A stretch of 64,000 nucleotides of DNA. It comes from Pseudomonas viciae. Its GTDB lineage: Bacteria; Pseudomonadota; Gammaproteobacteria; Pseudomonadales; Pseudomonadaceae. Both the position numbers and the translations under genes were made by a program. The DNA lies in contig NZ_CP035088.1 of assembly GCF_004786035.1 (NCBI RefSeq), forward strand, positions 4,724,001 through 4,788,000. Reading direction: 5' to 3'. This document shows, piece by piece, positions 1 through 64,000 of this stretch (positions are counted from its first letter, which is position 1; the number at the start of each line of letters is the position of its first letter). Below the pieces are notes generated by a model, which was not told where the DNA came from, ran no database searches, and saw nothing but the letters and a program-made list of their open reading frames with translations.

Positions 1-1960
1 ACTGGCTCGGGGCCGCCAGGGGCCCGTCGAGCAAGGCCTGTTCAGCATGACTATCGATGTCGCCAGTCAGCAGCAAGCGCTCGCCGCCGGCCTCGACCAG
101 CAAGACGCAGGACTTCTGGTTGCTTTCACGGGCAGCGGACCATTGCCACAATTGGAACCTGACCCCGTCCCACTCCCAACCTTCGCCGCTGTCGCATGCT
201 CCGGCTTGCAGCTCATCAGGCAGCGCGGCAGGATCGCCGCTGATCACCCGCCTCGTTGGCAGCCCGCTGCGCACCGCGCGAGCGCCGCCGGCGTGATCGG
301 CGTCGGCATGGCTGAGCAGCATCAGATCCAACGCCTGTACCCCCAGTTTGCGCAAAGTCGGCAGCACGACGCGCTCGCCCGCGTCGGCCTCGCCGAAGCG
401 CGGCCCGGCATCGTAAAGCAGGCTATGGCGACGGGTGCGCACGAGCACCGCAAGCCCTTGGCCGACGTCCAGGTGCCAGATTTCGGCATGGCCTTGCGGC
501 ACGCTTTCTCGCGGTGGAAAAACCATCAGCAGCAGCATTGGCCACCCCAGCACCCGCAGCGGCACCCCCTTGGGCAGCAGCAGCAAAAAAGCCCCGAGGG
601 CGGCAATACACCAGGCCCAGAGCGGAATCGAAACAGGAACCCATGCCGGCATCCGCCCGGCAACCAGCGCCAGCCCCTTGAACAGCCAATCGAGCAAGCC
701 ACCGGCTATCCACAGCAGCCCTTCACCGAGCAACGGCACCGGCAACAACGCCGTGCCGAGCAACGCCGGCGGCAACACCAACAGGCTGATCCAGGGCACC
801 GCCAGCAGATTTACCAGCGGCCCGCTGAGGCTGACCGGCAAGCCCAATATCACCAGTAACGGACACAGGCCGAGCGCAACCAGCCATTGGGCACGGGTCC
901 AGGTTTGCCACCAGCGCCAGGGCCCCAGGCGAGCGCCAAAGGTGAACATCAATATCGCCACCGCCGCAAACGACAGCCAGAACCCCGGCCGCAGGCTGGC
1001 CAGCGGATCGAACACCAGCACCCCGACAAAGGCCAGCAGCCATGCCCACCAGGGGTCCGGGTGTTTGAAGCGCAAGCGCCAGAGGAGCACCAGGCCGATC
1101 ATCGCGCAAGCCCGCCGCACCGGCACCTCGAACCCAGCGAGCAAGCCGTAGCCCAGGGCTGCGGCGAAGGCCAGCGCACAAGCCCAAGGCAACCACGGCA
1201 GACCCACCGGCCACAGCCCATAACGCGCCGCACCGGCCACCAGCAGGTACACCAGACCGGCGAGCAGACCGATGTGCTGCCCGGAAATCACCAGTAAATG
1301 GACGGTGCCAGTGTCTTGCAGTACCTGCCAATCTTCGCGGCTCAGCCCGCTGCCGTCGCCAAGCACCAAGGCCGCCAGCGCACCGGAGCGCCCGTGGGCA
1401 TCCACTTGGGCCAGAGCCTGTCGCACGCCGTCGCGCCACGCACCTTGGGCCGCTTGCAGACGAAGGCCATCCTTCACCGTGCCGGTCGCCCCGATGCCTC
1501 GGCTCAACAGCCAGGCTTCATAGTCGAAACCGTGTGGGTTCAGTAATCCGGCCGGCCGTTTGAGCTTCACAGCCAATCGCCATCGCTCGCCGCTGCTGAC
1601 GGGCGGACCACCGAACCAGGCCAGACGCATCGACGCCGGTAGCCGGGTGCGACGCGAACGGGCATCGGCCAGTTCGAAACGCACCACGTCCTCGCTGTGC
1701 TGCGGCAAGCCGACGACACGCCCTTCGACCCAGCGGGTTTCGCCATCCAGCACGGCAGGCAACCGGTCGGCCAATGCCAACTGCGCCGACAGGCAGGCCC
1801 AGGCCAACCCGAACAGAAAAAAACCCAGCGGGTAGGTGCGAAACGGCAACACCATCAACCCCAGCACCGGCATGGTTGCAATCAGCCAAAACGGCGGCAA
1901 TGCCGGTAAAAAAACCGGGGCCAACAGCCCCAGTGCAAACGCGACCAACCCTGTGCGCAT
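1..1960 (-). CDS. comEC: ComEC/Rec2 family DNA uptake channel (3' end beyond window)
   Basis: Inner-membrane channel predicted to carry single-stranded DNA into the cytoplasm during natural transformation. The frame stays open from ATG at 1960 to the left edge, giving about 653 residues of a family usually near 740, so only the C-terminus is missing. The N-terminus is hydrophobic with several membrane segments. The competence-domain motif SGQHIG lies near residue 225. A metallo-beta-lactamase-like domain follows, with DVGQG near 465-480 and the metal motif SHADADHAGG around 300-330. The only long minus-strand frames inside it are shadows, so I see no frameshift. It is divergent from the DUF2062 gene. 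Whether this strain is transformable cannot be told. Confidence 0.93.
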   Translation of the reverse strand, partial: MRTGLVAFALGLLAPVFLPALPPFWLIATMPVLGLMVLPFRTYPLGFFLFGLAWACLSAQLALADRLPAVLDGETRWVEGRVVGLPQHSEDVVRFELADARSRRTRLPASMRLAWFGGPPVSSGERWRLAVKLKRPAGLLNPHGFDYEAWLLSRGIGATGTVKDGLRLQAAQGAWRDGVRQALAQVDAHGRSGALAALVLGDGSGLSREDWQVLQDTGTVHLLVISGQHIGLLAGLVYLLVAGAARYGLWPVGLPWLPWACALAFAAALGYGLLAGFEVPVRRACAMIGLVLLWRLRFKHPDPWWAWLLAFVGVLVFDPLASLRPGFWLSFAAVAILMFTFGARLGPWRWWQTWTRAQWLVALGLCPLLVILGLPVSLSGPLVNLLAVPWISLLVLPPALLGTALLPVPLLGEGLLWIAGGLLDWLFKGLALVAGRMPAWVPVSIPLWAWCIAALGAFLLLLPKGVPLRVLGWPMLLLMVFPPRESVPQGHAEIWHLDVGQGLAVLVRTRRHSLLYDAGPRFGEADAGERVVLPTLRKLGVQALDLMLLSHADADHAGGARAVRSGLPTRRVISGDPAALPDELQAGACDSGEGWEWDGVRFQLWQWSAARESNQKSCVLLVEAGGERLLLTGDIDSHAEQALLDGPLAAPSQ

Positions 1961-2105
1961 AACCCCATCCTTGAGAGCCCTTTCGTCAGGCATAGCCGGT
2001 CAGGGGCACCCTCGGCGTTATCAATTGTCACAAAGTCTGAATCTACCCGCCGTAGAATCCGGACATACTTGCGGCTTTATTGCTTTGAACCGACCGAGAA
2101 GCCTT

Positions 2106-2621
2106 ATGCCCCGGCGCCTTTTCAAACGCTACATGCCAGACCCAGAGAGCATTCGGGAACACAAATCCTTACGTTTTCTCGGCACCCTGCTGCACGATCC
2201 CAACCTTTGGCACCTCAATCGCCATTCAGTGGCCAGGGCGATGGCCGTTGGTCTGTTTGCCGCGTTCCTGCCGATCCCCTTGCAGATGTTGCTGGCCGCC
2301 GCACTGGCCATCACGGTGCGCGGCAATATACCGATTGCCGTGAGCCTGGTCTGGCTGACCAATCCGATCACCATGCCGGCGGTGTTTTTTTGCACCTACC
2401 AGACCGGCGCCTGGCTGATGGATGTGCCTGCCCGGACGTTGCCGGAAGAACTGACCTGGGAATGGATCAGCGACCAGCTGTCCACGTTGTGGCAACCATT
2501 TCTGCTGGGATCGGTGGTGACCGGCCTGGTGCTCGGCGCCCTGGCCTACTTCGTCACCATGAGCTACTGGCGCTGGTGGGTGACCCGGCAGTGGAAACGG
2601 CGCAAGAAAAGCCGGATGTAA
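2106..2621 (+). CDS. DUF2062 domain membrane protein
   Basis: A 171-residue protein with a basic N-terminus and two or three hydrophobic segments (roughly residues 45-95 and 135-155), ending in a very basic tail rich in Arg and Lys. The pattern NRHSVARAMAVGLFAAFLPI and the WLTNPITMP motif are typical of the DUF2062 family, whose function is unknown. I chose the ATG at 2106 because family members begin with a short Pro-Arg-rich leader just before the hydrophobic part; an in-frame upstream extension reaching back to 1836 crosses the comEC promoter and is unlikely. It lies divergent from comEC and ends in an intrinsic terminator. Confidence 0.85.
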   Translation: MPRRLFKRYMPDPESIREHKSLRFLGTLLHDPNLWHLNRHSVARAMAVGLFAAFLPIPLQMLLAAALAITVRGNIPIAVSLVWLTNPITMPAVFFCTYQTGAWLMDVPARTLPEELTWEWISDQLSTLWQPFLLGSVVTGLVLGALAYFVTMSYWRWWVTRQWKRRKKSRM

Positions 2622-2630
2622 GATGCGAAA

Positions 2631-2659
2631 AAGGCCTCCCGAGCAGGGAGGCCTTTTTT
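2631..2659 (+). terminator. Intrinsic terminator after DUF2062 gene
   Basis: The inverted repeat AAGGCCTCCC / GGGAGGCCTT with a five-base loop is followed by a run of T, ten bases after the DUF2062 stop codon. Confidence 0.88.
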
Positions 2660-2678
2660 GTGGTGTTTTTACTGGCCT

Positions 2679-2774
2679 CTTCGCGAGCAAGCCCGCTCCG
2701 ACAGGGAGATTGTGGTGAACAGGCGTTTTGCGGCCATCCCGGAACAGTGTGGGAGCGGACTCGCGAAGAAGGCG
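2679..2774. repeat. REPIN-like pair of inverted REP sequences
   Basis: Two oppositely oriented copies of the CTTCGCGAGCAAGCCCGCTC / GAGCGGACTCGCGAAG core about 60 bases apart. The second copy lacks the TTG of the usual core, so it is a degraded member. It fills the gap between the DUF2062 terminator and the converging ABC transporter operon. Confidence 0.8.
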
Positions 2775-2785
2775 TCGCGATCTTA

Positions 2786-3565
2786 CTAGGTACGCATCCC
2801 CCGCCCACTGACCAACAACCGCGCGCACCCGACATAGAGCACCACGGTCGCCACCAGCATGAAGGTAATCGCGACACTGATCTTGATGTCCGAAACCCCG
2901 AGGATGCCGTAGCGGAAGGCATTGACCATATGCAGCACCGGGTTGGCCAGGGACACGGTCTGCCAGAACGGTGGCAGCAGGGAGATCGAGTAGAACACCC
3001 CGCCCAGGTAGGTCAGCGGCGTGAGCACGAACGTCGGGATGATGGAGATGTCATCGAAGTTGCGCGCAAACACGGCATTGATGAACCCCAGCAACGAAAA
3101 GATCGTCGCCGTGAGCACCACCACCAATATCGTCACCCCCAGATGGTGCACCTGCAGGTCGGTGAAGAACAGCGACAGCAGGGTCACGATCAAGCCCACT
3201 GCCAGGCCGCGCAACACGCCGCCCAGGGTATAGCCGATGAGGATCGTATGGGGTGAAACCGGCGAGACCATCAACTCTTCGATCGAACGCTGGAACTTGC
3301 TGCCGAAGAAACTCGACACCACGTTGCCGTAGGAGTTGGTGATCACCGACATCATGATCAACCCCGGCACGATGTAGTCCATGTACGTGAAGCCGCCCAT
3401 GTCACCGATCTGGCGGCCGATCAGGTTGCCAAAGATCACGAAGTACAAAACCATGGTGATGGCGGGCGGCAGCAGGGTCTGCGGCCAGATCCGCATGAAG
3501 CGCCGGACTTCGCGATAAACGATGGTATTGAGGGCGATGAGGTTGGGGCGCAGTTCGGAATTCAT
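2786..3565 (-). CDS. yadH: ABC-2 type exporter permease (YadH family)
   Basis: A 259-residue integral membrane protein with about six hydrophobic segments and the ABC-2 permease signature region near residues 75-105. It should form the membrane channel of an exporter with the ATPase encoded just upstream. Its ATG overlaps the ATPase stop by four bases (ATGA), so the two are translationally coupled. The substrate is not evident; YadG/YadH-type pairs are related to drug and polysaccharide exporters but are mostly uncharacterised. Confidence 0.88.
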   Translation of the reverse strand: MNSELRPNLIALNTIVYREVRRFMRIWPQTLLPPAITMVLYFVIFGNLIGRQIGDMGGFTYMDYIVPGLIMMSVITNSYGNVVSSFFGSKFQRSIEELMVSPVSPHTILIGYTLGGVLRGLAVGLIVTLLSLFFTDLQVHHLGVTILVVVLTATIFSLLGFINAVFARNFDDISIIPTFVLTPLTYLGGVFYSISLLPPFWQTVSLANPVLHMVNAFRYGILGVSDIKISVAITFMLVATVVLYVGCARLLVSGRGMRT

Positions 3566-4494
3566 ACCGCCACCTTCGCCAGATTTTTCTCCACCAGAGA
3601 CACGAACAACTCCTCGAGGCGATTGGTCTTGTTGCGCAGGCTCTGCACTTCAATGTGCTGCAACGCCAGCTGGGTGAACAGCCCGGTAATGCCGACGGCT
3701 TTATCCACCTGGACTTCCAGGGTGCGGTTGTCCACCAGCCGGGCCGGATAACCAATGAGCTGCGGCGCGACCTGCAGATCATTTTTCAGGTCCAGCAGGA
3801 AGGTTTCCACATGCAGTTGGCTGAGCAACTGCCGCATGCTGGTGTTCTCGACGATGGTGCCGTGGTCGATGATGCCGATGTTGCGGCACAGCTGCTCGGC
3901 CTCTTCCAGGTAGTGCGTGGTGAGGATGATGGTAATGCCTTTCTGGTTCAACTCGGTGAGGAAGGTCCACATCGAACGACGCAGCTCGATGTCCACACCC
4001 GCGGTCGGTTCGTCGAGAATCAGCAGGCGCGGCTCGTGCACCAGCGCACGGGCAATCATCAGTCGGCGCTTCATGCCGCCGGACAATGAGCGGGACGGCA
4101 CGTCACGCTTGTCCCACAGGCCCAATTGGGTCAGGTACTGCTCGGCGCGCTCGTTGGCGATCTTTGGCGGGATGCCGTAGTAGCCCGCCTGGGTCACGAC
4201 GATGTCGAAGGTCTTTTCGAACTGGTTGAAATTGAACTCCTGGGGCACCACGCCGATGCAGCGCTTGAGGGCGGCGGGCTCGCGGTCCAGGTCATGGCCG
4301 AAGATATTCACCGTGCCGCTGGTTTTGTTCACCAGGGTGGAAAGAATGCCGATGGTGGTGGATTTGCCGGCGCCGTTGGGGCCGAGCAGGGCGAAAAAGT
4401 CACCTTCGGCGACGTCCAGATCGATACCACTCAAGGCCTGGAAACCGTTGCCGTAGGTTTTGGTTAGCTGCCGGATGGACAGAGCGGAACTCAT
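3562..4494 (-). CDS. yadG: ABC transporter ATP-binding protein (YadG family)
   Basis: A 310-residue cytoplasmic ATPase. Walker A GPNGAGKST is at residues 38-46, the ABC signature LSGGMKRR near 145, Walker B LLILDEP near 168, and the switch His in ILTTHYLEEAE near 200. The last 90 residues form a DUF4162-like tail common in exporter ATPases. I start it at the ATG at 4494 (MSSALSIRQL) because alignment to the ABC fold begins there; the open frame upstream has no recognisable sequence. It partners the YadH-like permease, overlapping by four bases. Confidence 0.9.
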   Translation of the reverse strand: MSSALSIRQLTKTYGNGFQALSGIDLDVAEGDFFALLGPNGAGKSTTIGILSTLVNKTSGTVNIFGHDLDREPAALKRCIGVVPQEFNFNQFEKTFDIVVTQAGYYGIPPKIANERAEQYLTQLGLWDKRDVPSRSLSGGMKRRLMIARALVHEPRLLILDEPTAGVDIELRRSMWTFLTELNQKGITIILTTHYLEEAEQLCRNIGIIDHGTIVENTSMRQLLSQLHVETFLLDLKNDLQVAPQLIGYPARLVDNRTLEVQVDKAVGITGLFTQLALQHIEVQSLRNKTNRLEELFVSLVEKNLAKVAV

Positions 4495-4627
4495 ATCGGA
4501 TTTATGCACCAAGAAGGGAGGAAAGAATGAGATAAGGGCGCGCGGCGAGCAATACAACCACGGCGCACGAAGGCAATGGTGCGTGGCGTCGCCGCACAAG
4601 TACAGTCACGTGTGTCGATAGTAAGTA

Positions 4628-5251
4628 TTAAGTCAACGCGGTCATGACAGCCTTGCGGTAAGCCGCACGCGCTTGCAGCCGCGCGTACCAGGCCTGTAGA
4701 TGCGGCCTCGCAGCCCGTTCGATGGGCATCTCGAACCAGGCATAAATGAAACTGCCGAGGGGGATATCGCCCATGCCGATTTCATCACCCGAGAGGTAAG
4801 GCTGTTCACTCAAGGCCTGCTCGACCATCGCCAGCAAATCTTCACACTCCTTGATCGCCGCCTTGATGGCCGGCCAATCCTGCTGCTCGGCCGGGGTGCG
4901 CAAGACGCCCCAGAACACCGTGCGAAACGGTCCGGCAAAGGACGATGTGGTCCAGTCCATCCATTTTTCCGCCGTGGCCCGCGCCTGGAGATCGGTCGGA
5001 TACCACGCCGATCCCGCTGCATGGCGAGCCATCAGGTAGCGCACGATGGTGTTGGATTCCCAGAGCACGAAGCCGTCGTCTTCGATCATCGGCACGCGAC
5101 CGTTGGGGTTCTTCGCGCGATACTCGGGCGTGTCGACCACTCCAAATGCACCGCCAGCGTCGATGGCCTCATAGGCCAGCCCCAGTTCTTCGGCGCACCA
5201 CAATGCCTTGCGCACATTCGATGAGTTTTTCCGGCCCCAGATCTTCAGCAT
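4628..5251 (-). CDS. Glutathione S-transferase family protein
   Basis: A 207-residue cytosolic protein with an N-terminal thioredoxin-like domain (starts MLKIWGRKNSSNVRK, with NPNGRVPMIEDDGFVLWES as the glutathione-site region) and an all-helical C-terminal domain. The Ser in the NSSNVRK segment is the candidate catalytic residue. The start at 5251 has a GAGGA ribosome site seven bases upstream; a longer frame to 5287 lacks one. Monocistronic or co-transcribed with the next minus-strand gene, 44 bases upstream. The substrate is unknown. Confidence 0.88.
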   Translation of the reverse strand: MLKIWGRKNSSNVRKALWCAEELGLAYEAIDAGGAFGVVDTPEYRAKNPNGRVPMIEDDGFVLWESNTIVRYLMARHAAGSAWYPTDLQARATAEKWMDWTTSSFAGPFRTVFWGVLRTPAEQQDWPAIKAAIKECEDLLAMVEQALSEQPYLSGDEIGMGDIPLGSFIYAWFEMPIERAARPHLQAWYARLQARAAYRKAVMTALT

Positions 5252-5295
5252 CACGGCTTCCTCGATGGATAAATGCCGCAGCAGCATACGCCGGA

Positions 5296-5955
5296 TCAGT
5301 TGCGACTCAAATCACCCTGCATGTCACCGAGCAGGAGGGGCACTCGATCGCCAAACAGGTGTGGATAACATTTTTCCAAGTGTTCGAAAAAGAACGCTTC
5401 GGGCACATCGGCGAACTGGCCGTGGTCGGTGACGTACTCCATCAGCTTGGCGCCTTGACGGTTGAACGGGTGGAAAACGCTGTCATGGCGACCGTCGAAC
5501 GCCAGCGGTGCCACATCGAACAACTCACACAAGCCCTGGTTGAACGCCGGCGTGGCTTTGACCCAGCGCTCGTTCAGGTACAGCTCGGTATAACCGTGCA
5601 TGGCGAACACATCACTCTTGAGCAATTCCAGCAGGCGCGGCGTGGACAGGTGATTGCGTACATCCGCCAGGCCGATGCGCGCCGGGATACCGCAATGTCG
5701 GGCACAACCGGCCAGCAAGGTGGCCTTGGGCACGCAATAGCTTTCGCCCGCAGCCAATGCATAACTGCCACGCAGGGTCGCCGGATCGCGGCTGAAGGTG
5801 TAAGGGTTGTAGCGCACCGCCTCGCGCACAGCGTAATAAAGGTTGATGGCTTGATCGAGGGGATCACGGCCTGTGCCGCGATGGCCTTCGGTAAACTCGA
5901 TGACTGCCGGGTGATCGCTGTCGATGAACGGGCCGGGGTTCAGGTATTGCTGCAT
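5296..5955 (-). CDS. Transglutaminase-like cysteine protease family protein
   Basis: A 219-residue protein with a transglutaminase-like core: Cys74 in GESYCVPK followed by CGIPARIG, and His120 in HGYTELYL. These match the Cys-His part of the papain-like triad. The third residue, usually Asp in a WVxxDP context, is less clear here (WVKATPAFN). The start at 5955 is preceded by GAGGT. No signal peptide is visible, so it is probably cytoplasmic. Such proteins act as peptidases or amide-modifying enzymes; the substrate cannot be inferred. Confidence 0.85.
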   Translation of the reverse strand: MQQYLNPGPFIDSDHPAVIEFTEGHRGTGRDPLDQAINLYYAVREAVRYNPYTFSRDPATLRGSYALAAGESYCVPKATLLAGCARHCGIPARIGLADVRNHLSTPRLLELLKSDVFAMHGYTELYLNERWVKATPAFNQGLCELFDVAPLAFDGRHDSVFHPFNRQGAKLMEYVTDHGQFADVPEAFFFEHLEKCYPHLFGDRVPLLLGDMQGDLSRN

Positions 5956-5986
5956 GGGGAAGACCTCTCGAGAAACATCACCACCC

Positions 5987-6095
5987 GTAGGAGCTGCCGA
6001 GTGCAACGAGGCTGCGATCTTTCCCCAGACAATTGAACGCTGAGCGAAGACCGACAGATCAAGATCAAAAGATCGCAGCCTTCGGCAGCTCCTAC
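5987..6095. repeat. Long imperfect palindrome, GCTGCGATCTTT family
   Basis: Begins GTAGGAGCTGCCGAGTGCAA and ends GCAGCCTTCGGCAGCTCCTAC, with matching GGCTGCGATCTTT/AAAGATCGCAGCC segments inside. Related copies lie at 34355-34455 and 44093-44187, so it is a dispersed non-coding element distinct from the REP core. The rest of 6096-6331 shows no gene; it presumably carries the fadE promoter. Confidence 0.8.
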
Positions 6096-6331
6096 AGGAG
6101 GGCTTGCCTCGAGTTTATCCACAGCCCCTTCGCAGCAATAACGGCATTTCAGCCAAACAATGGCGTTTTCTCACTTTATGAGCGAACGAATTCCCACGGT
6201 TGTTGCCAACCAGACTGGCGCAATGCATCCAGGGTTTCCCACGAAATCAATCACATTGCGCTGACCACCGGTTTTGCAGATGCCGTCTAAGCTCTGAGGG
6301 TCGGTTTGCCCTGGTTCACGGAGGATTACCT

Positions 6332-8779
6332 ATGCTGTTGTTGTGGATACTGGTTCTGGTCGTCGGGATAGCCTGGCTGGCGCATCGGCGCACCGCCCCG
6401 CTGCCGGCGCTGGGGATCGTCGCGGTCTACCTGTTGGCCATGGGCATTTTGAGCCACGCGCCCGGTTGGCTGATGCTGGTCCTCTGGGTGGTACTCGCCG
6501 CCGTCGCGGCTCCGCTGCTGTTGCCAGACCTGCGCCGCAAGTATTTCAGCGCGCCGATGTTCGACTGGTTCCAGAAAACCCTTCCGCCCATGTCCCAGAC
6601 CGAGCGTGACGCCATCGACGCCGGCACGGTGTGGTGGGACGGTGAACTGTTCAGCGGCCGGCCGGACTGGGACACGCTGCTGGCCTACCCCAAGGTGCAA
6701 CTGAGCGAAGAGGAGCAGGCATTCCTCGACGGTCCCACCGAAGATCTCTGCGCCATGGTCAGCGACTGGCAGATCGGCCAGGCCATGGACCTGCCGCCTG
6801 AGGCCTGGACCCACATCAAGGAACACGGTTTCTTCGCGCTGATCATTCCCAAGGAATACGGCGGCAAAGGCTTTTCCGCCTACGCCCACTCCCAAGTGGC
6901 CATGAAACTGGCGACCCGTAGCGGCGACCTGGCGTCCACCGTGATGGTCCCCAACTCCCTCGGCCCAGCGGAGCTGCTGCTGCACTACGGCACCGACGAA
7001 CAACGCGACCATTACCTGCCACGCCTGGCCCGTGGCGACGATATTCCCTGCTTCGCCCTGACAGGGCCATTGGCCGGCTCCGACGCCGGAGCGATGCCCG
7101 ACACCGGCATCATCTGCAAGGGGCAATGGCAAGGCCAGGAAACCCTCGGCCTGCGCCTGAACTGGGAAAAGCGCTACATCACCCTTGGACCGGTGGCCAC
7201 CCTCCTCGGCCTGGCCTTCAAGGCTTATGATCCTGACCACCTGCTGGGTGACGAAGAAGACCTGGGTATCAGCCTCGCCCTGATTCCCACCGATACTCCA
7301 GGCGTCAATATCGGCCGCCGTCACCTGCCCCTCGGCGCCGCGTTCATGAACGGACCGAACTGGGGCAAGGACGTGTTCATCCCGTTGGACTTCCTCATCG
7401 GCGGCCAGGCAATGCTCGGCAAGGGCTGGATGATGCTGATGAATTGCCTGTCGGTCGGACGCTCGATTTCCCTGCCGGCGGTGGGCACCGGTGCGGCGAA
7501 GTTCACCAGCCTGGTGACCGGCCAGTACGCCCAGGTGCGCGAGCAGTTCAACGTGCCGTTATCGGCATTCGAAGGCATCCAGGAAGCCATGGCGCGCATC
7601 GGCGGCAACGCCTGGATGATGGACGCTGCACGCATGCTGACCGCCAATGCGGTGGACCTGGGGGAAAAACCCTCGGTGCTGTCGGCGATCCTCAAATACC
7701 ACCTGACCGAACGCGGCCGCGAGTGCATCAGCCACGCCATGGACGTACATGGCGGCAAGGGCATTATCATGGGCCCGAACAATTACCTGGGGCGCAGTTG
7801 GCAAGGTGCACCGATCTTCATCACGGTTGAAGGCGCGAACATCCTGTCGCGCAACCTGATGATCTTTGGCCAGGGGGCGATCCGCTGCCATCCGTTCGTG
7901 CTCAAGGAAATGGCCCTGGCCACCCGTGAAGACAAGGACCAGGCACTGATCGAGTTCGACGGTTTGTTGCTCAAGCACATTGGCTTCGCGGTCAGCAACG
8001 CCGCCAGCACCCTGGTGCTGAACCTGGGCCTGGGGCATTTCGAAAGGGCCCCCGGCAATGCCTTGAGCCAGGGTTATTTCCGCGACCTCAACCGGCAAGC
8101 GGCGGCGTTCGCCCTGCTGGCGGACCTGAGCATGATGCTGCTGGGCGGTGAGCTCAAACGCCGCGAACGCTTGTCGGCACGCCTGGGGGATGTACTGAGC
8201 AACCTCTATTTGGCCTCCGCCGCGCTCAAGCGTTACCACGACCTGGACTCGCCCGACCACATGGCACCGTTGTTTACCTGGGCCATGGAAGAAAGCCTGG
8301 GCCAGTCGGAGCGTGCGCTGGACGAACTGCTGAGCAACTTCCCGAACCGGGTGCTGGGTTGCCTGTTGCGCCTGGTGGTGTTCCCTTTCGGCCGCCGCCA
8401 CAAAGGCCCGAGCGACAGGCTGGACGCCGAAGTGGCCGCCGTGATCGGCCGGGCCAAGGGCGATCCCACCCTCGAAGAGTTGCTGCAAGGCTGCTATCGA
8501 CCGCAATCGACCGACGATCCGGTGGGTGCCCTGCAACACGCCGCCGACCTGCTTGCCGCCGCCCAGCCGCTGCATAAAAAACTGCACGTCGCCGTCAAGC
8601 AGGGCCAGCTCAACCCGGCCCCCGGTGAACACCTTATTGACGCAGCCCTGGAAGCCGGTGTGCTGCAGGTGGACGAAGCCCAGACGTTGCGCACGGCCGA
8701 AGCAGCGCGACGCAAGGTCATCGATGTGGATGATTTCGATAAGGAGGAACTGACGCTGGCCGAGACAAAAGTCCGTTGA
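6332..8779 (+). CDS. fadE: Acyl-CoA dehydrogenase FadE
   Basis: An 815-residue enzyme, the same size as E. coli FadE (814), catalysing the first FAD-dependent step of fatty-acid beta-oxidation. Two N-terminal membrane segments (residues 1-18 and 28-65) are followed by the acyl-CoA dehydrogenase N-terminal, middle and C-terminal domains. Family motifs include IPKEYGGKGFSAYAHSQV, FALTGPLAGSDAGAMPDTG and MDVHGGKGIIMGPNNYLGRS, followed by the DUF1974-like tail. The ATG at 6332 has a GGAGGA site seven bases upstream. It is followed by a hairpin and a small conserved gene. In P. aeruginosa the comparable gene is PA2815 (from memory). Confidence 0.95.
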   Translation: MLLLWILVLVVGIAWLAHRRTAPLPALGIVAVYLLAMGILSHAPGWLMLVLWVVLAAVAAPLLLPDLRRKYFSAPMFDWFQKTLPPMSQTERDAIDAGTVWWDGELFSGRPDWDTLLAYPKVQLSEEEQAFLDGPTEDLCAMVSDWQIGQAMDLPPEAWTHIKEHGFFALIIPKEYGGKGFSAYAHSQVAMKLATRSGDLASTVMVPNSLGPAELLLHYGTDEQRDHYLPRLARGDDIPCFALTGPLAGSDAGAMPDTGIICKGQWQGQETLGLRLNWEKRYITLGPVATLLGLAFKAYDPDHLLGDEEDLGISLALIPTDTPGVNIGRRHLPLGAAFMNGPNWGKDVFIPLDFLIGGQAMLGKGWMMLMNCLSVGRSISLPAVGTGAAKFTSLVTGQYAQVREQFNVPLSAFEGIQEAMARIGGNAWMMDAARMLTANAVDLGEKPSVLSAILKYHLTERGRECISHAMDVHGGKGIIMGPNNYLGRSWQGAPIFITVEGANILSRNLMIFGQGAIRCHPFVLKEMALATREDKDQALIEFDGLLLKHIGFAVSNAASTLVLNLGLGHFERAPGNALSQGYFRDLNRQAAAFALLADLSMMLLGGELKRRERLSARLGDVLSNLYLASAALKRYHDLDSPDHMAPLFTWAMEESLGQSERALDELLSNFPNRVLGCLLRLVVFPFGRRHKGPSDRLDAEVAAVIGRAKGDPTLEELLQGCYRPQSTDDPVGALQHAADLLAAAQPLHKKLHVAVKQGQLNPAPGEHLIDAALEAGVLQVDEAQTLRTAEAARRKVIDVDDFDKEELTLAETKVR

Positions 8780-8794
8780 TCCTCCCTACCATGT

Positions 8795-8834
8795 AAAAGC
8801 GGGCGCAAGAGCTTTATACTCCTGCGCCCGTTTT
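8795..8834 (+). terminator. Hairpin between fadE and the next gene
   Basis: Arms CGGGCGCA.GAG and CTCCTGCGCCCG with an AT-rich loop and flanking A4/T4. The T-run is short and the next ribosome site starts only seven bases later, so it may reduce rather than abolish read-through. Confidence 0.55.
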
Positions 8835-8853
8835 GCTCTTGAGGACTTATCTC

Positions 8854-9261
8854 GTGTCCAATGTCGTTGCCGATCACCTTGTCTTGCTTGACCACTTGCG
8901 CAGCATCCTGGTCGCCGTGGGTGAGGCCGAACAGGTTCCCGAAGAAAGCCATGCCCTGTTTCTGGAACGCTTCGACGAGTTGCGCGCGCAGTTGCCCGTT
9001 GACCCGATCGAAAGCCAATACCTGGGCCAGGACCTGCTGTGCCAGGTGATCGTCCGTTACCCACAGATCGCCCACCTGGTGCCTCGCGACTTGCTCTGGT
9101 ACTTCGCCGGTGACTGCCTGCACTACATGCCCGACGAAGAAATCGCGCTGTACCAGGCCTTGGAAGAACGTCGCTTCGAAGCCGAACAAAACGACGAACC
9201 CTTCGACTGGAACCAGGAAAAGCAATTGCTGGCAATGTCGGACCAGGACAGCAAACACTGA
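8854..9261 (+). CDS. Conserved hypothetical protein, PA2817-like
   Basis: A 135-residue acidic, soluble protein without signal peptide or membrane segment. It has a helical, Glu-rich sequence with the segment HLVPRDLLWYFAGDCLHYMP in the middle. I recognise it only as a small protein that follows fadE in Pseudomonas (PA2817-type); no function is known to me. GTG at 8854 is chosen because GAGG lies ten bases upstream; the TTG at 8833 sits inside the preceding hairpin. The gene ends at a strong terminator. Confidence 0.75.
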   Translation: MSNVVADHLVLLDHLRSILVAVGEAEQVPEESHALFLERFDELRAQLPVDPIESQYLGQDLLCQVIVRYPQIAHLVPRDLLWYFAGDCLHYMPDEEIALYQALEERRFEAEQNDEPFDWNQEKQLLAMSDQDSKH

Positions 9262-9277
9262 TTGCGATCGTTCATGC

Positions 9278-9312
9278 AAAAGGCCCGCACGGTTAACCTG
9301 CGGGCTTTTTTT
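9278..9312 (+). terminator. Intrinsic terminator after the PA2817-like gene
   Basis: A-rich arm, then GGCCCGCA, a loop, TGCGGGC and T7, which is a classic rho-independent form. Confidence 0.88.
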
Positions 9313-9342
9313 GCTTTGCCAAAGGGTGTTGCATGGACCGGC

Positions 9343-9445
9343 CTCATCGCGAGCAAGCTCGCTCCCACACTAGGTCGATGGCGAGCACACATTCTGCATT
9401 TACAGCAGTTCCCCTGTTGGAGCGAGCTTGCTCGCGATGAGGCCC
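9343..9445. repeat. REPIN (inverted REP pair)
   Basis: CTCATCGCGAGCAAGCTCGCTCC at 9343-9366 faces GGAGCGAGCTTGCTCGCGATGAG near 9418-9442, about 50 bases apart. The second half abuts the LysR stop. Confidence 0.85.
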
Positions 9446-9446
9446 G

Positions 9447-10445
9447 TTAAGACAACCCATCACTCTCTGGCAGCTCATAGTGCGCCGCCTCTTTGCTGGA
9501 ACCACTCCCCCCACCCACCGTGTGCAAGGTCGGCTCCTTTGCCAGGCACTCCACCAGATAATCAATGAACACCCGCAATTTCGGCGGCAGGTAACGGGTC
9601 GGCGAATGCAGTAACCACAAGCCACCGTGGTAGGAAGCCAGGAACGTCCAGTCTGCCAGCACTGGCACGACCGCCCCCTGCTCCAGGGCATACCGAGCCG
9701 TGAAGTACGGCAAACTGCCAATCCCGATGTGTTGCAAAACCGCCTCCAGTCGCACGCCCGTGTGATTGGCCGCATAGCGGCCGCGCACGCCTACGGTGAC
9801 CGACTTGGTGCCTTTCTTGAATTTCCAGCGAGCGTCACTCGGGGTTTCCCCCAGATAAATGCAGCTGTGCTCCAGCAAGTCCTGGGGATGTTCGGGGACG
9901 CCATGCTCGGCCAGGTATTGCGGGGTGGCGCAGAGCAAATGATCGATGCTCAACAACTGACGGCCCACCAGCCCGGCGGGAGGTTGATCGGTGATCCGAA
10001 TGGCCAGGTCGACGTGATCATCAATCAGATCGACTTGCCGATCTTCCAGAAGCAGTTCCACATCGATCTGGGGATAACGACGCAGGAACTCGGGTATGTG
10101 GGGATGAATCACAAAGCGCCCCACCGCCTTGGGCACGCTGACCCGAATCCGTCCCTCGGCTTGCTGGGTGAATTGGCCGCTGATTTCCATCACAGAGCGG
10201 GCAGACGCGACCATTTCCTGGCAACGCTTGAACACTTCCTCCCCGCCATCGCTCAAGCGCAACTTGCGCGTGGTGCGTTGCAACAAGCGAGTCGCCAGGG
10301 CCTTTTCAAGGCGGGAGATGCTGCGACTGACAGCCGATGGCGATGAACCGGACTGGCGGGCCGCTTCGGAGAAGCTACCGGTCTCCACGACCTTGACGAA
10401 CATGGCCATTTCGACGAGCAGTGGAAGCGGTAGATTTGTGCTCAT
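9447..10445 (-). CDS. LysR family transcriptional regulator
   Basis: A 332-residue DNA-binding regulator. The N-terminal winged helix-turn-helix spans about residues 10-68 (MFVKVVETGSFSEAARQSGS, then SPSAVSRSISRLE), followed by a type 2 periplasmic-binding-like effector domain. The C-terminal 30 residues extend beyond the usual LysR length of about 300 and are Gly/Ser-rich. It is divergent from the AlaX gene 90 bases away, the usual arrangement for a LysR protein and its target. The effector is unknown. Start ATG at 10445 with AGGA upstream. Confidence 0.92.
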   Translation of the reverse strand: MSTNLPLPLLVEMAMFVKVVETGSFSEAARQSGSSPSAVSRSISRLEKALATRLLQRTTRKLRLSDGGEEVFKRCQEMVASARSVMEISGQFTQQAEGRIRVSVPKAVGRFVIHPHIPEFLRRYPQIDVELLLEDRQVDLIDDHVDLAIRITDQPPAGLVGRQLLSIDHLLCATPQYLAEHGVPEHPQDLLEHSCIYLGETPSDARWKFKKGTKSVTVGVRGRYAANHTGVRLEAVLQHIGIGSLPYFTARYALEQGAVVPVLADWTFLASYHGGLWLLHSPTRYLPPKLRVFIDYLVECLAKEPTLHTVGGGSGSSKEAAHYELPESDGLS

Positions 10446-10535
10446 GACGCAACAGTCCTTTGAAATTTGAACGGATTATCAACAATTTCCACACGACTTA
10501 TAATCCCGAAACAAAATTTCTAATACGGATATGGA

Positions 10536-11162
10536 ATGACACTTCGCCTCTTTTTCCATAGCGATGACCTCAAGGCCAACGTGGAAGTCCTGGATTGCAG
10601 CCCCTGGGAAAATGAATTTGCCGTGGTACTGCGCGCCACACTGTTCCACCCTCAGGGCGGCGGCCAGCCTTTCGACACCGGGTGGATCGGTGAGAGCCAG
10701 GTGCTGCGTGTCGTCCAGGACGGGCAACAGATCATTCACTATGTCGACCGCGCAGTGGCCTCGGGCATGATCTCAATTCGCGTGGATGAACAGCGCCGAC
10801 AGCTGAATTCGCGCCTGCATTCGGCCGGGCATCTGATCGGCCATTTCGCCGAAACCCGTGGCTGGACACCCATCAAGGCTCATCACTGGCCCGGCGAAAG
10901 CCGTGTGCAGTTCAAACCTGGGGAGGATCCTCAGGAGCTGGACGCATCAATCATCCAGCAAGGCATCAATGAGTGGATCGCCGCCGACCTGCCGCGCCTG
11001 GTCGCATTGCGCGAAGGTTCGCGAGAAGTCGGTTTTGGCGAGCTGGCCCCCTATGGCTGCGGCGGCACTCACGTGCGGTGCCTGCAGGAACTGGGCACGG
11101 TCACTGTCGCCGCGCTTTCACAGAAAAAAGGAACGTTGTCGGTTCACTACCACGTGGACTGA
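10536..11162 (+). CDS. Alanyl-tRNA editing protein (AlaX type)
   Basis: A 208-residue stand-alone editing domain, predicted to hydrolyse mischarged Ser-tRNA(Ala) or Gly-tRNA(Ala) in the cytoplasm. The zinc ligands are visible: His95 and His99 in HSAGHLIGH, and Cys175 and His179 in CGGTH. The GGGQPFDTG motif at 41-49 is typical of the threonyl/alanyl second additional domain. The only usable start is ATG at 10536; the nearer ATG at 10531 hits a stop after two codons. It lies divergent from the LysR gene, which may regulate it. Confidence 0.9.
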   Translation: MTLRLFFHSDDLKANVEVLDCSPWENEFAVVLRATLFHPQGGGQPFDTGWIGESQVLRVVQDGQQIIHYVDRAVASGMISIRVDEQRRQLNSRLHSAGHLIGHFAETRGWTPIKAHHWPGESRVQFKPGEDPQELDASIIQQGINEWIAADLPRLVALREGSREVGFGELAPYGCGGTHVRCLQELGTVTVAALSQKKGTLSVHYHVD

Positions 11163-11321
11163 CACTCCGCGGCCAGGAACACGGCTCACGGTGAGCGTTT
11201 ATCCGCTGAGCAACGCCTGCAACTCTCCTACTCGCCAGGTGAACCTTCTTGCTTTTATCTCCACCCACCGCGGGAAGTTTTCCCCGGGGACGTTTCTTCG
11301 CGCTTTCAAAAGAGGCACGCC

Positions 11322-11660
11322 ATGCCAGACGCCCTTACACCGCAAGCACTGTCCCCTCTTGAGTTGCCCATTGTGTTCACTCCCGGCGCGTGGCAACGCG
11401 CAGTCATGCTTGAGCACTCAGATCACCCTGAAAACCTGCTGCTCGATCGACTGAGCAACGTATTGCGCGCGGTCTTTGAGACTCGCCAGGCCTATCCACA
11501 CGAATCTTATGTGGTATTCGAGTTCATCCAAGTCGCCTCAGCGGCTGGTCCACAGCCTGATACGTTGCTGCAACTGAGCCTCAGTCTGTTCCACGAGCCG
11601 GACCAGCCTGATGCTCTGCTGATAGCGCTTGCAGGAGATCACCCGCATTACCAGGCCTGA
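11322..11660 (+). CDS. Small hypothetical protein
   Basis: A 112-residue acidic protein that I do not recognise. It has no signal peptide or membrane segment. An AGAGG site lies nine bases before the ATG, and codon use resembles the neighbours, so it is probably a real gene. It follows AlaX after 159 bases, a spacer with no clear gene. The middle contains AYPHESYVVFEFIQVAS, which looks like a buried beta strand. Confidence 0.6.
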   Translation: MPDALTPQALSPLELPIVFTPGAWQRAVMLEHSDHPENLLLDRLSNVLRAVFETRQAYPHESYVVFEFIQVASAAGPQPDTLLQLSLSLFHEPDQPDALLIALAGDHPHYQA

Positions 11661-12072
11661 AATCCGTCAGCAAAAAAAGCATCAAAAGACAGTTTATTGA
11701 CGGCCATGCAAGCTCCAACTTTCCTTCCGTCACTTTTTAGTCGTTTTTTTTGATCGAGGCGTGGCGCTTTGCCATGCTTGAACTACCGTCAAAAAGAAGC
11801 GAACAGGGGGCCAGTCAAACCGCTCCTCAAACAACCTGATCGATGCCGGTCACCTGCTCGACATCCCGGATATTCCGGGGCCAAGAAAGGTTATATGTAA
11901 GCTGCCTGCCATTCAGTCAGGCCGGTGTAATGCGCCCGTTTGCTTGCTCAGACGAGGTCTGTCGCCGGAACCACTGGAGGGTTGGGTGAGATATGAAGGG
12001 GCAGCCCGGGCCCCTTAAGTGATCCGAGGCATCTGTAAGCCTAAGGACGGCCTCTCTATCGAGGATCACTTC
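11661..12072. other. Intergenic region before rcpA
   Basis: No coding frame with a ribosome site was found in these 412 bases. A short palindrome CCCGGATATTCCGGG is at 11867-11881. A GC-rich hairpin (AAGGGGC / GCCCCTT) sits near 11996-12018, about 55 bases before the rcpA start. This stretch presumably holds the promoter of the rcpA-tadD arm. Confidence 0.5.
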
Positions 12073-13296
12073 ATGACCCATCGTACCGTGCCTGTTTTAA
12101 AAAAATTCATTCATGGCCTGTTCTGGATGGGCCTTGGCCTGGATGCGGCGCAGGCCGCAGCGGCAAATTGTTCACAACTGGACAGTTTGCCGGCAACCTT
12201 CGAGGTCGGCCAAGGGCTTCAGAACGAACTGCGCATCCTCGCCCCTGTGACGAAGTTGGCGGTGGGCGACCCGAAAATTGCCGATGTGCAGCCCAGTGGC
12301 AGCGACGCCTTCATTCTCACGGGCCTGATGCCCGGCGCCACCAGCCTGATGGTTTGGACGGCGTGTTCGAAAACGCCCCGCCAGAGCATGATCTTCGTCA
12401 AAGGCCGGGCCACTGCGGCGCTGACCAGCGCCGCGAGCGTGCCTTCCGAAGACCCGATGCTGCTGGCCCAAGTACAGACCGACATCCGTTTTGTCGAGGT
12501 CAGCCGGACCAAACTCAAGGAGGCCTCGACCTCGATCTTCGGCAGTCGCGGCAACTTTCTGTTCGGCGCACCGAGAACCCTGCCCACCATCGGTGGCGTG
12601 GTTCGGCCTTCATTGCCGGTCAATAACGACATGTTCAACCTGTCCTTCGCCACCGGCCAGACGCTGCTGATGATCAATGCGCTGGAAGGCAGCGGTTTTG
12701 CCTATACCCTGGCGCGTCCCAGCCTGGTGGCCCTCAGCGGGCAGAGCGCGAGTTTCCTGGCCGGCGGCGAGGTGCCTATTCCAGTGCCCAGTGCCGGCAG
12801 CGATAACGTGTCCATCGAGTACAAGGAATTCGGTATCCGCCTGACCCTGACACCGACTGTCGTAGGCAAAAACCGCATCATGCTGAAGGTGGCACCGGAA
12901 GTCAGTGAGCTGGATTTCACCAATGCGGTGAACATCGCCGGCACGCTGGTTCCAGCGCTTACCGTGCGCCGTACCGATACCAGTATTGCCCTGGCCGATG
13001 GCGAAAGCTTCGTCATCAGCGGGCTGATCAGCACCCGTAACGCCTCCCAGGTGAACAAGCTTCCGGGGCTGGGTGACGTGCCGATTCTCGGCGCATTCTT
13101 TCGTGACAACTCCATCAACCGCGAAGAACGGGAGCTGCTGATGATCGTCACGCCGCACCTGGTCCAACCCTTGGCCGCCGACGCACAACTGCCGACGTTG
13201 CCGGGCGAACAGCTGCGCAACTATGACCCGAATTTCTACCGCATGTACTTCCTCGAACACGGCGAGTTCGACAATCGCAGCGGGCTTTCCCAGTGA
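12073..13296 (+). CDS. rcpA: Flp/Tad pilus outer-membrane secretin RcpA (CpaC)
   Basis: A 407-residue secretin that should form the outer-membrane pore through which the Flp pilus emerges. A signal peptide ends in DAAQAAAANC near residue 30. The BON/N-domain region includes LAVGDPKIADVQPSG, and the secretin core includes SFLAGGEVPIPVPS, EFGIRLTLTPTV and GLGDVPILGAFFRD. The ATG at 12073 has GAGGA eight bases upstream and gives a proper signal peptide; a GTG at 12019 would spoil it. It is followed by tadD and a DUF3613 gene, on the opposite strand from the rest of the tad locus. Confidence 0.94.
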   Translation: MTHRTVPVLKKFIHGLFWMGLGLDAAQAAAANCSQLDSLPATFEVGQGLQNELRILAPVTKLAVGDPKIADVQPSGSDAFILTGLMPGATSLMVWTACSKTPRQSMIFVKGRATAALTSAASVPSEDPMLLAQVQTDIRFVEVSRTKLKEASTSIFGSRGNFLFGAPRTLPTIGGVVRPSLPVNNDMFNLSFATGQTLLMINALEGSGFAYTLARPSLVALSGQSASFLAGGEVPIPVPSAGSDNVSIEYKEFGIRLTLTPTVVGKNRIMLKVAPEVSELDFTNAVNIAGTLVPALTVRRTDTSIALADGESFVISGLISTRNASQVNKLPGLGDVPILGAFFRDNSINREERELLMIVTPHLVQPLAADAQLPTLPGEQLRNYDPNFYRMYFLEHGEFDNRSGLSQ

Positions 13297-13352
13297 GCCG
13301 GCGCTTGATGGGCAAGGAGCCAAGTGTTCAACCTGATGCGAGGGGACATTCA

Positions 13353-14063
13353 ATGAAAGCAATGATCGCGATTGCAGCAGCGTTAGTGCTCACCGGCTGC
13401 GCCAGCAATGGTGTGGCTTCCCGCCAGGCCAGTTGCGCCAAGCCCGGATCCGATCAGGAACTGGCGCTGAACCTGGCCGATGACATGGCCAATGATGGAC
13501 GGTTGTACGCCAGCCTGGCTAACCTCGAAGGTTTGCCCGAAGACTTGGTCCAGGTTCGCCTGCGCAAGGCCCGGGTGCTGCGCCTGATGGGGCGCAACGA
13601 GGCAGAGCCGTTGTACAAGAGCCTGCTCGGGACGTGCCTGGCCGCAGACGGCGAACATGGCCTTGGCCAGTTGGCGGCGGCCAAAAATGATCATGCGACC
13701 GCCACCCAACACCTGGAGCGTGCGGTGCGAATGACCCCTACCGACGGAAGAATGCGCAATGACCTGGGGGTCGTCTACCTCAACCAACGGCGGATCCCTG
13801 AAGCACGCTTCGAGTTCATGACCGCCATGGAGCTCAAACAGTCCGACTCACTGGCGGCGCTCAATATGGTGACGCTACTGATTTACCAGGACAACTGGAA
13901 ACAGGCGGCTGAACTGGCAAACATGGCCAACCTGAGCCCCAAGCAAGTGGCAGATGCGCAAGCCCGCGCGGAAAGAATCAGGGGCACGGCCACTGGCGCG
14001 GTGACGTCACAAGCGAACCACCTGACCGAGGTGGTTGACGCCTCATCCGGTGCGGTCAAGTAG
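13353..14063 (+). CDS. tadD: TadD-like TPR lipoprotein
   Basis: A 236-residue predicted pilotin. The N-terminus MKAMIAIAAALVLTGCASNG has a lipobox (LTGC) with Cys16 as the lipidation site. Tetratricopeptide-like helices occupy about residues 85-190 (MRNDLGVVYLNQRRIPEARF is a clear repeat). TadD proteins help localise the secretin. The ATG at 13353 has AGGGG nine bases upstream. It lies 56 bases after rcpA and 22 before the DUF3613 gene, so the three form one operon. Confidence 0.9.
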   Translation: MKAMIAIAAALVLTGCASNGVASRQASCAKPGSDQELALNLADDMANDGRLYASLANLEGLPEDLVQVRLRKARVLRLMGRNEAEPLYKSLLGTCLAADGEHGLGQLAAAKNDHATATQHLERAVRMTPTDGRMRNDLGVVYLNQRRIPEARFEFMTAMELKQSDSLAALNMVTLLIYQDNWKQAAELANMANLSPKQVADAQARAERIRGTATGAVTSQANHLTEVVDASSGAVK

Positions 14064-14085
14064 AGCGTTCTGAGGAGTCCAAGAG

Positions 14086-14355
14086 ATGAAATCCAAACAA
14101 CTGATGATCGTGTGCATGGCGTGCCTGTCTACCACCGCCTGGGCGATTGAGCCAGGCCCCTCTTCGGCGGCGCAACAAGGCACCGAGAGCTGGATGCAAC
14201 TGCAGATTCGCGGCGTGGTTGCCTCCACCCATCTGCAAACCGCCTCGGCCACCGAACGCGAACTGGCCATGCAACGCTGGCTCAACAGCTTCAACTACCC
14301 GATCCCGGAATTCTTTGACCAGGACTCCGGGGGAGACATCACCAGTAGCAAATGA
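14086..14355 (+). CDS. DUF3613 periplasmic protein of the Tad locus
   Basis: An 89-residue secreted protein: signal peptide of about 20 residues (ending TTAWA), then a short mature part with ESWMQLQIRGVVAS and AMQRWLNSFNYPIPEFF. This matches the DUF3613 family, which I know from Pseudomonas tad loci. Its role is unknown. GGAG lies ten bases upstream of the ATG. It is the last gene of the rcpA operon. Confidence 0.82.
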   Translation: MKSKQLMIVCMACLSTTAWAIEPGPSSAAQQGTESWMQLQIRGVVASTHLQTASATERELAMQRWLNSFNYPIPEFFDQDSGGDITSSK

Positions 14356-14373
14356 AACACCGCAGGAACAACG

Positions 14374-14443
14374 AAAAGATCGCAACCTTCGACAACACCT
14401 GCACTCGATCCGGTGTAGGTGTTGTCGAAGGTTGCGATCTTTT
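14374..14443. terminator. Perfect 27-bp-arm hairpin after the rcpA operon
   Basis: The arms at 14374-14400 and 14417-14443 are exact reverse complements, extendable inward by four more pairs including one G-T. The outer ends are AAAA and TTTT, so it can terminate in both directions. Its sequence resembles the dispersed GCTGCGATCTTTT palindromes but differs in the inner half. Confidence 0.7.
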
Positions 14444-14473
14444 GGCTTGTACGGTCGGGTGATAACAGGAGAA

Positions 14474-14967
14474 AACCTGTGGGGGGCTCGCGAAAGGGCC
14501 CTCACATCCAACATCCATGCAAACTGACCCACTGCCTTCGCGAGCAAGCCCGCTCCCACAATGGGCCTGCGGTGAACACAGACTCATGAACACCCAACAT
14601 CACCTGTGGGAGCGGGCTTGCTCGCGAAAGGGGCCCTCACATCCAACATCCATGCAAACTGGCCCACCGCCTTCGCGAGCAAGCCCGCTCCCACAATAAG
14701 CCTGTGGTGAACACAAGACTCATGAACACCCAACATCACCTGTGGGAGCGGGCTTGCTCGCGAAAGGGCCCTCACATCCAACATCCATGCAAACTGGCCC
14801 ACCGCCTTCGCGAGCAAGCCCGCTCCCACAATAAGCCTGTGGTGAACACAAGACTCATGAACACCCAAAATCACCTGTGGGAGCGAGCCTGCTCGCGATG
14901 ACGGACTGACATTCAACACCTTCATTGACTGTCAAACCGCTATCGCGAGCAGGCTCGCTCCCACACT
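14474..14967. repeat. Tandem array of REPINs with ~135-bp period
   Basis: A unit made of a REP (GTGGGAGCGGGCTTGCTCGCGA), a 45-base spacer containing CTCACATCCAACATCCATGC, an inverted REP, and a linker containing GTGAACACAAGACTCATGAA recurs with markers at 14586, 14722 and 14857. The first copy is degraded at its left REP (GTGGGGGGCTCGCGAAAGGG). The final REPIN, 14876-14967, has a different REP variant and spacer. No gene lies in 14356-14981; short reading frames here are translations of the repeats. Confidence 0.9.
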
Positions 14968-14981
14968 AGGGCCTACGTGTT

Positions 14982-15947
14982 CTACATATTCCCAAAGGCC
15001 CTGAACACGCCGATCATGGCAGGGCCGATGGCGACCAGGAAGAAACTCGGCCACAGGCAGAAGATCAGCGGGAAGATCAGCTTGGTGCCGATCTTCGCGC
15101 CCATTTCCTCGGCGGCCTGGGTGCGCCGGTCACGAAACTCGTCGGCGTAGATGCGCAGGGTGTCGGCCACGCTGGTGCCGAAGCGAATGCTCTGGGCCAA
15201 CAGGCTGACCAGCCCCTGGATATCCTCCAGGCCAGTGCGCACGGCCAGTTGCTTGAGCGCCTCGGTACTGGTGATGCCCGCACGAATCTGTGCATTGACC
15301 AGGGCCAACTCCTCGGCCAACTCCACCTGGCTGACCGACATTTCCTCAGCCACCCGTTCAATCGTCGTGGGCAAGGCCAGGCCCGATTCGACACACACCA
15401 CCATCAAGTCCAAGGCATCCGGAAACGCCGCCCGCAGCCGGGTTTGTCGGGCCTGTTTGCGCTTGCCGACATACAGCGCCGGCAACAGCCATCCGATACC
15501 GACCACCAAGGTGAGCGCCAGCAGAACGATGGCGGCGTTCACCTTGATCATCGGCAACAACAGTACCGCAACGCCAAGCAGCGACAGCGGCAGTATCAGA
15601 CGCACGGCCCAGTAAACCTGCACCGCCGAAGCGGAACGATAACCGGCGTGCGTCAGCAGGGTCTGGGTAGCCGATATCCGGGTCGGGTCGTTCGAGGCAA
15701 AGCGCTGGCCCACCCGCTCCAGCAAAAGTTGCAGGTTCCCCGGCGCCTCCTGCCCTGCCGAGCTACCTGAATACCCCCGTTTGATCAGCGCCAGGCGCCG
15801 CTGCACCGGGTCCTGCAACCCCATCATCAGCAGAAGCACGGCGACCACCGCCAGCACCGTACTGAGACCGACCACGGCGATGAACAACAGCCGTGCCACC
15901 TCCTCGTTTCCGGTAAACCGACTGAACAACCCGAGCAAAAAGTCCAT
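14982..15947 (-). CDS. tadC: Tad pilus inner-membrane platform protein TadC
   Basis: A 321-residue polytopic protein of the GspF/T2SS-F family. Membrane segments lie near residues 18-42, 115-135, 138-162 and 290-312. The cytoplasmic GspF domain contains FPDALDLMVVCVESGLALPT. With TadB it should form the platform on which the TadA motor acts. The ATG at 15947 has GAGGT upstream. It is the last gene of the minus-strand operon, 27 bases after tadB. Confidence 0.93.
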   Translation of the reverse strand: MDFLLGLFSRFTGNEEVARLLFIAVVGLSTVLAVVAVLLLMMGLQDPVQRRLALIKRGYSGSSAGQEAPGNLQLLLERVGQRFASNDPTRISATQTLLTHAGYRSASAVQVYWAVRLILPLSLLGVAVLLLPMIKVNAAIVLLALTLVVGIGWLLPALYVGKRKQARQTRLRAAFPDALDLMVVCVESGLALPTTIERVAEEMSVSQVELAEELALVNAQIRAGITSTEALKQLAVRTGLEDIQGLVSLLAQSIRFGTSVADTLRIYADEFRDRRTQAAEEMGAKIGTKLIFPLIFCLWPSFFLVAIGPAMIGVFRAFGNM

Positions 15948-15974
15948 GACTGATACCTCGCGGTAAAACAGCGC

Positions 15975-16961
15975 TTAAACCTGGATCCGAATAATTTTTC
16001 GTATCCAGAAAATCCCGATCAACATGGCGCAGAAGGCACCGATGATCAGCTTGTGGCCGATCGGGTCGTTGATCAGCACCGGCATGTAGCTGGGGCTCGT
16101 GAGGACGATGGCGATCGCCAGCACGAAGGGGATCGCCACCAGCACCCAGGCCGACATGCGCCCTTCCGCCGACAACGTCCGGATCTTGCGCTGGAAGCGA
16201 AAGCGTCCGCGGATCAGCCGGCTCAGGCGCTCCAGCACTTCGGTCAGGTTGCCACCGGTTTCACGGTGGATGAGGATCGACGTCACCAGCATCATCACCG
16301 TCATGCTCGGCATGCGCTCCAGCAAGCCAAGCATCGCCCGGCGCACGTCGTTGCCGTAGTTGATGTCGGCGAAGGTCATGCCGAACTCCTGGGCAACCGG
16401 CCCCTTATGTTCATCGGCGACCAGACGCAGGGTTTCGTTGAACGGGTGCCCGGCCCGCAAGGCCCGGCACATGGCGTCCAGCGCATCTGGCAAACCTTCC
16501 TCGAACGCGGCGAAACGCTTGCTGCGATCACGCATGATTTTGAACAGCGGCAGCCAGGTCACCACAAACGTCGCCAGCAGCGCCATCCACCACAGCGGCG
16601 AAACCATCAGCACCACGGCACCGGCCGCCACGCCCAGGACCAGCCCCAGCACCATCACCCGATAAGCCCGGTATTCGTGGCCGGCCTGCTCGATCAGTTG
16701 CGTCAGGTTGGCCATGAACGGCAGCTGTTCAAGCCAGGCCTCCAGGGGCGACAGGCGCGTCAGGTATTTCTGCCGCAACACGGTTTGCATGTTGGGCAAA
16801 TGGTTGGCCTTCTCCAACACATGCAGGCGCCCACGGATGCGCTTGCGCATTTTGCCGGCCTCGCCGAACACCGGCACCACTACGCCCTGGGACAAAAGGA
16901 AGACCGCAATGAACACCATGGCGAGAAAAATCAGGATGAACTCACTGGGAATATTGCTCAT
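15975..16961 (-). CDS. tadB: Tad pilus inner-membrane platform protein TadB
   Basis: A 328-residue GspF-family protein, paralogous to TadC. Hydrophobic segments lie near residues 8-28, 105-145, 270-290 and 300-320. The core has [20 protein letters not shown] and [16 protein letters not shown]. The ATG at 16961 overlaps the tadA stop by four bases (ATGA), giving translational coupling; the alternative upstream start at 16982 lies inside tadA. Confidence 0.93.
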
Positions 16962-18400
16962 GACTGCCGGGCCTCCATCCACTCAGGGCGGAACAGCGTC
17001 AGCGGCAATTCAATGCCGCGTTTGGCCAACACATCGCGGAACGCCGGGATCATGCCGCTGGGCCGATAGTCGCCAAGCACCTCACCGTGTTCACCGATGC
17101 CATGGCGCACAAAGGAGAAAATCTCGGTCATGGTGATGACCTCCCCTTCCATGCCGTTGATCTCTTGCATGCTGACCACGCGTCGCTTGCCGTCTTCTTG
17201 ACGCTCCAGCTGGATCACCACATCGATGGCCGAGGCAATTTGTTGACGCATTGCCTTGATCGGAAACGTCGCGCCGGTCATCGACACCATGTTCTCGACT
17301 CGACCCAAGGCATCACGCGCGGTGTTGGCGTGAATCGTGGTCAATGAACCGTCGTGGCCGGTGTTCATCGCCGTGAGCATGTCCAGCGCCTCGGCACCGC
17401 GCACCTCGCCGATGACAATACGGTCCGGGCGCATCCGCAGGCTGTTGCGCACCAATTCGCGCTGACTCACCTCGCCGCGCCCCTCGATGTTCGAAGGCCG
17501 GGTTTCCAGGCGCACCACGTGGGGCTGTTGCAGTTGCAACTCGGCCGAGTCCTCGATGGTGACGATACGTTCGTTATGGGGAATGAAACTGGACAGCACA
17601 TTGAGCATGGTGGTCTTGCCGCTGCCGGTCCCGCCGGAAATCAGCACGTTCAGGCGCCCACGGACGATGGCCTTGAGCAACAAGGCGATGGCCGGGGTCA
17701 TGGTGCCCACCTGGATCAGGCTGTCGGTATTGAGCAGATCCACGGCGAAGCGCCGGATCGACATGCTCGGACCGTCGATGGCCAGCGGCGGGATGATCGC
17801 GTTGACCCGCGAGCCATCCTTGAGGCGGGCGTCCACCAGCGGCGAGGACTCGTCGATACGCCGCCCCAGGCTGGAGACGATACGGTCGATGATGTTCAGC
17901 AGATGCTGGTCATCGCGAAAGCGCACGTCGGTCCTTTGCAGTTTGCCGAAGCGTTCGACGTACACCGAGGCAAAGCCGTTGACCAGAATGTCGGACACAC
18001 TATGGTCGGCCAGCAGCGGTTCCAGCGGCCCCAGGCCAAGCACCTCGTCGGTGATCTGCTTGATGATCAACTGACGGCTGACCGAACTCACCGGCGCCGA
18101 ATGCTCCTCGAGCAGGCGCTGGCAGATGTCGCGGATCTGCCGCGTGGCCTCGACTTGTTCGAGAGCATCGAGCAAGGACAGGTCCATGACCTTGAGCAAC
18201 TGCTGGTAGATTTTTTCCCGCCACTCGGCTTCCACCGGGGTGACCTGGCTGCGGGTTTCGTAGAGCACGTCCGGGATGGCCTGCTCCCAGGCCATCAGTG
18301 CTTCTGCCGGGTCTGCCAAGTCGTCGCCCTGCTGGGCGGTCACTGAAGAACCCGGTTTACCGGACTGTTTGCGCAAGCGGTTGCGGAAATCACTGATCAT
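16958..18400 (-). CDS. tadA: Tad pilus assembly ATPase TadA (CpaF)
   Basis: A 480-residue hexameric secretion ATPase that powers Flp pilus assembly at the inner membrane. Walker [10 protein letters not shown] is at residues 256-264. Further motifs are the Asp box ([12 protein letters not shown]), the Walker B region ([18 protein letters not shown]) and the His box ([17 protein letters not shown]). The 110-residue N-terminal extension is normal for CpaF. The ATG at 18400 has GGGGG upstream, three bases after tadZ. Confidence 0.95.
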
Positions 18401-18403
18401 GGG

Positions 18404-19624
18404 TCATCCCCCGAAGAAACGGTTGAAGGCGCGCTTGAGCAGGCCTTTGTTCGTGGCCATCTGGTGACCGACCAGGTCTTCGGTCAAATCGCGCAGGGCG
18501 ACGGTAATGGCCGCCCTCGGCGCATGCAGCCCCAACGGCACGCCAGTGTTCTGACTCTGGCTGACCAGGTTGAAGTCATTGGGTAATTTCGACAGGTTCG
18601 CGCAACGCAGCGCCTCGCCAATATCCTTGAGGCTGACCGCGGCGCCTTTGTCATAACGGTTGACCACCACCTGCAACTGGTCGCCGCGCACACCCAGGTC
18701 TTCGCGCAAAATCCGCACCAGGGCACTGGCATCACGCAGATGGCTGACGCTCTGTTGCACCACCACATACACCCGGTCCACTTGCTCCAGCACGGAGCCG
18801 GTGAGGTGGTCGATCTGCCGCGGCAGGTCCACCACCACCCAGTCATAGCTGGCACGGGCCAGTTGCAACAGGGCGTCGAGCTGTTCAGGTTGGGCGTCCT
18901 GGGGCAAGCACAGCTCGCCGGCCCGACCACCGAGCACATGCAGGGTCGGGCTGAAGTGACTGCAGAAACCGCGCAGCGCAACGCTGTCCATGTCCTCGAT
19001 CTGTTGCAGCACTTCCAGATGGCTATGGGACTGCGCCACATCCAGGTAATGGGTCACGCTGCCAAATTGCAGGTCCATATCCAACAACAAGGTGTTACCT
19101 GCCCGGGCGCTCAACTGTTGAGCCAGATTGCAGGCCACCAACGTCCCACCGGAACCACCCTTGGCGCTGATCACGGCAACCAGCTTGCCTTCGGCACCGT
19201 TGCCGAGGCGAACCTCCGCCACCAGACGATTCAGGGCGGCCACCAACTCCATCTCGGCGACGGGCTCGGGCAGTACATCCCGAGCCCCGGCCTGCATCGC
19301 CAGGCGCATGCCCTCCTGCTCGCCCAACGGTCCGCACACCAACATCGGCGGACGCTCGTGGGCCGGACGCTGCAACAACGCCGCCAACTCTTCGCGCCAC
19401 AGGTGGCTGACCCGCAGCAACAGTAGATCGGGCATCCGGTCCAGGCCGTAGAGCGGATCGACATGGCCGTTGCTCACCAGGCGCGTGCTCACTTCCAGGC
19501 ACGGCATGCGCTGGCAGACGCATTGCAGGTCACGCAGGGCCGAAGCATCGCGGCTGCTGATCAGTATTCGCAACCCGGCTTTGCCGGTGGCGGTCGAGAG
19601 CGGAGTTTCCCTGGTATTCAGCAT
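18404..19624 (-). CDS. tadZ: Tad pilus localisation protein TadZ (CpaE)
   Basis: A 406-residue protein with an N-terminal receiver-like domain (about 17-135, without a convincing phospho-Asp) and a MinD/ParA-like ATPase domain from about 147. The P-loop is KGGSGGT (155-161), where the usual GK dipeptide is GG; the first, signature Lys is kept. Atypical P-loops are known in TadZ. It probably marks the cell site of pilus assembly. Its ATG overlaps the preceding tadE-like gene by seven bases. Confidence 0.92.
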   Translation of the reverse strand: MLNTRETPLSTATGKAGLRILISSRDASALRDLQCVCQRMPCLEVSTRLVSNGHVDPLYGLDRMPDLLLLRVSHLWREELAALLQRPAHERPPMLVCGPLGEQEGMRLAMQAGARDVLPEPVAEMELVAALNRLVAEVRLGNGAEGKLVAVISAKGGSGGTLVACNLAQQLSARAGNTLLLDMDLQFGSVTHYLDVAQSHSHLEVLQQIEDMDSVALRGFCSHFSPTLHVLGGRAGELCLPQDAQPEQLDALLQLARASYDWVVVDLPRQIDHLTGSVLEQVDRVYVVVQQSVSHLRDASALVRILREDLGVRGDQLQVVVNRYDKGAAVSLKDIGEALRCANLSKLPNDFNLVSQSQNTGVPLGLHAPRAAITVALRDLTEDLVGHQMATNKGLLKRAFNRFFGG

Positions 19625-20112
19625 GGTGTGATCTCCCCGGAATCGGAATGACGCCCAAGGCTTTCGCGTGGCAAGGTTGCCCGGAACGCGGGCAAGGTAA
19701 TGGGCACGCCTAAGCCGGGAATGAACAAATTGAACACGAAGTTCTGCACGCTCAGGCGCACGTAGCGGATGGCACGAAAGCCGTTGGCACCGGACGTATC
19801 GGCGGGGTTCGCCACCACGGCACCGTTAACATCCAGATAGGTCAGCGCCAGGTTCGAGGTCGCCAGGCTGCTGATCAGTTGGCTGGTCCCGGTGTCCGTC
19901 GCAGCGTTGAAGATGGCCCGGCGCAACACCACCGGATCGCTGATATTGCACACCGCCGCCAGCCGCACGCCACGCCTGGCGGCTTCATCCAGTGCGTTGA
20001 CAGTGAAATACAGCCGGCCCATTTCCACCACGCCGAACAGCAGGATGAACACCAGCAGGCCCACGAAGGAGAATTCCACGATATAAGTGCCGCGCATGTG
20101 TTTATTGTTCAT
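19618..20112 (-). CDS. tadE: TadE-family minor pseudopilin
   Basis: A 164-residue protein with a short basic leader, then the TadE signature GTYIVEFSFVGLLVFILLFG, an N-terminal helix that anchors it in the membrane. The rest is predicted periplasmic. The prepilin peptidase TadV likely processes it. ATG at 20112 overlaps the stop of the gene before it (TGATG); a GTG one codon earlier is possible. TadE and TadF are hard to tell apart here, so the symbol is provisional. Confidence 0.85.
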   Translation of the reverse strand: MNNKHMRGTYIVEFSFVGLLVFILLFGVVEMGRLYFTVNALDEAARRGVRLAAVCNISDPVVLRRAIFNAATDTGTSQLISSLATSNLALTYLDVNGAVVANPADTSGANGFRAIRYVRLSVQNFVFNLFIPGLGVPITLPAFRATLPRESLGRHSDSGEITPC

Positions 20113-20591
20113 CACAACACCCTCATGACAGTGGTCGCGACCAGTGGGATACCCAGCGCAATGGCATTGCCGAAAAAACCCGGGATCGACCCGCTGCAGT
20201 TGCCCGCGCCGATCACCGGACAGAAGGTGTAGGTAATGGTGACGCGCACATGGTCGATGCCCTCGGCGGCGACCTGCACGTTCGCCGTCGTCAACCCGGA
20301 CACCACTGCGCTGCCGGCCTGGCTGGGCACGCCATACACCGCCACGTTTTTCGTCTGGGTCAGCAGCGTGTTGCTCAAGGCAACGGTGCCGAGGGTGGAA
20401 TTCCAGGCCTGGCCGGCGACGAAGCGATTGGCGTCACGGCTGGCCTGCAGCAGCACGTTGTACTGAAAAAGCATGCGGCCGAACTCGCCGAAGGCCAGTA
20501 ACAGCAGCAGCAACAACGGCAGCACCAGAGTGAACTCCACTAGTGCCACGCCTTGCTGGGCCTGCGGTGCTTTGAAATGGACAAGTCCCAT
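20112..20591 (-). CDS. TadE/TadF-family minor pseudopilin
   Basis: A 159-residue protein with the TadE-type N-terminus QQGVALVEFTLVLPLLLLLL, a single membrane helix, then a periplasmic domain with one Cys pair (FCPVIGAGNC). GGAGG lies four bases before the ATG at 20591. It is coupled to the next pseudopilin by TGATG. It could be annotated as TadF or as a second TadE. Confidence 0.82.
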   Translation of the reverse strand: MGLVHFKAPQAQQGVALVEFTLVLPLLLLLLLAFGEFGRMLFQYNVLLQASRDANRFVAGQAWNSTLGTVALSNTLLTQTKNVAVYGVPSQAGSAVVSGLTTANVQVAAEGIDHVRVTITYTFCPVIGAGNCSGSIPGFFGNAIALGIPLVATTVMRVL

Positions 20592-20599
20592 GACGCCTC

Positions 20600-21934
20600 C
20601 TACGAGTCGGTGCTCGGAGTGCCGCTGCCGTTGAGATAGGTTTTGTAAAGCTGGATGATCTGCGGGCCGGCGTCGCTGGACGGTGTGGGACCGGGCACGT
20701 TGTCACCTTCACACTCCTCGACGAACTGGCCGAAGATGATTGAATCAGAGCCTCCGCCGTTAACCGGTTGTACGACGAAATAGCAGCCGAACCCGAGGAC
20801 GGGGATCGAGGTCGAACCACTGAGTTTGCCGGTGCAGTCGCCGATCACGATTTTCAGCATCCGCCGTTCGAAAACCCCGTTGCTTTCACAGCCGCTGCCC
20901 GCCCCGGCCACGCACGCAGCGACACTCGCCCGCCAGTCGTTGTAGTCCAGTATCGCGGCTGCACCTGCCGTGAGATTGCCGTTGTTCGACGTGATGGGCT
21001 GCCCTTGGTATTGCGCCTGGGAGAGCGCATCGTTGTAAGTCATCGCCGGTGTGCTGGACGCGGTGACCAGGTCCGGTGGATAGTCCGAGGAACTGACCGG
21101 GCCGTTATAGATACCAAAGCGCGTATTCAGGCCCTGGGACGTCGGCCCGGCTTTGTTACCCGGCGCGGTCTGAACGTTGTCCCCTACGTTGCGACAGACC
21201 GAACCACCGCCCGCCAGGTCTTCCCGGACCGCACTGCCGCCGGAACCAAAATCGAGCAGTTGGAAATTACCCGGCCCGATAGGCGAGGTATTACCCGCCG
21301 CTGTCTTCAGGACCTCCAGGTCACCGAAGCGATACCCCCAGAAGTTACCGGCGGCCGGGTCGTATTGAGAGGTATCACCGCAGACCATCAACGGCGCCAG
21401 ATCACAGGGGGCCGTGGGGCTGGGGCCGGCGGTGGCAATTGCCGCCACTCGTTTATTACCGAGGCCGGCGCTGCCCATCGTTTGCACGAAACTCCAGAAA
21501 AAACCGTTCAGCTGATAACTGGACACCGACACCCGCACGTATTTGGCATCCGCAGGTCCTGGGTACGAGAACGGGCCATAGACGCTGCTGGAGAGCTCCA
21601 CCGCGGCAAATGCGCCCGGGTTGCCGGCGACAGCGGTTGCCAGTTCAGTGTTACCCGCGGCGTTGGCATTTCGTGTCAGCGTGTCCAGGGCCGCCGCTCG
21701 GGTGGTACTGGCCATGTTTACGCCACCCGTCACCTGGCTCAGGGTCTTGGCGCCGCTCAGGGCCGCAGCATCCACTGCATTTTGCACCCGCGTTTTGTTC
21801 AGCAGCATGTGTCCGCCGTCCAAGGCCAATGCCGCCATCATGGAGATCGCCATCAGGGCGATTACCATCAATACACTTACCGCCCCTATCTGACGTTGCG
21901 GCACAGTTAAAGGCTGCCGAATACTGGGGTTCAT
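20600..21934 (-). CDS. tadG: TadG-family pilus assembly protein
   Basis: A 444-residue protein with one N-terminal membrane helix (about residues 18-40, QIGAVSVLMVIALMAISMMA) followed by DGGHMLLNKTRVQNAVDAAALSGA-type sequence that defines the TadE/TadG N-terminal family. The large remainder is predicted periplasmic, rich in Gly/Ser and with several Cys. Role: envelope-spanning part of the Tad machine or minor pilin. ATG at 21934 fits a GAGGA site seven bases upstream better than GTG at 21940. Confidence 0.86.
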   Translation of the reverse strand: MNPSIRQPLTVPQRQIGAVSVLMVIALMAISMMAALALDGGHMLLNKTRVQNAVDAAALSGAKTLSQVTGGVNMASTTRAAALDTLTRNANAAGNTELATAVAGNPGAFAAVELSSSVYGPFSYPGPADAKYVRVSVSSYQLNGFFWSFVQTMGSAGLGNKRVAAIATAGPSPTAPCDLAPLMVCGDTSQYDPAAGNFWGYRFGDLEVLKTAAGNTSPIGPGNFQLLDFGSGGSAVREDLAGGGSVCRNVGDNVQTAPGNKAGPTSQGLNTRFGIYNGPVSSSDYPPDLVTASSTPAMTYNDALSQAQYQGQPITSNNGNLTAGAAAILDYNDWRASVAACVAGAGSGCESNGVFERRMLKIVIGDCTGKLSGSTSIPVLGFGCYFVVQPVNGGGSDSIIFGQFVEECEGDNVPGPTPSSDAGPQIIQLYKTYLNGSGTPSTDS

Positions 21935-22000
21935 TATCACGTCCTCGTCTACTGACGTTGAGGATCGGCATCGCCTGGGGCCGGGATTTTTCCGCGCCCG

Positions 22001-22810
22001 TCAGCGAACGTTGACCACACTGCGCTCGATACCGCGGATCACCGTGATCGAGGCATCGTCCTGTGCCTTGGCGATGCGTTGCACTATGGGTTTTGGCGTC
22101 GGAACAGCGGCGACCGGCGCGGCGGGTGTCGGCGCCGCGACCACGGCCTTTTTCTCCAGGTTCAGCGGGTTGCGCAGTGCCAGTTGCAGCTTGCCTTCGG
22201 TCTGCGCGGTGACCAGCACCTCCGCTTCGCTGGCCGACATTTCCAGCGTCACGGCCCGCACCACCACCGGTTGGGTTTTGTCGGTGCCGGCAGTCTGGTC
22301 CACCGCCAGCACCCGCAGGTTTTCCAGGATGGTCCGCGACACGGCATTGTTACTGCCGGCACTGGTGGTCTTGGTCGCCAGGACATCGACCCGGTTACCC
22401 GGCAAGAGGAAACCGCCCACACCGACCACATCGTCCACGCGTACCGAGATGGCGCGCTTGTCGGGGGCGATCAGCGAGGCCAGGGTGCTGCCGCCCAAGT
22501 GCTCGCTCAACCGCGCCCCCCGCACGATGTCGCCGCGCAGGATGTCGAATGTGGCGATCTTGCCCACCGCTTGCTCGCTGGAATCGAAGGCGTCGTCCGG
22601 GATCGTATCCATGGGCATGCGCACGGTCGTGACCTGCTGGGCCTCGACCATCTGCCCGAAAGGAATTTCCACCGTGGCCACCACCACGCTTCGCAGGTGG
22701 TCATCAGGTTTGGCGTTAAGGCGCGCGCTCAGCCAGGAGTCAGCCATCCATGCGGCACCAAGGCCCATTACCAGGGAAACGCCTATCAGCGAAAGCGTAC
22801 GAGAGCTCAT
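22001..22810 (-). CDS. rcpC: Flp pilus assembly protein RcpC (CpaB)
   Basis: A 269-residue periplasmic protein with an N-terminal signal anchor (about 5-28) and an SAF domain near 42-100 (VVVATVEIPFGQMVEAQQV), then the CpaB/RcpC domain with ISVRVDDVVGVGGFLLPGNR. It interacts with the secretin and may bind peptidoglycan. A Pro/Ala linker (about 225-245) precedes the C-terminus. GGAGA lies seven bases before the ATG. It sits 66 bases upstream of tadG. Confidence 0.9.
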   Translation of the reverse strand: MSSRTLSLIGVSLVMGLGAAWMADSWLSARLNAKPDDHLRSVVVATVEIPFGQMVEAQQVTTVRMPMDTIPDDAFDSSEQAVGKIATFDILRGDIVRGARLSEHLGGSTLASLIAPDKRAISVRVDDVVGVGGFLLPGNRVDVLATKTTSAGSNNAVSRTILENLRVLAVDQTAGTDKTQPVVVRAVTLEMSASEAEVLVTAQTEGKLQLALRNPLNLEKKAVVAAPTPAAPVAAVPTPKPIVQRIAKAQDDASITVIRGIERSVVNVR

Positions 22811-22825
22811 GTCGGTATCTCCGAA

Positions 22826-24154
22826 TCAAAGGAAGTCGAGCTGAACGAAGTAGTTGTGCCAGGCCCATTCCAGCTCTTGCGGCAACAGGGGCCCGGAACC
22901 GCCCAGGTAACGCTGGCGGTCCAGCGCCATGTTCAGCAGGTCACGGGGATGGCAAGGCACCAGCGGCATGCCTTCGCCTGCATACAGCCGCTGCAGCACA
23001 TAGCGCACCAGCAGCGGGTCATACGGGATACCCAGGCGTTCGCATTCCTGGCGCCAGATGCGTTCGTACTCCTCGGGCTTGAGGTAACCGAACTGCACCT
23101 TGTAGCCGATGCGCCGCAGGAAGGCCTCGTCGGCCAGCTCCAGGGGGTTGAGGTTGGTGGAAAACACCAGCACCAGGTCGAACGGCAATTCGCAGTGCCG
23201 GCCACCCCCCAGGTTGATGAAGTCACGCTTCTCTTCCATGGGCACGATCCAGCGATTGAGCAGCTCGGCTGGAGCCATGCGCTGACGCCCCATGTCATCG
23301 ATGATGAACAGCCCGTTGCTGGCCTTGAGCTGCAACGCGGCCTGGTACTGGCGGGTGAAGGGGTCGTAGCGCACGTCCAGCTGTTCCATGCTCAACTCGC
23401 CACCGGTGATAACGATGGGGCGTTTGCAGCACAGCAGGCGGCGGTCGATGCCTTCATTGAGCATCAGGTTGTTCGATTGGCTGTTGTCATCCAGGCGCTG
23501 GTGCACCTGCGGATCGTAGATCTCGATCACCGATTCGTTGATGACAATGGCGTGGGGCACCCAGATGGCCTCGGCAAACAGGCGGATCAACCGACTGCTG
23601 ACATACGTCTTGCCGGTGCCGGCCGGCCCATAAATCATGATCGCCCGGCCGGAGTTCAGCGCCACACCCAACTGGTCGAGCATTCCTTGGGTCAGCACCA
23701 CGCCAGCCAGGGCCCGGTTCATATCATTGGCGGTGACGCGGCCATGGTGAATCGTCTGGATCTTGATCAGGGAGCGATAGGTACTTACCGGAAAAGGTGC
23801 CGCACCGATATAGCCGCTGCGCGCCAGGGCGTCACGGGCGAAACTGCGACCGCGCTCGGTCAGGCCGTAGCGCAGTGCCTGTACACTCGTCTGTCCGACC
23901 TGGCCAAGCACCTCGACGCGACCGTCCTTGCGCAGGAACGCCAGGACCTCTTCCAGTACCGCGCCGGTCAAGGCCAGGCGCTCCACCAGCCGCGTCATGT
24001 CCAGCACACCGGCATCGTGCAGATGCTTGCACACCAGCTCACCCAGGAAACTGTCGGTCAGGCCGGTGTCACGAATGGTGCACGGCTGAGGCGCCAGGCG
24101 TTGTACCGCGTCCCGTTCGCTGGGGTAGGCATCGCTATCGTTGATGACGTGCAT
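22826..24154 (-). CDS. AAA+ ATPase embedded in the tad operon
   Basis: A 442-residue protein with Walker A GPAGTGKT at 176-183 and Walker B LFIIDDMGR at 282-290, followed by sensor-like VLVFSTNLNP and an AAA+ lid with arginines. The first 115 residues look like a winged-helix (LTERGRSFARDALARSGY resembles a wHTH wing). It is unrelated to the secretion ATPase TadA. It lies two bases from tadV and 15 from rcpC, so it is firmly in the operon. The well-known P. aeruginosa tad locus has no such gene, as far as I recall. Function unknown; a remodelling or regulatory role is a guess. Confidence 0.85.
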   Translation of the reverse strand: MHVINDSDAYPSERDAVQRLAPQPCTIRDTGLTDSFLGELVCKHLHDAGVLDMTRLVERLALTGAVLEEVLAFLRKDGRVEVLGQVGQTSVQALRYGLTERGRSFARDALARSGYIGAAPFPVSTYRSLIKIQTIHHGRVTANDMNRALAGVVLTQGMLDQLGVALNSGRAIMIYGPAGTGKTYVSSRLIRLFAEAIWVPHAIVINESVIEIYDPQVHQRLDDNSQSNNLMLNEGIDRRLLCCKRPIVITGGELSMEQLDVRYDPFTRQYQAALQLKASNGLFIIDDMGRQRMAPAELLNRWIVPMEEKRDFINLGGGRHCELPFDLVLVFSTNLNPLELADEAFLRRIGYKVQFGYLKPEEYERIWRQECERLGIPYDPLLVRYVLQRLYAGEGMPLVPCHPRDLLNMALDRQRYLGGSGPLLPQELEWAWHNYFVQLDFL

Positions 24155-24156
24155 GA

Positions 24157-24687
24157 CTAGACTCCCCAGCCGTCGGCAACCAGTTGCCAGTAAACGCTGT
24201 TCAAAGTACCGATCAGGATCGCAATCGAATAAGGAAAGGGTTTGCCGGCCACCTCATCCGAAGTGGGCGCCAGATAAGACTGGGCTCGCACAATCAGCCA
24301 ATAGCGCCCCAGGGTCTGGAGCAGTTGGCCGCGGGCCAGAACGATCAGGAAACCGCACACACCGCCGGCGATAAGGCTGAACAGCGCCGCCCACAGTGCG
24401 TAATGAAAAGGCAGGAAGCTGCCGACCATGGTCATCAACTTGACGTCACCGGCGGCCATGCCACCGACTGCATACATAGGCAGGAACAGCCCGAAACAGA
24501 TCAGCATGCCCAGCAGGCTATCGCCCAAGCCGGCGATCCCGCCGGTATACACCTGGCCGGCCAATCCCAGGGCAAGGCCCAACAGGACCAGCGTGTTGGG
24601 GATGCGGTGGCGACGCAGGTCGCTCACCACCGCCACGCCCAGCAGTCCCAGCATTAGTACCGTCGACACCAGCAATTCCATGGACAT
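24157..24687 (-). CDS. tadV: Prepilin peptidase TadV/CpaA (A24 family)
   Basis: A 176-residue polytopic aspartic peptidase predicted to cleave Flp and TadE/F leaders at the cytoplasmic membrane face. The catalytic aspartates are visible: Asp23 in SDLRRHRIPN and the Asp of AAGDVKLM near residue 80. It lacks the methylase domain of type IV PilD enzymes, as expected for TadV/FppA. GGGAG lies seven bases before the ATG. It sits 27 bases downstream of the nearer flp gene. Confidence 0.92.
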   Translation of the reverse strand: MSMELLVSTVLMLGLLGVAVVSDLRRHRIPNTLVLLGLALGLAGQVYTGGIAGLGDSLLGMLICFGLFLPMYAVGGMAAGDVKLMTMVGSFLPFHYALWAALFSLIAGGVCGFLIVLARGQLLQTLGRYWLIVRAQSYLAPTSDEVAGKPFPYSIAILIGTLNSVYWQLVADGWGV

Positions 24688-24714
24688 GATGCGTCTCCCT
24701 AGGGGTGGTTATCG

Positions 24715-24909
24715 TTAGCAGGCAACGTTGCCATTGGCGGCTTGGCACAACGCCCGGATCTTGGTATCCACGGCGCCGCCCAGAAGGACGAATGCCGCCG
24801 CTACCAATACCGTGATCAAGCCACCCGCCACCGCGTATTCAACGATGGTCAGGCCGTCTTCATCTTTGGCGAACTTGCTGATCGAAGTGCTTATTGTCTG
24901 GAAAGTCAT
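24715..24909 (-). CDS. flp: Flp family type IVb prepilin (copy 1)
   Basis: A 64-residue prepilin. The leader ends at DEDG, and the mature part starts LTIVEYAVAGGLITVLVAAA, carrying the Flp-box Glu-Tyr pair after the cleavage site. GAGG precedes the ATG. It differs from the second copy mainly in the leader, at one Asp/Asn position (DTKIR here, NTKIR there) and one Ala/Val position near the end. Both end in a Cys. Confidence 0.93.
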   Translation of the reverse strand: MTFQTISTSISKFAKDEDGLTIVEYAVAGGLITVLVAAAFVLLGGAVDTKIRALCQAANGNVAC

Positions 24910-25064
24910 TTCATGAACCTCACGCTCGTAAGTAGTAGTAGTGCTACGAAGTTGGAGGGGACAGCGCGAAGTCCATTTGATTTATTCGTTGTACTCACTG
25001 CAAAAGAGTCGCAAGCGTTATTCCTTGAGGGTTACCGTGTCCCCGTCACCGTAAGTCGTCGCTG

Positions 25065-25259
25065 TCAGCAGGCAACGTTGCCGTTGACCGCCTGGCACAG
25101 TGCACGGATCTTGGTATTCACGGCGCCGCCCAGGAGAACAAACGCTGCGGCGACCAATACGGTGATCAACCCACCGGCCACGGCGTATTCCACAATGGTC
25201 AGGCCATCTTCATCTTTGGCGAACTTCAGTACCGAAGCCTTGATTGTTTGAAGAGTCAT
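25065..25259 (-). CDS. flp: Flp family type IVb prepilin (copy 2)
   Basis: A 64-residue prepilin nearly identical to the downstream copy from residue 14 onward, with a divergent leader (MTLQTIKASVLKFAKDEDG). The start at 25259 has GAGG ten bases upstream; three extra codons to 25268 are possible. As the promoter-proximal gene of the operon it is probably the major pilin. A 155-base spacer with an AGT run separates the two copies. Confidence 0.93.
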   Translation of the reverse strand: MTLQTIKASVLKFAKDEDGLTIVEYAVAGGLITVLVAAAFVLLGGAVNTKIRALCQAVNGNVAC

Positions 25260-25542
25260 TTCGCACACCTCATCGGGGTTGTTTTTTCAAGGGCAGTACA
25301 TTGCGAACTGCCTGATGCAACCCTAGTCAGCAGGTGGTGATAGCCGTTAGGAGGATTTTGCACATCGCTAGGATTTTTTTGCGGGGATCCAAGGTTGTGC
25401 CGTGCCATCGACACCCCCAGGGACCACCGTTTGAGGGGCATCGCGCTAAAAGGTGGTGGTTTTATAAAAATTTATTCGGCGAGATAGTGGCACATTGGCA
25501 ATACTGCTAGCTAAAGGGCAGTAAGCACCGCTGAGTAAGCCT
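25260..25542. promoter_or_regulatory. Divergent promoter region, flp / AraC-type regulator
   Basis: 283 bases without a gene, AT-rich near 25365-25385 and 25455-25475. It must carry the promoters of the flp-tad operon and of the regulator. I could not place a convincing sigma-54 or sigma-70 box. Confidence 0.5.
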
Positions 25543-26409
25543 ATGACCTCACACCTGACGGGCAAGCCAAAGCTGTTGTGGTTCGATCTGACTCACGATC
25601 GCTCCACCAAGGAACTCATCAGCCAGTTCGAGGACACCTGCGACTGCACGTTGGCGAAAAACGCCATGTTGTCCAATGGGGAACAGGCCGACATGATCTG
25701 CATCCATTTCGATCGTCCGGACACGCCAGGCTTGAGGCGTTTGCTGGAGATCAAGCGCACCGTCCCGACTATCCCCATCACCATGTTTACCGTGCAGCAT
25801 TCCGAAGAGCTGGCAGTCTGGGCCATGCGCTCCAGCGTCTGGGAATACATGGTGCTGCCCTTTTGCGCCACCGAGCGTAAGCGCTATCTGACAGCCGTGG
25901 TGCAATTGTGTGAACTGCGCCGCCATGCCAACGGCCAGCGCAAAACCTCGCAGATCGACCATTCCCCGACCCTGCCGGACAGCATCCGCCTGACCGCAGG
26001 GCACCAGAAACACCAGGCCCTGAGCCACATTATGCTGTACATCGACCAGCATTTTCGCGAAAGCATCGATCAACGAGACCTGGCAAAGCGCTGCGGTATG
26101 ACGACATTTCGTTTCAGTCGCCTGTTCAAGGAGGCCAATGGGCTTGGTTTTACCGACTACGTACTGAACAAACGCATGAGCTTTGCCAAGGAGCTGCTCG
26201 ACAACAGCCAGATGCCTATCACCAGTATCGGTTATGAGGCCGGTTTCAAGGACCCCTCCTACTTCGCCCGCGCCTTCAAGCAATACGCCAACTGCACCCC
26301 CAGTGAATACCGTTCGGCCTACTCGATACGCAGCGCAAGCCCTGCACAAACGCCGGATGATACGGCGATAGAAGCGCTCGAAAGCCTTGTGCATAGCCTT
26401 GAAGGTTGA
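25543..26409 (+). CDS. AraC-type regulator with degenerate receiver domain
   Basis: A 288-residue regulator. Residues 10-125 align to a response-regulator receiver, but the phospho-acceptor position is His55 (ADMICIHFDRPDTPG) and the conserved Lys is Leu105 (EYMVLPF); the acidic pocket at the N-terminus is mostly lost. An AraC/XylS DNA-binding domain with two helix-turn-helix motifs covers about 165-265 (LAKRCGMTTFRFSRLFKEAN and SIGYEAGFKDPSYFARAFKQ). It lies divergent from flp and is the likely controller of the Tad locus, in the place of the PprB response regulator known from P. aeruginosa. It probably works without phosphorylation. Confidence 0.85.
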   Translation: MTSHLTGKPKLLWFDLTHDRSTKELISQFEDTCDCTLAKNAMLSNGEQADMICIHFDRPDTPGLRRLLEIKRTVPTIPITMFTVQHSEELAVWAMRSSVWEYMVLPFCATERKRYLTAVVQLCELRRHANGQRKTSQIDHSPTLPDSIRLTAGHQKHQALSHIMLYIDQHFRESIDQRDLAKRCGMTTFRFSRLFKEANGLGFTDYVLNKRMSFAKELLDNSQMPITSIGYEAGFKDPSYFARAFKQYANCTPSEYRSAYSIRSASPAQTPDDTAIEALESLVHSLEG

Positions 26410-26425
26410 AGGTTTTTTCGAGAAA

Positions 26426-26455
26426 GAGCCCTGCGAGCGTGCGACGCAAGGGCTC
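26426..26455. terminator. Hairpin between converging genes
   Basis: GAGCCC.GCG / CGC..GGGCTC arms, placed between the AraC-type stop (26409) and the Lrp stop (26462). There is no strong T-run, so termination is inferred. Confidence 0.4.
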
Positions 26456-26461
26456 AAAGGC

Positions 26462-26893
26462 TCAAGGAGCGAGCTTTCTTCTCTCGATAGGGACTGACAG
26501 AACAATGCTGGTACGCGTCTCACCGTACGCATTGATATTGGCAATAATACTCTCGATCTCAGCCATCGACCTGGCATAGATCCTGATCAGATAGGAGTCG
26601 TTACCGGTGATGTGCAGGCACTCAACGACTTCGGGGATGTCGGTGAGCGTCGCTATGAGTTTGGCTTTCGCCGGTTTGAGGGTGGTGATGCCAACGACAG
26701 CGGATATGCCGTACCCCAGTTTGGTTGGATCTAACTGAGCGCTATACCCCTTGATCACCCCGGAGTCTTCCAGTTTGCGCAACCTGTCAGTGGTGGCGGG
26801 AATAGAAAGACCCGCGTGTTTGGAAAGCTCTGTGATAGAAATGCGGCCACAGTCCTGTACCTTCCCCAGGATTTTTACGTCTATACGATCCAT
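26462..26893 (-). CDS. Lrp/AsnC family transcriptional regulator
   Basis: A 143-residue regulator: N-terminal HTH (about 1-50, ISITELSKHAGLSIPATTDR) and a C-terminal RAM/AsnC ligand domain (about 65-135, ending RTSIVLSVPIERRKL). GGGGA precedes the ATG at 26893; a longer frame to 26959 runs through the promoter. It is divergent from the YczE-like gene, with a 12-bp-arm inverted repeat between them. In this family the effector is normally an amino acid, which fits the amino-acid enzymes and LysE exporter next door. Confidence 0.92.
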   Translation of the reverse strand: MDRIDVKILGKVQDCGRISITELSKHAGLSIPATTDRLRKLEDSGVIKGYSAQLDPTKLGYGISAVVGITTLKPAKAKLIATLTDIPEVVECLHITGNDSYLIRIYARSMAEIESIIANINAYGETRTSIVLSVPIERRKLAP

Positions 26894-26920
26894 GTGCGTT
26901 TCCCCCAGAAAAAGTATAAA

Positions 26921-26952
26921 TTTTAATGAAAAGCCCGTGTTTTTCATTAAAA
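26921..26952. promoter_or_regulatory. Candidate Lrp operator, perfect inverted repeat
   Basis: TTTTAATGAAAA and its exact reverse complement TTTTCATTAAAA, separated by eight bases, lie 28 bases upstream of the Lrp start. AT-rich dyads are usual targets of Lrp/AsnC proteins, so autoregulation and control of the divergent operon are inferred. Confidence 0.6.
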
Positions 26953-27093
26953 AAATCATGCCCCAAAATAAAGCAGAGTGCTAGTCTATTTCCTGCCTGA
27001 AAAGCCTAAAAATAATCTGGGCAAGCAATAGCTCTCCTCTTTAGCACGACGCACTGCCTAATAAAATAATTTCTCTCCAGGGATGGTGTTCGC

Positions 27094-27807
27094 ATGGAAG
27101 ATGAAAAAATAAAGTGCAGCAAAAAGTCTGACCTTTTCACCCGTTACATTGGAACGCAAGTCCTAGAACTTCGCAGTTTCAAGAGGGATCAGTTCCTGAT
27201 GTACTTGACGGGCGTCAGTTTCTTTTCAATAGGCGCCACGTGTTTCATCATCAGCCAACTGGGCACCGACCCATTAGATGTCCTGATCATCTCGATAGAT
27301 AAAATACTGACATTCGGAATGGGCATTTGCTCGGCGATCGTGTCGTTATTCTTTCTAACTTGGTGGATGCTTTGGAACAAAAAATACCCGCCAATAAGTC
27401 CATTCATTACAACGACACTGACAGGCCTGCTGATTGATCTCTGGTCCCTGCTCGGGCTTGGAGAGTATTTGATCGTCAGAATGAATGCATACACATTATT
27501 GGCGACGGGCCTGGTGTTGTGCGCCTATTCATCGGCACTCATCATCATGAGCGGTATTGGCATCAGAATCATGGACCTCGTGGTACTGACCATGGTTTCC
27601 AAATGGGGCTGGTCATTCACCAAAGCCAAGATGATCATTGAAATCGGTATTTTCTCGACTGGCTGGCTTTTAGGCGGCCCCTTTGGCGTGGGAACGATTG
27701 CCTTCCTGCTGGTGATCGGCCCGCTTATTCAACCCTTCATGAATATGAATGCCAAGCGCTTTTCACTTAAGAACTACGGACTGATCCGCGCTTCTTCTGC
27801 TTACTAA
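27094..27807 (+). CDS. YczE/YitT-like integral membrane protein
   Basis: A 237-residue protein with a 35-residue charged N-terminus and about five or six membrane segments (near 38-58, 72-95, 105-128, 133-155, 180-215). The pattern GTDPLDVLIISID resembles the YczE/YyaS/YitT family, membrane proteins of unknown transport function that are often found in biosynthetic clusters. The base composition is low in GC (25 of 60 bases at 27301-27360). It is the first gene of the plus-strand set, divergent from the Lrp regulator and about 100 bases before the radical SAM gene. Confidence 0.78.
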   Translation: MEDEKIKCSKKSDLFTRYIGTQVLELRSFKRDQFLMYLTGVSFFSIGATCFIISQLGTDPLDVLIISIDKILTFGMGICSAIVSLFFLTWWMLWNKKYPPISPFITTTLTGLLIDLWSLLGLGEYLIVRMNAYTLLATGLVLCAYSSALIIMSGIGIRIMDLVVLTMVSKWGWSFTKAKMIIEIGIFSTGWLLGGPFGVGTIAFLLVIGPLIQPFMNMNAKRFSLKNYGLIRASSAY

Positions 27808-27906
27808 TAACTACAAGATGACGGCCACCGCTGGCGGCGGCATTGTTTCGCCTCGACTATTTTAACCGATGATGTTGATAGCAACTTCCGTGATGAGGAG
27901 TGAGAG

Positions 27907-29391
27907 ATGGACACTGCAAAAAGTAAAAACTGGACCCTGGACAGCACCCCGGCAAAACTGGAAGAAATACTTCCAGGGGGCGCGGTAAAGTGTCATCTTT
28001 CCCCACGAAATTGTGTCATACAGGAGGGCAAGGTAGGTTTTTGCAAAGTGCGCGGAAACCGTGGAGGTCGACTCGTTACTTTGAATTACGGCAAAGGCGT
28101 TCACAGCACCGAAGAAACCATCGAAACCGAGGCAGTGTTCCACTTTGCTCCTGGTGAGCGAATTCTTTCCCTGGGCAACATCGGTTGCATGCTCAACTGC
28201 GGTTATTGCCACAACTGGAAGACCTCGCAGGCCAAGTATGTCACCGACAAAGACGTCTACTACTACACCCCTGAGCAGGTAGTGGAAACCGCGCTCAAGC
28301 ATGGAATACGCGTTATTTCCTGGACCTACAACGACCCTGTGGTCTGGCATGAATTCATCCTCGACACGGCAAAGCTGGCCAAGGAAGCGGGCCTGATCAA
28401 CCTCTATAAGTCAGCCTTCTTTATCAGTGAAGAAGCCATTGATGAGTTACTGCCAGTCATTGATATTTTCTCGATTTCACTCAAATCCATTTCCCCCGAA
28501 TACTATCGGAAAGTCACAACAGGCTGGGTAGAGCCAGTCCTGGCCGGTATCAAGAAAGTCTACGACGCCGGCAAATATGTTGAAGTCAGCACCTTGATGG
28601 TGACCGACATCAGTGACGATGAAGACACCGCCCGGAAAATCAGCCAATGGGTACTGGATGAACTGGGTCCGAATGTGCCCCTGCACTTCGTACGGTTTCA
28701 CCCCGATTACAAAATGAGCAACAGTATCCGCACCCCCGTGGACCGGCTCCTGAAAGCACGGGACGTTGCCCGGAGCATGGGCGTCGAGCATGTCTACCTG
28801 GGTAACGTAAATGATATCGAGGGCACCAACACCAGTTGCAATAACTGTAACGCCCTGCTCGTCACCCGCTACGGTTTGAACGCTGAAATAATCGGCCTGG
28901 ACAGCAAAGGATGCTGCTCCCAGTGCGGACACGATGCGCATTTCAAATTGCTGGGCGAACCCGAAGCGAACACAACTGTTGAACTGCAGGAGGAGGCACT
29001 GAGCGATTACGAGAAGCGAAAATTCGAGTGGCACGGGGATATCGTATCGCTGCACGCCCAAGTACTGAATACCGAAGACTTCGAACAGACTGTGTACCTG
29101 CGGCGCAATTATACCGACGGGCACAACAGCGATTGGAAATCGCTGACACTGCGAGCGCATGAAAGCTATCGATTCATTATCGCCAAGGCACGCATCGATG
29201 AATCAGGCCCTGAGGTCTGGCTTCCCAAGGGAGTGAACTCTAACCTTCATGAAGTATTCGACAGGGCTCACTTCCCAACCGAGTCGATTGAAGAGATTGG
29301 TATTTCGCAGAATGACATTACCCCGACCATTGGTTATGAGGGCAAGCAGAACATGTATGAGCAGGTCATCAAAATGGTCAGCCAGTCATGA
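27907..29391 (+). CDS. Radical SAM enzyme, AmmeMemoRadiSam/PflA-like, with C-terminal extension
   Basis: A 494-residue protein. The 4Fe-4S/SAM motif CMLNCGYC gives Cys94, Cys98 and Cys101. Before it, Cys29, Cys36 and Cys46 (CHLSPRNC and VGFCKVRGN) match the Cys-rich N-terminus of the AmmeMemoRadiSam-type enzymes related to pyruvate-formate-lyase activase. After the barrel, CNNC (311-314) and CCSQC (336-340) look like a rubredoxin-like zinc knuckle. Residues 351-494 are an extra domain I do not recognise. No Memo/AMMECR1 partner is seen. GAGGAG lies six bases before the ATG. Its stop overlaps the next ATG (ATGA). The reaction is unknown. Confidence 0.85.
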   Translation: MDTAKSKNWTLDSTPAKLEEILPGGAVKCHLSPRNCVIQEGKVGFCKVRGNRGGRLVTLNYGKGVHSTEETIETEAVFHFAPGERILSLGNIGCMLNCGYCHNWKTSQAKYVTDKDVYYYTPEQVVETALKHGIRVISWTYNDPVVWHEFILDTAKLAKEAGLINLYKSAFFISEEAIDELLPVIDIFSISLKSISPEYYRKVTTGWVEPVLAGIKKVYDAGKYVEVSTLMVTDISDDEDTARKISQWVLDELGPNVPLHFVRFHPDYKMSNSIRTPVDRLLKARDVARSMGVEHVYLGNVNDIEGTNTSCNNCNALLVTRYGLNAEIIGLDSKGCCSQCGHDAHFKLLGEPEANTTVELQEEALSDYEKRKFEWHGDIVSLHAQVLNTEDFEQTVYLRRNYTDGHNSDWKSLTLRAHESYRFIIAKARIDESGPEVWLPKGVNSNLHEVFDRAHFPTESIEEIGISQNDITPTIGYEGKQNMYEQVIKMVSQS

Positions 29392-30533
29392 ATGTGTCTA
29401 CTGAAATACTTCATATCAAGGTGGATGATCGAGAGGCCCATCCCTCGGTAACACCTATTTATCAGTGCAGTGCTTTTAGTGCGGATTCGGCGTTCTTCTA
29501 CTCGAGAAAAGCCAACCCCAATGTGACTGAATTGGAACAGGTTGTCGCGGCCCTGGAAGGCAGTGAATACGCCTTGGCCTACAGCACTGGGATGAGCGCC
29601 ATTTACATGGTTTTGGAGCTGTTGAAACCGGGTGGCTCGCTGGTAATCAACAAATTCATCTATGGCTGTTCCTATAAGTTGTTTCAGAGGTATGCGGCAC
29701 GTATCGGTGCGCAACTGACGATCCTGGACCTCACCACAGAAGAAGGTTTGAAAGCGTTGCCGGCGAACGTCGACATGGTCATTTTTGAAACACCGACCAA
29801 TCCGTTCCTGAAAGACATCGATATTCACGCGGTCAGCAAGGCCGTCAAGCAAAATAACCCACAGGCCCTGGTGGTCGTTGACAACACCTGGGCCACCCCG
29901 ATATTCCAGAAGCCACTGAACTTTGGCGCCGACATTTCACTGTACAGTGCAACGAAATACTTCTCCGGGCATAGCGATGTCATGGGCGGTTTGGTACTGG
30001 TCAACAATGAAGTGATTTATAACCGCTTGCTCGAAGGGCGCTTTTATTCAGGCTCGATACTCACCCCCAATAGCGCCTGGCTGCTTCGTCGAAGCATGCA
30101 GACGTTCAACCTGCGAATGGAGAAACACAGCCGTACCACGTCCAGCATGCTCAACTACCTGCGAGAACTGCCTTTTATTGAGAAAGTTTATTATCCGCGG
30201 GTCGATGGCAAACAATTGACCGGCTATGGCGGCATTGTGTTCGTTGATATCCGACCCGACTTGGTTGCCTTCTACAAAACGTTTACCGGTGCGCTCAAGT
30301 GGTTTGGCACGGGCACGGGAATGGCCTGCGTGACTTCGATGGTTGCGCAGCCCTTTAGTGGTAGTCATGCCTCAATGACCGATCAGGAAAAAGCCGACAT
30401 GGGCATTGAAAAAGGCTTGGTTCGATTGTGCTTTGGTTTGGAGGACCTTGAGGATCTTAAAGCCGACCTGCTGCAAGCATTCGAAGCCACGGAGAATAAG
30501 GTCAATCAAAAAAGCTCACTCAATCCTGCCTGA
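29388..30533 (+). CDS. Cys/Met-metabolism PLP-dependent enzyme
   Basis: A 381-residue fold-type I PLP enzyme of the cystathionine gamma-synthase/methionine gamma-lyase family. The PLP lysine is Lys190 (SLYSATKYFSGHSDVMGG); other motifs are ALAYSTGMSAIYMVLELL, FETPTNPFLK and VVDNTWATP. These enzymes do beta/gamma elimination or replacement on sulfur or O-acyl amino acids. Which one this does cannot be read off. It is translationally coupled to the radical SAM gene, which suggests sequential steps on one amino-acid substrate. An intrinsic terminator follows. Confidence 0.9.
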   Translation: MNVSTEILHIKVDDREAHPSVTPIYQCSAFSADSAFFYSRKANPNVTELEQVVAALEGSEYALAYSTGMSAIYMVLELLKPGGSLVINKFIYGCSYKLFQRYAARIGAQLTILDLTTEEGLKALPANVDMVIFETPTNPFLKDIDIHAVSKAVKQNNPQALVVVDNTWATPIFQKPLNFGADISLYSATKYFSGHSDVMGGLVLVNNEVIYNRLLEGRFYSGSILTPNSAWLLRRSMQTFNLRMEKHSRTTSSMLNYLRELPFIEKVYYPRVDGKQLTGYGGIVFVDIRPDLVAFYKTFTGALKWFGTGTGMACVTSMVAQPFSGSHASMTDQEKADMGIEKGLVRLCFGLEDLEDLKADLLQAFEATENKVNQKSSLNPA

Positions 30534-30548
30534 CGGGTGGTAATCATC

Positions 30549-30582
30549 AGCAACGAGCCTTAAAAGGGCTCGTTGCTTTTTT
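30549..30582 (+). terminator. Strong intrinsic terminator before the aminotransferase
   Basis: AGCAACGAGCC and GGCTCGTTGCT are perfect 11-base arms with a seven-base loop, followed by T6. It lies 16 bases after the PLP lyase stop and only four bases before the next GGAG site. Confidence 0.88.
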
Positions 30583-30597
30583 AATGGAGCAGCGAGA

Positions 30598-31854
30598 TTG
30601 TCCAGCGCATTCGAAAACACAATATTCGAAGACCCCATTCTGAACGTTATCCACCTTCTAAACTCCATCGCCCAGGAAAACCCGGAAGCCATTTCCCTGG
30701 CTTCAGGTCGGCCGGATGATGAGCAGTGTGACCCCGTGCTCATCGACAAGGGGTTGACCCGTTACCAACAGCACGTCGCCAGTACTGAGCAGTCACTTGC
30801 AACACTGCTTTGCCAATATGGAAAAACCGCTGGAGTCATCAATGACATCCTCGCCGACTATTTGCAGGTGGATGAAGGGATAAAAGTTCTTAACCCTGAA
30901 AGCATTGTGGTGTGCATGGGCTTTCAAGAAGCTTGCACTTTGACGCTCTTATCCATCTTTGAGGGCGGCGGTATTTTATTGGTGCCGGATCCGGTGTTTT
31001 CCGGGATTACGGGGATTGCAAAACTGCTAAGGATAAAAATCCTACCCGTGCCCATGGCGACCTTTCTCAACCCCACTGCCCTGCGCAAGGTAGCTGAAGA
31101 CCTTGAATCCAGAGGGGAAAAAATCAAAGCACTGTATGCGATTGCGGATTTCAGCAACCCCACCGCCGACAGCCTTTCCTATCACGACAGGCGGGCGATG
31201 CTGCGTTTAGCCAAGGAAATGGATTTTTTCATCCTCGAGGATACTGCCTACAGCTACTTCAGATACGAGGGAGAGAAAATTCCGTCGATGAAGTCGATCG
31301 ACAGCAGCCGAGTGTTCCTGCTGGGTTCATTTTCAAAGTCGATTTTTCCAGGCTTGCGCATGGGCTATGTGGTCGCTCCAGAAGGCGACGGGGTTATGCC
31401 CTTCAGCACCAGGCTGTGCAAGGCCAAAAGCCTGGTCACGGTCAATACCCCGGCCCTGTGCCAGGCTGTTGTCGCAGGGCTACTGATCGAGAACCATTAT
31501 TCGCTGAAAGGGTTGAACCAACCCAGAGTGTTGTCTTACACAAACAAAAGAGACCACATGATTAAATGCCTTGAGCGGCAATTCCCACTCAAGGCTGACG
31601 CCCGAAGAACGATCACCTGGAATCATCCGGCAGGCGGCTTCTTCATCAATGTGCACCTGCCTTTCGTCTTTGGATATTCTGAAATGTGCGAATGCGCCAA
31701 GGACTTCAAAGTCATTGTGTTTCCCACTTCCTTGTTCTCACTGACGAACGACGCGGTTACTCAGGTGAGGTTGTCGTTTAGTAATGCGACAACGCCCGAG
31801 GTCACACAGGCAATAGACCGTTTCAGGGCATACGTTGAGTTTAAAATGCCCTGA
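30598..31854 (+). CDS. PLP-dependent aminotransferase, class I/II
   Basis: A 418-residue fold-type I aminotransferase without the GntR domain of MocR proteins. PLP lysine Lys247 lies in LLGSFSKSIFPGLRMGYV, with SNPTADSLS as the substrate-site Asn and the C-terminal Arg in VRLSFSNA. The N-terminal ISLASGRPDDEQ recalls the HpgT-type aminotransferases of natural-product pathways. The start is TTG at 30598, supported by GGAG eight bases upstream; no in-frame ATG is near. Low GC like its neighbours. Converges with lysE 10 bases away. Confidence 0.87.
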   Translation: MSSAFENTIFEDPILNVIHLLNSIAQENPEAISLASGRPDDEQCDPVLIDKGLTRYQQHVASTEQSLATLLCQYGKTAGVINDILADYLQVDEGIKVLNPESIVVCMGFQEACTLTLLSIFEGGGILLVPDPVFSGITGIAKLLRIKILPVPMATFLNPTALRKVAEDLESRGEKIKALYAIADFSNPTADSLSYHDRRAMLRLAKEMDFFILEDTAYSYFRYEGEKIPSMKSIDSSRVFLLGSFSKSIFPGLRMGYVVAPEGDGVMPFSTRLCKAKSLVTVNTPALCQAVVAGLLIENHYSLKGLNQPRVLSYTNKRDHMIKCLERQFPLKADARRTITWNHPAGGFFINVHLPFVFGYSEMCECAKDFKVIVFPTSLFSLTNDAVTQVRLSFSNATTPEVTQAIDRFRAYVEFKMP

Positions 31855-31864
31855 AACACCCCTC

Positions 31865-32497
31865 TCACGCTGCCGTGGCCAGCATGACGCCAGTGGCTAC
31901 TTGGTAAGCGCCCAGAATCGTGATGGTTGCCCCGGAAAGGTAGTTGATCAATTTGAGCTTTGATTGGGCGATCCTGGCCTTGAAAATGGAGGAGAAGCCG
32001 CTCAATCCCAGCCACCAGGCCGCCGAGCCCAGAAAGATACCTGTCACCATGGGCAGCACTGAGTGCTGACTGCTTTGATCACTGACCATACCGTCACTCA
32101 GCGCGGCGAATATCGCGATAAACGATAAGATCGTCATGGGGTTCGACAGGGTCAAGAACAGCGTGGTCGAGTAGGCTTTGAACATGTTGGCACGCTCACC
32201 CGCCATAGCGGTTGCGCCGCCCTTCGATCGGATCGTTTGATAACCAATGTAAGCGAGGAATACCCCGCCGAAAATGCACAACCATGGTTTAAAGCTAATG
32301 AGCGTTGCGATGATGGCCGTGACCCCCAAGGCCCCAATAAATCCATAGATCGAATCGGCGGTGGCCGCCCCCAACCCTGTCGCGAAACCGGCTCTCCAGC
32401 CGAGCATGAGACTTCTCTGTATACACAACAGCCCAATGGGTCCCACAGGCGCTGCAATGCAAAGCCCGATGACCATTGATTTAACGAAAATCAACAT
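31865..32497 (-). CDS. LysE/RhtB family amino-acid exporter
   Basis: A 210-residue polytopic protein with six hydrophobic segments and the LysE signature PVGPIGLLCIQRSLMLGWRAG at residues 18-38. The family exports amino acids and their derivatives across the inner membrane. It faces the aminotransferase tail to tail. The promoter side (32498-32740) is AT-rich with ATTAATTATTAAT at 32553-32565, which may bind the Lrp regulator. In context it is the likely export pump for the cluster's product. Confidence 0.88.
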   Translation of the reverse strand: MLIFVKSMVIGLCIAAPVGPIGLLCIQRSLMLGWRAGFATGLGAATADSIYGFIGALGVTAIIATLISFKPWLCIFGGVFLAYIGYQTIRSKGGATAMAGERANMFKAYSTTLFLTLSNPMTILSFIAIFAALSDGMVSDQSSQHSVLPMVTGIFLGSAAWWLGLSGFSSIFKARIAQSKLKLINYLSGATITILGAYQVATGVMLATAA

Positions 32498-32740
32498 AAA
32501 TGCACCTCCTGAATGGGTACTGGAAGGTTAGGAGAAGTGCATTTTTTTAGAAATTAATTATTAATCTTCGTCACGCCATATCCCTCAGTTTTGCATGAAG
32601 TGCTCTCATTCCCCCTTCATTATTAAGGTGAAGCAACACCCCGACCCTCAGACAGAACAATCCACGAAAATTGTTCGTTAGAGGTTCACGGAGACTGACT
32701 CTCTACACCCTGAGGATTGAACTGAGTTTTTCACGCGCAT

Positions 32741-32773
32741 AAAAAAACGCCGCTCAATGAGCGGCGTTTTTTT
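32741..32773 (-). terminator. Terminator of the tRNA operon
   Basis: A7-CGCCGCTC / GAGCGGCG-T7 perfect hairpin just downstream of the last minus-strand tRNA. The symmetrical A and T runs make it bidirectional. Confidence 0.9.
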
Positions 32774-32778
32774 GAATT

Positions 32779-32854
<76 letters not shown>

Positions 32855-32857
32855 AAA

Positions 32858-32933
32858 TGGCGTCCCCTAGGGGACTCGAACCCCTGTTACCGCCGTGAAA
32901 GGGCGGTGTCCTAGGCCACTAGACGAAGGGGAC
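32858..32933 (-). tRNA. tRNA-Glu (TTC), copy 2
   Basis: A 76-base tRNA on the minus strand: GTCCCCTTCGTCTAG start, anticodon TTC in CCCTTTCACGG, GTTCGAGTC and encoded CCA. Three bases separate it from tRNA-Gly. Identical to the copy at 33117-33192. Confidence 0.96.
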
Positions 32934-33038
32934 ACGCTGCCCGGAACACATGGTGTGTGTTCCAGTGCCCAGACCCGCATCCTAAGATGCCGGCTCTGGT
33001 TTCACTCAGCCCTGCCCGAAAGCAACGCTGTTTAAAAA

Positions 33039-33114
<76 letters not shown>

Positions 33115-33116
33115 AT

Positions 33117-33192
33117 TGGCGTCCCCTAGGGGACTCGAACCCCTGTTACCGCCGTGAAAGGGCGGTGTCCTAGGCCACTAGACGAAGGGGAC
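33117..33192 (-). tRNA. tRNA-Glu (TTC), copy 1
   Basis: Promoter-proximal gene of the four-tRNA minus-strand cluster, identical to the other tRNA-Glu. The 359 bases upstream (33193-33551) hold no gene that I can support; they must carry the tRNA promoter and that of the next plus-strand gene. Confidence 0.96.
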
Positions 33193-33551
33193 ACACGTAC
33201 AACATTCACTGCTTACCGCGTTTAGCTGAGTGCTTTACGCTGTAAGTGGCGCGCATTCTATGGATGGATTGGAGGGTCGTCAACCCCCAGATATAAATTT
33301 ATTTAAATCAATGACTTCGCCCGGTTTGGAGGCCATTCGCAGATTTTGCTCGCCTGGTCTCTGACGTCTATATTCTGTCGCCCGCCAAGACGCTATAGTC
33401 GCGTCTGGCAAATAGTGGCAATGTGCATCTACTTAGCTGTGCTTCATATAAACAGCACGACGCCCGTCTAATCACGTCGCACGGGCCTATGCGCTTAAAA
33501 GCCAAGCCACTACACTCATAACATGCGAACCCCATTAAAGAGGTCTTACCG

Positions 33552-34322
33552 GTGACACCACTCATGATCACCCTGCTCGTCGTAGCCGGGATCGCACTGT
33601 TGATTGCCATTGGCTACATGAACCATGTGGTGGAAAACAATAAGCTGGAAAAGGCCCGCACCAAGGTTGAACTCAACGACCGCATGCGTCGCTGTGGCGA
33701 ACTCACGGAAACCTTTCCGGGGCAGTTGATGACCCCGGCCCTGAAATTGCTGATGACGCGCCTTGAGATGAACGTCTGCCAGCGCTTGCTGAACCTGGAG
33801 AAAACCAATAACGCGGTCAAGGCGCGCCTTGATGAACTGAACGCATTAGCCGCCCAAGGTGAATCGATCCCGGTAAACAATCCACCAGCACCGATCCTGA
33901 CCGAGGCCAAGGCCAAGGATGTGCGGTTTCTGCTCGAGGCTTTGCATGGTCAGATCACCCGCGCCGCCCAGGACGGTTTTCTGCCAGCCAACGAAGCCAA
34001 GCGCTGGATCCGCGAAGTACGGCACATCCTCGTCCTGTTGCACATCGAGTTCTTCAACAACCTCGGTCAACAAGCCTTGCAGCAAGAGCAACCAGGCCAG
34101 GCCCGCCTGGCATTCGAACGCGGCGTGCAATACTTGCGCAAACAACAGGAACCGCAGGTCTACGCCGAGCAACTGGCCTACCTGGAGAAACTCCTGGGCC
34201 GGGCCAATGCCATGGTCCTGGCCAGCACCCAGCCCGTCGAAGGCGAAGTCAACCAGTTGACCGAAGGCTTGAAGGATGACGAAATAAACGACGAGTGGAA
34301 GAAGAAGAAGGTTTACGACTGA
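33552..34322 (+). CDS. Membrane-anchored protein of unknown function
   Basis: A 256-residue protein with one N-terminal membrane segment (residues 5-24) and a long helical, charged cytoplasmic part. Residues 155-215 (LHIEFFNNLGQQALQQEQPG and FERGVQYLRKQ) look like one TPR-type hairpin, so it may be a scaffold. The tail is Lys-rich (EWKKKKVYD). GTG at 33552 has GAGG eight bases upstream; an ATG four codons later is possible. I do not recognise the family. It is followed by a palindromic repeat. Confidence 0.75.
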   Translation: MTPLMITLLVVAGIALLIAIGYMNHVVENNKLEKARTKVELNDRMRRCGELTETFPGQLMTPALKLLMTRLEMNVCQRLLNLEKTNNAVKARLDELNALAAQGESIPVNNPPAPILTEAKAKDVRFLLEALHGQITRAAQDGFLPANEAKRWIREVRHILVLLHIEFFNNLGQQALQQEQPGQARLAFERGVQYLRKQQEPQVYAEQLAYLEKLLGRANAMVLASTQPVEGEVNQLTEGLKDDEINDEWKKKKVYD

Positions 34323-34325
34323 AAT

Positions 34326-34472
34326 GTGGCGAGGGAACTTGCTCCCGCCAAGCTGTGTAGGAGCTGTCGAGTGCAACAAGGCTGCGGTCTTTCTCCAAAC
34401 GCTTGAGTCCCAAGCGAAAGATCAAAACATCGCAGCCTTCAGTAGCGCCTACACAGCCCAACGGGAGCAAGC
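34326..34472. repeat. Palindromic repeats (GCTGCGATC family plus REP fragments)
   Basis: GTGTAGGAGCTGTCGAGTGC at 34354 pairs with the AGTAGCGCCTACAC end near 34454; inner arms are GGCTGCGGTC/ GATCAAAACATCGCAGCC. Flanking GTGGCGAGGGAACTTGCTCC (34326) and CGGGAGCAAGCGCT (34462) are REP-like halves that enclose it. Confidence 0.75.
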
Positions 34473-34486
34473 GCTCATGGAACAAA

Positions 34487-36454
34487 TCACAACCTGAAAT
34501 GCCCCACCATCCCCTTCAGCTTAACGCCCAACTGTGCCAGCTCAATGCTGGACGCGGCATTGCCCTGCATCGCCAGGGAGGATTGATCGGCGCTGGCCCG
34601 AATACTGGTGACGCTGCGGTTGATCTCCTCGGCCACTGAACTCTGCTGCTCGGCCGCAGCCGCGATCTGCTGGTTCATCTGTTGGATCAACGACACAGCA
34701 GCAGCAATGCTTCCCAGGGCGCTTTCAGTCTGCAGTGCATCGCTGACCGCCATTTTCACTAGCTCGCCACTGCTCTGGATCTGCTGCACGGAGGTGTGGG
34801 CCGCTGAGCGCAAGGCGCTGACCAACCGCTCGATTTCCTCGGTGGACTGTTGCGTGCGCCTGGCCAGGGCCCGCACCTCATCGGCCACCACTGCAAAGCC
34901 CCTGCCCTGCTCACCGGCCCGAGCAGCCTCAATGGCGGCATTGAGCGCCAGCAAGTTGGTTTGCTCGGCAACGCTCTTGATCACACTCAATACCGTACCG
35001 ATGTTCTGGATCTCCGCGCTGAGGCTTTCAATGCTGGTGCTGGCCGAAGTGGCCGAATCGGCCAGTTGCTCGATACGCACCATGCTCTGACGCACCACCT
35101 GTTGGCCGCTCTCGACTTTATCGTCGGCGGTCTGGGCCGCTTGAGCCGCTTCTTCGGCATTGCGCGCCACGTCGTGGACGGTGGCGGTCATCTGGTTCAT
35201 GGCCGTGGCGACCTGCTCGGTTTCCTCTTTCTGGCTGCTGACCTCCAGGTTGGTCTGCTCCGTCACGGTCGACAGCGATTGGGCGGAGTTGGCCAACTGC
35301 TCGATACCGGCCTGCAAGCCACTGACGATACTGCTCAGGCCGGCCCCCATCTGTTGCATGGCCAGCATCAACTGACCAATTTCGTCGCGGCGCGTCACTT
35401 CGACCGTAGCGCTCAAGTCACCCGCCGCAATCTGCTGGGCGACACGAATGACGCTGCGCAGCGGTGCAACGATCAACCGGGTAATGACCCAGGCCGCGAT
35501 CAAGCCCACCAACAGTGCCAGGGCCGACGAACCGATGATCAGCAGCGAGTTCTTTTTCAGTTCGGTCCGCATCGCACCGTCTTCGGCGCTGTAGGCCTGG
35601 TCTACCCGCTCCACGACTTGGGCGGCCCGCTCGTGCAGTTGTTGGTAGACGATTTTTTCCTTGGCCAACAGCCCGGTGTATTCGGCCAGTTGCTGGTTGA
35701 ACCCGGCGATGTGCCCGGCCACTTCGTTAAGCACGGTCTGGTAACCCGGGTCCTTGATGACGGCCTTGAGCGCTTCAGCCTGTTTCATGGCCTGCTCGGC
35801 CTGTTCAATATTGCCTTGCCCGACCGCCTCATCACTGCCTTTGCGACTCTGGTCCAGACGGACCCGCGCTTCGTTCATGGCCTGCAGCATCAACCGCGAC
35901 ACTTCGCTGATCTGGTTGGCCTGCTCGATGAACTCAGCGCCCTCCTTGCCTTCGGTGTCTTTCAAGGTATAGGCGCCATCGTCCGCCAACCCCGCCTGTA
36001 GCACATCCAGGTTATTGGCGACGCTGGACACCGACCAACTGGCCATTTCCAGCGCCAGGTCCTTGCTCTGGCTCAAGCTGACAAACTCGTCGAACGCTTT
36101 GCGATAAGCCGCCAGCGCCTGCTCGACGTCGCTCATCACCGGGCCATTGGCCGCCGACTGCGCCTTGAGCACGTTCGCCAGGACAATCAGCCCGTCGACG
36201 CCCTGGCGCAGGGCGTCGGCCGTCTTAGCGTCGGAGCGCAGGGCGTAGTCCTGCTCAAGCAGGCGGACCTTGAGTAGCTCGCTGTTAAGGGCGGACATCT
36301 GTTTGAGCCCCTCGAAGCGATGGCTGATGGTCTGCAGGGACCAGACTCCGATAGCCGCCACCACAGCAGTGAGCAGTAATACCAGGACGAACCCGATACC
36401 CAGTTTTTTTGCCATACCGAGGTTGGCAAAACGTCCTTGCACGGCCGAAATCAT
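34487..36454 (-). CDS. Methyl-accepting chemotaxis protein, HBM-like sensor
   Basis: A 655-residue chemoreceptor. Membrane helices at 17-38 and 303-326 bound a 265-residue periplasmic domain that is all-helical and Ala/Gln-rich, matching the helical bimodular (HBM) type found in P. putida McpS. A HAMP domain follows (about 327-380), then the signalling domain with the conserved hairpin tip [20 protein letters not shown] and [17 protein letters not shown]. No C-terminal CheR-binding pentapeptide is seen (it ends VGHFRL). The ligand cannot be inferred. Confidence 0.93.
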
Positions 36455-36573
36455 TGCGCTCAGTCCTCTGCCAGTGTGTGTTGATTGCAGATTCGCAACG
36501 AGACGCCCCGCAACACAAGATGCTGGCGTCGGAATAATGGCAAAAAGCTACAGCCGCGTCGTTTTCAGGACAC

Positions 36574-37950
36574 TCAAGGTCGATCCAAGGCCGCGGCCCG
36601 GAAAAATGCTTGTGCCCTGGGGTCCAATGCGTAGGCCACGTTGATCCGCAACCAGTCACTGTCGGCACCTGAAGGGCTGAAGGCCGTTCGCGAAGACAGC
36701 GATACGCCAAACCGCTTGGCCAAGCGTTGTAGTCCAGCGTAGTCACACAATGGCGGACGTGCCCAGATGAACAGCCCACCGACCGGTTTGCCAAAGACTT
36801 CCCAGTCGGCGTCTTCCAGCACCTGCAACACCGCCGCCCGATCGGCATTGAGACGTTGGCGCTGGCGCTGGACCAGCTTGCGATAGGCACCGTTGGCCAG
36901 CAGGCGGGCGAGCACCGACTCACAAAACCGCGATCCGCCCATGCTGGTAATGCCCTTGACCTCGCTGAGGCGCACGATGACGGATGGCCCGGCCGCCACG
37001 AAACCGACTCGCAACGAGCTGCTCAGGGTTTTCGAGAAGCTGCCAACGTAGACCACGTCGGCGTCCAGCGCCGCCAGCCGGGTCCGCGCCGAACCCTGGA
37101 AATCGGCATAGACATCGTCTTCGATCACCAGCATGGCGTGTTTTTTTGTCAGTTGCAGCAGCCGCTGGGCCACGGCCGGGACCAGGCTGCTGCCGGTCGG
37201 GTTATGGCAGGCGCTGTTGACGAACAGGGCACTGGGCCGATGAGTTGCCAGGAGGGTTTGCAGTGCATCGACGTCCGGGCCGCGCGGGGTCCTGGGCAGT
37301 TCGATCATGTCGATCTTATACAGCCTGAGCAGCTCGAACAGTTTCGAATAACCGGGGCTTTCCACGACGACGCAGCTCCCCGGCTGCAACAGTGTCCGCA
37401 CGATCAGGTCCAGCCCGTGGGTGGCTCCGGTCGTGGTCATGATCAGGTTCTTATCGGCTTCGATATTGAGCAGCTTCAGGCGCCGGGACAGTTGCTCGCG
37501 CAAGGCGGGCAACCCCAACGGCGTACTGTAGTTGAACAGCCCCGCCATATCGGTGCGGGTAACCTGGCGGATCGCATAGCCCAGGTCATCGCTTTCACGC
37601 CAGCTCTCGGGAAGCCCGCCACACCCCAACTTCAACGCCCATTGCGAACTGCCGGGCAAATGCCCCTGGATCGGTGGCGCACCTTGCGGCCGATTTTCGT
37701 CGAGGGTGTCAGGTGACGGGGCGACAAAAAAACGAGAGCCGTGACGGGACGCCAACAGCCCTTGGGCAACCAGGCGTTCGCACGCTTCGCTGACACAGGA
37801 CTGGCTGAGCAGATTCTCCCGCGCCAGTTGCCGGATGGATGGCAAGCGAGTGCCCGGTTGCACCGCATCCTGTCGGATCCAGCCTGCCAGCCCGTCGACA
37901 ATCTGCTGCACGACGGGCACCAGGGCCTGTCGGTCGATTCTCAATTCCAT
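36574..37950 (-). CDS. MocR-type regulator (GntR wHTH fused to aminotransferase fold)
   Basis: A 458-residue protein. The GntR winged helix is at about 8-75 (GTRLPSIRQLARENLLSQS). The class I aminotransferase-like domain has PLP lysine Lys307 in SFSKTLSSSLRVGF, CHNPTGSS and IEDDVYADF. MocR proteins are transcription factors that use PLP or an external aldimine as effector. GGAGC precedes the ATG at 37950. The target is unclear; the only close neighbours are the chemoreceptor and an SDR on the same strand. Confidence 0.9.
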   Translation of the reverse strand: MELRIDRQALVPVVQQIVDGLAGWIRQDAVQPGTRLPSIRQLARENLLSQSCVSEACERLVAQGLLASRHGSRFFVAPSPDTLDENRPQGAPPIQGHLPGSSQWALKLGCGGLPESWRESDDLGYAIRQVTRTDMAGLFNYSTPLGLPALREQLSRRLKLLNIEADKNLIMTTTGATHGLDLIVRTLLQPGSCVVVESPGYSKLFELLRLYKIDMIELPRTPRGPDVDALQTLLATHRPSALFVNSACHNPTGSSLVPAVAQRLLQLTKKHAMLVIEDDVYADFQGSARTRLAALDADVVYVGSFSKTLSSSLRVGFVAAGPSVIVRLSEVKGITSMGGSRFCESVLARLLANGAYRKLVQRQRQRLNADRAAVLQVLEDADWEVFGKPVGGLFIWARPPLCDYAGLQRLAKRFGVSLSSRTAFSPSGADSDWLRINVAYALDPRAQAFFRAAALDRP

Positions 37951-38104
37951 GAGTAACCAAGCTCCTAAGCGTTTGTTTTATTTCCGGAAACAGTTAAGCA
38001 CAGGCCGCCACCTGACGATGTACGACAACAGCCTCAAAACCGCTGATTCTCACTCCTTGAAACACATTGTCGGTCCCTTCCCAGGACTTTTCCGCCGCCC
38101 AAGA

Positions 38105-38131
38105 AAAAGCCCGCACCCAGTGCGGGCTTTT
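38105..38131 (-). terminator. Intrinsic terminator after the SDR gene
   Basis: AAAAGCCCGCA / TGCGGGCTTTT arms with a five-base loop. On the minus strand the hairpin ends in TTTTTCTT, 23 bases after the SDR stop. Confidence 0.85.
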
Positions 38132-38154
38132 CCTACAAACTCAGCAGACGGTCC

Positions 38155-38916
38155 TCAGAAAGCCGTGACACCGCCGTCCACCGCCAGGGAATGACCCGTG
38201 GTGAATGCCGCTCCATCGCTGCACAAGTACAGCACAGCACTGGCGATCTCCTCGACCTTGCCAATACGACCCACTGGGTGCATGGCGTTGGCGAACTCAC
38301 CCTTTTTCGGATCCGCCTCATAGGCACGACGGAACATGTCGGTGTCGATCACCGCCGGGCAGACCGCATTCACGCGGATTTTCTTCTTGGCATACTCGAT
38401 GGCCGCCGACTTGGTCAGGCCGATCACAGCGTGCTTGGAGGCCGCATAGATGCTCATCTTCGGCGCCGCCCCCAGGCCGGCCACCGAAGCCGTGTTGACG
38501 ATGGCCCCGCCGCCTTGGGCCAGCAGCAATGGTAATTGGTATTTCATGCACAGCCAGACGCCCTTCACATTGACGCCCATGATCGCGTCGAACTCATCGA
38601 GGGTGCCATCGGCCAGCTTGCCCTTCTCGATCTCGATCCCGGCGTTGTTGAAGGCGTAATCGAGGCGACCGTAGGTATTGATCACTTCGTTCATCAGGTT
38701 CTGCACGTCGTTTTCCAGCGTCACGTTGCAGCGCACGAACACCGCCTCGCCGCCCGCCTCTCGAATCGACTGCACCGTGCCCTCGCCGCCCGTCACGTCC
38801 AGGTCGGCCACCACCACTTTCAGGCCCTCTGCCGCGAACGCCTGGGCAGTGGCGCGGCCAATGCCCGCGGCTGCGCCCGTTACCACGGCGACCTGTCCAG
38901 AAAACGTCATGCTCAT
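38155..38916 (-). CDS. Short-chain dehydrogenase/reductase (SDR)
   Basis: A 253-residue classical SDR. The cofactor motif TGAAAGIG is at 13-20, NNAGIE follows, and the catalytic Ser and YAASK (Tyr/Lys) region is in SVAGLGAAPKMSIYAASKHA. ADLDV after beta-2 favours NAD over NADP. The ATG at 38916 has GAGGA seven bases upstream; the frame to 39006 lacks a site. It should act as a cytosolic oxidoreductase or glucose/cyclic-alcohol dehydrogenase-like enzyme; the substrate is unknown. Confidence 0.9.
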   Translation of the reverse strand: MSMTFSGQVAVVTGAAAGIGRATAQAFAAEGLKVVVADLDVTGGEGTVQSIREAGGEAVFVRCNVTLENDVQNLMNEVINTYGRLDYAFNNAGIEIEKGKLADGTLDEFDAIMGVNVKGVWLCMKYQLPLLLAQGGGAIVNTASVAGLGAAPKMSIYAASKHAVIGLTKSAAIEYAKKKIRVNAVCPAVIDTDMFRRAYEADPKKGEFANAMHPVGRIGKVEEIASAVLYLCSDGAAFTTGHSLAVDGGVTAF

Positions 38917-39142
38917 TGTCAGTTCCTCGAAGAATGCGGGGGATGACGCCAGTCTAGCCACAGGTCTCGATGACGCGGCAGCACTATCCAATTGCCGTTT
39001 GAGCATTCATGGGCGCCAGTGATAAAGCGCCTGGCCGGACTATCACTGTGTTGGATCGAAGTGCATTCGCTGCATCAGCAAACCTTGCGGCAAAGGCTTC
39101 GAAGGTCTATCAACAAGGCTTCATTCATCTTGAGTGCCAGCC

Positions 39143-40147
39143 ATGACTGCCCAGACCAATCGCCAGTTCCTGCTCGCCAAACGCCCGGTGGGCGCCGCGA
39201 CCCGCGAGACTTTCACTTATCAACAAGTACCGGTCGGCGAACCGGCAGCCGGTCAGATCCTGGTGAAGAACGAGTATTTGTCCCTGGACCCGGCCATGCG
39301 CGGCTGGATGAACGAAGGCAAGTCCTACATTCCACCAGTGGGCATCGGTGAAGTGATGCGCGCATTGGGTGTAGGCCAGGTGATTGCATCGAACAACCCG
39401 GGGTTCGCCGTCGGGGACTACGTCAACGGTGCGTTGGGCGTGCAGGATTATTTCCTCGGCGAGCCGAGAGGCTTCTACAAGGTCGATCCGAAACTGGCGC
39501 CGCTACCCCGTTATTTGTCCGCGCTGGGCATGACCGGCATGACTGCCTATTTCGCCCTGCTGGACGTTGGCGCGCCCAAGGCCGGCGAGACCGTGGTGCT
39601 GTCGGGTGCCGCCGGTGCGGTGGGCAGCATTGCCGGGCAGATCGCCAAGATCAAAGGCTGCCGCGTGGTAGGCATCGCCGGTGGGGCCGACAAATGCAAG
39701 TTCCTGATCGATGAACTGGGCTTCGACGGCGCCATCGACTACAAGAGCGAAGACGTCCATGCCGGCCTCAAGCGCGAATGCCCCAAAGGCGTGGATGTGT
39801 ATTTCGATAACGTCGGTGGCGACATTCTGGACGCAGTGCTCAGCCGCCTGAATCTCAAGGCCCGCGTGGTGATTTGCGGCGCCATCAGCCAGTACAACAA
39901 CAAGGAAGCGGTGAAGGGCCCCGCCAACTACCTGTCGCTGCTGGTCAACCGAGCGCGCATGGAAGGTTTCGTGGTCATGGACTATGCCGCGCAATTCGCC
40001 GCCGCCGGGCAGGAAATGGCCGGCTGGATGGCCAAGGGGCAACTCAAGAGCAAGGAAGATATCGTCGAAGGGCTGGAGACGTTCCCCGAGACGCTGACCA
40101 AATTGTTCAGTGGGGAGAATTTCGGGAAGTTGGTACTTAAGGTCTAG
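39143..40147 (+). CDS. NADP-dependent MDR-family oxidoreductase
   Basis: A 334-residue medium-chain reductase of the leukotriene B4 dehydrogenase/CurA type, acting on the double bond of enals and enones. The N-terminus has QFLLAKRPVGAATRETF and LSLDPAMRGWMN, typical of this subfamily. The nucleotide fold has GAAGAVGSIAGQIAKIKG and DVYFDNVGGDILD. No zinc ligands are seen, as expected. ATG at 39143 is taken; a GTG three codons earlier is possible. Monocistronic, followed by a REPIN. Confidence 0.9.
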   Translation: MTAQTNRQFLLAKRPVGAATRETFTYQQVPVGEPAAGQILVKNEYLSLDPAMRGWMNEGKSYIPPVGIGEVMRALGVGQVIASNNPGFAVGDYVNGALGVQDYFLGEPRGFYKVDPKLAPLPRYLSALGMTGMTAYFALLDVGAPKAGETVVLSGAAGAVGSIAGQIAKIKGCRVVGIAGGADKCKFLIDELGFDGAIDYKSEDVHAGLKRECPKGVDVYFDNVGGDILDAVLSRLNLKARVVICGAISQYNNKEAVKGPANYLSLLVNRARMEGFVVMDYAAQFAAAGQEMAGWMAKGQLKSKEDIVEGLETFPETLTKLFSGENFGKLVLKV

Positions 40148-40160
40148 TCACAAAACACCT

Positions 40161-40249
40161 GTGGGAGCGGGCTTGCTCGCGAAGGCGGTGAGTCAGCTGG
40201 CATACATGACGCCTGACACTCCGTCTTCGCGAGCAAGCCCGCTCCCACA
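40161..40249. repeat. REPIN between the MDR reductase gene and pyrF
   Basis: GTGGGAGCGGGCTTGCTCGC at 40161 and its inverted partner GCGAGCAAGCCCGCTCCCAC ending 40248, with a 47-base spacer. It lies between the 3' ends of converging genes. Confidence 0.88.
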
Positions 40250-40269
40250 AGGGGAACCTCAGAGGTTGA

Positions 40270-40968
40270 TCAGGCCAGTTCGGCCACGACCGACGCCAAC
40301 GCCTTGGCCGGATCCGCTGCCTGGCTGATCGGACGGCCGATCACCAAGTAATCGGAGCCAGCGTCCAGCGCCTGGCGCGGGGTCAGGATGCGGCGTTGAT
40401 CGTCCTGGGCACTGCCCGCTGGACGAATCCCCGGGGTCACCAGTTGCAGCGACGGATGGGCCGCTTTCAAGGCGCTGGCTTCCAGGGCCGAACAGACCAG
40501 ACCGTCCAGGCCGGCCTTCTGCGCCAGCGCCGCGAGCCGCAGCACCTGCTCCTGAGGCTCGATGTCCAGGCCGATCCCGGCCAGGTCCTCGCGCTCCATG
40601 CTGGTCAGCACGGTCACGCCGATCAGCAGGGGTTTGGGGCCGCTACGCTGATCCAGCACGTCACGACAGGCTGCCATCATGCGCAGGCCACCGGAGCAGT
40701 GCACGTTGACCATCCACACGCCCATCTCCGCGGCAGCCTTGACGGCCATGGCGGTGGTGTTGGGGATATCGTGGAATTTCAGATCCAGGAATACTTCAAA
40801 ACCCTTGTCACGCAGGGTACCGACGATTTCCGAGGCACAGCTGGTGAACAGCTCCTTGCCGACTTTGACCCGGCAGAGCTTGGGGTCCAACTGGTCGGCC
40901 AGCTTCAGGGCGGCGTCACGGGTAGGGAAATCCAGGGCGACGATAATGGGCGTCTGGCAGGCGGACAT
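40270..40968 (-). CDS. pyrF: Orotidine-5'-phosphate decarboxylase
   Basis: A 232-residue enzyme for the last step of UMP synthesis, decarboxylating OMP. Visible motifs are the VALDFPT start, the catalytic [12 protein letters not shown] segment (Asp62, Lys64, Asp67) and VTPGIRPAG with DYLVIGRPI near the phosphate site. Length matches bacterial PyrF. The ATG at 40968 is chosen because the family begins just before IIVALD; the upstream open frame is not conserved sequence. Confidence 0.96.
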
Positions 40969-41259
40969 GAGCGGGCTCTCAGGCAAGTCGAAATCGGCGC
41001 GCATTGTAGCGGAACCAGCGCCGGTGCGGGACCCGATGATCGGTAAATCATCATCGCGTCCAGAGCAGCATGGACGATGCCGGCCTTTGTGTCGAAGCCG
41101 ATACACTCATGACATGCGTGCAACATGCCGGCACGCTACCGTCTGGCGCCGCACCCCGTCCTTTCAGCGCTTCACGCCTCGCGGCACGACGCCTATGCTG
41201 AAGCCTCAACCTCGCCGCCTTCTTTGCGGTTGGCAGCCTACCTGGCAGATGATGCATCC

Positions 41260-42018
41260 ATGCAGAACACCCCTGTTGCAAATTCTGACGATCAAAAAGC
41301 GCCCGACGATGACAAGCGCTGGAGCACCCGCGCGCTGATCGTCGACGACGACGTGCCGATTCGCGAGCTGCTGATCGATTACCTGGCCCGTTTCAGCATC
41401 CGCGCCAGCGGCGTGACCGATGGCGCGGCCATGCGCCTGGCAATGCAGGCCGAGCATTTCGACGTGGTCGTGCTCGACCTGATGCTGCCGGGGGAAGATG
41501 GCTTGCAACTGTGCCGCTGGCTGCGCGCCGAATCGGACATCCCGATCCTGATGCTCACCGCCCGGTGCGAACCCACCGACCGCATCATCGGCCTGGAACT
41601 GGGTGCCGATGACTACATGGCCAAGCCCTTCGAACCCAGGGAGCTGGTGGCGCGGATCCAGACGATCCTGCGCCGGGTGCGTGACGACCGCACCGAACAG
41701 CGAGCCAATATTCGCTTCGATAACTGGCGGCTCAACAGCGTGCTGCGCCAACTGATCTCCGCCGACGGGCTGGTGGTGCCGCTGTCCAACGCCGAATTCC
41801 GCCTGTTGTGGGTCTTCATCGAACGGCCGCGCCGGGTACTCAGCCGCGAGCAACTGCTGGACGCCGCCCGTGGACGCTCCATCGAGGCGTTCGACCGCAG
41901 CATCGATCTGCTGGTCTCGCGCCTGCGCCAGAAGCTGGGCGACGACCCGAAGGCGCCGCAACTGATCAAGACCGTTCGCGGTGAAGGCTACCTGTTCGAC
42001 GCTCGGGACATCGGCTGA
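41260..42018 (+). CDS. OmpR-family response regulator
   Basis: A 252-residue two-component regulator. The receiver has the acidic pair in LIVDDD, phospho-acceptor Asp73 (VVLDLMLPGEDG), Thr in LMLTAR and Lys in YMAKPF. The C-terminal winged helix spans about 150-245 (VLSREQLLDAARGRSIEAFD and TVRGEGYLFDA). The first 24 residues are a polar extension. Its stop overlaps the kinase ATG (TGATG), so the two are coupled. In P. aeruginosa a similar pair is PA2881/PA2882 (memory). Confidence 0.93.
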   Translation: MQNTPVANSDDQKAPDDDKRWSTRALIVDDDVPIRELLIDYLARFSIRASGVTDGAAMRLAMQAEHFDVVVLDLMLPGEDGLQLCRWLRAESDIPILMLTARCEPTDRIIGLELGADDYMAKPFEPRELVARIQTILRRVRDDRTEQRANIRFDNWRLNSVLRQLISADGLVVPLSNAEFRLLWVFIERPRRVLSREQLLDAARGRSIEAFDRSIDLLVSRLRQKLGDDPKAPQLIKTVRGEGYLFDARDIG

Positions 42019-43064
42019 TGCGCTTGCGCCTCGACTCCCTGTTCGGCCGTCTGTTTGGCGTGCTGTTGCTGGCGATCGTCCTGGCGCATCTGTTGGCGTT
42101 TGCCTGGTTTGCTCACTACGACAGGCCACCACCGCCCGGGCCACCGCCGGAATTTTCCCGACAAACCGAAGGGCGACCAGCCTTCGGTCCGCCACCCAAC
42201 CGACCTGCGCGCCCCTGGTTCGGCGGCCCGGTGGTGCCGCTGACGTTCCAGTTCGTGTGCCTGATCGTGGCCGCCTGGTACGGTGCGAAATTGCTGACCC
42301 GGCCGATCCAGCGCCTGAGCGAGGCCGCCGAGCGCCTGAGCGAGAACCTCGACAGCCCACCACTGGAAGAAACCGGCCCCCGGGAAGCGCGGCAGGCGGC
42401 CCATACATTCAACCTGATGCAGCAACGGATTCGCGAACAGGTGCAGCAGCGCTCACGCATGCTCGGCGCGGTGTCCCATGACCTGCGCACTCCACTGTCG
42501 CGACTCAAGCTGCGCCTGGAGCAGATCGATGACCTCAAGCTGCAAGGCCAGATGCGCCAGGATTTGAACGACATGATCGGCATGCTCGACGCGACCCTCA
42601 CCTACCTGCACGAACAGCGCACCAGCGAAGCCCTGCAATGGATGGACGTGCAGGCGTTGGTGGAATCGCTGAGCGAAAACGCCCAGGACCAGGGCGCCGA
42701 TGTGCAGGCCAGCGGCTCCTGTGCGCCGCTGCAGGTGCAGCCGATGGCACTGCGCTCGTGCCTCAACAACCTCATGGACAACGCCCTGCGTTATGCCGGT
42801 CACGCCTTGATTACCCTGGAAGACCAGCCTCACCAGTTACTGATCCGGGTCATCGACCACGGCCCGGGTATTGCGGCGGACAAACGCGAGACAGTATTCG
42901 AACCCTTCTATCGCCTGGAAGGCTCGCGCAACCGCAATTCCGGCGGCGTCGGCCTGGGCATGACCATCGCCCGGGAAGCCGCAGAACGCCTCGGCGGGCA
43001 GTTGAGCCTGGAAGAAACGCCGGGGGGTGGGTTGACGGCGGTGATCAGCCTGCCTCGCGCCTGA
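42018..43064 (+). CDS. Sensor histidine kinase with short Pro-rich periplasmic loop
   Basis: A 348-residue EnvZ-like kinase. Membrane helices at 10-32 and 73-92 enclose a periplasmic loop of only about 40 residues that is very rich in Pro and Arg (RPPPPGPPPEF, GPPPNRPARPW). HAMP follows, then the H-box with His154 (AVSHDLRTPLSRL), N-box (NNLMDNALRYA) and G-boxes (DHGPGI, GGVGLGM). A loop of this size cannot hold a classic ligand domain, so a charge or pH, metal, or partner-protein signal is likely. Confidence 0.93.
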   Translation: MRLRLDSLFGRLFGVLLLAIVLAHLLAFAWFAHYDRPPPPGPPPEFSRQTEGRPAFGPPPNRPARPWFGGPVVPLTFQFVCLIVAAWYGAKLLTRPIQRLSEAAERLSENLDSPPLEETGPREARQAAHTFNLMQQRIREQVQQRSRMLGAVSHDLRTPLSRLKLRLEQIDDLKLQGQMRQDLNDMIGMLDATLTYLHEQRTSEALQWMDVQALVESLSENAQDQGADVQASGSCAPLQVQPMALRSCLNNLMDNALRYAGHALITLEDQPHQLLIRVIDHGPGIAADKRETVFEPFYRLEGSRNRNSGGVGLGMTIAREAAERLGGQLSLEETPGGGLTAVISLPRA

Positions 43065-43080
43065 GAACACACCTATCACC

Positions 43081-43105
43081 TGTGGGAGCGAGCTCGCTCC
43101 CACAG
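43081..43105. repeat. Single collapsed REP palindrome
   Basis: TGTGGGAGCGAGCTCGCTCC then CACAG: one near-perfect palindrome, as if the spacer of a REPIN had been deleted. Confidence 0.75.
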
Positions 43106-43231
43106 GGGCCAGCGTTGATCCGGAGGTTTTGTACACCCACCGGTACAAACTCCACACACCCACGACAACTGCCCCGCCGACGCTGCATAAGCCGGTGCAC
43201 CCACCGGCATTCCAGCCCAAGGAGAGCGCCC

Positions 43232-44074
43232 ATGATCGGTAGCGTCAGCAGTTACTCGCCCTACACCAGCACCAGCAGTACCGCGACCAGCAGTGCCCGC
43301 AGCCAGCAGTTTCAAAAGGAGCTGCTCAGCAAGCTCGACAGCAGCGGCGACGGTTCGGTTGATCAGGACGAATTGAGTACCGCCCTGTCGCAGAAGAGCG
43401 ACGACGGTATCCTGGTCAGCCTGAGCGACAATTTCAGCGATCTGGACAGTGACGGCAGCGGTGACTTGAGTAGCGAGGAAATGGCCGCGATGGCCCCTCC
43501 ACCTCCACCTCCACGGAACCAGGCGCCGGATACCGAACTGGCCGAGGCGCTGCTCAGCACCTTGGACGCCGACGGTGATGGCACGATCAGCAGCGATGAA
43601 TTGAGCAGCGGCCTGGCCAGTGCTGGCAGCGATGCCGACAGTCAGCAAGTGTTCTCGGCGCTGGACAAGAATGAAGACGGTACCGTCAGCGCCGACGAAC
43701 TCGCCGCCAGCCTCGCCCCACCGCCTCCACCACCGCAACAGGCCTCCAGCGAAGAGCTGTTCAGCCAGCTCGACAGCGATGGCGACGGCAGTGTTACCGC
43801 CAGCGAACTGACCAGCGCCCTGCAGGCCAGCGACAGCACCGCCACGAGCACCGACACCAGCGCAATGCTGATCAAAGCACTCGACAGCGACAGCAGCGGC
43901 GGGGTCGACAGCGACGAGTTCAACAGCACCTTGCAGGCCGGACGCAGCAGCGACAGTTCCACCGCCCAGGCCAATGGCAGCGAAGCGTTGAACAGGATGA
44001 TCGCCAACCTCAGCCGGCAATACTCGCTGGATAACGTCGCGACCGTGGGGAAACACCTGAACGTGGCGACTTGA
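43232..44074 (+). CDS. EF-hand calcium-binding protein, XopAW-like, six EF loops
   Basis: A 280-residue acidic Ser-rich protein with no membrane segment or ordinary signal peptide. Six EF-hand loops start at Asp36, Asp72, Asp112, Asp145, Asp181 and Asp218; the loops at 112 (DADGDGTISSDE) and 181 (DSDGDGSVTASE) are canonical, the one at 145 has Glu at position 4. Two proline runs (PPPPPPR near 90-95, PPPPPPQQ near 163-170) separate EF pairs. The family name XopAW comes from a Xanthomonas type III effector; no secretion system is seen here. GGAGA precedes the ATG. Possibly a calcium buffer or secreted protein. Confidence 0.88.
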   Translation: MIGSVSSYSPYTSTSSTATSSARSQQFQKELLSKLDSSGDGSVDQDELSTALSQKSDDGILVSLSDNFSDLDSDGSGDLSSEEMAAMAPPPPPPRNQAPDTELAEALLSTLDADGDGTISSDELSSGLASAGSDADSQQVFSALDKNEDGTVSADELAASLAPPPPPPQQASSEELFSQLDSDGDGSVTASELTSALQASDSTATSTDTSAMLIKALDSDSSGGVDSDEFNSTLQAGRSSDSSTAQANGSEALNRMIANLSRQYSLDNVATVGKHLNVAT

Positions 44075-44092
44075 TTCACCGGGGCTGCACTC

Positions 44093-44187
44093 GTAGGAGC
44101 TGCCGAAGGCTGCGATCTTTTGATCTTTCGCTTGGATTCAAGGGTCTGGGGAAAGATCGCAGCCTCGTTGCACTCGACAGCTCCTAC
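44093..44187. repeat. Palindrome of the GCTGCGATCTTT family
   Basis: GTAGGAGCTGCCGAAGGCTG at 44093 pairs with CTCGACAGCTCCTAC ending 44187, with GCGATCTTTTGATC and GAAAGATCGCAGCC inner arms. A REP-like fragment (GGGAGCAAGCTCCCTCGCCA) follows at 44208-44227. Confidence 0.8.
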
Positions 44188-44246
44188 ACAGCTCCTACGC
44201 CCCCAGCGGGAGCAAGCTCCCTCGCCACAGGTGCTCGGCATTCACA

Positions 44247-45284
44247 CTATCGTGCCTGGCTCTTGCTCCAATCCGTCAGCAAACTGTACGCCACCGCCAG
44301 CAAGGTCGGACCGATGAACAGGCCGATGAAACCGAAGGCGATCAAGCCGCCGAACACCCCCAGCAGCACGATCACCAATGGCAGGTTTCCGCCACGGCTG
44401 ATCAGGTAGGGTTTGAGCACGTTGTCCACGCCGCTGATGATGAAGGTGCCCCAGATACCGAGGAACACCGCCATCCCATATTCACCCTTCCACGCCAGCC
44501 AGGCCGTGGCGGGGATCCAGACCAGCGGCGGCCCCATGGGAATCAGGCTGAGCAGGAAAGTGACGATACCCAGCACCAGCGCCCCCGGCACCCCGGCGAT
44601 CAGGAAGCCGATCAGTGCCAGCACGGCCTGGGCCGCCGCAGTACCGATCACACCGTTGACCACCCGTTGCACCGTTCCGGCCACCAGTTCGATGTAATAG
44701 CCGGCACGGTCGCCGATCAGGCGCTCCAGCAGTCCATGGACGAACACCGCCAATCGTGGGCCGTCGCGATAGAAAAAGAACACGAACACAATGCTCAGGG
44801 TCAGTTCGAGAATCCCACCGCCGATCTGCGCGCTGCGGGCCAGCAGCCAGTTGCCGACCTGCCCCAGGTAGGGTCTGATGGACACCATCATTGCCGCACC
44901 CTGCTGGTCGATGCTGTTCCAGATACCCACCAACCGCCCGCCCACCAGCGGCACGCCGGCCAGCCAGGTCGGGGCTTCGGGCAGACCGTCAACCTGCACG
45001 TCCTTGATGAACGCCGTGGCATCGCGCACATGATCGGCCAGGTTGAACCCCAGCCACACCAGCGGTACCGCCACCAACAGCATCCAGCCCAACGTCAGCA
45101 ACGCCGCCGCCAGGGATTCGCGGCCATTGAGCCAGCGGGTCAGCAGGCGCATCAGCGGCCAGCTGGCGAACGCCAGCACCGCGCCCCAGAACAGCGCCGA
45201 CCAGAACGGCGCCATCACCCAGAGGCTTGCGCCGAACAACACCAGGAGCAGGATCTGCACCAACAGCCGATCGTTATTGAGCAT
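44247..45284 (-). CDS. AI-2E family transporter
   Basis: A 345-residue polytopic membrane protein with about eight hydrophobic segments. The C-terminal conserved block PMGPPLVWIPATAWLAWKGE and GVDNVLKPYLISRGGNLPLV identifies the AI-2E/PerM family, which includes autoinducer-2 exporter TqsA and Na+/H+ antiporters. Its substrate cannot be named from sequence. The ATG at 45284 has a weak ribosome site. It runs in the same direction as the DUF4892 gene 61 bases upstream. Confidence 0.9.
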   Translation of the reverse strand: MLNNDRLLVQILLLVLFGASLWVMAPFWSALFWGAVLAFASWPLMRLLTRWLNGRESLAAALLTLGWMLLVAVPLVWLGFNLADHVRDATAFIKDVQVDGLPEAPTWLAGVPLVGGRLVGIWNSIDQQGAAMMVSIRPYLGQVGNWLLARSAQIGGGILELTLSIVFVFFFYRDGPRLAVFVHGLLERLIGDRAGYYIELVAGTVQRVVNGVIGTAAAQAVLALIGFLIAGVPGALVLGIVTFLLSLIPMGPPLVWIPATAWLAWKGEYGMAVFLGIWGTFIISGVDNVLKPYLISRGGNLPLVIVLLGVFGGLIAFGFIGLFIGPTLLAVAYSLLTDWSKSQAR

Positions 45285-45345
45285 GTAAGGTCTCGAAAAT
45301 GGACAGGGCCAGGGTCACGGCGTGAAGCCCGTCACCCGCAACAGC

Positions 45346-46164
45346 TTATCGCAGCAACTCAAGGTGCAGGCCCGCCACATCGCCACGGGCAGCTTCCATC
45401 CGCGCCGCCCGGACACCCTGGTCAATCAGCGCCTGGCGCCAGGTCTCGGCCTGCGGACCGGCGATACTGACCCGCAGGCCCGTGTCCAGGTTCAGCGCCC
45501 GGGACAGCAGGCGTAGCCAGGTGTCATCCGGCTCACCGGCAAGACGCGGCAAGTCCAGCACCCCGGTGTCCTTGAGTTGGCGCAGCAGCGTGGCCGAGGT
45601 CGGCAGCAACTCGCCCAGTGCTGCGCTCGACTCGAACTGCTCGACATGCAGGTAGGCCTTGCGGTTACCGCGCGTGATGCCGTACAGCGCAATCAATGTG
45701 TTGTCCGCCGGTGGCGCCAGGCGCAACAGCAGATAGGCCTGACCATTGTCGGCACCGTAGAGCTTGGAATTGCCGAATACTTCGTTGGCCCACAGGCTGC
45801 TTTCACCGCAATCGCGGGCCTGGCACCAGAACAACAGCTCGGCGCCCTGCTTCTGCAACGCTTCGCGAGCGGCGGTAAAGGCTTGGGTGGCGGAATGTTC
45901 CGGCGGCAGCTCGTAAGTGACCGACGTGACATTGCCACGGGCCTCGACCTGGCCGTCGAAGCGCAACTGGCCGCTGATCCTACGGATCGAGCCCATGGGG
46001 TAGACGCGCTCCAGGTCGCTGGTTTGCCGGTAATCGACGATCTGCGCATCGGGCAGGCGTGGCACACGCTCCAGATCGTGACTGCCGGGCACATCGACGG
46101 CGAACGACGCCGGGCTGAAGCAACCCAGCGCCAGCAGGGCGAGTGAATGAACGGATAATTTCAT
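45346..46164 (-). CDS. DUF4892 periplasmic protein
   Basis: A 272-residue exported protein with a signal peptide (MKLSVHSLALLALGCFSPAS, cut near residue 22). The mature part begins VPGSHDLERVPRLPDAQIVD and has the CQARDCGESSLWANEVFG segment characteristic of DUF4892, with two Cys. The N-terminal half resembles OmpA-associated periplasmic proteins. Function unknown. No Shine-Dalgarno sits before its ATG, which overlaps the stop of a 27-codon ORF (ATGA), so its translation is probably coupled to that ORF. Confidence 0.85.
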   Translation of the reverse strand: MKLSVHSLALLALGCFSPASFAVDVPGSHDLERVPRLPDAQIVDYRQTSDLERVYPMGSIRRISGQLRFDGQVEARGNVTSVTYELPPEHSATQAFTAAREALQKQGAELLFWCQARDCGESSLWANEVFGNSKLYGADNGQAYLLLRLAPPADNTLIALYGITRGNRKAYLHVEQFESSAALGELLPTSATLLRQLKDTGVLDLPRLAGEPDDTWLRLLSRALNLDTGLRVSIAGPQAETWRQALIDQGVRAARMEAARGDVAGLHLELLR

Positions 46165-46244
46165 CGGATCGGCATGGCCTGAGTCACTTGGACGAAACAG
46201 GCGTCGTCGATGCGCCGCGTGGCGGGTAAACAGAGATCTGTCAT
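46161..46244 (-). CDS. 27-residue leader ORF coupled to DUF4892 gene
   Basis: ATG at 46244 with a good GGGAG site six bases upstream encodes MTDLCLPATRRIDDACFVQV and seven more residues, then stops in an ATGA overlap with the DUF4892 start. The strong site here and lack of one before DUF4892 argue that it is translated. It has two Cys and no signal peptide. It may be a regulatory leader peptide or a real small protein; I know of no described family. Confidence 0.5.
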   Translation of the reverse strand: MTDLCLPATRRIDDACFVQVTQAMPIR

Positions 46245-46293
46245 GGTTGTCTCCCTTTCAACCCGCCCAGCCTCGACAGTTGCCCGGCGCAAG

Positions 46294-47145
46294 TCAAGAA
46301 ACGGTGAAGAACCGATTGAAACAGTCTGCTACAAGCGCGGCACCGTCCTCGTCGTTCAGGTGCAAATGATGGCCGCCCGGCAACTGCTCATGACTGAAGG
46401 GTAGACGCTCCAGCAGTTCAGGGTGCTGGGCAAGCATGCCGTCGGCCGCCACCACCAGGTGCGCAGGACAAGCGACCCGCGCGACGAAGGCCATGGCCTG
46501 CTCATCGGTCAGGCGCAGCGGCGATGGCAAGGTCAGGCGGTTGTCGGTACGCCAGGTGTAACCTCCCGGCACCGGCATCAGGCCACGTTGGGCCAGCAAC
46601 TCGGCGGCCTCGCGGCTGACCGCCACCAGTCCTTTCATGCGCGCTTCGATGGCCCGATCGAGGGTTTTGTAGACCGGTTTGCGTTTTTGCTGCAAATCCA
46701 GCTGCGCTTGCAGGGCCATGCCCATGCGTTCGGCGGCGTTATCGCCTTTGGCGGTCGGAGGAATCACCCCGTCGATCAGGCCCAAGTGCGTTACGCGTTC
46801 TGGCAACGAGCCGGCCAGCACCAGCGAGACAATGGCGCCCATGGAGTGCCCCAACAGGGCGAAACGCTTCAAGCCCAGTTGTTCGGCGACTTGCAGCACG
46901 TCATGGGCATAGTCCCACAGGGCGTAACCGGCTCCGGGCGGCCGATGCCCGGAGTGACCGTGGCCGGCCATGTCCAGGGCAATCACCCGCAGGCCTGCAA
47001 GCCTTGGGGCCAGCCGGGCGAAGCTGTTGGCGTTGTCCAGCCAGCCATGCAGGGCGATCACTGGCCGGCCCTCTTCCGGGCCGAACAGATGGGCCGCCAG
47101 TTCGATGTGGGGCAAGCTCAGGCGGACTTCTTCGACCCCACTCAT
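46294..47145 (-). CDS. Alpha/beta hydrolase (first of an overlapping pair)
   Basis: A 283-residue cytosolic hydrolase. HGWLDNANSF holds the oxyanion residues, Ser101 lies in LLGHSMGAIVS, and the catalytic His is in PGGHHLHLND near the end. An acid is likely in VVAADGM. The family includes esterases and lipases. Its start overlaps the stop of the next hydrolase by four bases (ATGA). Substrate unknown. Confidence 0.9.
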   Translation of the reverse strand: MSGVEEVRLSLPHIELAAHLFGPEEGRPVIALHGWLDNANSFARLAPRLAGLRVIALDMAGHGHSGHRPPGAGYALWDYAHDVLQVAEQLGLKRFALLGHSMGAIVSLVLAGSLPERVTHLGLIDGVIPPTAKGDNAAERMGMALQAQLDLQQKRKPVYKTLDRAIEARMKGLVAVSREAAELLAQRGLMPVPGGYTWRTDNRLTLPSPLRLTDEQAMAFVARVACPAHLVVAADGMLAQHPELLERLPFSHEQLPGGHHLHLNDEDGAALVADCFNRFFTVS

Positions 47146-47936
47146 CGGCTGCGACCTTCCCAGCGCTGGAGCAAATCCTTGAGCAGATCAGCCGTGTCTT
47201 GCGGCCGCTCCAGGGGGAACATATGGCCGCCAGGCATGCTCAGGGATTCGCCCTGGGGCATGCGCCCCACCGAGCGGGTGTGATGCCCCATCACTACCCG
47301 ACTTTGCCGGCCGCGCACCACCGCCAGCGGCACTTTGAGCTTACGGGTCCGTCCTGGGCTGGTGTGCGGCACGCCACGGTAGATGCTGATTTCCGTGGCC
47401 GGGTCGAAGCGCAGCCGCAACCGATCGCCAACTGGCTGCAGGCCATGTTGCAGGTAGGCGTCGAAGCAGTCCGGGTCAAACCCGCGGAACAGTGTCTTGC
47501 CGGCAAAATACGCCCGGGCCGACGCCAGGTCAGCGAACTCTTCACGCCGTCCCAGGGTCCGGCCGGCCGGGGTCAGGCGGTCGATGAAGCCCAGGCGCTT
47601 GGCGGCCAGGATCACCCATTGATCGGTGCGAGTCAGCACCGGCGAATCGAGCATGACCACGCCCCGGTACAACTGTGGGCAGCGCAGCGCCGCGTGCAGG
47701 TGCAGTACGCCGCCCAGGGAATGGCCGACGCCCCACACCGGCCCCGCCTGCTGTTCCAGGTGGTGGATGAGTTCATCCACCAGGTTGTGCCAGTTGTCGT
47801 CCACCGGGAAACGCGGATCATGGCCGTGCAATTCCAGGTGCGCGACCTCGTACTGCGGCGCCAGCGCGGCGAACAGCTTGCCGTAGGTGGCCGAGGGAAA
47901 ACCATTGGCGTGGGCGAAAAACACCTGTTGCGACAT
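47142..47936 (-). CDS. Alpha/beta hydrolase (second of the pair)
   Basis: A 264-residue hydrolase. FFAHANGFPSATY is the oxyanion region, Ser73 is in GVGHSLGGVLH, and the late His is in MPGGHMFPLE. The ATG at 47936 is chosen since the hydrolase fold starts with MSQQVFFAHANG; the upstream 37 codons are Pro-rich noise. It is the first gene of the pair, and both proteins may act on related esters. Similar adjacent hydrolases occur in P. aeruginosa (memory). Confidence 0.88.
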   Translation of the reverse strand: MSQQVFFAHANGFPSATYGKLFAALAPQYEVAHLELHGHDPRFPVDDNWHNLVDELIHHLEQQAGPVWGVGHSLGGVLHLHAALRCPQLYRGVVMLDSPVLTRTDQWVILAAKRLGFIDRLTPAGRTLGRREEFADLASARAYFAGKTLFRGFDPDCFDAYLQHGLQPVGDRLRLRFDPATEISIYRGVPHTSPGRTRKLKVPLAVVRGRQSRVVMGHHTRSVGRMPQGESLSMPGGHMFPLERPQDTADLLKDLLQRWEGRSR

Positions 47937-48060
47937 GACAGCCGATCCATTGGGGAACTGGGGCTGATTGTCCGCAGAACCTGGCGGCACGGCAATGACC
48001 GTAACTGACAGGAATGATGACAGTCGGGGTTGGGCTATGGGGGGCAATGGGCAGTGAAAC

Positions 48061-48090
48061 TGTGGCGAGGGGATTTATCTCCTCGCCACA
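48061..48090. repeat. Short REP-like palindrome
   Basis: TGTGGCGAGG / CCTCGCCACA arms around GGATTTATCT, between the second hydrolase promoter region and the thioesterase 3' end. Confidence 0.6.
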
Positions 48091-48124
48091 AAGGCCCTCT
48101 CCTGCCCCGAAAAGTTAACGAGTT

Positions 48125-48568
48125 TCAACGCGCCGGCGGTTGCTCGCCCAGCGGCACCACGGCCATGGTCAGGCGCGACACACAGTTGACCTTGCCCTCG
48201 TCGTTGGTCAGGCGGATGTCCCAGACCTGGGTGGTGCGCCCCAGGTGCACCATCCGCGCCGTAGCCGTCACGCGACCACTGCGCACGCCGCGCAGGTGGT
48301 TGGCATTGATTTCCAGCCCCACGCAATAGAACTTGCTGGCGTCCACACACAGATAGGCGGCCATCGACCCGACCGTTTCCGCCAGCACCACCGACGCACC
48401 GCCATGCAGCAGGCCAAATGGTTGGTGAGTACGGTGATCGACGACCATGCTGGCGGTCAGGGATTCGTCGTCGAAAGACTCGAACCGAATGTCCAGCACT
48501 TCGCTGATGGTGTTCTTCCCGGCGGCGTTCAGTTGCTCGATGTTGGGGGGGGTGCGCCACAGACTCAT
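48125..48568 (-). CDS. Hotdog-fold acyl-CoA thioesterase (PaaI/YdiI type)
   Basis: A 147-residue thioesterase. The core motif GLLHGGASVVLAETVGSMAA has the conserved HGG (His55) and catalytic Glu64. The length and the EINANHLRGVRSGRVTATA strand match YdiI/MenI-type enzymes that hydrolyse aromatic or acyl CoA thioesters. GGAAGG precedes the ATG. Confidence 0.9.
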   Translation of the reverse strand: MSLWRTPPNIEQLNAAGKNTISEVLDIRFESFDDESLTASMVVDHRTHQPFGLLHGGASVVLAETVGSMAAYLCVDASKFYCVGLEINANHLRGVRSGRVTATARMVHLGRTTQVWDIRLTNDEGKVNCVSRLTMAVVPLGEQPPAR

Positions 48569-48605
48569 CGTTGCCCTTCCTTTGTGATTTTCAGGGTGCT
48601 CAATC

Positions 48606-49058
48606 TTAGGGGTGCTTGATGCCCTTGAGCATCATCACCCCAGCCAACGGCAGATCGCCTTCCAGCTCAGCCAGGCCAGCCGTTTTCACCTGCTCAGGTT
48701 GTTGCAGATGACCATGTTGCAGCAAGCCCAACAAGCTACCCACCAGAGGGTTATGGCTGACCAGCAGCACATCGCCCTGATCATCGAGGTGTTCCAGGAC
48801 TTTTTGCGGCCGGGTGTCCGGCGTGAGCCAGTCCACCGTGATCAGTTCCGGCTGAAAACCCAGCGCTTGGCGCACCAATAGCGCGGTCTGCTGGGCGCGC
48901 AGGTAGGGGCTGGCATAGATGGCGCTCAACGGTTGACCGATCAACTGCGCGGCGCTGCGCAACACTTCCTCGCGACCATGAGCGGTCAGCGCCCGCTCGG
49001 GGTCGGGACGGGCGCCGTAGGGCTCGGCTTCACCGTGGCGCAATACCCACAGCTTCAT
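48606..49058 (-). CDS. sixA: Phosphohistidine phosphatase SixA
   Basis: A 150-residue histidine phosphatase. The RHG motif (Arg7-His8-Gly9 in LWVLRHGEAEP) holds the phospho-acceptor His8, and the second His lies in VLLVSHNPLVG. SixA dephosphorylates phosphohistidine of phosphotransfer proteins such as the nitrogen PTS. Its ATG overlaps the DUF4389 stop by four bases, so the two are coupled. Confidence 0.9.
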   Translation of the reverse strand: MKLWVLRHGEAEPYGARPDPERALTAHGREEVLRSAAQLIGQPLSAIYASPYLRAQQTALLVRQALGFQPELITVDWLTPDTRPQKVLEHLDDQGDVLLVSHNPLVGSLLGLLQHGHLQQPEQVKTAGLAELEGDLPLAGVMMLKGIKHP

Positions 49059-49402
49059 AGCTTCGGCTCTTCGTCACGAACCGGATGCGGGGCCGGTGCC
49101 ACAACGTGAGGAGCTTCCCCCTCCGGGGCGCGCGGGGTTGGCCAATCAGCGAACGGCCAGGGTTTCTGGTCACTGTGGAAAGTGCCGAAACGGCCGATCT
49201 GGGCCAGGAACTGGCTCAGGCTGTCGCCGAAATTCATCAGGCTGGCGCTGGGTGCGCCGTAGATCAGCCGATAGATCAGTTGCACCAGCACCACGGCGCC
49301 GAGGATGAATTGCGCCACCTGCCAGACCAACAGATAAATGACCATCCACAGCACACGCAGCAGGATGGATTCGTATTGGGGCTGCTCTTTCGGATCGTTC
49401 AT
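49055..49402 (-). CDS. DUF4389 membrane protein
   Basis: A 115-residue protein with one or two membrane segments (about 18-48, VLWMVIYLLVWQVAQFILGA) and a Pro-rich cytoplasmic tail. The central FGDSLSQFLAQIGRFGTFHSDQ is the DUF4389 signature. Function unknown. It sits between gpsA (30 bases) and sixA (4-base overlap), so gpsA-DUF4389-sixA is probably one operon. Confidence 0.88.
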   Translation of the reverse strand: MNDPKEQPQYESILLRVLWMVIYLLVWQVAQFILGAVVLVQLIYRLIYGAPSASLMNFGDSLSQFLAQIGRFGTFHSDQKPWPFADWPTPRAPEGEAPHVVAPAPHPVRDEEPKL

Positions 49403-49432
49403 AGCTCGCTCCTGCTTGCGCTCAATAAAGGC

Positions 49433-50458
49433 TCAGTTGAAACCGCTGGTGGAAATGAAATCGACGTCGGTCTTCGGTTCGCCACGCATCAACAGTTCGA
49501 TCACCTGTTCCAGCGTGCGCCCTTCGAACAGAATCGCATGCAACCCGGCGACCAGCGGCATGTACACCTCGGCCTCCTGGGACTTGGCCTTGAGGACCTT
49601 GAGGGTGTTCACCCCTTCGGCCACTTCGCCCAGGCGCGACACGGCTTCATCAAGGCTAAGGCCCTGGCCGAGGGCGAAACCGACTTGATAGTTGCGGCTC
49701 TTGGGCGAGGAACAGGTGACGATCAGATCGCCCACCCCGGCCAACCCCAGGAAGGTCATCGGATTGGCGCCCTGGCTGACGGCAAAGCGGGTCATTTCCG
49801 CCAGCGCCCGGGTGATCAGCATACTCTTGGTGTTCTCACCCATGCCCAGCGCCACCGCCATCCCGGCGATGATTGCATAGACATTCTTCAGTGCCCCGCC
49901 CAGCTCCACGCCAAAACGGTCGGCGCTGGCGTAGACCCGGAAGGTGCGACCATGGAGCGCGGCCTGGACCTGCTGACACAGGTCTTCGTCTTCACTGGCG
50001 ACCACGGTGGCGGTCAAGGCGTGTTCGGCGATCTCCCGGGCCAGGTTCGGCCCGGAAATCACACCGATGCGCGCCTTCGGGGCGATCTCTTCGAGAATCT
50101 CGCTCATCAGCTTGAAGGTCTGGGCTTCGATGCCCTTGGTCAGGCTCACCAGCAACTTGCCACTCAAGCGTTCGGCATGGGGCGCCAGTACCGAGCGCAG
50201 GGCACTGGACGGCAAGGCGACGAAAAACAGCTCGCTGCCCTCAAGTGTCGCCTGCAAATCAGTGACCGGCTCCACTTCCGGGCGAATCTTGATGCCTTTG
50301 AGGTAACGCGGGTTTTCGCGGTTGACCCGGATGGCCTCGGCCTGCTCAGGGTCACGCATCCATTGGCGCACCGGGTGACCATTCTCGGCCAGCAGGTTAG
50401 CCACGGCGGTGCCGAAACTCCCGCCTCCCAGGACCGCAATCGGGCGCTGTTCAGTCAT
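49433..50458 (-). CDS. gpsA: Glycerol-3-phosphate dehydrogenase [NAD(P)+]
   Basis: A 341-residue cytosolic enzyme making sn-glycerol-3-phosphate from dihydroxyacetone phosphate for phospholipid synthesis. The N-terminal nucleotide fold has [19 protein letters not shown]; the family motifs [12 protein letters not shown] and [20 protein letters not shown] follow, including the catalytic Lys region. The start at 50458 fits the family; the upstream frame is not conserved. It is divergent from the TonB receptor. Confidence 0.96.
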
Positions 50459-50657
50459 ATGCAATCCGTTCATCCATACCAAGTGGCAATGCCGGGCATT
50501 ATACGGAGCGGCCGGATCGCGACCAGCCCCGCCAACAATTACCGGAGGCTGTAGCAAGCTGACCATCAATTCCCCGGAAAATGCGGTCAACGTGAATGGA
50601 AAAGTCGTTCAGCTCGGTTAACATGCCCGCTATCCTTCCATTCCCAAAGGTCGTTCC

Positions 50658-52781
50658 GTGCCCGTTGGCCCTTCCCGTTCAGGCTCGTCACTGCTATTGG
50701 CGCTGATCATCAGCCCGCCAGTGCTGGCCGACGACTTGTTCGTGGACAGCCAAGCCCTGCCCCAAGTGCTGACGGCCACGCGCCTGAAGCAATCGCCGGC
50801 GGCGGTGCCGGGCAGCATGACCGTGCTGGACAGCGAATTGATCAAGGCCAGCGGCGCCCGGGACATCAGCGAACTGCTGCGCCTGGTGCCGGGCATGATG
50901 GTCGGCAACATCAGCGGCAACCAGGCCGCCGTGAATTACCACGGCACCAACGCCAGCGAAGCCCGCCGCATGCAAGTGCTGATCGACGGCCGCTCGGTGT
51001 ACCGCGCCGGCCTGGCCACGGTGGACTGGAGCGATATCCCGGTCGCCATGGAAGACATCGAGCGGATCGAAGTCTTTCGCGGACCCAACACCGTCAGCTA
51101 CGGCGCCAACGCGCTGATGGCAGTGGTCAACATCATCACCCGCGCTCCCGCCGACAGCCACGGCACCCGGCTGAAAATCACCCGGGGCCAGCGTGGTATC
51201 AGCGACTGGTACGCCAGCCAGGGCAGCGGCTGGGAGAACGGCGACCTGCGACTTTCGCTGTCCGGCCAGGAAGACGATGGCTTTGACAGCAACCGTAACG
51301 GCGCCGATTACCGCGACAGCCGTCGCTTGAACCGCTTCAACCTGTCCGTCAGCCAGGCATTGAACGAGCAGCAGAGCATCGATTGGCAATTGAACGCCAA
51401 GGACGGGACCAATCAGCGGCCCTACACCTACCACCCGGTGTTCGCCGGGATTACCGCCGCCGGCGACAATTCCGACGTTATCGCCAAGGACTACGCCGGT
51501 TCGCTGCGCTGGAACCTCGACCTGGACCCCAACCACAGCCTTTATGTCCAAGGCTCGATCCAGCACTGGGATCGTCAGCAGACCTGGCGTGCCTGCGATG
51601 CCGAGGTGTCCTTCAGCCCGCAACTGACCGACCTGTGGCAGCTCAACCCGTACTATGCCGAGAAGCTGGCGCGCAATATTCCCAGCTACCTCAGCAGCGG
51701 CGCGCCAGCCGGCACGCCACAGGAACAAGCGTTGGCCAACCAGGTGCTCGATCAATGGCGCAACGGCGCCTCGCAAACCCTGTGCGGCGATATCGACCAG
51801 AGCGCCCGGGAGTCGCGCTACGACCTGGAGATCCAGGACACCCTGAGCCTGTCCGACAGCCTGCGCCTGGTCACCGGGGCGAACTACCGGTACGACCGGG
51901 CCGACTCCGAAACCTATTTCAACGGCACCCTGGACGACACCACCTGGCGGCTGTTCGGCCAGTTCGAATGGCGGGCCACCGAGCACTGGCTGTTGCAGGG
52001 CGGAGCGATGTTCGAAGACACCCAACTGACCGGCAGCTCACTGACCCCGCGAGTGGCGGTCAACTACCTGATCACCCCGCGCCATGGCCTGCGGGCGGTG
52101 TATTCCGAAGCCGTGCGCTCGCCGGACATGTTCGAGAACAACGTCAACTGGAGCTATCAGGTCACCAACCTGCAGCCCACCGCCTTCGGCCAGAGCAGCG
52201 CCCGTTACTTCGTCCGGACCCGTGGCCCGGGGAACCTGGAACAGGAGCACATGCGCTCCCGGGAACTGGGCTACAACGGTTACTTCATGGACCTGGGCCT
52301 GACGGTCGATGTGAAGCTGTTCCATGACGAAATCACCGGCATGATCAGCGAACCGCTGCGCAATAATCAGTACATCGCCAGCAACAGCAACCAATCGCAG
52401 TTCTCCGGGGCCGAAACCCAGCTCGACTGGCGCCTGACCAGCGCCGACCGCCTGCGCCTGACCTACGCCTATGTCGATGCCCAGGCCAGCAACCCCCTCG
52501 ACGAACAACTGACCGCCCGCAACAGCGGTTCGGCCGGCTGGCTGCGGAACTGGGGCCAGGGTTGGAACAGTGCGGTCTTCTATTACGCCGCCGATGCCCT
52601 CAACGGTTATCGCTTCGAACGGCTCGACACTCGGCTGGCCCGGCGCATCCCATTGGGCAAGGCTAGCCTGGAACTGGCGGGCGTCCTGCAACAGCGCCTG
52701 GACAATCAACCGACCACGTTCGTCGACAACCGCTACGACTCCCGTCACGTCCTGTATTTCAGCGCAGAGTTGTCCTTCTAG
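50658..52781 (+). CDS. TonB-dependent outer-membrane receptor
   Basis: A 707-residue receptor with a signal peptide (cut after PPVLA, residue 24), a plug domain (about 45-160: LTATRLKQSPAAVPGSMTVL, ISELLRLVPGM, ERIEVFRGPNTVSYGANALM) and a 22-strand-type barrel ending in Phe (YFSAELSF), as outer-membrane proteins do. Start is GTG at 50658 with AAGG upstream. The stop directly abuts the next ATG. The ligand is unknown; the neighbouring periplasmic protein and sensor kinase suggest sensing rather than plain iron uptake. Confidence 0.9.
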   Translation: MPVGPSRSGSSLLLALIISPPVLADDLFVDSQALPQVLTATRLKQSPAAVPGSMTVLDSELIKASGARDISELLRLVPGMMVGNISGNQAAVNYHGTNASEARRMQVLIDGRSVYRAGLATVDWSDIPVAMEDIERIEVFRGPNTVSYGANALMAVVNIITRAPADSHGTRLKITRGQRGISDWYASQGSGWENGDLRLSLSGQEDDGFDSNRNGADYRDSRRLNRFNLSVSQALNEQQSIDWQLNAKDGTNQRPYTYHPVFAGITAAGDNSDVIAKDYAGSLRWNLDLDPNHSLYVQGSIQHWDRQQTWRACDAEVSFSPQLTDLWQLNPYYAEKLARNIPSYLSSGAPAGTPQEQALANQVLDQWRNGASQTLCGDIDQSARESRYDLEIQDTLSLSDSLRLVTGANYRYDRADSETYFNGTLDDTTWRLFGQFEWRATEHWLLQGGAMFEDTQLTGSSLTPRVAVNYLITPRHGLRAVYSEAVRSPDMFENNVNWSYQVTNLQPTAFGQSSARYFVRTRGPGNLEQEHMRSRELGYNGYFMDLGLTVDVKLFHDEITGMISEPLRNNQYIASNSNQSQFSGAETQLDWRLTSADRLRLTYAYVDAQASNPLDEQLTARNSGSAGWLRNWGQGWNSAVFYYAADALNGYRFERLDTRLARRIPLGKASLELAGVLQQRLDNQPTTFVDNRYDSRHVLYFSAELSF

Positions 52782-53714
52782 ATGTCCCGGGGCCCATCAC
52801 GCAAGACGCCATTTCATGGCCGCCTGTCGCTGGCGCTATGCCTGGTGTTTGCAGGGTTGCTGGCGACGATCGAGGCCCGCGCCGCCGAAATACTGCTGAC
52901 CGGCGCCGAGGACAGCCCCGGCGTGCAGTCCTTCACCCAGGCCCTCAAAGCCCTGCGCCCCGAGGACAATGTGCGGTTCACCCCACTGTCCGGCTTGCCA
53001 GCGCCGGACAAATTGCCAGGCAATGTCCGTCTGGTCTTGCTCGACCTGCCCAGCCTCGACTGGCGCCTGCAGAAAACCCACGGACCGGCCACTCTGGTGC
53101 TGCGCATCAGTCGCCAGCAAGCCCGGGATCGCTTGGGCGAGGTCACGCCCGAGCACCTGAGCCTGCTCTGGAGCGACCCGCCCATGGCGCGCCAGTTGCG
53201 GCTGATCCGCACGGTCCTGCCGCAGGTGCGCCGGGTTGGCGTACTGTTCGACGGACACAGCGAGTTCTTGCTCAAGGACCTGCGCCAGGCCGCCCTGCCC
53301 CTGGGCCTGGAGATCGTGGCCGAACGCTGGGACGACACCAGCGACAGCCGCCCCTTGCAAAACCTGCTGGGCCAGAGCGATGTGCTGCTGGGCCTCGACG
53401 ATCCCGACCTGTACAACCCCAAGACCGTGAAAAACCTCTTGCTCAGCAGCTACGCCCGGCAACGTGCGCTGATCGGGCCGAGCGCCGCCTTCGTCAAGGC
53501 CGGTAGCCTGGCCAGCACCTACAGCGACCAGGACGACTGGCTGGCGATCCTCGACGATCTGCTCGACCGCCCCGCCGCAACTTGGCCGCGCACCCTGTAT
53601 CCGGCCCGTTTCAAAGTCCTGAGCAACCGACAGGTCACCCGTTCACTGGGGATCGAACCGATTGACGCCGAATCCGTCGCTGCGACGTTGGCCGAAGGAG
53701 AGCACCGCCCATGA
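52782..53714 (+). CDS. Periplasmic ABC-type substrate-binding-like protein
   Basis: A 310-residue exported protein (signal peptide ending near IEARAAE, residue 34). The body, with LIRTVLPQVRRVGVLFDGHS and QSDVLLGLDDPDLYNPKTVK, resembles the ABC-transporter substrate-binding (YtrA/TroX-like) family. No permease or ATPase is nearby. It overlaps the hybrid kinase start by four bases, so it likely feeds a signal to that kinase. Confidence 0.83.
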   Translation: MSRGPSRKTPFHGRLSLALCLVFAGLLATIEARAAEILLTGAEDSPGVQSFTQALKALRPEDNVRFTPLSGLPAPDKLPGNVRLVLLDLPSLDWRLQKTHGPATLVLRISRQQARDRLGEVTPEHLSLLWSDPPMARQLRLIRTVLPQVRRVGVLFDGHSEFLLKDLRQAALPLGLEIVAERWDDTSDSRPLQNLLGQSDVLLGLDDPDLYNPKTVKNLLLSSYARQRALIGPSAAFVKAGSLASTYSDQDDWLAILDDLLDRPAATWPRTLYPARFKVLSNRQVTRSLGIEPIDAESVAATLAEGEHRP

Positions 53715-55612
53715 CCTTGCGTCGCCGTTGGGACATCAATACCCGCACCCAGCTCATCGCCCTCGGCCCGGCGCTGCTGCTGACCGTGCTGTTGATCAGC
53801 TTTTTCACCTTCGTGCGAATCCAGGACCTGCGCCAGGAACTCAATCACACCGGGCAACTGATCGCCAACCAACTGGCCCCCGCCACGGAATACGGAGTGA
53901 TTTCCGGCAACAAGGAGGTGCTGGAAAGCCTGCTCGCCGCCACCCTGGCGACCCCCCACGTGCGTTTCCTGGAGATTCAGGACAGCACGGACAAGGTGCT
54001 GGTGTACGTCGAGCAGTCCGAGCAAACCCACGAGCGCACTCAGCAGGTAGAAGTGTTCCAGGCCCCGGTTCGCCTGCAACGTATTGCCCTGAACAATGAT
54101 TTCCTGCAAGGCAACAGCACTTCAACCGAGGCGTCCGGCGAGGATTACCTGGGGCGGGTGATCGTCGGCATGTCCAGTGACGCCTTCAGCCAGCGCCAGC
54201 AGGAAATCCTGCTCAAGGCCGCCATCCTCGCGCTGTTCGCCCTGTTGTTCACCTTCCTGGTAGCGCGGCGCCTGGCAGCGAACCTGTCCCGACCGATCCG
54301 CGACATCGGCAACGCGGTCAAGGCGATCCAGCAAGGCGACTACAGCACGCCGCTGCCCATCGTTGACGACGGTGAACTGGGCGCCTTGTCACGGCATATC
54401 AACAACCTGGCCGACGGACTGGAGCAAGCCAGCCGGGAACAACACCAGGCCATGGCGCAACTGATCAAGACCCGGGAAGAAGCGGAAAAGGCCAACAGCG
54501 CCAAATCCGAGTTCCTGGCGATGATGAGCCATGAACTGCGCACGCCCATGAACGGCGTACTGGGCATGCTGCAACTGCTGGAAACCACCCGCATGACCGA
54601 CGAGCAGCACGAGTACACGGCGCTGGCTTCCGAATCCACTGAACACCTGTTGAAGGTGATCAACGACATCCTCGACTTCTCGCGCATCGAGCGTTCGGCC
54701 CTGGAACTGGAACACATCCCGTTCAATCTGGCGGAACTGGTGGGCAGTTGCGCCCAGTCGTTCCAGCACAGCGCCGCACAACGCAAACTGGGCCTGGACC
54801 TGCAGATCCCCGACGACATGCAGGCCTTGCAGGTCCAAGGCGATCCGACGCGGATCCGGCAGATCCTGGTGAACCTGATCGGCAACGCGCTGAAATTCAC
54901 CGAGCAAGGCCGTATCACCGTGCAGTGCCAGTGGCAGGCCCTGGATCACGAACTGCTGTGGTTCACCTGCACAGTACGTGACAGCGGAATTGGCATTCCG
55001 GCCGAGAGCCTGGAGCGCATGTTCGATGCGTTCCAGCAAGCCGACAGTTCGATTTCGCGGCGTTACGGCGGCACTGGCCTGGGCCTGCCGATCGCCCGCA
55101 CCCTGGCCGAGCGTATGGGCGGCACGCTGCGGGCCCAGAGTGCAGAGGGCCAGGGTTCTGTGTTCACCCTCGAAGTGCCGCTGGCCCGGTCGCGACAGAC
55201 CCCGCCGCCCCTGGTGCCACGACTGCCCAGCGGCAACGGCAATGGTGAAGGCCGCAACGTGTTGTTGGTGGAGGACAACCCGGTGAATCAGACGGTGATC
55301 GAAGCCATGCTGCGCAGCCTGGGCTTCACGGTGAGCGTCGCCGCCGATGGCGCTCAGGCCGTACGCAGCGCCGAAAGCCTGATTTTCGAAGCGATTCTCA
55401 TGGATTGCCGGCTGCCCATCGTCGATGGCTACGAAGCCACCCGACAGATCCGCCAACTGCCCGGCTGCGGCGACGTGCCGATCATCGCCCTGACCGCCAA
55501 TGCCTTGCAGGGCGACCGCGAAGCCTGCCTGGCGGCGGGCATGAACGATTACCTGGCCAAGCCGTTCAAAAGAGTTGACCTGCAGCAAATTCTGCAACGC
55601 TGGGTGCATTAG
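53711..55612 (+). CDS. Hybrid sensor histidine kinase
   Basis: A 633-residue kinase. Membrane helices at about 13-36 and 166-188 enclose a 130-residue periplasmic sensor. A HAMP domain follows (about 189-240). The H-box has His274 (MMSHELRTPMNG), the N-box is NLIGNALKF, and the G-boxes are DSGIGIP and GGTGLGL. The C-terminal receiver has phospho-acceptor Asp565 (ILMDCRLPIVDG). No HPt domain is present, so the phosphorelay needs another protein. In P. aeruginosa PA1611, beside fabA, is a comparable RetS-linked kinase (from memory; not verified). Confidence 0.92.
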   Translation: MTLRRRWDINTRTQLIALGPALLLTVLLISFFTFVRIQDLRQELNHTGQLIANQLAPATEYGVISGNKEVLESLLAATLATPHVRFLEIQDSTDKVLVYVEQSEQTHERTQQVEVFQAPVRLQRIALNNDFLQGNSTSTEASGEDYLGRVIVGMSSDAFSQRQQEILLKAAILALFALLFTFLVARRLAANLSRPIRDIGNAVKAIQQGDYSTPLPIVDDGELGALSRHINNLADGLEQASREQHQAMAQLIKTREEAEKANSAKSEFLAMMSHELRTPMNGVLGMLQLLETTRMTDEQHEYTALASESTEHLLKVINDILDFSRIERSALELEHIPFNLAELVGSCAQSFQHSAAQRKLGLDLQIPDDMQALQVQGDPTRIRQILVNLIGNALKFTEQGRITVQCQWQALDHELLWFTCTVRDSGIGIPAESLERMFDAFQQADSSISRRYGGTGLGLPIARTLAERMGGTLRAQSAEGQGSVFTLEVPLARSRQTPPPLVPRLPSGNGNGEGRNVLLVEDNPVNQTVIEAMLRSLGFTVSVAADGAQAVRSAESLIFEAILMDCRLPIVDGYEATRQIRQLPGCGDVPIIALTANALQGDREACLAAGMNDYLAKPFKRVDLQQILQRWVH

Positions 55613-55665
55613 TGGCCGGTGTGACTGGCGTGAAAGGCGAAAGTGCGGCAGTCTTAGGCACCCGA

Positions 55666-55683
55666 ACAGGCCCCGATTGGGGC
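55666..55683 (+). terminator. Weak terminator-like hairpin after the hybrid kinase
   Basis: AGGCCCC / GGGGCTT stem of seven pairs (one G-T) with a four-base loop, followed by GAATAAAAATTT rather than a clean T-run. Confidence 0.4.
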
Positions 55684-55700
55684 TTGAATAAAAATTTCAG

Positions 55701-55714
55701 TGCACAGGTGTACA
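55701..55714. promoter_or_regulatory. Operator-like palindrome upstream of fabA
   Basis: TGCACAGGTGTACA has the symmetrical form TGnACA-NN-TGTnCA, 135 bases before fabA. Its similarity to a TetR/FabR-class operator is an inference. Confidence 0.4.
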
Positions 55715-55848
55715 TTCATTTCCCGTGTGCTGTGACTTTCACTACAACGCAATAGTCTATGAGTAAGCTGTCGATTCGAGGCGTGAACGCTTCGATCGGC
55801 CGGGAAGATTTGCCCCACCCTGCCGCATGGGACTATTGAGGAGCTCGC

Positions 55849-56364
55849 ATGACCAAACAAAACGCCTTTACTCGGGAAGACCTGCTGCGCTGCAGTCGCG
55901 GTGAGCTGTTCGGCCCAGGTAACGCGCAACTGCCCGCCCCGAACATGCTTATGGTGGATCGCATCACCCATATCAGCGAAGAGGGTGGCAAGTACGGCAA
56001 AGGTGAATTGGTCGCCGAGCTGGATATCACTCCGGACCTGTGGTTCTTCGCCTGCCATTTCGAAGGTGATCCGGTGATGCCGGGCTGCCTGGGCCTGGAT
56101 GCCATGTGGCAGCTGGTCGGTTTCTTCCTCGGCTGGCAAGGCCTGCCGGGTCGCGGTCGCGCCCTGGGTTCGGGCGAAGTGAAATTCTTTGGTCAGGTCC
56201 TGCCGACCGCCAAGAAAATCACCTATAACATTCATATCAAACGCGTCCTCAAGGGCAAGCTGAACATGGCCATTGCCGATGGTTCGGTTGCCGTGGACGG
56301 TCGCGAAATCTACACCGCCGAAGGCCTTCGGGTCGGCGTTTTCACCTCCACTGACAACTTCTAA
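55849..56364 (+). CDS. fabA: 3-hydroxyacyl-ACP dehydratase/isomerase FabA
   Basis: A 171-residue enzyme that dehydrates 3-hydroxydecanoyl-ACP and isomerises trans-2 to cis-3 decenoyl-ACP, the branch point to unsaturated fatty acids. Catalytic His70 lies in [15 protein letters not shown] and Asp84 in LGLDAMWQL. Length is identical to the Pseudomonas family. GAGGAG lies five bases before the ATG. Only 11 bases separate it from fabB, which confirms the usual operon. Confidence 0.97.
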
Positions 56365-56375
56365 GGGTTATCCGC

Positions 56376-57596
56376 ATGCGCCGCGTCGTTATCACTGGTC
56401 TGGGCATCGTTTCGTGCCTGGGCAATGACAAAGAGACCGTCTCCGCTAACCTGCGTGCAAGTCGCCCTGGCATCCGGTTCAACCCGGAATATGCCGAAAT
56501 GGGTCTGCGTAGCCAGGTTTCCGGCTCCATTGACCTCAACCTCGAAGAGCTGATCGATCGCAAGATCTATCGTTTCGTTGGCCATGCGGCGGCTTACGCC
56601 TACCTGGCCATGAAGGACGCCATCGCTGACTCCGGCCTGACCGAAGAGCAAGTGTCCAACCCGCGCACCGGCCTGATCGCCGGCTCCGGCGGCGCCTCCA
56701 CCTTGAACCAGATGGAAGCGCTGGACATCCTGCGCGAAAAAGGCGTCAAGCGTGTCGGCCCGTACCGCGTCACGCGGACCATGGGCAGCACCGTTTCGGC
56801 CTGCCTGGCCACGCCGTTCAAGATCAAAGGTCTGAACTACTCCATCTCCTCTGCCTGCGCCACCAGTGCTCACTGCATCGGTAACGCGGTCGAGCAGATC
56901 CAGATGGGCAAGCAGGACATCGTGTTCGCCGGCGGCGGTGAAGAAGAACATTGGAGCCAGTCGTTCCTGTTCGACGCCATGGGCGCCCTGTCCAGCAAGC
57001 GCAACGACACACCGGAAAAAGCTTCCCGCGCCTACGATGCCGACCGTGACGGTTTCGTCATCGCCGGCGGTGGCGGTATGGTCGTGGTGGAGGAGCTGGA
57101 ACACGCCCTGGCACGTGGTGCCAAAATCTACGCGGAAATCGTCGGCTACGGCGCCACTTCCGACGGCTACGACATGGTCGCACCAAGCGGTGAAGGCGCC
57201 GTACGTTGCATGCAAATGGCCATGTCCACCGTTGATGCACCGATCGACTACCTGAACACCCACGGCACCTCGACTCCGGTCGGCGACGTCGCGGAAATGA
57301 AAGGTGTGCGCGAAGTGTTCGGCGACAAGGCCCCTGCCATCAGCTCCACCAAGAGTCTGTCGGGTCACTCCCTGGGCGCCGCTGGCGTTCACGAAGCGAT
57401 CTACTGCCTGCTGATGATGGAAGGCAACTTCATGGCCGGTTCGGCCAACATCGACGAACTGGATCCGGAAGTGGCCGACCTGCCAATCCTGACCAAGACT
57501 CGCGAAAATGCCACCATCAACACCGTGATGAGCAACAGCTTCGGCTTCGGCGGCACCAACGCCACCCTGGTATTGAAGCGCTGGCAGGGCAAGTAA
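56376..57596 (+). CDS. fabB: 3-oxoacyl-ACP synthase I FabB
   Basis: A 406-residue condensing enzyme that elongates unsaturated acyl-ACP. The catalytic triad is visible: Cys161 ([10 protein letters not shown]), His296 ([12 protein letters not shown]) and His331 ([11 protein letters not shown]). It is co-transcribed with fabA and ends at a strong terminator. Confidence 0.97.
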
Positions 57597-57617
57597 GCCC
57601 CGCCGCTAACGCCACAC

Positions 57618-57652
57618 AAAAAAACGCCCCGACTGGTTCGGGGCGTTTTTTT
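57618..57652 (+). terminator. Intrinsic terminator of fabAB
   Basis: A7-CGCCCCGA / TCGGGGCG-T7 hairpin 22 bases after the fabB stop. Confidence 0.92.
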
Positions 57653-57677
57653 GCCTGGCAAATACACCTGAGTTCAT

Positions 57678-57705
57678 TGTGGGAGCGGGCTTGCTCGCTC
57701 CCACA
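57678..57705. repeat. Single collapsed REP palindrome
   Basis: TGTGGGAGCGGGCTTGCTCG followed by CTCCCACA: two REP halves fused with almost no spacer, between converging genes. Confidence 0.75.
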
Positions 57706-57727
57706 TGAGGTCTACAGTGGGTGGAAT

Positions 57728-58192
57728 TCAGCGCACGACAAACCGCTGCTGCGTCAGCAACCGATCACCCTGGAACACCATGAACCGCCACTCCCCCGGC
57801 ACCACTTCGTGGCTTTCGGTGAATTCGTAGGCCATGACATCCTGGGGAGCGCCGGGCACCAGTTTCTGGATGACTTCGAATTTATCGTGGCGCACGCCAT
57901 CTGGGGTGCGGATGCCAGGTGTGAAGTACAACAGGGTCAACGGCTGGTCATCTGCGACCTTGCCCGCCAACTGGTAGCGCATGCCGAACTTGGTGCCCAG
58001 CTTGGCCGGTACGCTTTCGGTCTGGCGGATCTGCTCGTTGCTGCGACGCAGGACCCGCTCCCCCGATTGCAGCTCGGCTTGCGGCCCTTGGAAGACGCCA
58101 TACTCCACCGGGCCTTCGACACGGACTTCTGCCTGGGCCAGGCCGCAGGTCAACAACAGCGCGACCAGTGCGCTTGAACGGGTGAGGTGCAT
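57728..58192 (-). CDS. DUF3859 periplasmic protein
   Basis: A 154-residue exported protein with a signal peptide (MHLTRSSALVALLLTCGLAQ, cut near residue 20). The mature domain has VRVEGPVEYGVFQG at its start and YEFTESHEVVPGEWRFMVFQ near its end, typical of DUF3859, predicted all-beta. The ATG at 58192 yields the proper signal peptide. Function unknown. Confidence 0.85.
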   Translation of the reverse strand: MHLTRSSALVALLLTCGLAQAEVRVEGPVEYGVFQGPQAELQSGERVLRRSNEQIRQTESVPAKLGTKFGMRYQLAGKVADDQPLTLLYFTPGIRTPDGVRHDKFEVIQKLVPGAPQDVMAYEFTESHEVVPGEWRFMVFQGDRLLTQQRFVVR

Positions 58193-58299
58193 AGTGCGCT
58201 CCTTGATTGAGATGAGCGCGAGGGTATGACGTGGGGGTGACAGGCTGATGACACAACGGTGTTGGCCATGCCACCAATAGCCCGCAGACATGGTTGACC

Positions 58300-58394
58300 T
58301 GTGGCGAGGGAGCTTGCTCCCGCTGGGCTACGCAGTAGCCCCAAGGCCTTGACGACTGCTGCGCAGTCGAGCGGGAGCAAGCTCCCTCGCCACA
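58300..58394. repeat. REPIN with GTGGCGAGGGAGCTTGCTCC core
   Basis: GTGGCGAGGGAGCTTGCTCC (58301) faces GGAGCAAGCTCCCTCGCCAC (ending 58393), with an inner GCAGTAGCC/GGCC and ACTGCTGCGCAGT spacer. It is a different REP subtype from the GCGGGCTTGCTCGC elements. Confidence 0.82.
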
Positions 58395-58403
58395 ATGTCT
58401 TTC

Positions 58404-59414
58404 CTATCTCGGGACAGTGCGAGGCAACACCGCCAGGAAATTATCCCGTGCAACCTTGCGCGCCACCTCTTCCGGCAAGGCATCGAGGAACGGATCGAAG
58501 CCGTGCAATTCCTTACCGAGCTTGTTGAATCGCCCAACCACATCCGACCCGACCATAAAGCGCTCCGGGAAGCGCTCCACCAGTTTTACCCACGCCTCGC
58601 GAGGCTTGCCCGCCTCGTCCAGCAGATACGGCGTGAGCACACTCCAGGACAGGTCTATGTACAAATTGGGATAGGACTCGAGCATGCGGGTCAGGGTCGG
58701 CAAGAGAAAATCCAGCTGGGTCTGGTGGCGATGGATTTCCATACTGGTGCCGGCGTGGGCCCAGATGAAGCGCGTGTGCGGGTGATTGCGCAACGGCTCT
58801 TCGATTTCGGCCAGGTACAGCGGATTTTTCTCACGCTTGGAGGTGATGTTGGAATGCAGTATCACCGGCAGGTCGTTCTCGGCCGCCAAATGATAGATCC
58901 GCGTCATCGCTTCGTTGTTGGCCCGCGGGGTGTCGCCCGAGGTCAGCGCCGTGAGGTCGTCATGGCGGGTGAACACCTCGCCGATGCCTTGCCACAGCCC
59001 CGGGTACAGATCGAGCATGCGCTGGATATGCGCGGCGGAGTTCTTGTCGTTGGGGTTGAAGCCCGACAGGAAGGGATGGAAGTGCTGGCGTTGTTCAGCG
59101 GTCAATTTGCTCACCGCCGCCGCGACAATCACGTCGGTGGCGCTGTACCAATAGGCGTCCGCATCGTCACCGGCGTAATAACGTGGGCGCTTGGGCTCAT
59201 CCTCATGCCATTTCTTGGCGACCGGAACGCCGGAAATCATCACATGTTCAACGCGATTGTCCGCCATCGCCTTGAGCAGCTTGGGCATGCCGGCGGTTTC
59301 CTGGAAAAAATCGACGTAATGCAGGTGCGCATCGCTGTAGGCATATTCGCGGGCCATGGCGCCGCTGCCGGAAACAACCAGCAGCCAGGCAACGATCAGG
59401 CGGGTCAGGGGCAC
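58404..59414 (-). CDS. Exported amidohydrolase-family protein
   Basis: A 336-residue TIM-barrel metal hydrolase with a signal peptide of about 21 residues (ending SGSGAMA). Metal ligands: DAHLH at the first strand (HxH), His in VILHSN, and His in FIWAHAG; a late Asp sits in MVGSDVVG. GTG at 59414 has GGAGA six bases upstream and gives a clean signal peptide; the frame reaching 59471 adds a non-leader-like stretch. Reaction unknown; it acts in the periplasm. Confidence 0.83.
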   Translation of the reverse strand: MPLTRLIVAWLLVVSGSGAMAREYAYSDAHLHYVDFFQETAGMPKLLKAMADNRVEHVMISGVPVAKKWHEDEPKRPRYYAGDDADAYWYSATDVIVAAAVSKLTAEQRQHFHPFLSGFNPNDKNSAAHIQRMLDLYPGLWQGIGEVFTRHDDLTALTSGDTPRANNEAMTRIYHLAAENDLPVILHSNITSKREKNPLYLAEIEEPLRNHPHTRFIWAHAGTSMEIHRHQTQLDFLLPTLTRMLESYPNLYIDLSWSVLTPYLLDEAGKPREAWVKLVERFPERFMVGSDVVGRFNKLGKELHGFDPFLDALPEEVARKVARDNFLAVLPRTVPR

Positions 59415-59540
59415 GGGCAGTCTCCAAAGGCCATAAGCAGCGTAGACCCCGCCCGTCCCGCCTGGGTTCAAGCGGCATGTGCCGCGGCTGGCGACGACGG
59501 GTTATGCTTTGCCCATTCGCCGTTCACCCTGGAAGACACC

Positions 59541-60401
59541 ATGACCACGCCCCTGACCGTTCGCCCCCGCGCCGAAGACGTCGAAGGCCAGCCGATTCTT
59601 CGCCCATTGCCGTCCGCCAAGTGCCGCAGCGTCGGACCTTTCGTGTTTTTCGACCACATGCTGAAAACGGCCTACCCAGCCGGTAAAGGCATGAACATCC
59701 GCCAGCATCCCCACATCGGCCTGTCCACCCTCACCTACCTGTTCGAAGGCAAGCTCCAGCACAAGGACAGCCTGGGTTCCGACCAGATGGTGGCTGCCGG
59801 GGACGTCAGTTGGATGACCGCCGGCAGCGCCATTACCCATGTCGAGCGTACGCCCGAGTCACTGCTGGGCAGCGACTTCGTCATGCATGGGTTGCAAGTC
59901 TGGCTGGCCTCGCCCAAATCCCACGAACAGGGTCCAGGGCATTACAGCCATCATCCGGCACACAGCCTGCCGGTGAGCGAGAACCTGGGTGTGAGCATCC
60001 GCATGATCGCCGGGTCTGGCTTTTGCCTGGAATCGCCGGTTCCGGTGCTGTCTCCTACGCTTTATGCCGAATTGAATCTGCAAACCGCGACGACGTTGCT
60101 GATTCCCACCGAACATGAAGAGCGAGCGCTGTATGTACTGAGCGGTGAGGCACAACTGGAAGGTGAACCGCTGGAACCCCACGCGCTGGTGATACTGCCG
60201 GCCGGGGAAGAACTGACACTGTGTGCCGACAGTGATTGTCATGCCGTGCTGTTCGGCGGTGCGCCGTTGGATGGACCGCGACGGATCAACTGGAATTTCG
60301 TCTCCAGCGACCCGGCCCGGATCGATGAAGCCCGTCGACGCTGGGCGGCTGGGGACTGGCCGACCGTGCCAGGGGAAAGTGAGCGGATCGAGTTGCCCTG
60401 A
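59541..60401 (+). CDS. Pirin family protein
   Basis: A 286-residue bicupin. The N-terminal metal-binding cupin has the ligands in IRQHPHIGLSTLTYLFEG and HVERTPE, typical of pirins, and the C-terminal cupin is in the RALYVLSGEAQLEG region. Pirins can be quercetin dioxygenase-like or redox-sensing regulators. ATG at 59541 begins MTTPLTVRPRAEDV. Divergent from the amidohydrolase gene. Confidence 0.9.
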   Translation: MTTPLTVRPRAEDVEGQPILRPLPSAKCRSVGPFVFFDHMLKTAYPAGKGMNIRQHPHIGLSTLTYLFEGKLQHKDSLGSDQMVAAGDVSWMTAGSAITHVERTPESLLGSDFVMHGLQVWLASPKSHEQGPGHYSHHPAHSLPVSENLGVSIRMIAGSGFCLESPVPVLSPTLYAELNLQTATTLLIPTEHEERALYVLSGEAQLEGEPLEPHALVILPAGEELTLCADSDCHAVLFGGAPLDGPRRINWNFVSSDPARIDEARRRWAAGDWPTVPGESERIELP

Positions 60402-60425
60402 GTTGAGAGTTGTCCCGGCCGCCCC

Positions 60426-60522
60426 CTTCGCGAGCAAGCCCGCTCCCACAGTGGATCGTGTCGTTCACAGATGTTGTGCTCGCCAGAGATCAAATGTGGG
60501 AGCGGGCTTGCTCGCGAAGGGG
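60426..60522. repeat. REPIN between the pirin and dienelactone hydrolase genes
   Basis: CTTCGCGAGCAAGCCCGCTC (60426) and GAGCGGGCTTGCTCGCGAAG (ending 60519) in inverted orientation, separated by about 50 bases. Confidence 0.88.
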
Positions 60523-60562
60523 CCAACCCAGACACCGAAAACACTTAGCCCAAAAGCCAGAC

Positions 60563-61291
60563 TCAGTCCTTGAACACCTCACCCAACAAATTATGCATCG
60601 ACCTGAACGCTCGCCCGGCCACCTTGGCGTTGTACATCATCTTGCCCGGCACGTTGGCCTGTGGATCGGTGAACGAATGCACCGCGCCGCCGTAGCTCAG
60701 CAGTTGCCAATCCACCCCGGCAGCGTTCATTTCGTCTTCGAAGGCCGGCAGTTGCTCTTTCGGCACCAACGGATCGGAGGCGCCATGCATCACCAACACT
60801 GAACCCTTGATGTTCCGGGCATCCGCCGGGTTCGGTGTGTCCAGGGTGCCATGAAACGAGATCGCGGCTTTCAGCGGAGCGCCGGTACGAGCCAACTCCA
60901 GGGCACAGCAGCCACCGAAGCAGAAACCGAACGTGGCGAGGTTCGACGCATCGACCTGCGCATCGAGCTGATTCTGCAACTGCTCGAGCGCCGCCTGCAT
61001 GCGTTTGCGCAACAGCGCCCGGTCGTTCTTGAGCGGCATCATCGCCGCCCCGGCCTCATCGGCATTGCTCGGGCGCACAGCCTGGCCGTACAGGTCGGCA
61101 ATCAACACGACATAACCGTTGGCCGCCACTGACTTGGCGATCTCCTCGGCCCCCACCCCTACGCCCATCCAATTGGGCGCCATCAGCAAACCCGGACGCG
61201 AACCCTGCTGGCTAATATCAAAGGCCAGCCGGCCTTCATAGGTTTGGCCATCAATCTGATAGACCAGCGAACGAACCGTAACCTGACTCAT
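60563..61291 (-). CDS. Dienelactone hydrolase family protein
   Basis: A 242-residue alpha/beta hydrolase. The catalytic triad is Cys124 (FGFCFGGCC), Asp in HGASDPLVP and His in GGAVHSFTDP. Enzymes of the family open dienelactones in aromatic degradation, but this copy beside htpG is a conserved chromosomal one without aromatic genes nearby, so its true substrate is unknown. Confidence 0.9.
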   Translation of the reverse strand: MSQVTVRSLVYQIDGQTYEGRLAFDISQQGSRPGLLMAPNWMGVGVGAEEIAKSVAANGYVVLIADLYGQAVRPSNADEAGAAMMPLKNDRALLRKRMQAALEQLQNQLDAQVDASNLATFGFCFGGCCALELARTGAPLKAAISFHGTLDTPNPADARNIKGSVLVMHGASDPLVPKEQLPAFEDEMNAAGVDWQLLSYGGAVHSFTDPQANVPGKMMYNAKVAGRAFRSMHNLLGEVFKD

Positions 61292-61324
61292 GACGGACTC
61301 CTCTTGAACCGAACACCAGAAATG

Positions 61325-61349
61325 AAAAAACCCGCCGAAGCGGGTTTTT
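61325..61349 (-). terminator. Intrinsic terminator of htpG
   Basis: AAAAAACCCGC / GCGGGTTTTT hairpin with CGAA loop, ending in a T-run on the minus strand 12 bases after the htpG stop. Confidence 0.88.
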
Positions 61350-61360
61350 CCTGCACTTGA

Positions 61361-63265
61361 TTAAGCTGACAGTTCAACCAACAGCTTGTTCAGGCGGCGA
61401 ACATACGCCGCCGGGTCTTTCAGGCTGTCGCCGGCCGCCAGGGCCGCCTGGTCGAACAGGATGTGCGACAGATCGCCGAAACGCTCTTCGCTCTGCTCGT
61501 TGTCGAGTTTTTCCACCAGCGGGTGAGCCGGGTTGAATTCGAAGATCGGCTTGGAGTCCGGGACTTTCTGGCCACTGGCTTCGAGGATCTGGCGCATCTG
61601 CAGGCCGAGGTCCTGCTCACCGATGGCCAGGATCGCCGGGGAGTCGGTCAGGCGGTGCGAGACCCGCACTTCGCTGACGGCATCGCCCAGGGCCGTCTTG
61701 ATCCGCTCAACCAGGCCTTCCTTACTCTTGGCGACTTCTTCAGCGGCTTTCTTGTCTTCTTCCGAATCCAGGTTACCGAGGTCCAGGTCACCACGCGCCA
61801 CGTCGACAAAGCTCTTGCCGTCGAACTCGTTGAGGTAGCTCATCAGCCACTCGTCGATGCGGTCGGTCAGCAGCAGCACTTCGATGCCTTTCTTGCGGAA
61901 GACTTCCAGGTGCGGGCTGTTCTTGACCTGTGCATAAGTTTCACCGGTCAGGTAGTAGATCTTGTCCTGACCTTCCTTGGCGCGGCCCAGATAATCAGCC
62001 AGACCCACAACTTGCTCGCCATCGTCACCCTGGGTCGACGCAAAGCGCAGCAGGCCGGCGATTTTCTCTTTGTTGGCGAAGTCCTCGGCCGGACCTTCTT
62101 TCATTACCTGGCCGAAATTCTTCCAGAAGCTCTTGTACTGATCCGGCTCGTTCTTCGCCAGTTTTTCCAGCATGTCCAATACACGCTTGGTCAGCGCCGA
62201 CTTCATGGAGTCGATGATCGGGTCTTTCTGCAGGATTTCCCGCGAAACGTTCAGGGACAGGTCGTTGGAGTCGACCACACCCTTGATGAAGCGCAGATAC
62301 AGCGGCAGGAACGACTCAGCCTGGTCCATCACGAACACGCGCTGCACGTACAGTTTCAGGCCGCGTGGCGCTTCGCGCTGGTACAGGTCGAACGGTGCAC
62401 GGGCCGGCACGTACAACAGCGAGTTGTATTCCAGCTTGCCTTCGACCTTGTTATGGCTCCAGCTCAGCGGGTTCTCGTAGTCGTGGGCGATGTGCTTGTA
62501 GAACTCCTGGTATTCCTCGTCCTTTACTTCGGTGCGTGGACGGGTCCACAAGGCACTGGCGCGGTTGACGGTTTCCCATTCCACTTCCGGCTTTTCTTCG
62601 CCTTCGGCAGCGCTGACTTCCTTCGGCAGCTCGATCGGCAGCGCGATGTGGTCGGAGTACTTCTTGATGATGTTGCGCAGGCGCCAGCCATCGGCGAACT
62701 CGTCTTCACCGGACTTGAGGTGCAGCACGATGCGGGTACCGCGATCAGCCTTGTCGACGGTAGCGACTTCAAACTCGCCCTCGCCCTTGGACGACCAATG
62801 CACGCCTTCGCTCGCAGCGAGGCCGGCACGGCGGCTGAACACTTCGACCTGATCGGCAGCAATGAACGCGGAATAGAAACCAACGCCGAACTGACCGATC
62901 AGGTGGGAATCTTTCTTCTGGTCGCCGGAGAGGTTTTTCATGAAATCGGCGGTGCCGGACTTGGCGATGGTGCCCAAGTGCGTGATCACCTCTTCGCGGC
63001 TCATGCCGATGCCGTTGTCTTCGAGGGTGACGGTTTTCGCATCCTTGTCGAAGCTCACACGGATTTTCAGCTCAGCGCCGCCTTCCAGCAATTCTGGCTT
63101 GGACAGGGCTTCGAAACGTAATTTGTCGACAGCGTCAGAGGCGTTCGAGATCAGCTCGCGAAGGAAAATTTCCTTATTCGAATACAGCGAGTGAATCATC
63201 AGGTGCAGCAGTTGCTTCACCTCGGTCTGGAAGCCCAGGGTTTCCTTTTGAGTTTCCACGCTCAT
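61361..63265 (-). CDS. htpG: Molecular chaperone HtpG (Hsp90)
   Basis: A 634-residue cytosolic ATP-dependent chaperone. The N-terminal ATPase has [31 protein letters not shown] and [13 protein letters not shown]; the middle domain has the [20 protein letters not shown] segment; the C-terminal dimerisation domain ends [13 protein letters not shown]. It begins [16 protein letters not shown], like the P. aeruginosa protein. An ATG two codons earlier (63271) sits closer to a GGAG and is a possible alternative. No heat-shock promoter box was confirmed. Confidence 0.96.
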
Positions 63266-63352
63266 GGTCATCAAACTCCAAGTGGATGGTGGTGTCCGCC
63301 TCGCTGAGATTGGCGGCGGGATGTCCTCAAGGTGGGGGCAGCGATGATGATT

Positions 63353-63814
63353 TCAAGGGCCAGCGGTTTTTGCGGGCTCCTGGATCTTGAAATGCGCCCG
63401 GGCGGTGGCAATGGGTTCGGCTTCGACGTCCTGCCAGGCGGTGATCGCAACGTTGGCCACCCGCCGGCCCTGGCGCCAGACCTGGCACTTGGCATAGGTG
63501 TCGCGAAACTGCCCGGCGCGCAGGTAATCCAGGGAGAAGTCGATGATTTTTGGCACGCCCGGCGCGCCCGTGGTGATCAGCAGATAAACGGCAGCCGACA
63601 GCTCCATGAAACCGGCAATGACCCCGCCATGGATCGCCGGCAATAAAGGATTACCAATGTTGTCCTTGTTGGCCGGCAGGCGAAACAGCAGCCCATCGCC
63701 CTGGCGTGAGCATTCCACGCCAATGAGTTGCGCATAGGGGATCGAGGCCAGCAGCAGCGCGTAGTCGCCTTGCTCGCAAGCTTGGCGCAGTTGTTCCTGG
63801 GTGATATCGCTCAT
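63353..63814 (-). CDS. Hotdog-fold thioesterase (PaaI-like)
   Basis: A 153-residue protein with HGGVIAGFMELSAAVYLLIT (HGG plus the catalytic-position Glu) and IIDFSLDYLRAGQ as the second strand. The family hydrolyses acyl-CoA. ATG at 63814 overlaps the stop of the next thioesterase upstream by four bases (ATGA), so it is the second of a coupled pair. Confidence 0.88.
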   Translation of the reverse strand: MSDITQEQLRQACEQGDYALLLASIPYAQLIGVECSRQGDGLLFRLPANKDNIGNPLLPAIHGGVIAGFMELSAAVYLLITTGAPGVPKIIDFSLDYLRAGQFRDTYAKCQVWRQGRRVANVAITAWQDVEAEPIATARAHFKIQEPAKTAGP

Positions 63815-64000
63815 GGCTTGTCCACCGCAGCCTGCGGGCCGCCTGTTTTGATGCCCCTGGCGTGCTGGCCCAGGCGCATGAAGGTGCCCACTACATGAGC
63901 AATGGGGTGCTCCGGGTCGTCCTGATAGGCGAAACCACGGCTGAAGATCACGTCCGGGGTGACTCGGTAGCATTGGGCGAAGCCGTAGACATCCTTGTGG
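63811..64000 (-). CDS. Second hotdog thioesterase, 3' part only
   Basis: The last 63 residues, read from the right edge, contain HKDVYGFAQCYRVTPDVIFS and HPIAHVVGTFMRLG, the final strands of a PaaI-type thioesterase. The stop TGA (63811-63813) overlaps the next ATG. The rest is outside the window. Confidence 0.8.
   Translation of the reverse strand, partial: HKDVYGFAQCYRVTPDVIFSRGFAYQDDPEHPIAHVVGTFMRLGQHARGIKTGGPQAAVDKP

What the first reader, a model, noticed from the sequence alone, without database searches (positions are those of the whole stretch)
26462..32497. Low-GC cassette: Lrp regulator, YczE-like protein, radical SAM enzyme, two PLP enzymes, LysE exporter
Six adjacent genes form a coherent set for making or altering an amino acid and exporting it, and none is a known pathway I can name. 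GC is visibly low (hand count: 25 of 60 bases at 27301-27360, against 41 of 60 at 7021-7080 in fadE), and the block lies directly beside a tRNA cluster, which suggests acquisition. Seen: gene order, motifs, ATGA coupling of radical SAM and Cys/Met PLP enzyme. Inference: product is an unusual amino acid, sensed by the Lrp protein and exported by LysE.
Basis: partly seen in the sequence, partly recalled or inferred. Interest (0 to 1): 0.82.

Follow-up and report, generated by a model that had tools for sequence, protein, structure and literature searches.

The report
Portable radical-SAM/PLP amino-acid cassette
Six neighbouring genes in a soil Pseudomonas travel together as one portable unit that probably makes, senses and pumps out an unknown amino-acid-like compound, using a pair of enzymes that recurs across many bacterial phyla and for which I found no described function.

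Summary
In detail: Lrp, YczE-like, radical SAM (rSAM), Cys/Met-type PLP enzyme, aminotransferase and LysE lie at 26462-32497. GC is 0.507 (flanks 0.611); an ATGA overlap joins rSAM and PLP genes. The six genes are one transferable unit: order is constant in 14/14 other Pseudomonas loci, and in six loci with mutually unrelated flanks DNA similarity begins and ends at the cassette edges. One relative has the empty site. The rSAM-PLP pair goes beyond Pseudomonas: adjacent in 22 of 66 other loci, over nine phyla. The PLP enzyme has its own signature (156 members against 32 controls). In 5 of 19 Pseudomonas genomes with this LysE the four middle genes are gone from the locus, while Lrp and LysE stay open, in four with the conserved upstream element. 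That is what an exported, self-toxic product with a sensor-exporter immunity module would leave. It is neither a complete AmmeMemoRadiSam system (no Memo, no AMMECR1) nor a glycyl-radical activase system. Substrate, product and toxicity are inferred, not shown. My searches of an open-licence paper library found nothing describing the pair.

The parts
26462..26893 (-). Lrp/AsnC-type regulator (ORF runs to 26959; possible start 26893, about 143 aa)
   Evidence: no stop inside in 22 of 22 loci examined, window included
26923..26950 (.). Inverted repeat TTAATGAAAA-N8-TTTTCATTAA in the Lrp/YczE promoter region; putative Lrp operator
   Evidence: perfect here, mean 0.00 expected by chance; at most 2 mismatches in 17 of 17 full cassettes, at least 6 mismatches in 4 of 5 loci without the middle genes
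27094..27807 (+). YczE-like membrane protein, 237 aa
   Evidence: NF052291, 79.5 bits, below cut-off 205; YczE-like genes also lie within about 10 kb of the same rSAM family in Streptomyces and Telmatospirillum loci
27907..29391 (+). Radical SAM enzyme, 494 aa: invariant Cys29/36/46, CX3CX2C at 94/98/101, CXXC pairs 311/314 and 337/340, C-terminal beta-strand domain about 369-450
29388..30533 (+). Cys/Met-metabolism-type PLP enzyme, 381 aa, with its own signature (PLP lysine K190; N45, C94, W168, F219, S236, F285, T310, M312, A313)
30598..31854 (+). Fold-I aminotransferase, 418 aa, TTG start uncertain
31865..32497 (-). LysE-type exporter, 210 aa
   Evidence: 19 of 298 genus genomes at E up to 1e-60
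32552..32565 (.). Palindromic element ATTAATAATTAATT, ends 54 bp upstream of the LysE start
32614..32628 (-). CCTTAATAATGAAGG element, ends 116 bp upstream of the LysE start; also close to the right edge of DNA similarity in three moved copies (L027, L040, L132)

Best explanation
A horizontally moved six-gene cassette that makes, senses and exports a small amino-acid-like metabolite. Proposed working: (1) the rSAM enzyme cleaves SAM to a 5'-deoxyadenosyl radical and takes a hydrogen from an amino-acid-derived substrate; (2) the translationally coupled gamma-family PLP enzyme, whose usual substrate-side residues are replaced by invariant aromatic ones, does gamma-elimination or replacement and releases a 2-oxo acid or a modified amino acid; (3) the aminotransferase interconverts the 2-oxo and amino acid; (4) Lrp senses the product and turns on LysE through the upstream elements, and LysE expels the product. 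YczE is a membrane partner of unknown role. The product is probably harmful enough to the cell that sensor and exporter are kept after biosynthesis is lost. Shown: gene set, joint transfer, the recurrent pair, the PLP signature, the Lrp-LysE remnants. Inferred: every chemical step, the order of the enzymes, product, toxicity, Lrp binding.
For: Order constant in 14 of 14 other Pseudomonas loci from the collection scan; six loci with mutually unrelated flanks match only from 26457-26472 to 32497-32634; empty site joins 26419 to 32712; distances of the six genes over 15 loci correlate at 0.94-0.98. PLP gene next downstream of rSAM in 22 of 66 non-Pseudomonas loci, 3 of the 66 being cut by the contig end right after rSAM. 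Reverse search: 4 of 398 genomes have the PLP enzyme, rSAM adjacent in 4 of 4, but only one of these (G383) was not already in hand. PLP score gap: members at least 482 bits, controls at most 262. A 2-oxo-acid-type enzyme lies near the pair in some lineages: class I aminotransferase (Pseudomonas, Halomonas), class IV aminotransferase (Corallococcus), 2-oxoacid-ferredoxin-oxidoreductase-like genes (L078, L096, L098, L099). Lrp+LysE without the four middle genes in 5 of 19 genomes; rSAM without LysE in 0 of 14; three carry pieces of rSAM and/or AT, a fourth lies at the same site as a full cassette. Both genes are open there, omega 0.036-0.094 where computable.
Against: No substrate, product or activity is known. 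YczE, LysE and Lrp are missing next to many rSAM-PLP pairs elsewhere, and several pairs (for example Nitrospinota, Planctomycetota) show no 2-oxo-acid enzyme among the neighbours scanned. The rSAM family also occurs without this PLP enzyme: in 18 such genomes no relative scored above 262 bits, and the context changes at least five times on the rSAM tree, so rSAM chemistry is not tied to it. Low omega may reflect time before the deletion; in G101 (no pieces, own flanks) Lrp-LysE could be ancestral; one remnant (L128) lacks the LysE element. Five against none is a small sample. Codon use of the core enzymes is ordinary. No long-form rSAM in 72,556 plasmid records.
Confidence: 0.55

Rival explanations
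1. Detoxification or catabolic cassette: the enzymes break down an incoming toxic amino acid sensed by Lrp, and LysE is a second line of defence. Loss of the enzymes leaves efflux alone.
For: Lrp+LysE can exist alone; PLP gamma-lyases often degrade (recalled); low-GC transferable unit.
Against: In Nitrospinota, Magnetococcales, one Acidobacteriota locus and G383 an NRPS-type condensation-adenylation protein lies at the pair, in most with a carrier protein, a biosynthetic setting. Whether this holds for Pseudomonas is untested.
Confidence: 0.2
2. Sulfur amino-acid salvage: the PLP enzyme is a methionine gamma-lyase-like enzyme feeding 2-oxobutyrate to the aminotransferase, and the rSAM enzyme processes a SAM-derived by-product.
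For: Best solved relatives are methionine gamma-lyases and cystathionine gamma-lyases or synthases at about 29-36% identity; the PLP lysine and the YGC motif are kept.
Against: Below the cut-off of each of the 25 NCBIfam families shown of 45 hit (best 270.6 against 594); signature positions differ from 32 controls; it does not explain an Lrp-LysE export module or the NRPS contexts.
Confidence: 0.12
3. A complete AmmeMemoRadiSam system or a glycyl-radical-enzyme activase, with the neighbours incidental.
Against: No Memo, no AMMECR1 and no glycyl radical enzyme found in the genome; about 150 extra C-terminal residues; a PLP partner recurs instead.
Confidence: 0.03
4. Unrelated genes gathered by chance in a genomic island.
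For: Low GC and tRNA neighbourhood.
Against: Same six genes with the same borders at seven unrelated sites.
Confidence: 0.01

Closest known systems
amb cluster of Pseudomonas aeruginosa (antimetabolite AMB; PMC4357302, passages read)
   Same: Pseudomonas cluster for a toxic non-proteinogenic amino acid with a putative LysE-type exporter (AmbA), which the authors expect to export AMB and speculate to be crucial for resistance
   Different: AMB uses two NRPSs and two putative Fe(II)/2-oxoglutarate oxygenases; none are among these six genes, and the five amb genes include no rSAM, PLP enzyme or aminotransferase
gvg cluster (4-formylaminooxyvinylglycine; PMC8064604, passages read)
   Same: Amino-acid antimetabolite cluster found in Pseudomonas and in gvg-like form in Burkholderia, with LysE transporters and visible gene decay
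   Different: Its formyltransferase and amidinotransferase have no counterpart among these six genes; that gvg has no rSAM-PLP pair is recalled
AmmeMemoRadiSam system radical SAM enzyme (TIGR04337)
   Same: Same rSAM core, residues 22-344
   Different: 494 aa with an extra C-terminal beta-strand domain; no Memo or AMMECR1 in the genome; recurrent PLP partner
Methionine gamma-lyase / cystathionine gamma-lyase / gamma-synthase (PF01053)
   Same: Fold, PLP lysine, YGC motif of methionine gamma-lyase, about 29-36% identity
   Different: N45, C94, W168, F219, S236, F285, T310, M312, A313 are in at least 155 of 156 members and in at most 15% of 32 controls
YczE/YczR pairs (PMC4944035, passages read)
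   Same: YczE-like membrane protein next to PLP-related genes; [quoted passage not shown]
   Different: Divergent regulator is Lrp, not MocR; below the YczE equivalog cut-off

Membership tests
AmmeMemoRadiSam system | rSAM protein above TIGR04337 cut-off | tested here: met
   291.7 bits against 220
AmmeMemoRadiSam system | Memo and AMMECR1 partners in the genome | tested here: not met
   0 matches each in the own genome (100% complete); each search rings in 5 of 14 control genomes
Glycyl radical enzyme activase | Glycyl radical enzyme encoded in the genome | tested here: not met
   PF01228: 0 matches; rings in 3 of 14 control genomes
Cys/Met metabolism PLP enzymes (PF01053) | Pfam match with PLP lysine | tested here: met
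   318.8 bits; K190 in 50 of 50 aligned
Methionine gamma-lyase, CGL, CGS equivalogs | Score above an NCBIfam equivalog cut-off | tested here: not met
   45 families hit, none of the 25 shown reaches its cut-off; best 270.6 against 594
amb / gvg-type vinylglycine clusters | LysE-type exporter in the cluster | tested here: met
   PF01810, 96.7 bits
amb / gvg-type vinylglycine clusters | NRPS, Fe/2OG oxygenase or formyltransferase biosynthetic genes | tested here: not met
   none among the six genes
amb / gvg-type vinylglycine clusters | Product is a vinylglycine-type amino acid | not testable with these tools
   needs metabolite analysis
YczE membrane protein (NF052291) | Score above equivalog cut-off | tested here: not met
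   79.5 against 205
Horizontally moved cassette | Same gene set with the same borders at unrelated sites, plus an empty site | tested here: met
Horizontally moved cassette | Own recombinase inside the unit | tested here: not met
   none among the six genes; the moving agent is unknown

The most novel reading that the evidence does not exclude
The long-form radical SAM enzyme and the aromatic-pocket gamma-PLP enzyme form an undescribed two-enzyme module, seen in nine phyla, that carries out a new radical-plus-PLP transformation of an amino acid. In Pseudomonas it supplies a toxic exported amino acid, and cells that have lost it keep Lrp-LysE as immunity. The same rSAM family serves several other undescribed pathways with different partners.
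Probability: 0.35. Interest if true: 0.86.

Novelty: new variant of a known kind. Interest (0 to 1): 0.7.

Why it matters
If right, a compact, portable set of three enzymes, a membrane protein, a sensor and an exporter makes an unknown bioactive amino acid in Pseudomonas, and its two-enzyme core is a new chemistry spread over many phyla. The set is small enough to express in laboratory strains, and naturally deleted relatives give ready-made controls for the immunity idea.

Tried and rejected
Riboswitch or other RNA at 25200-34500: Rfam at gathering scores gave only the four tRNAs. Plasmid carriage: 5 records matched at E up to 1e-40, none over 80% of the query, all at 33-36% identity over 59-67% of it. 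PLP enzyme elsewhere in genomes where rSAM has other partners: 17 of 18 genomes had profile matches, but none above 262 bits; these 18 are a choice from the 42 loci that show no member of the PLP subfamily. One origin of the rSAM-PLP context: needs 7 changes, but two of its labels were artefacts (L094's PLP hit was filtered out although searches show it adjacent; L070 ends right after rSAM); with these mended and contig-end loci left open it needs 5. L039 is not in that tree. Adenylation-domain code of the NRPS neighbour: I read pocket residues by eye and drew no conclusion. Fold of the C-terminal domain: not searched by itself. Recombinase or target-site duplication at the cassette edges: I noticed none in the printed junctions, but made no systematic test. 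Paper searches; none of the titles and abstract openings listed describes this pair. Only open-licence papers are held.

Counting notes: 22 of 66 counts L094 and L039 (PLP gene in two frames) with the 20 strictly adjacent loci; L035 and L046 carry the PLP gene farther off and are not counted; L070, L075 and L097 have at most about 200 bases after rSAM. In the reverse search the four genomes are the window's own, G083 (its locus L164 is the PLP gene beside the rSAM of L014), G337 (contig of the same length as L064's) and G383; only G383 is a new find. The 17 full cassettes (window, 14 collection loci, L131, L132) may include one species twice. PLP members: 35 from rSAM loci (lowest 491 bits) and the best 120 listed of 664 hits, plus the window; the 544 unlisted hits were not examined and could fill the gap; 29 of the rows built the profile. 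The 32 controls are open frames from 30 loci and 2. Neighbour clusters were scanned by one representative each.
Full report
What is there. The window lies in a 6.7-Mb genome that is evidently a Pseudomonas: the nearest named loci, at 91-96% rSAM identity, are all Pseudomonas. Six ORFs at 26462-32497 encode Lrp (minus), a YczE-like membrane protein, a radical SAM enzyme, a Cys/Met-type PLP enzyme, an aminotransferase (all plus) and a LysE exporter (minus). GC is 0.507 against 0.611 in the flanks. The six genes fall in the lowest 2-9% of 302 sampled ORFs for GC; GC3 and, for the two core enzymes, codon use are less extreme.

It is a unit. A scan with an alignment of the rSAM enzyme gave 80 loci, 14 of them Pseudomonas. 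All 14 carry the six genes in the same order. Nine have the window's flanks, two of these cut by the contig end on the right. The six flank pairs, about 5 kb a side, do not resemble each other or the window's. A relative without the cassette joins window position 26419 to 32712 (L125). Another has about 2.3 kb of other DNA at that place (L123). Pairwise distances of the six genes over 15 loci correlate at 0.94-0.98. Among 298 genus genomes, 14 carry a full-length rSAM at 94-100% identity; two more have only a 34-35% relative of the short core, two only fragments.

The core pair is widespread. Of the 66 non-Pseudomonas loci, 22 have the PLP gene next downstream, in Pseudomonadota, Myxococcota, Cyanobacteriota (Hormoscilla), Nitrospinota, Planctomycetota, Bdellovibrionota, Nitrospirota, Verrucomicrobiota and Bacteroidota. 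A reverse search with the PLP alignment alone matched 4 of 398 phylum genomes, and rSAM is adjacent in all 4; only one of them, G383, was not already in hand. Nineteen of the 120 listed rSAM relatives share their longest-contig length with a listed PLP relative, and three of these lengths recur among the aminotransferase relatives.

The PLP enzyme has a signature of its own. With a profile from 29 members, 155 members score at least 482 bits and 32 ordinary relatives at most 262. N45, C94, W168, F219, S236, F285, T310, M312 and A313 are in at least 155 of 156 members and in at most 15% of controls. The members include the best 120 of 664 database hits, so unlisted hits might fill the gap; the 35 taken from rSAM loci, chosen by place and a loose similarity limit, all reach 491. 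The catalytic lysine is kept. The predicted fold is that of cystathionine gamma-lyase. By the alignment with methionine gamma-lyase, F219 takes the place of an acidic residue that I recall as helping to set methionine specificity; I read this as a changed, aromatic substrate pocket.

Other partners of the same rSAM family, one representative per cluster scanned: SPASM and HemN/HutW-like rSAM proteins (Actinomycetota, Bradyrhizobium, Acidobacteriota, Chloroflexota, Telmatospirillum), with an HgcAB-like protein found in Bradyrhizobium and cluster relatives of it in L071, L073 and L095, and YczE and LysE near some Streptomyces copies; LuxC-, LuxE-, LCAT- and penicillin-acylase-like genes (Proteus, Providencia, Budvicia and others); aminotransferase class V and zinc dehydrogenase (Streptomyces and others); an NRPS-type condensation-adenylation protein and, in most of these, a carrier protein together with the PLP enzyme (Nitrospinota, Magnetococcales, L035, G383). 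Eighteen genomes with other partners gave no PLP match above 262 bits. The PLP context changes at least 5 times on the rSAM tree (7 with the unmended labels). So the rSAM enzyme is not tied to this PLP enzyme.

Immunity-like remnants. A close LysE (E up to 1e-60) occurs in 19 of 298 genus genomes: the 14 with the cassette and five without full rSAM (G124, G205, G237, G101, G007). In all five Lrp and LysE sit together without the four middle genes. L129 (G124), L130 (G205) and L126 (G237) keep small pieces of rSAM and/or AT, and L128 (G007) shares its flanks with the full cassette of L029; L127 (G101) shows neither. Whether YczE, PLP or AT homologues lie elsewhere in these five was not searched. 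Lrp and LysE have no stop inside in all; omega against the window is 0.036-0.094 where computable, with dS 0.48-0.92 and once 3.2; it was not computable for L127 nor for Lrp of L128. The CCTTAATAATGAAGG element 114-117 bp before LysE is kept (at most 2 mismatches) in 16 of 17 full cassettes and 4 of 5 remnants; the inverted repeat before Lrp and YczE (at most 2) in 17 of 17 full cassettes but 1 of 5 remnants. I read this as Lrp controlling LysE, with the repeat serving mainly the lost biosynthetic operon. Binding was not tested.

Function. LysE-type exporters belong to known amino-acid antimetabolite clusters of Pseudomonas: AmbA, expected by its authors to export AMB and speculated to give resistance (PMC4357302, passages), and gvg (PMC8064604, passages). 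The enzymes here differ from those. A 2-oxo-acid-using enzyme sits near the pair in some lineages (class I aminotransferase, class IV aminotransferase, 2-oxoacid oxidoreductase-like), which fits a PLP step that yields a 2-oxo acid; others show none. Many AT relatives carry the source label (S)-3,5-dihydroxyphenylglycine transaminase; this is a weak lead only.

Literature. 'AmmeMemoRadiSam' occurs in 5 held papers, once each; by title and abstract opening none is about this pair. The listings show none either. YczE is described as a membrane protein of unknown function, possibly in amino-acid transport (PMC4944035, passages).

Verdict. Unit, transfer and recurrent pair are shown. Biosynthesis, product class and toxicity are the most likely reading (0.55), with detoxification as the main rival (0.2).

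Noticed in passing
L043 1-11449; L073 9776-21190; L095 7144-18966; L047 9992-15807: Recurrent cluster of the long-form rSAM with a SPASM rSAM and a HemN/HutW-like rSAM, plus HgcAB-like corrinoid/ferredoxin protein, methyltransferase, ThiF-hydrolase fusion and YczE in some; looks like a pathway of its own. My one search for it found no paper.
   Followed up: partly
L079, L081-L087, L091 (Proteus, Providencia, Budvicia, Leminorella, Limnobaculum); parts also in L088, L089, L094: Long-form rSAM inside a conserved set with LuxE-, LuxC-, epimerase-, penicillin-acylase- and LCAT-like genes (epimerase-like gene not seen in L088, L089, L094).
   Followed up: partly
L058-L061, L063, L064, L167: rSAM-PLP pair next to an NRPS-type condensation-adenylation protein, in most with a carrier protein and a 573-aa protein without Pfam match.
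   Followed up: partly
L123 9652-11920: Same chromosomal site without the cassette holds about 2.3 kb with two similar ORFs of about 250-270 aa, so the tRNA-flanked site may be an insertion hot spot.
   Followed up: no
L034 977-5083; L039 11598-12708: Cassette genes appear in pieces: YczE and AT in a record titled Candidatus Paraburkholderia schumanniana, the PLP gene in Hormoscilla. Decay or sequencing error; described only.
   Followed up: no
window 24714-24912 and 25064-25261: Two similar stretches of about 200 bp beside the prepilin-peptidase-like gene (cross-matches), possibly duplicated pilin genes.
   Followed up: no
window 32779-33192: Gly-Glu tRNA pair duplicated in tandem, same four-gene arrangement in 7 of 14 other loci scanned.
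   Followed up: no
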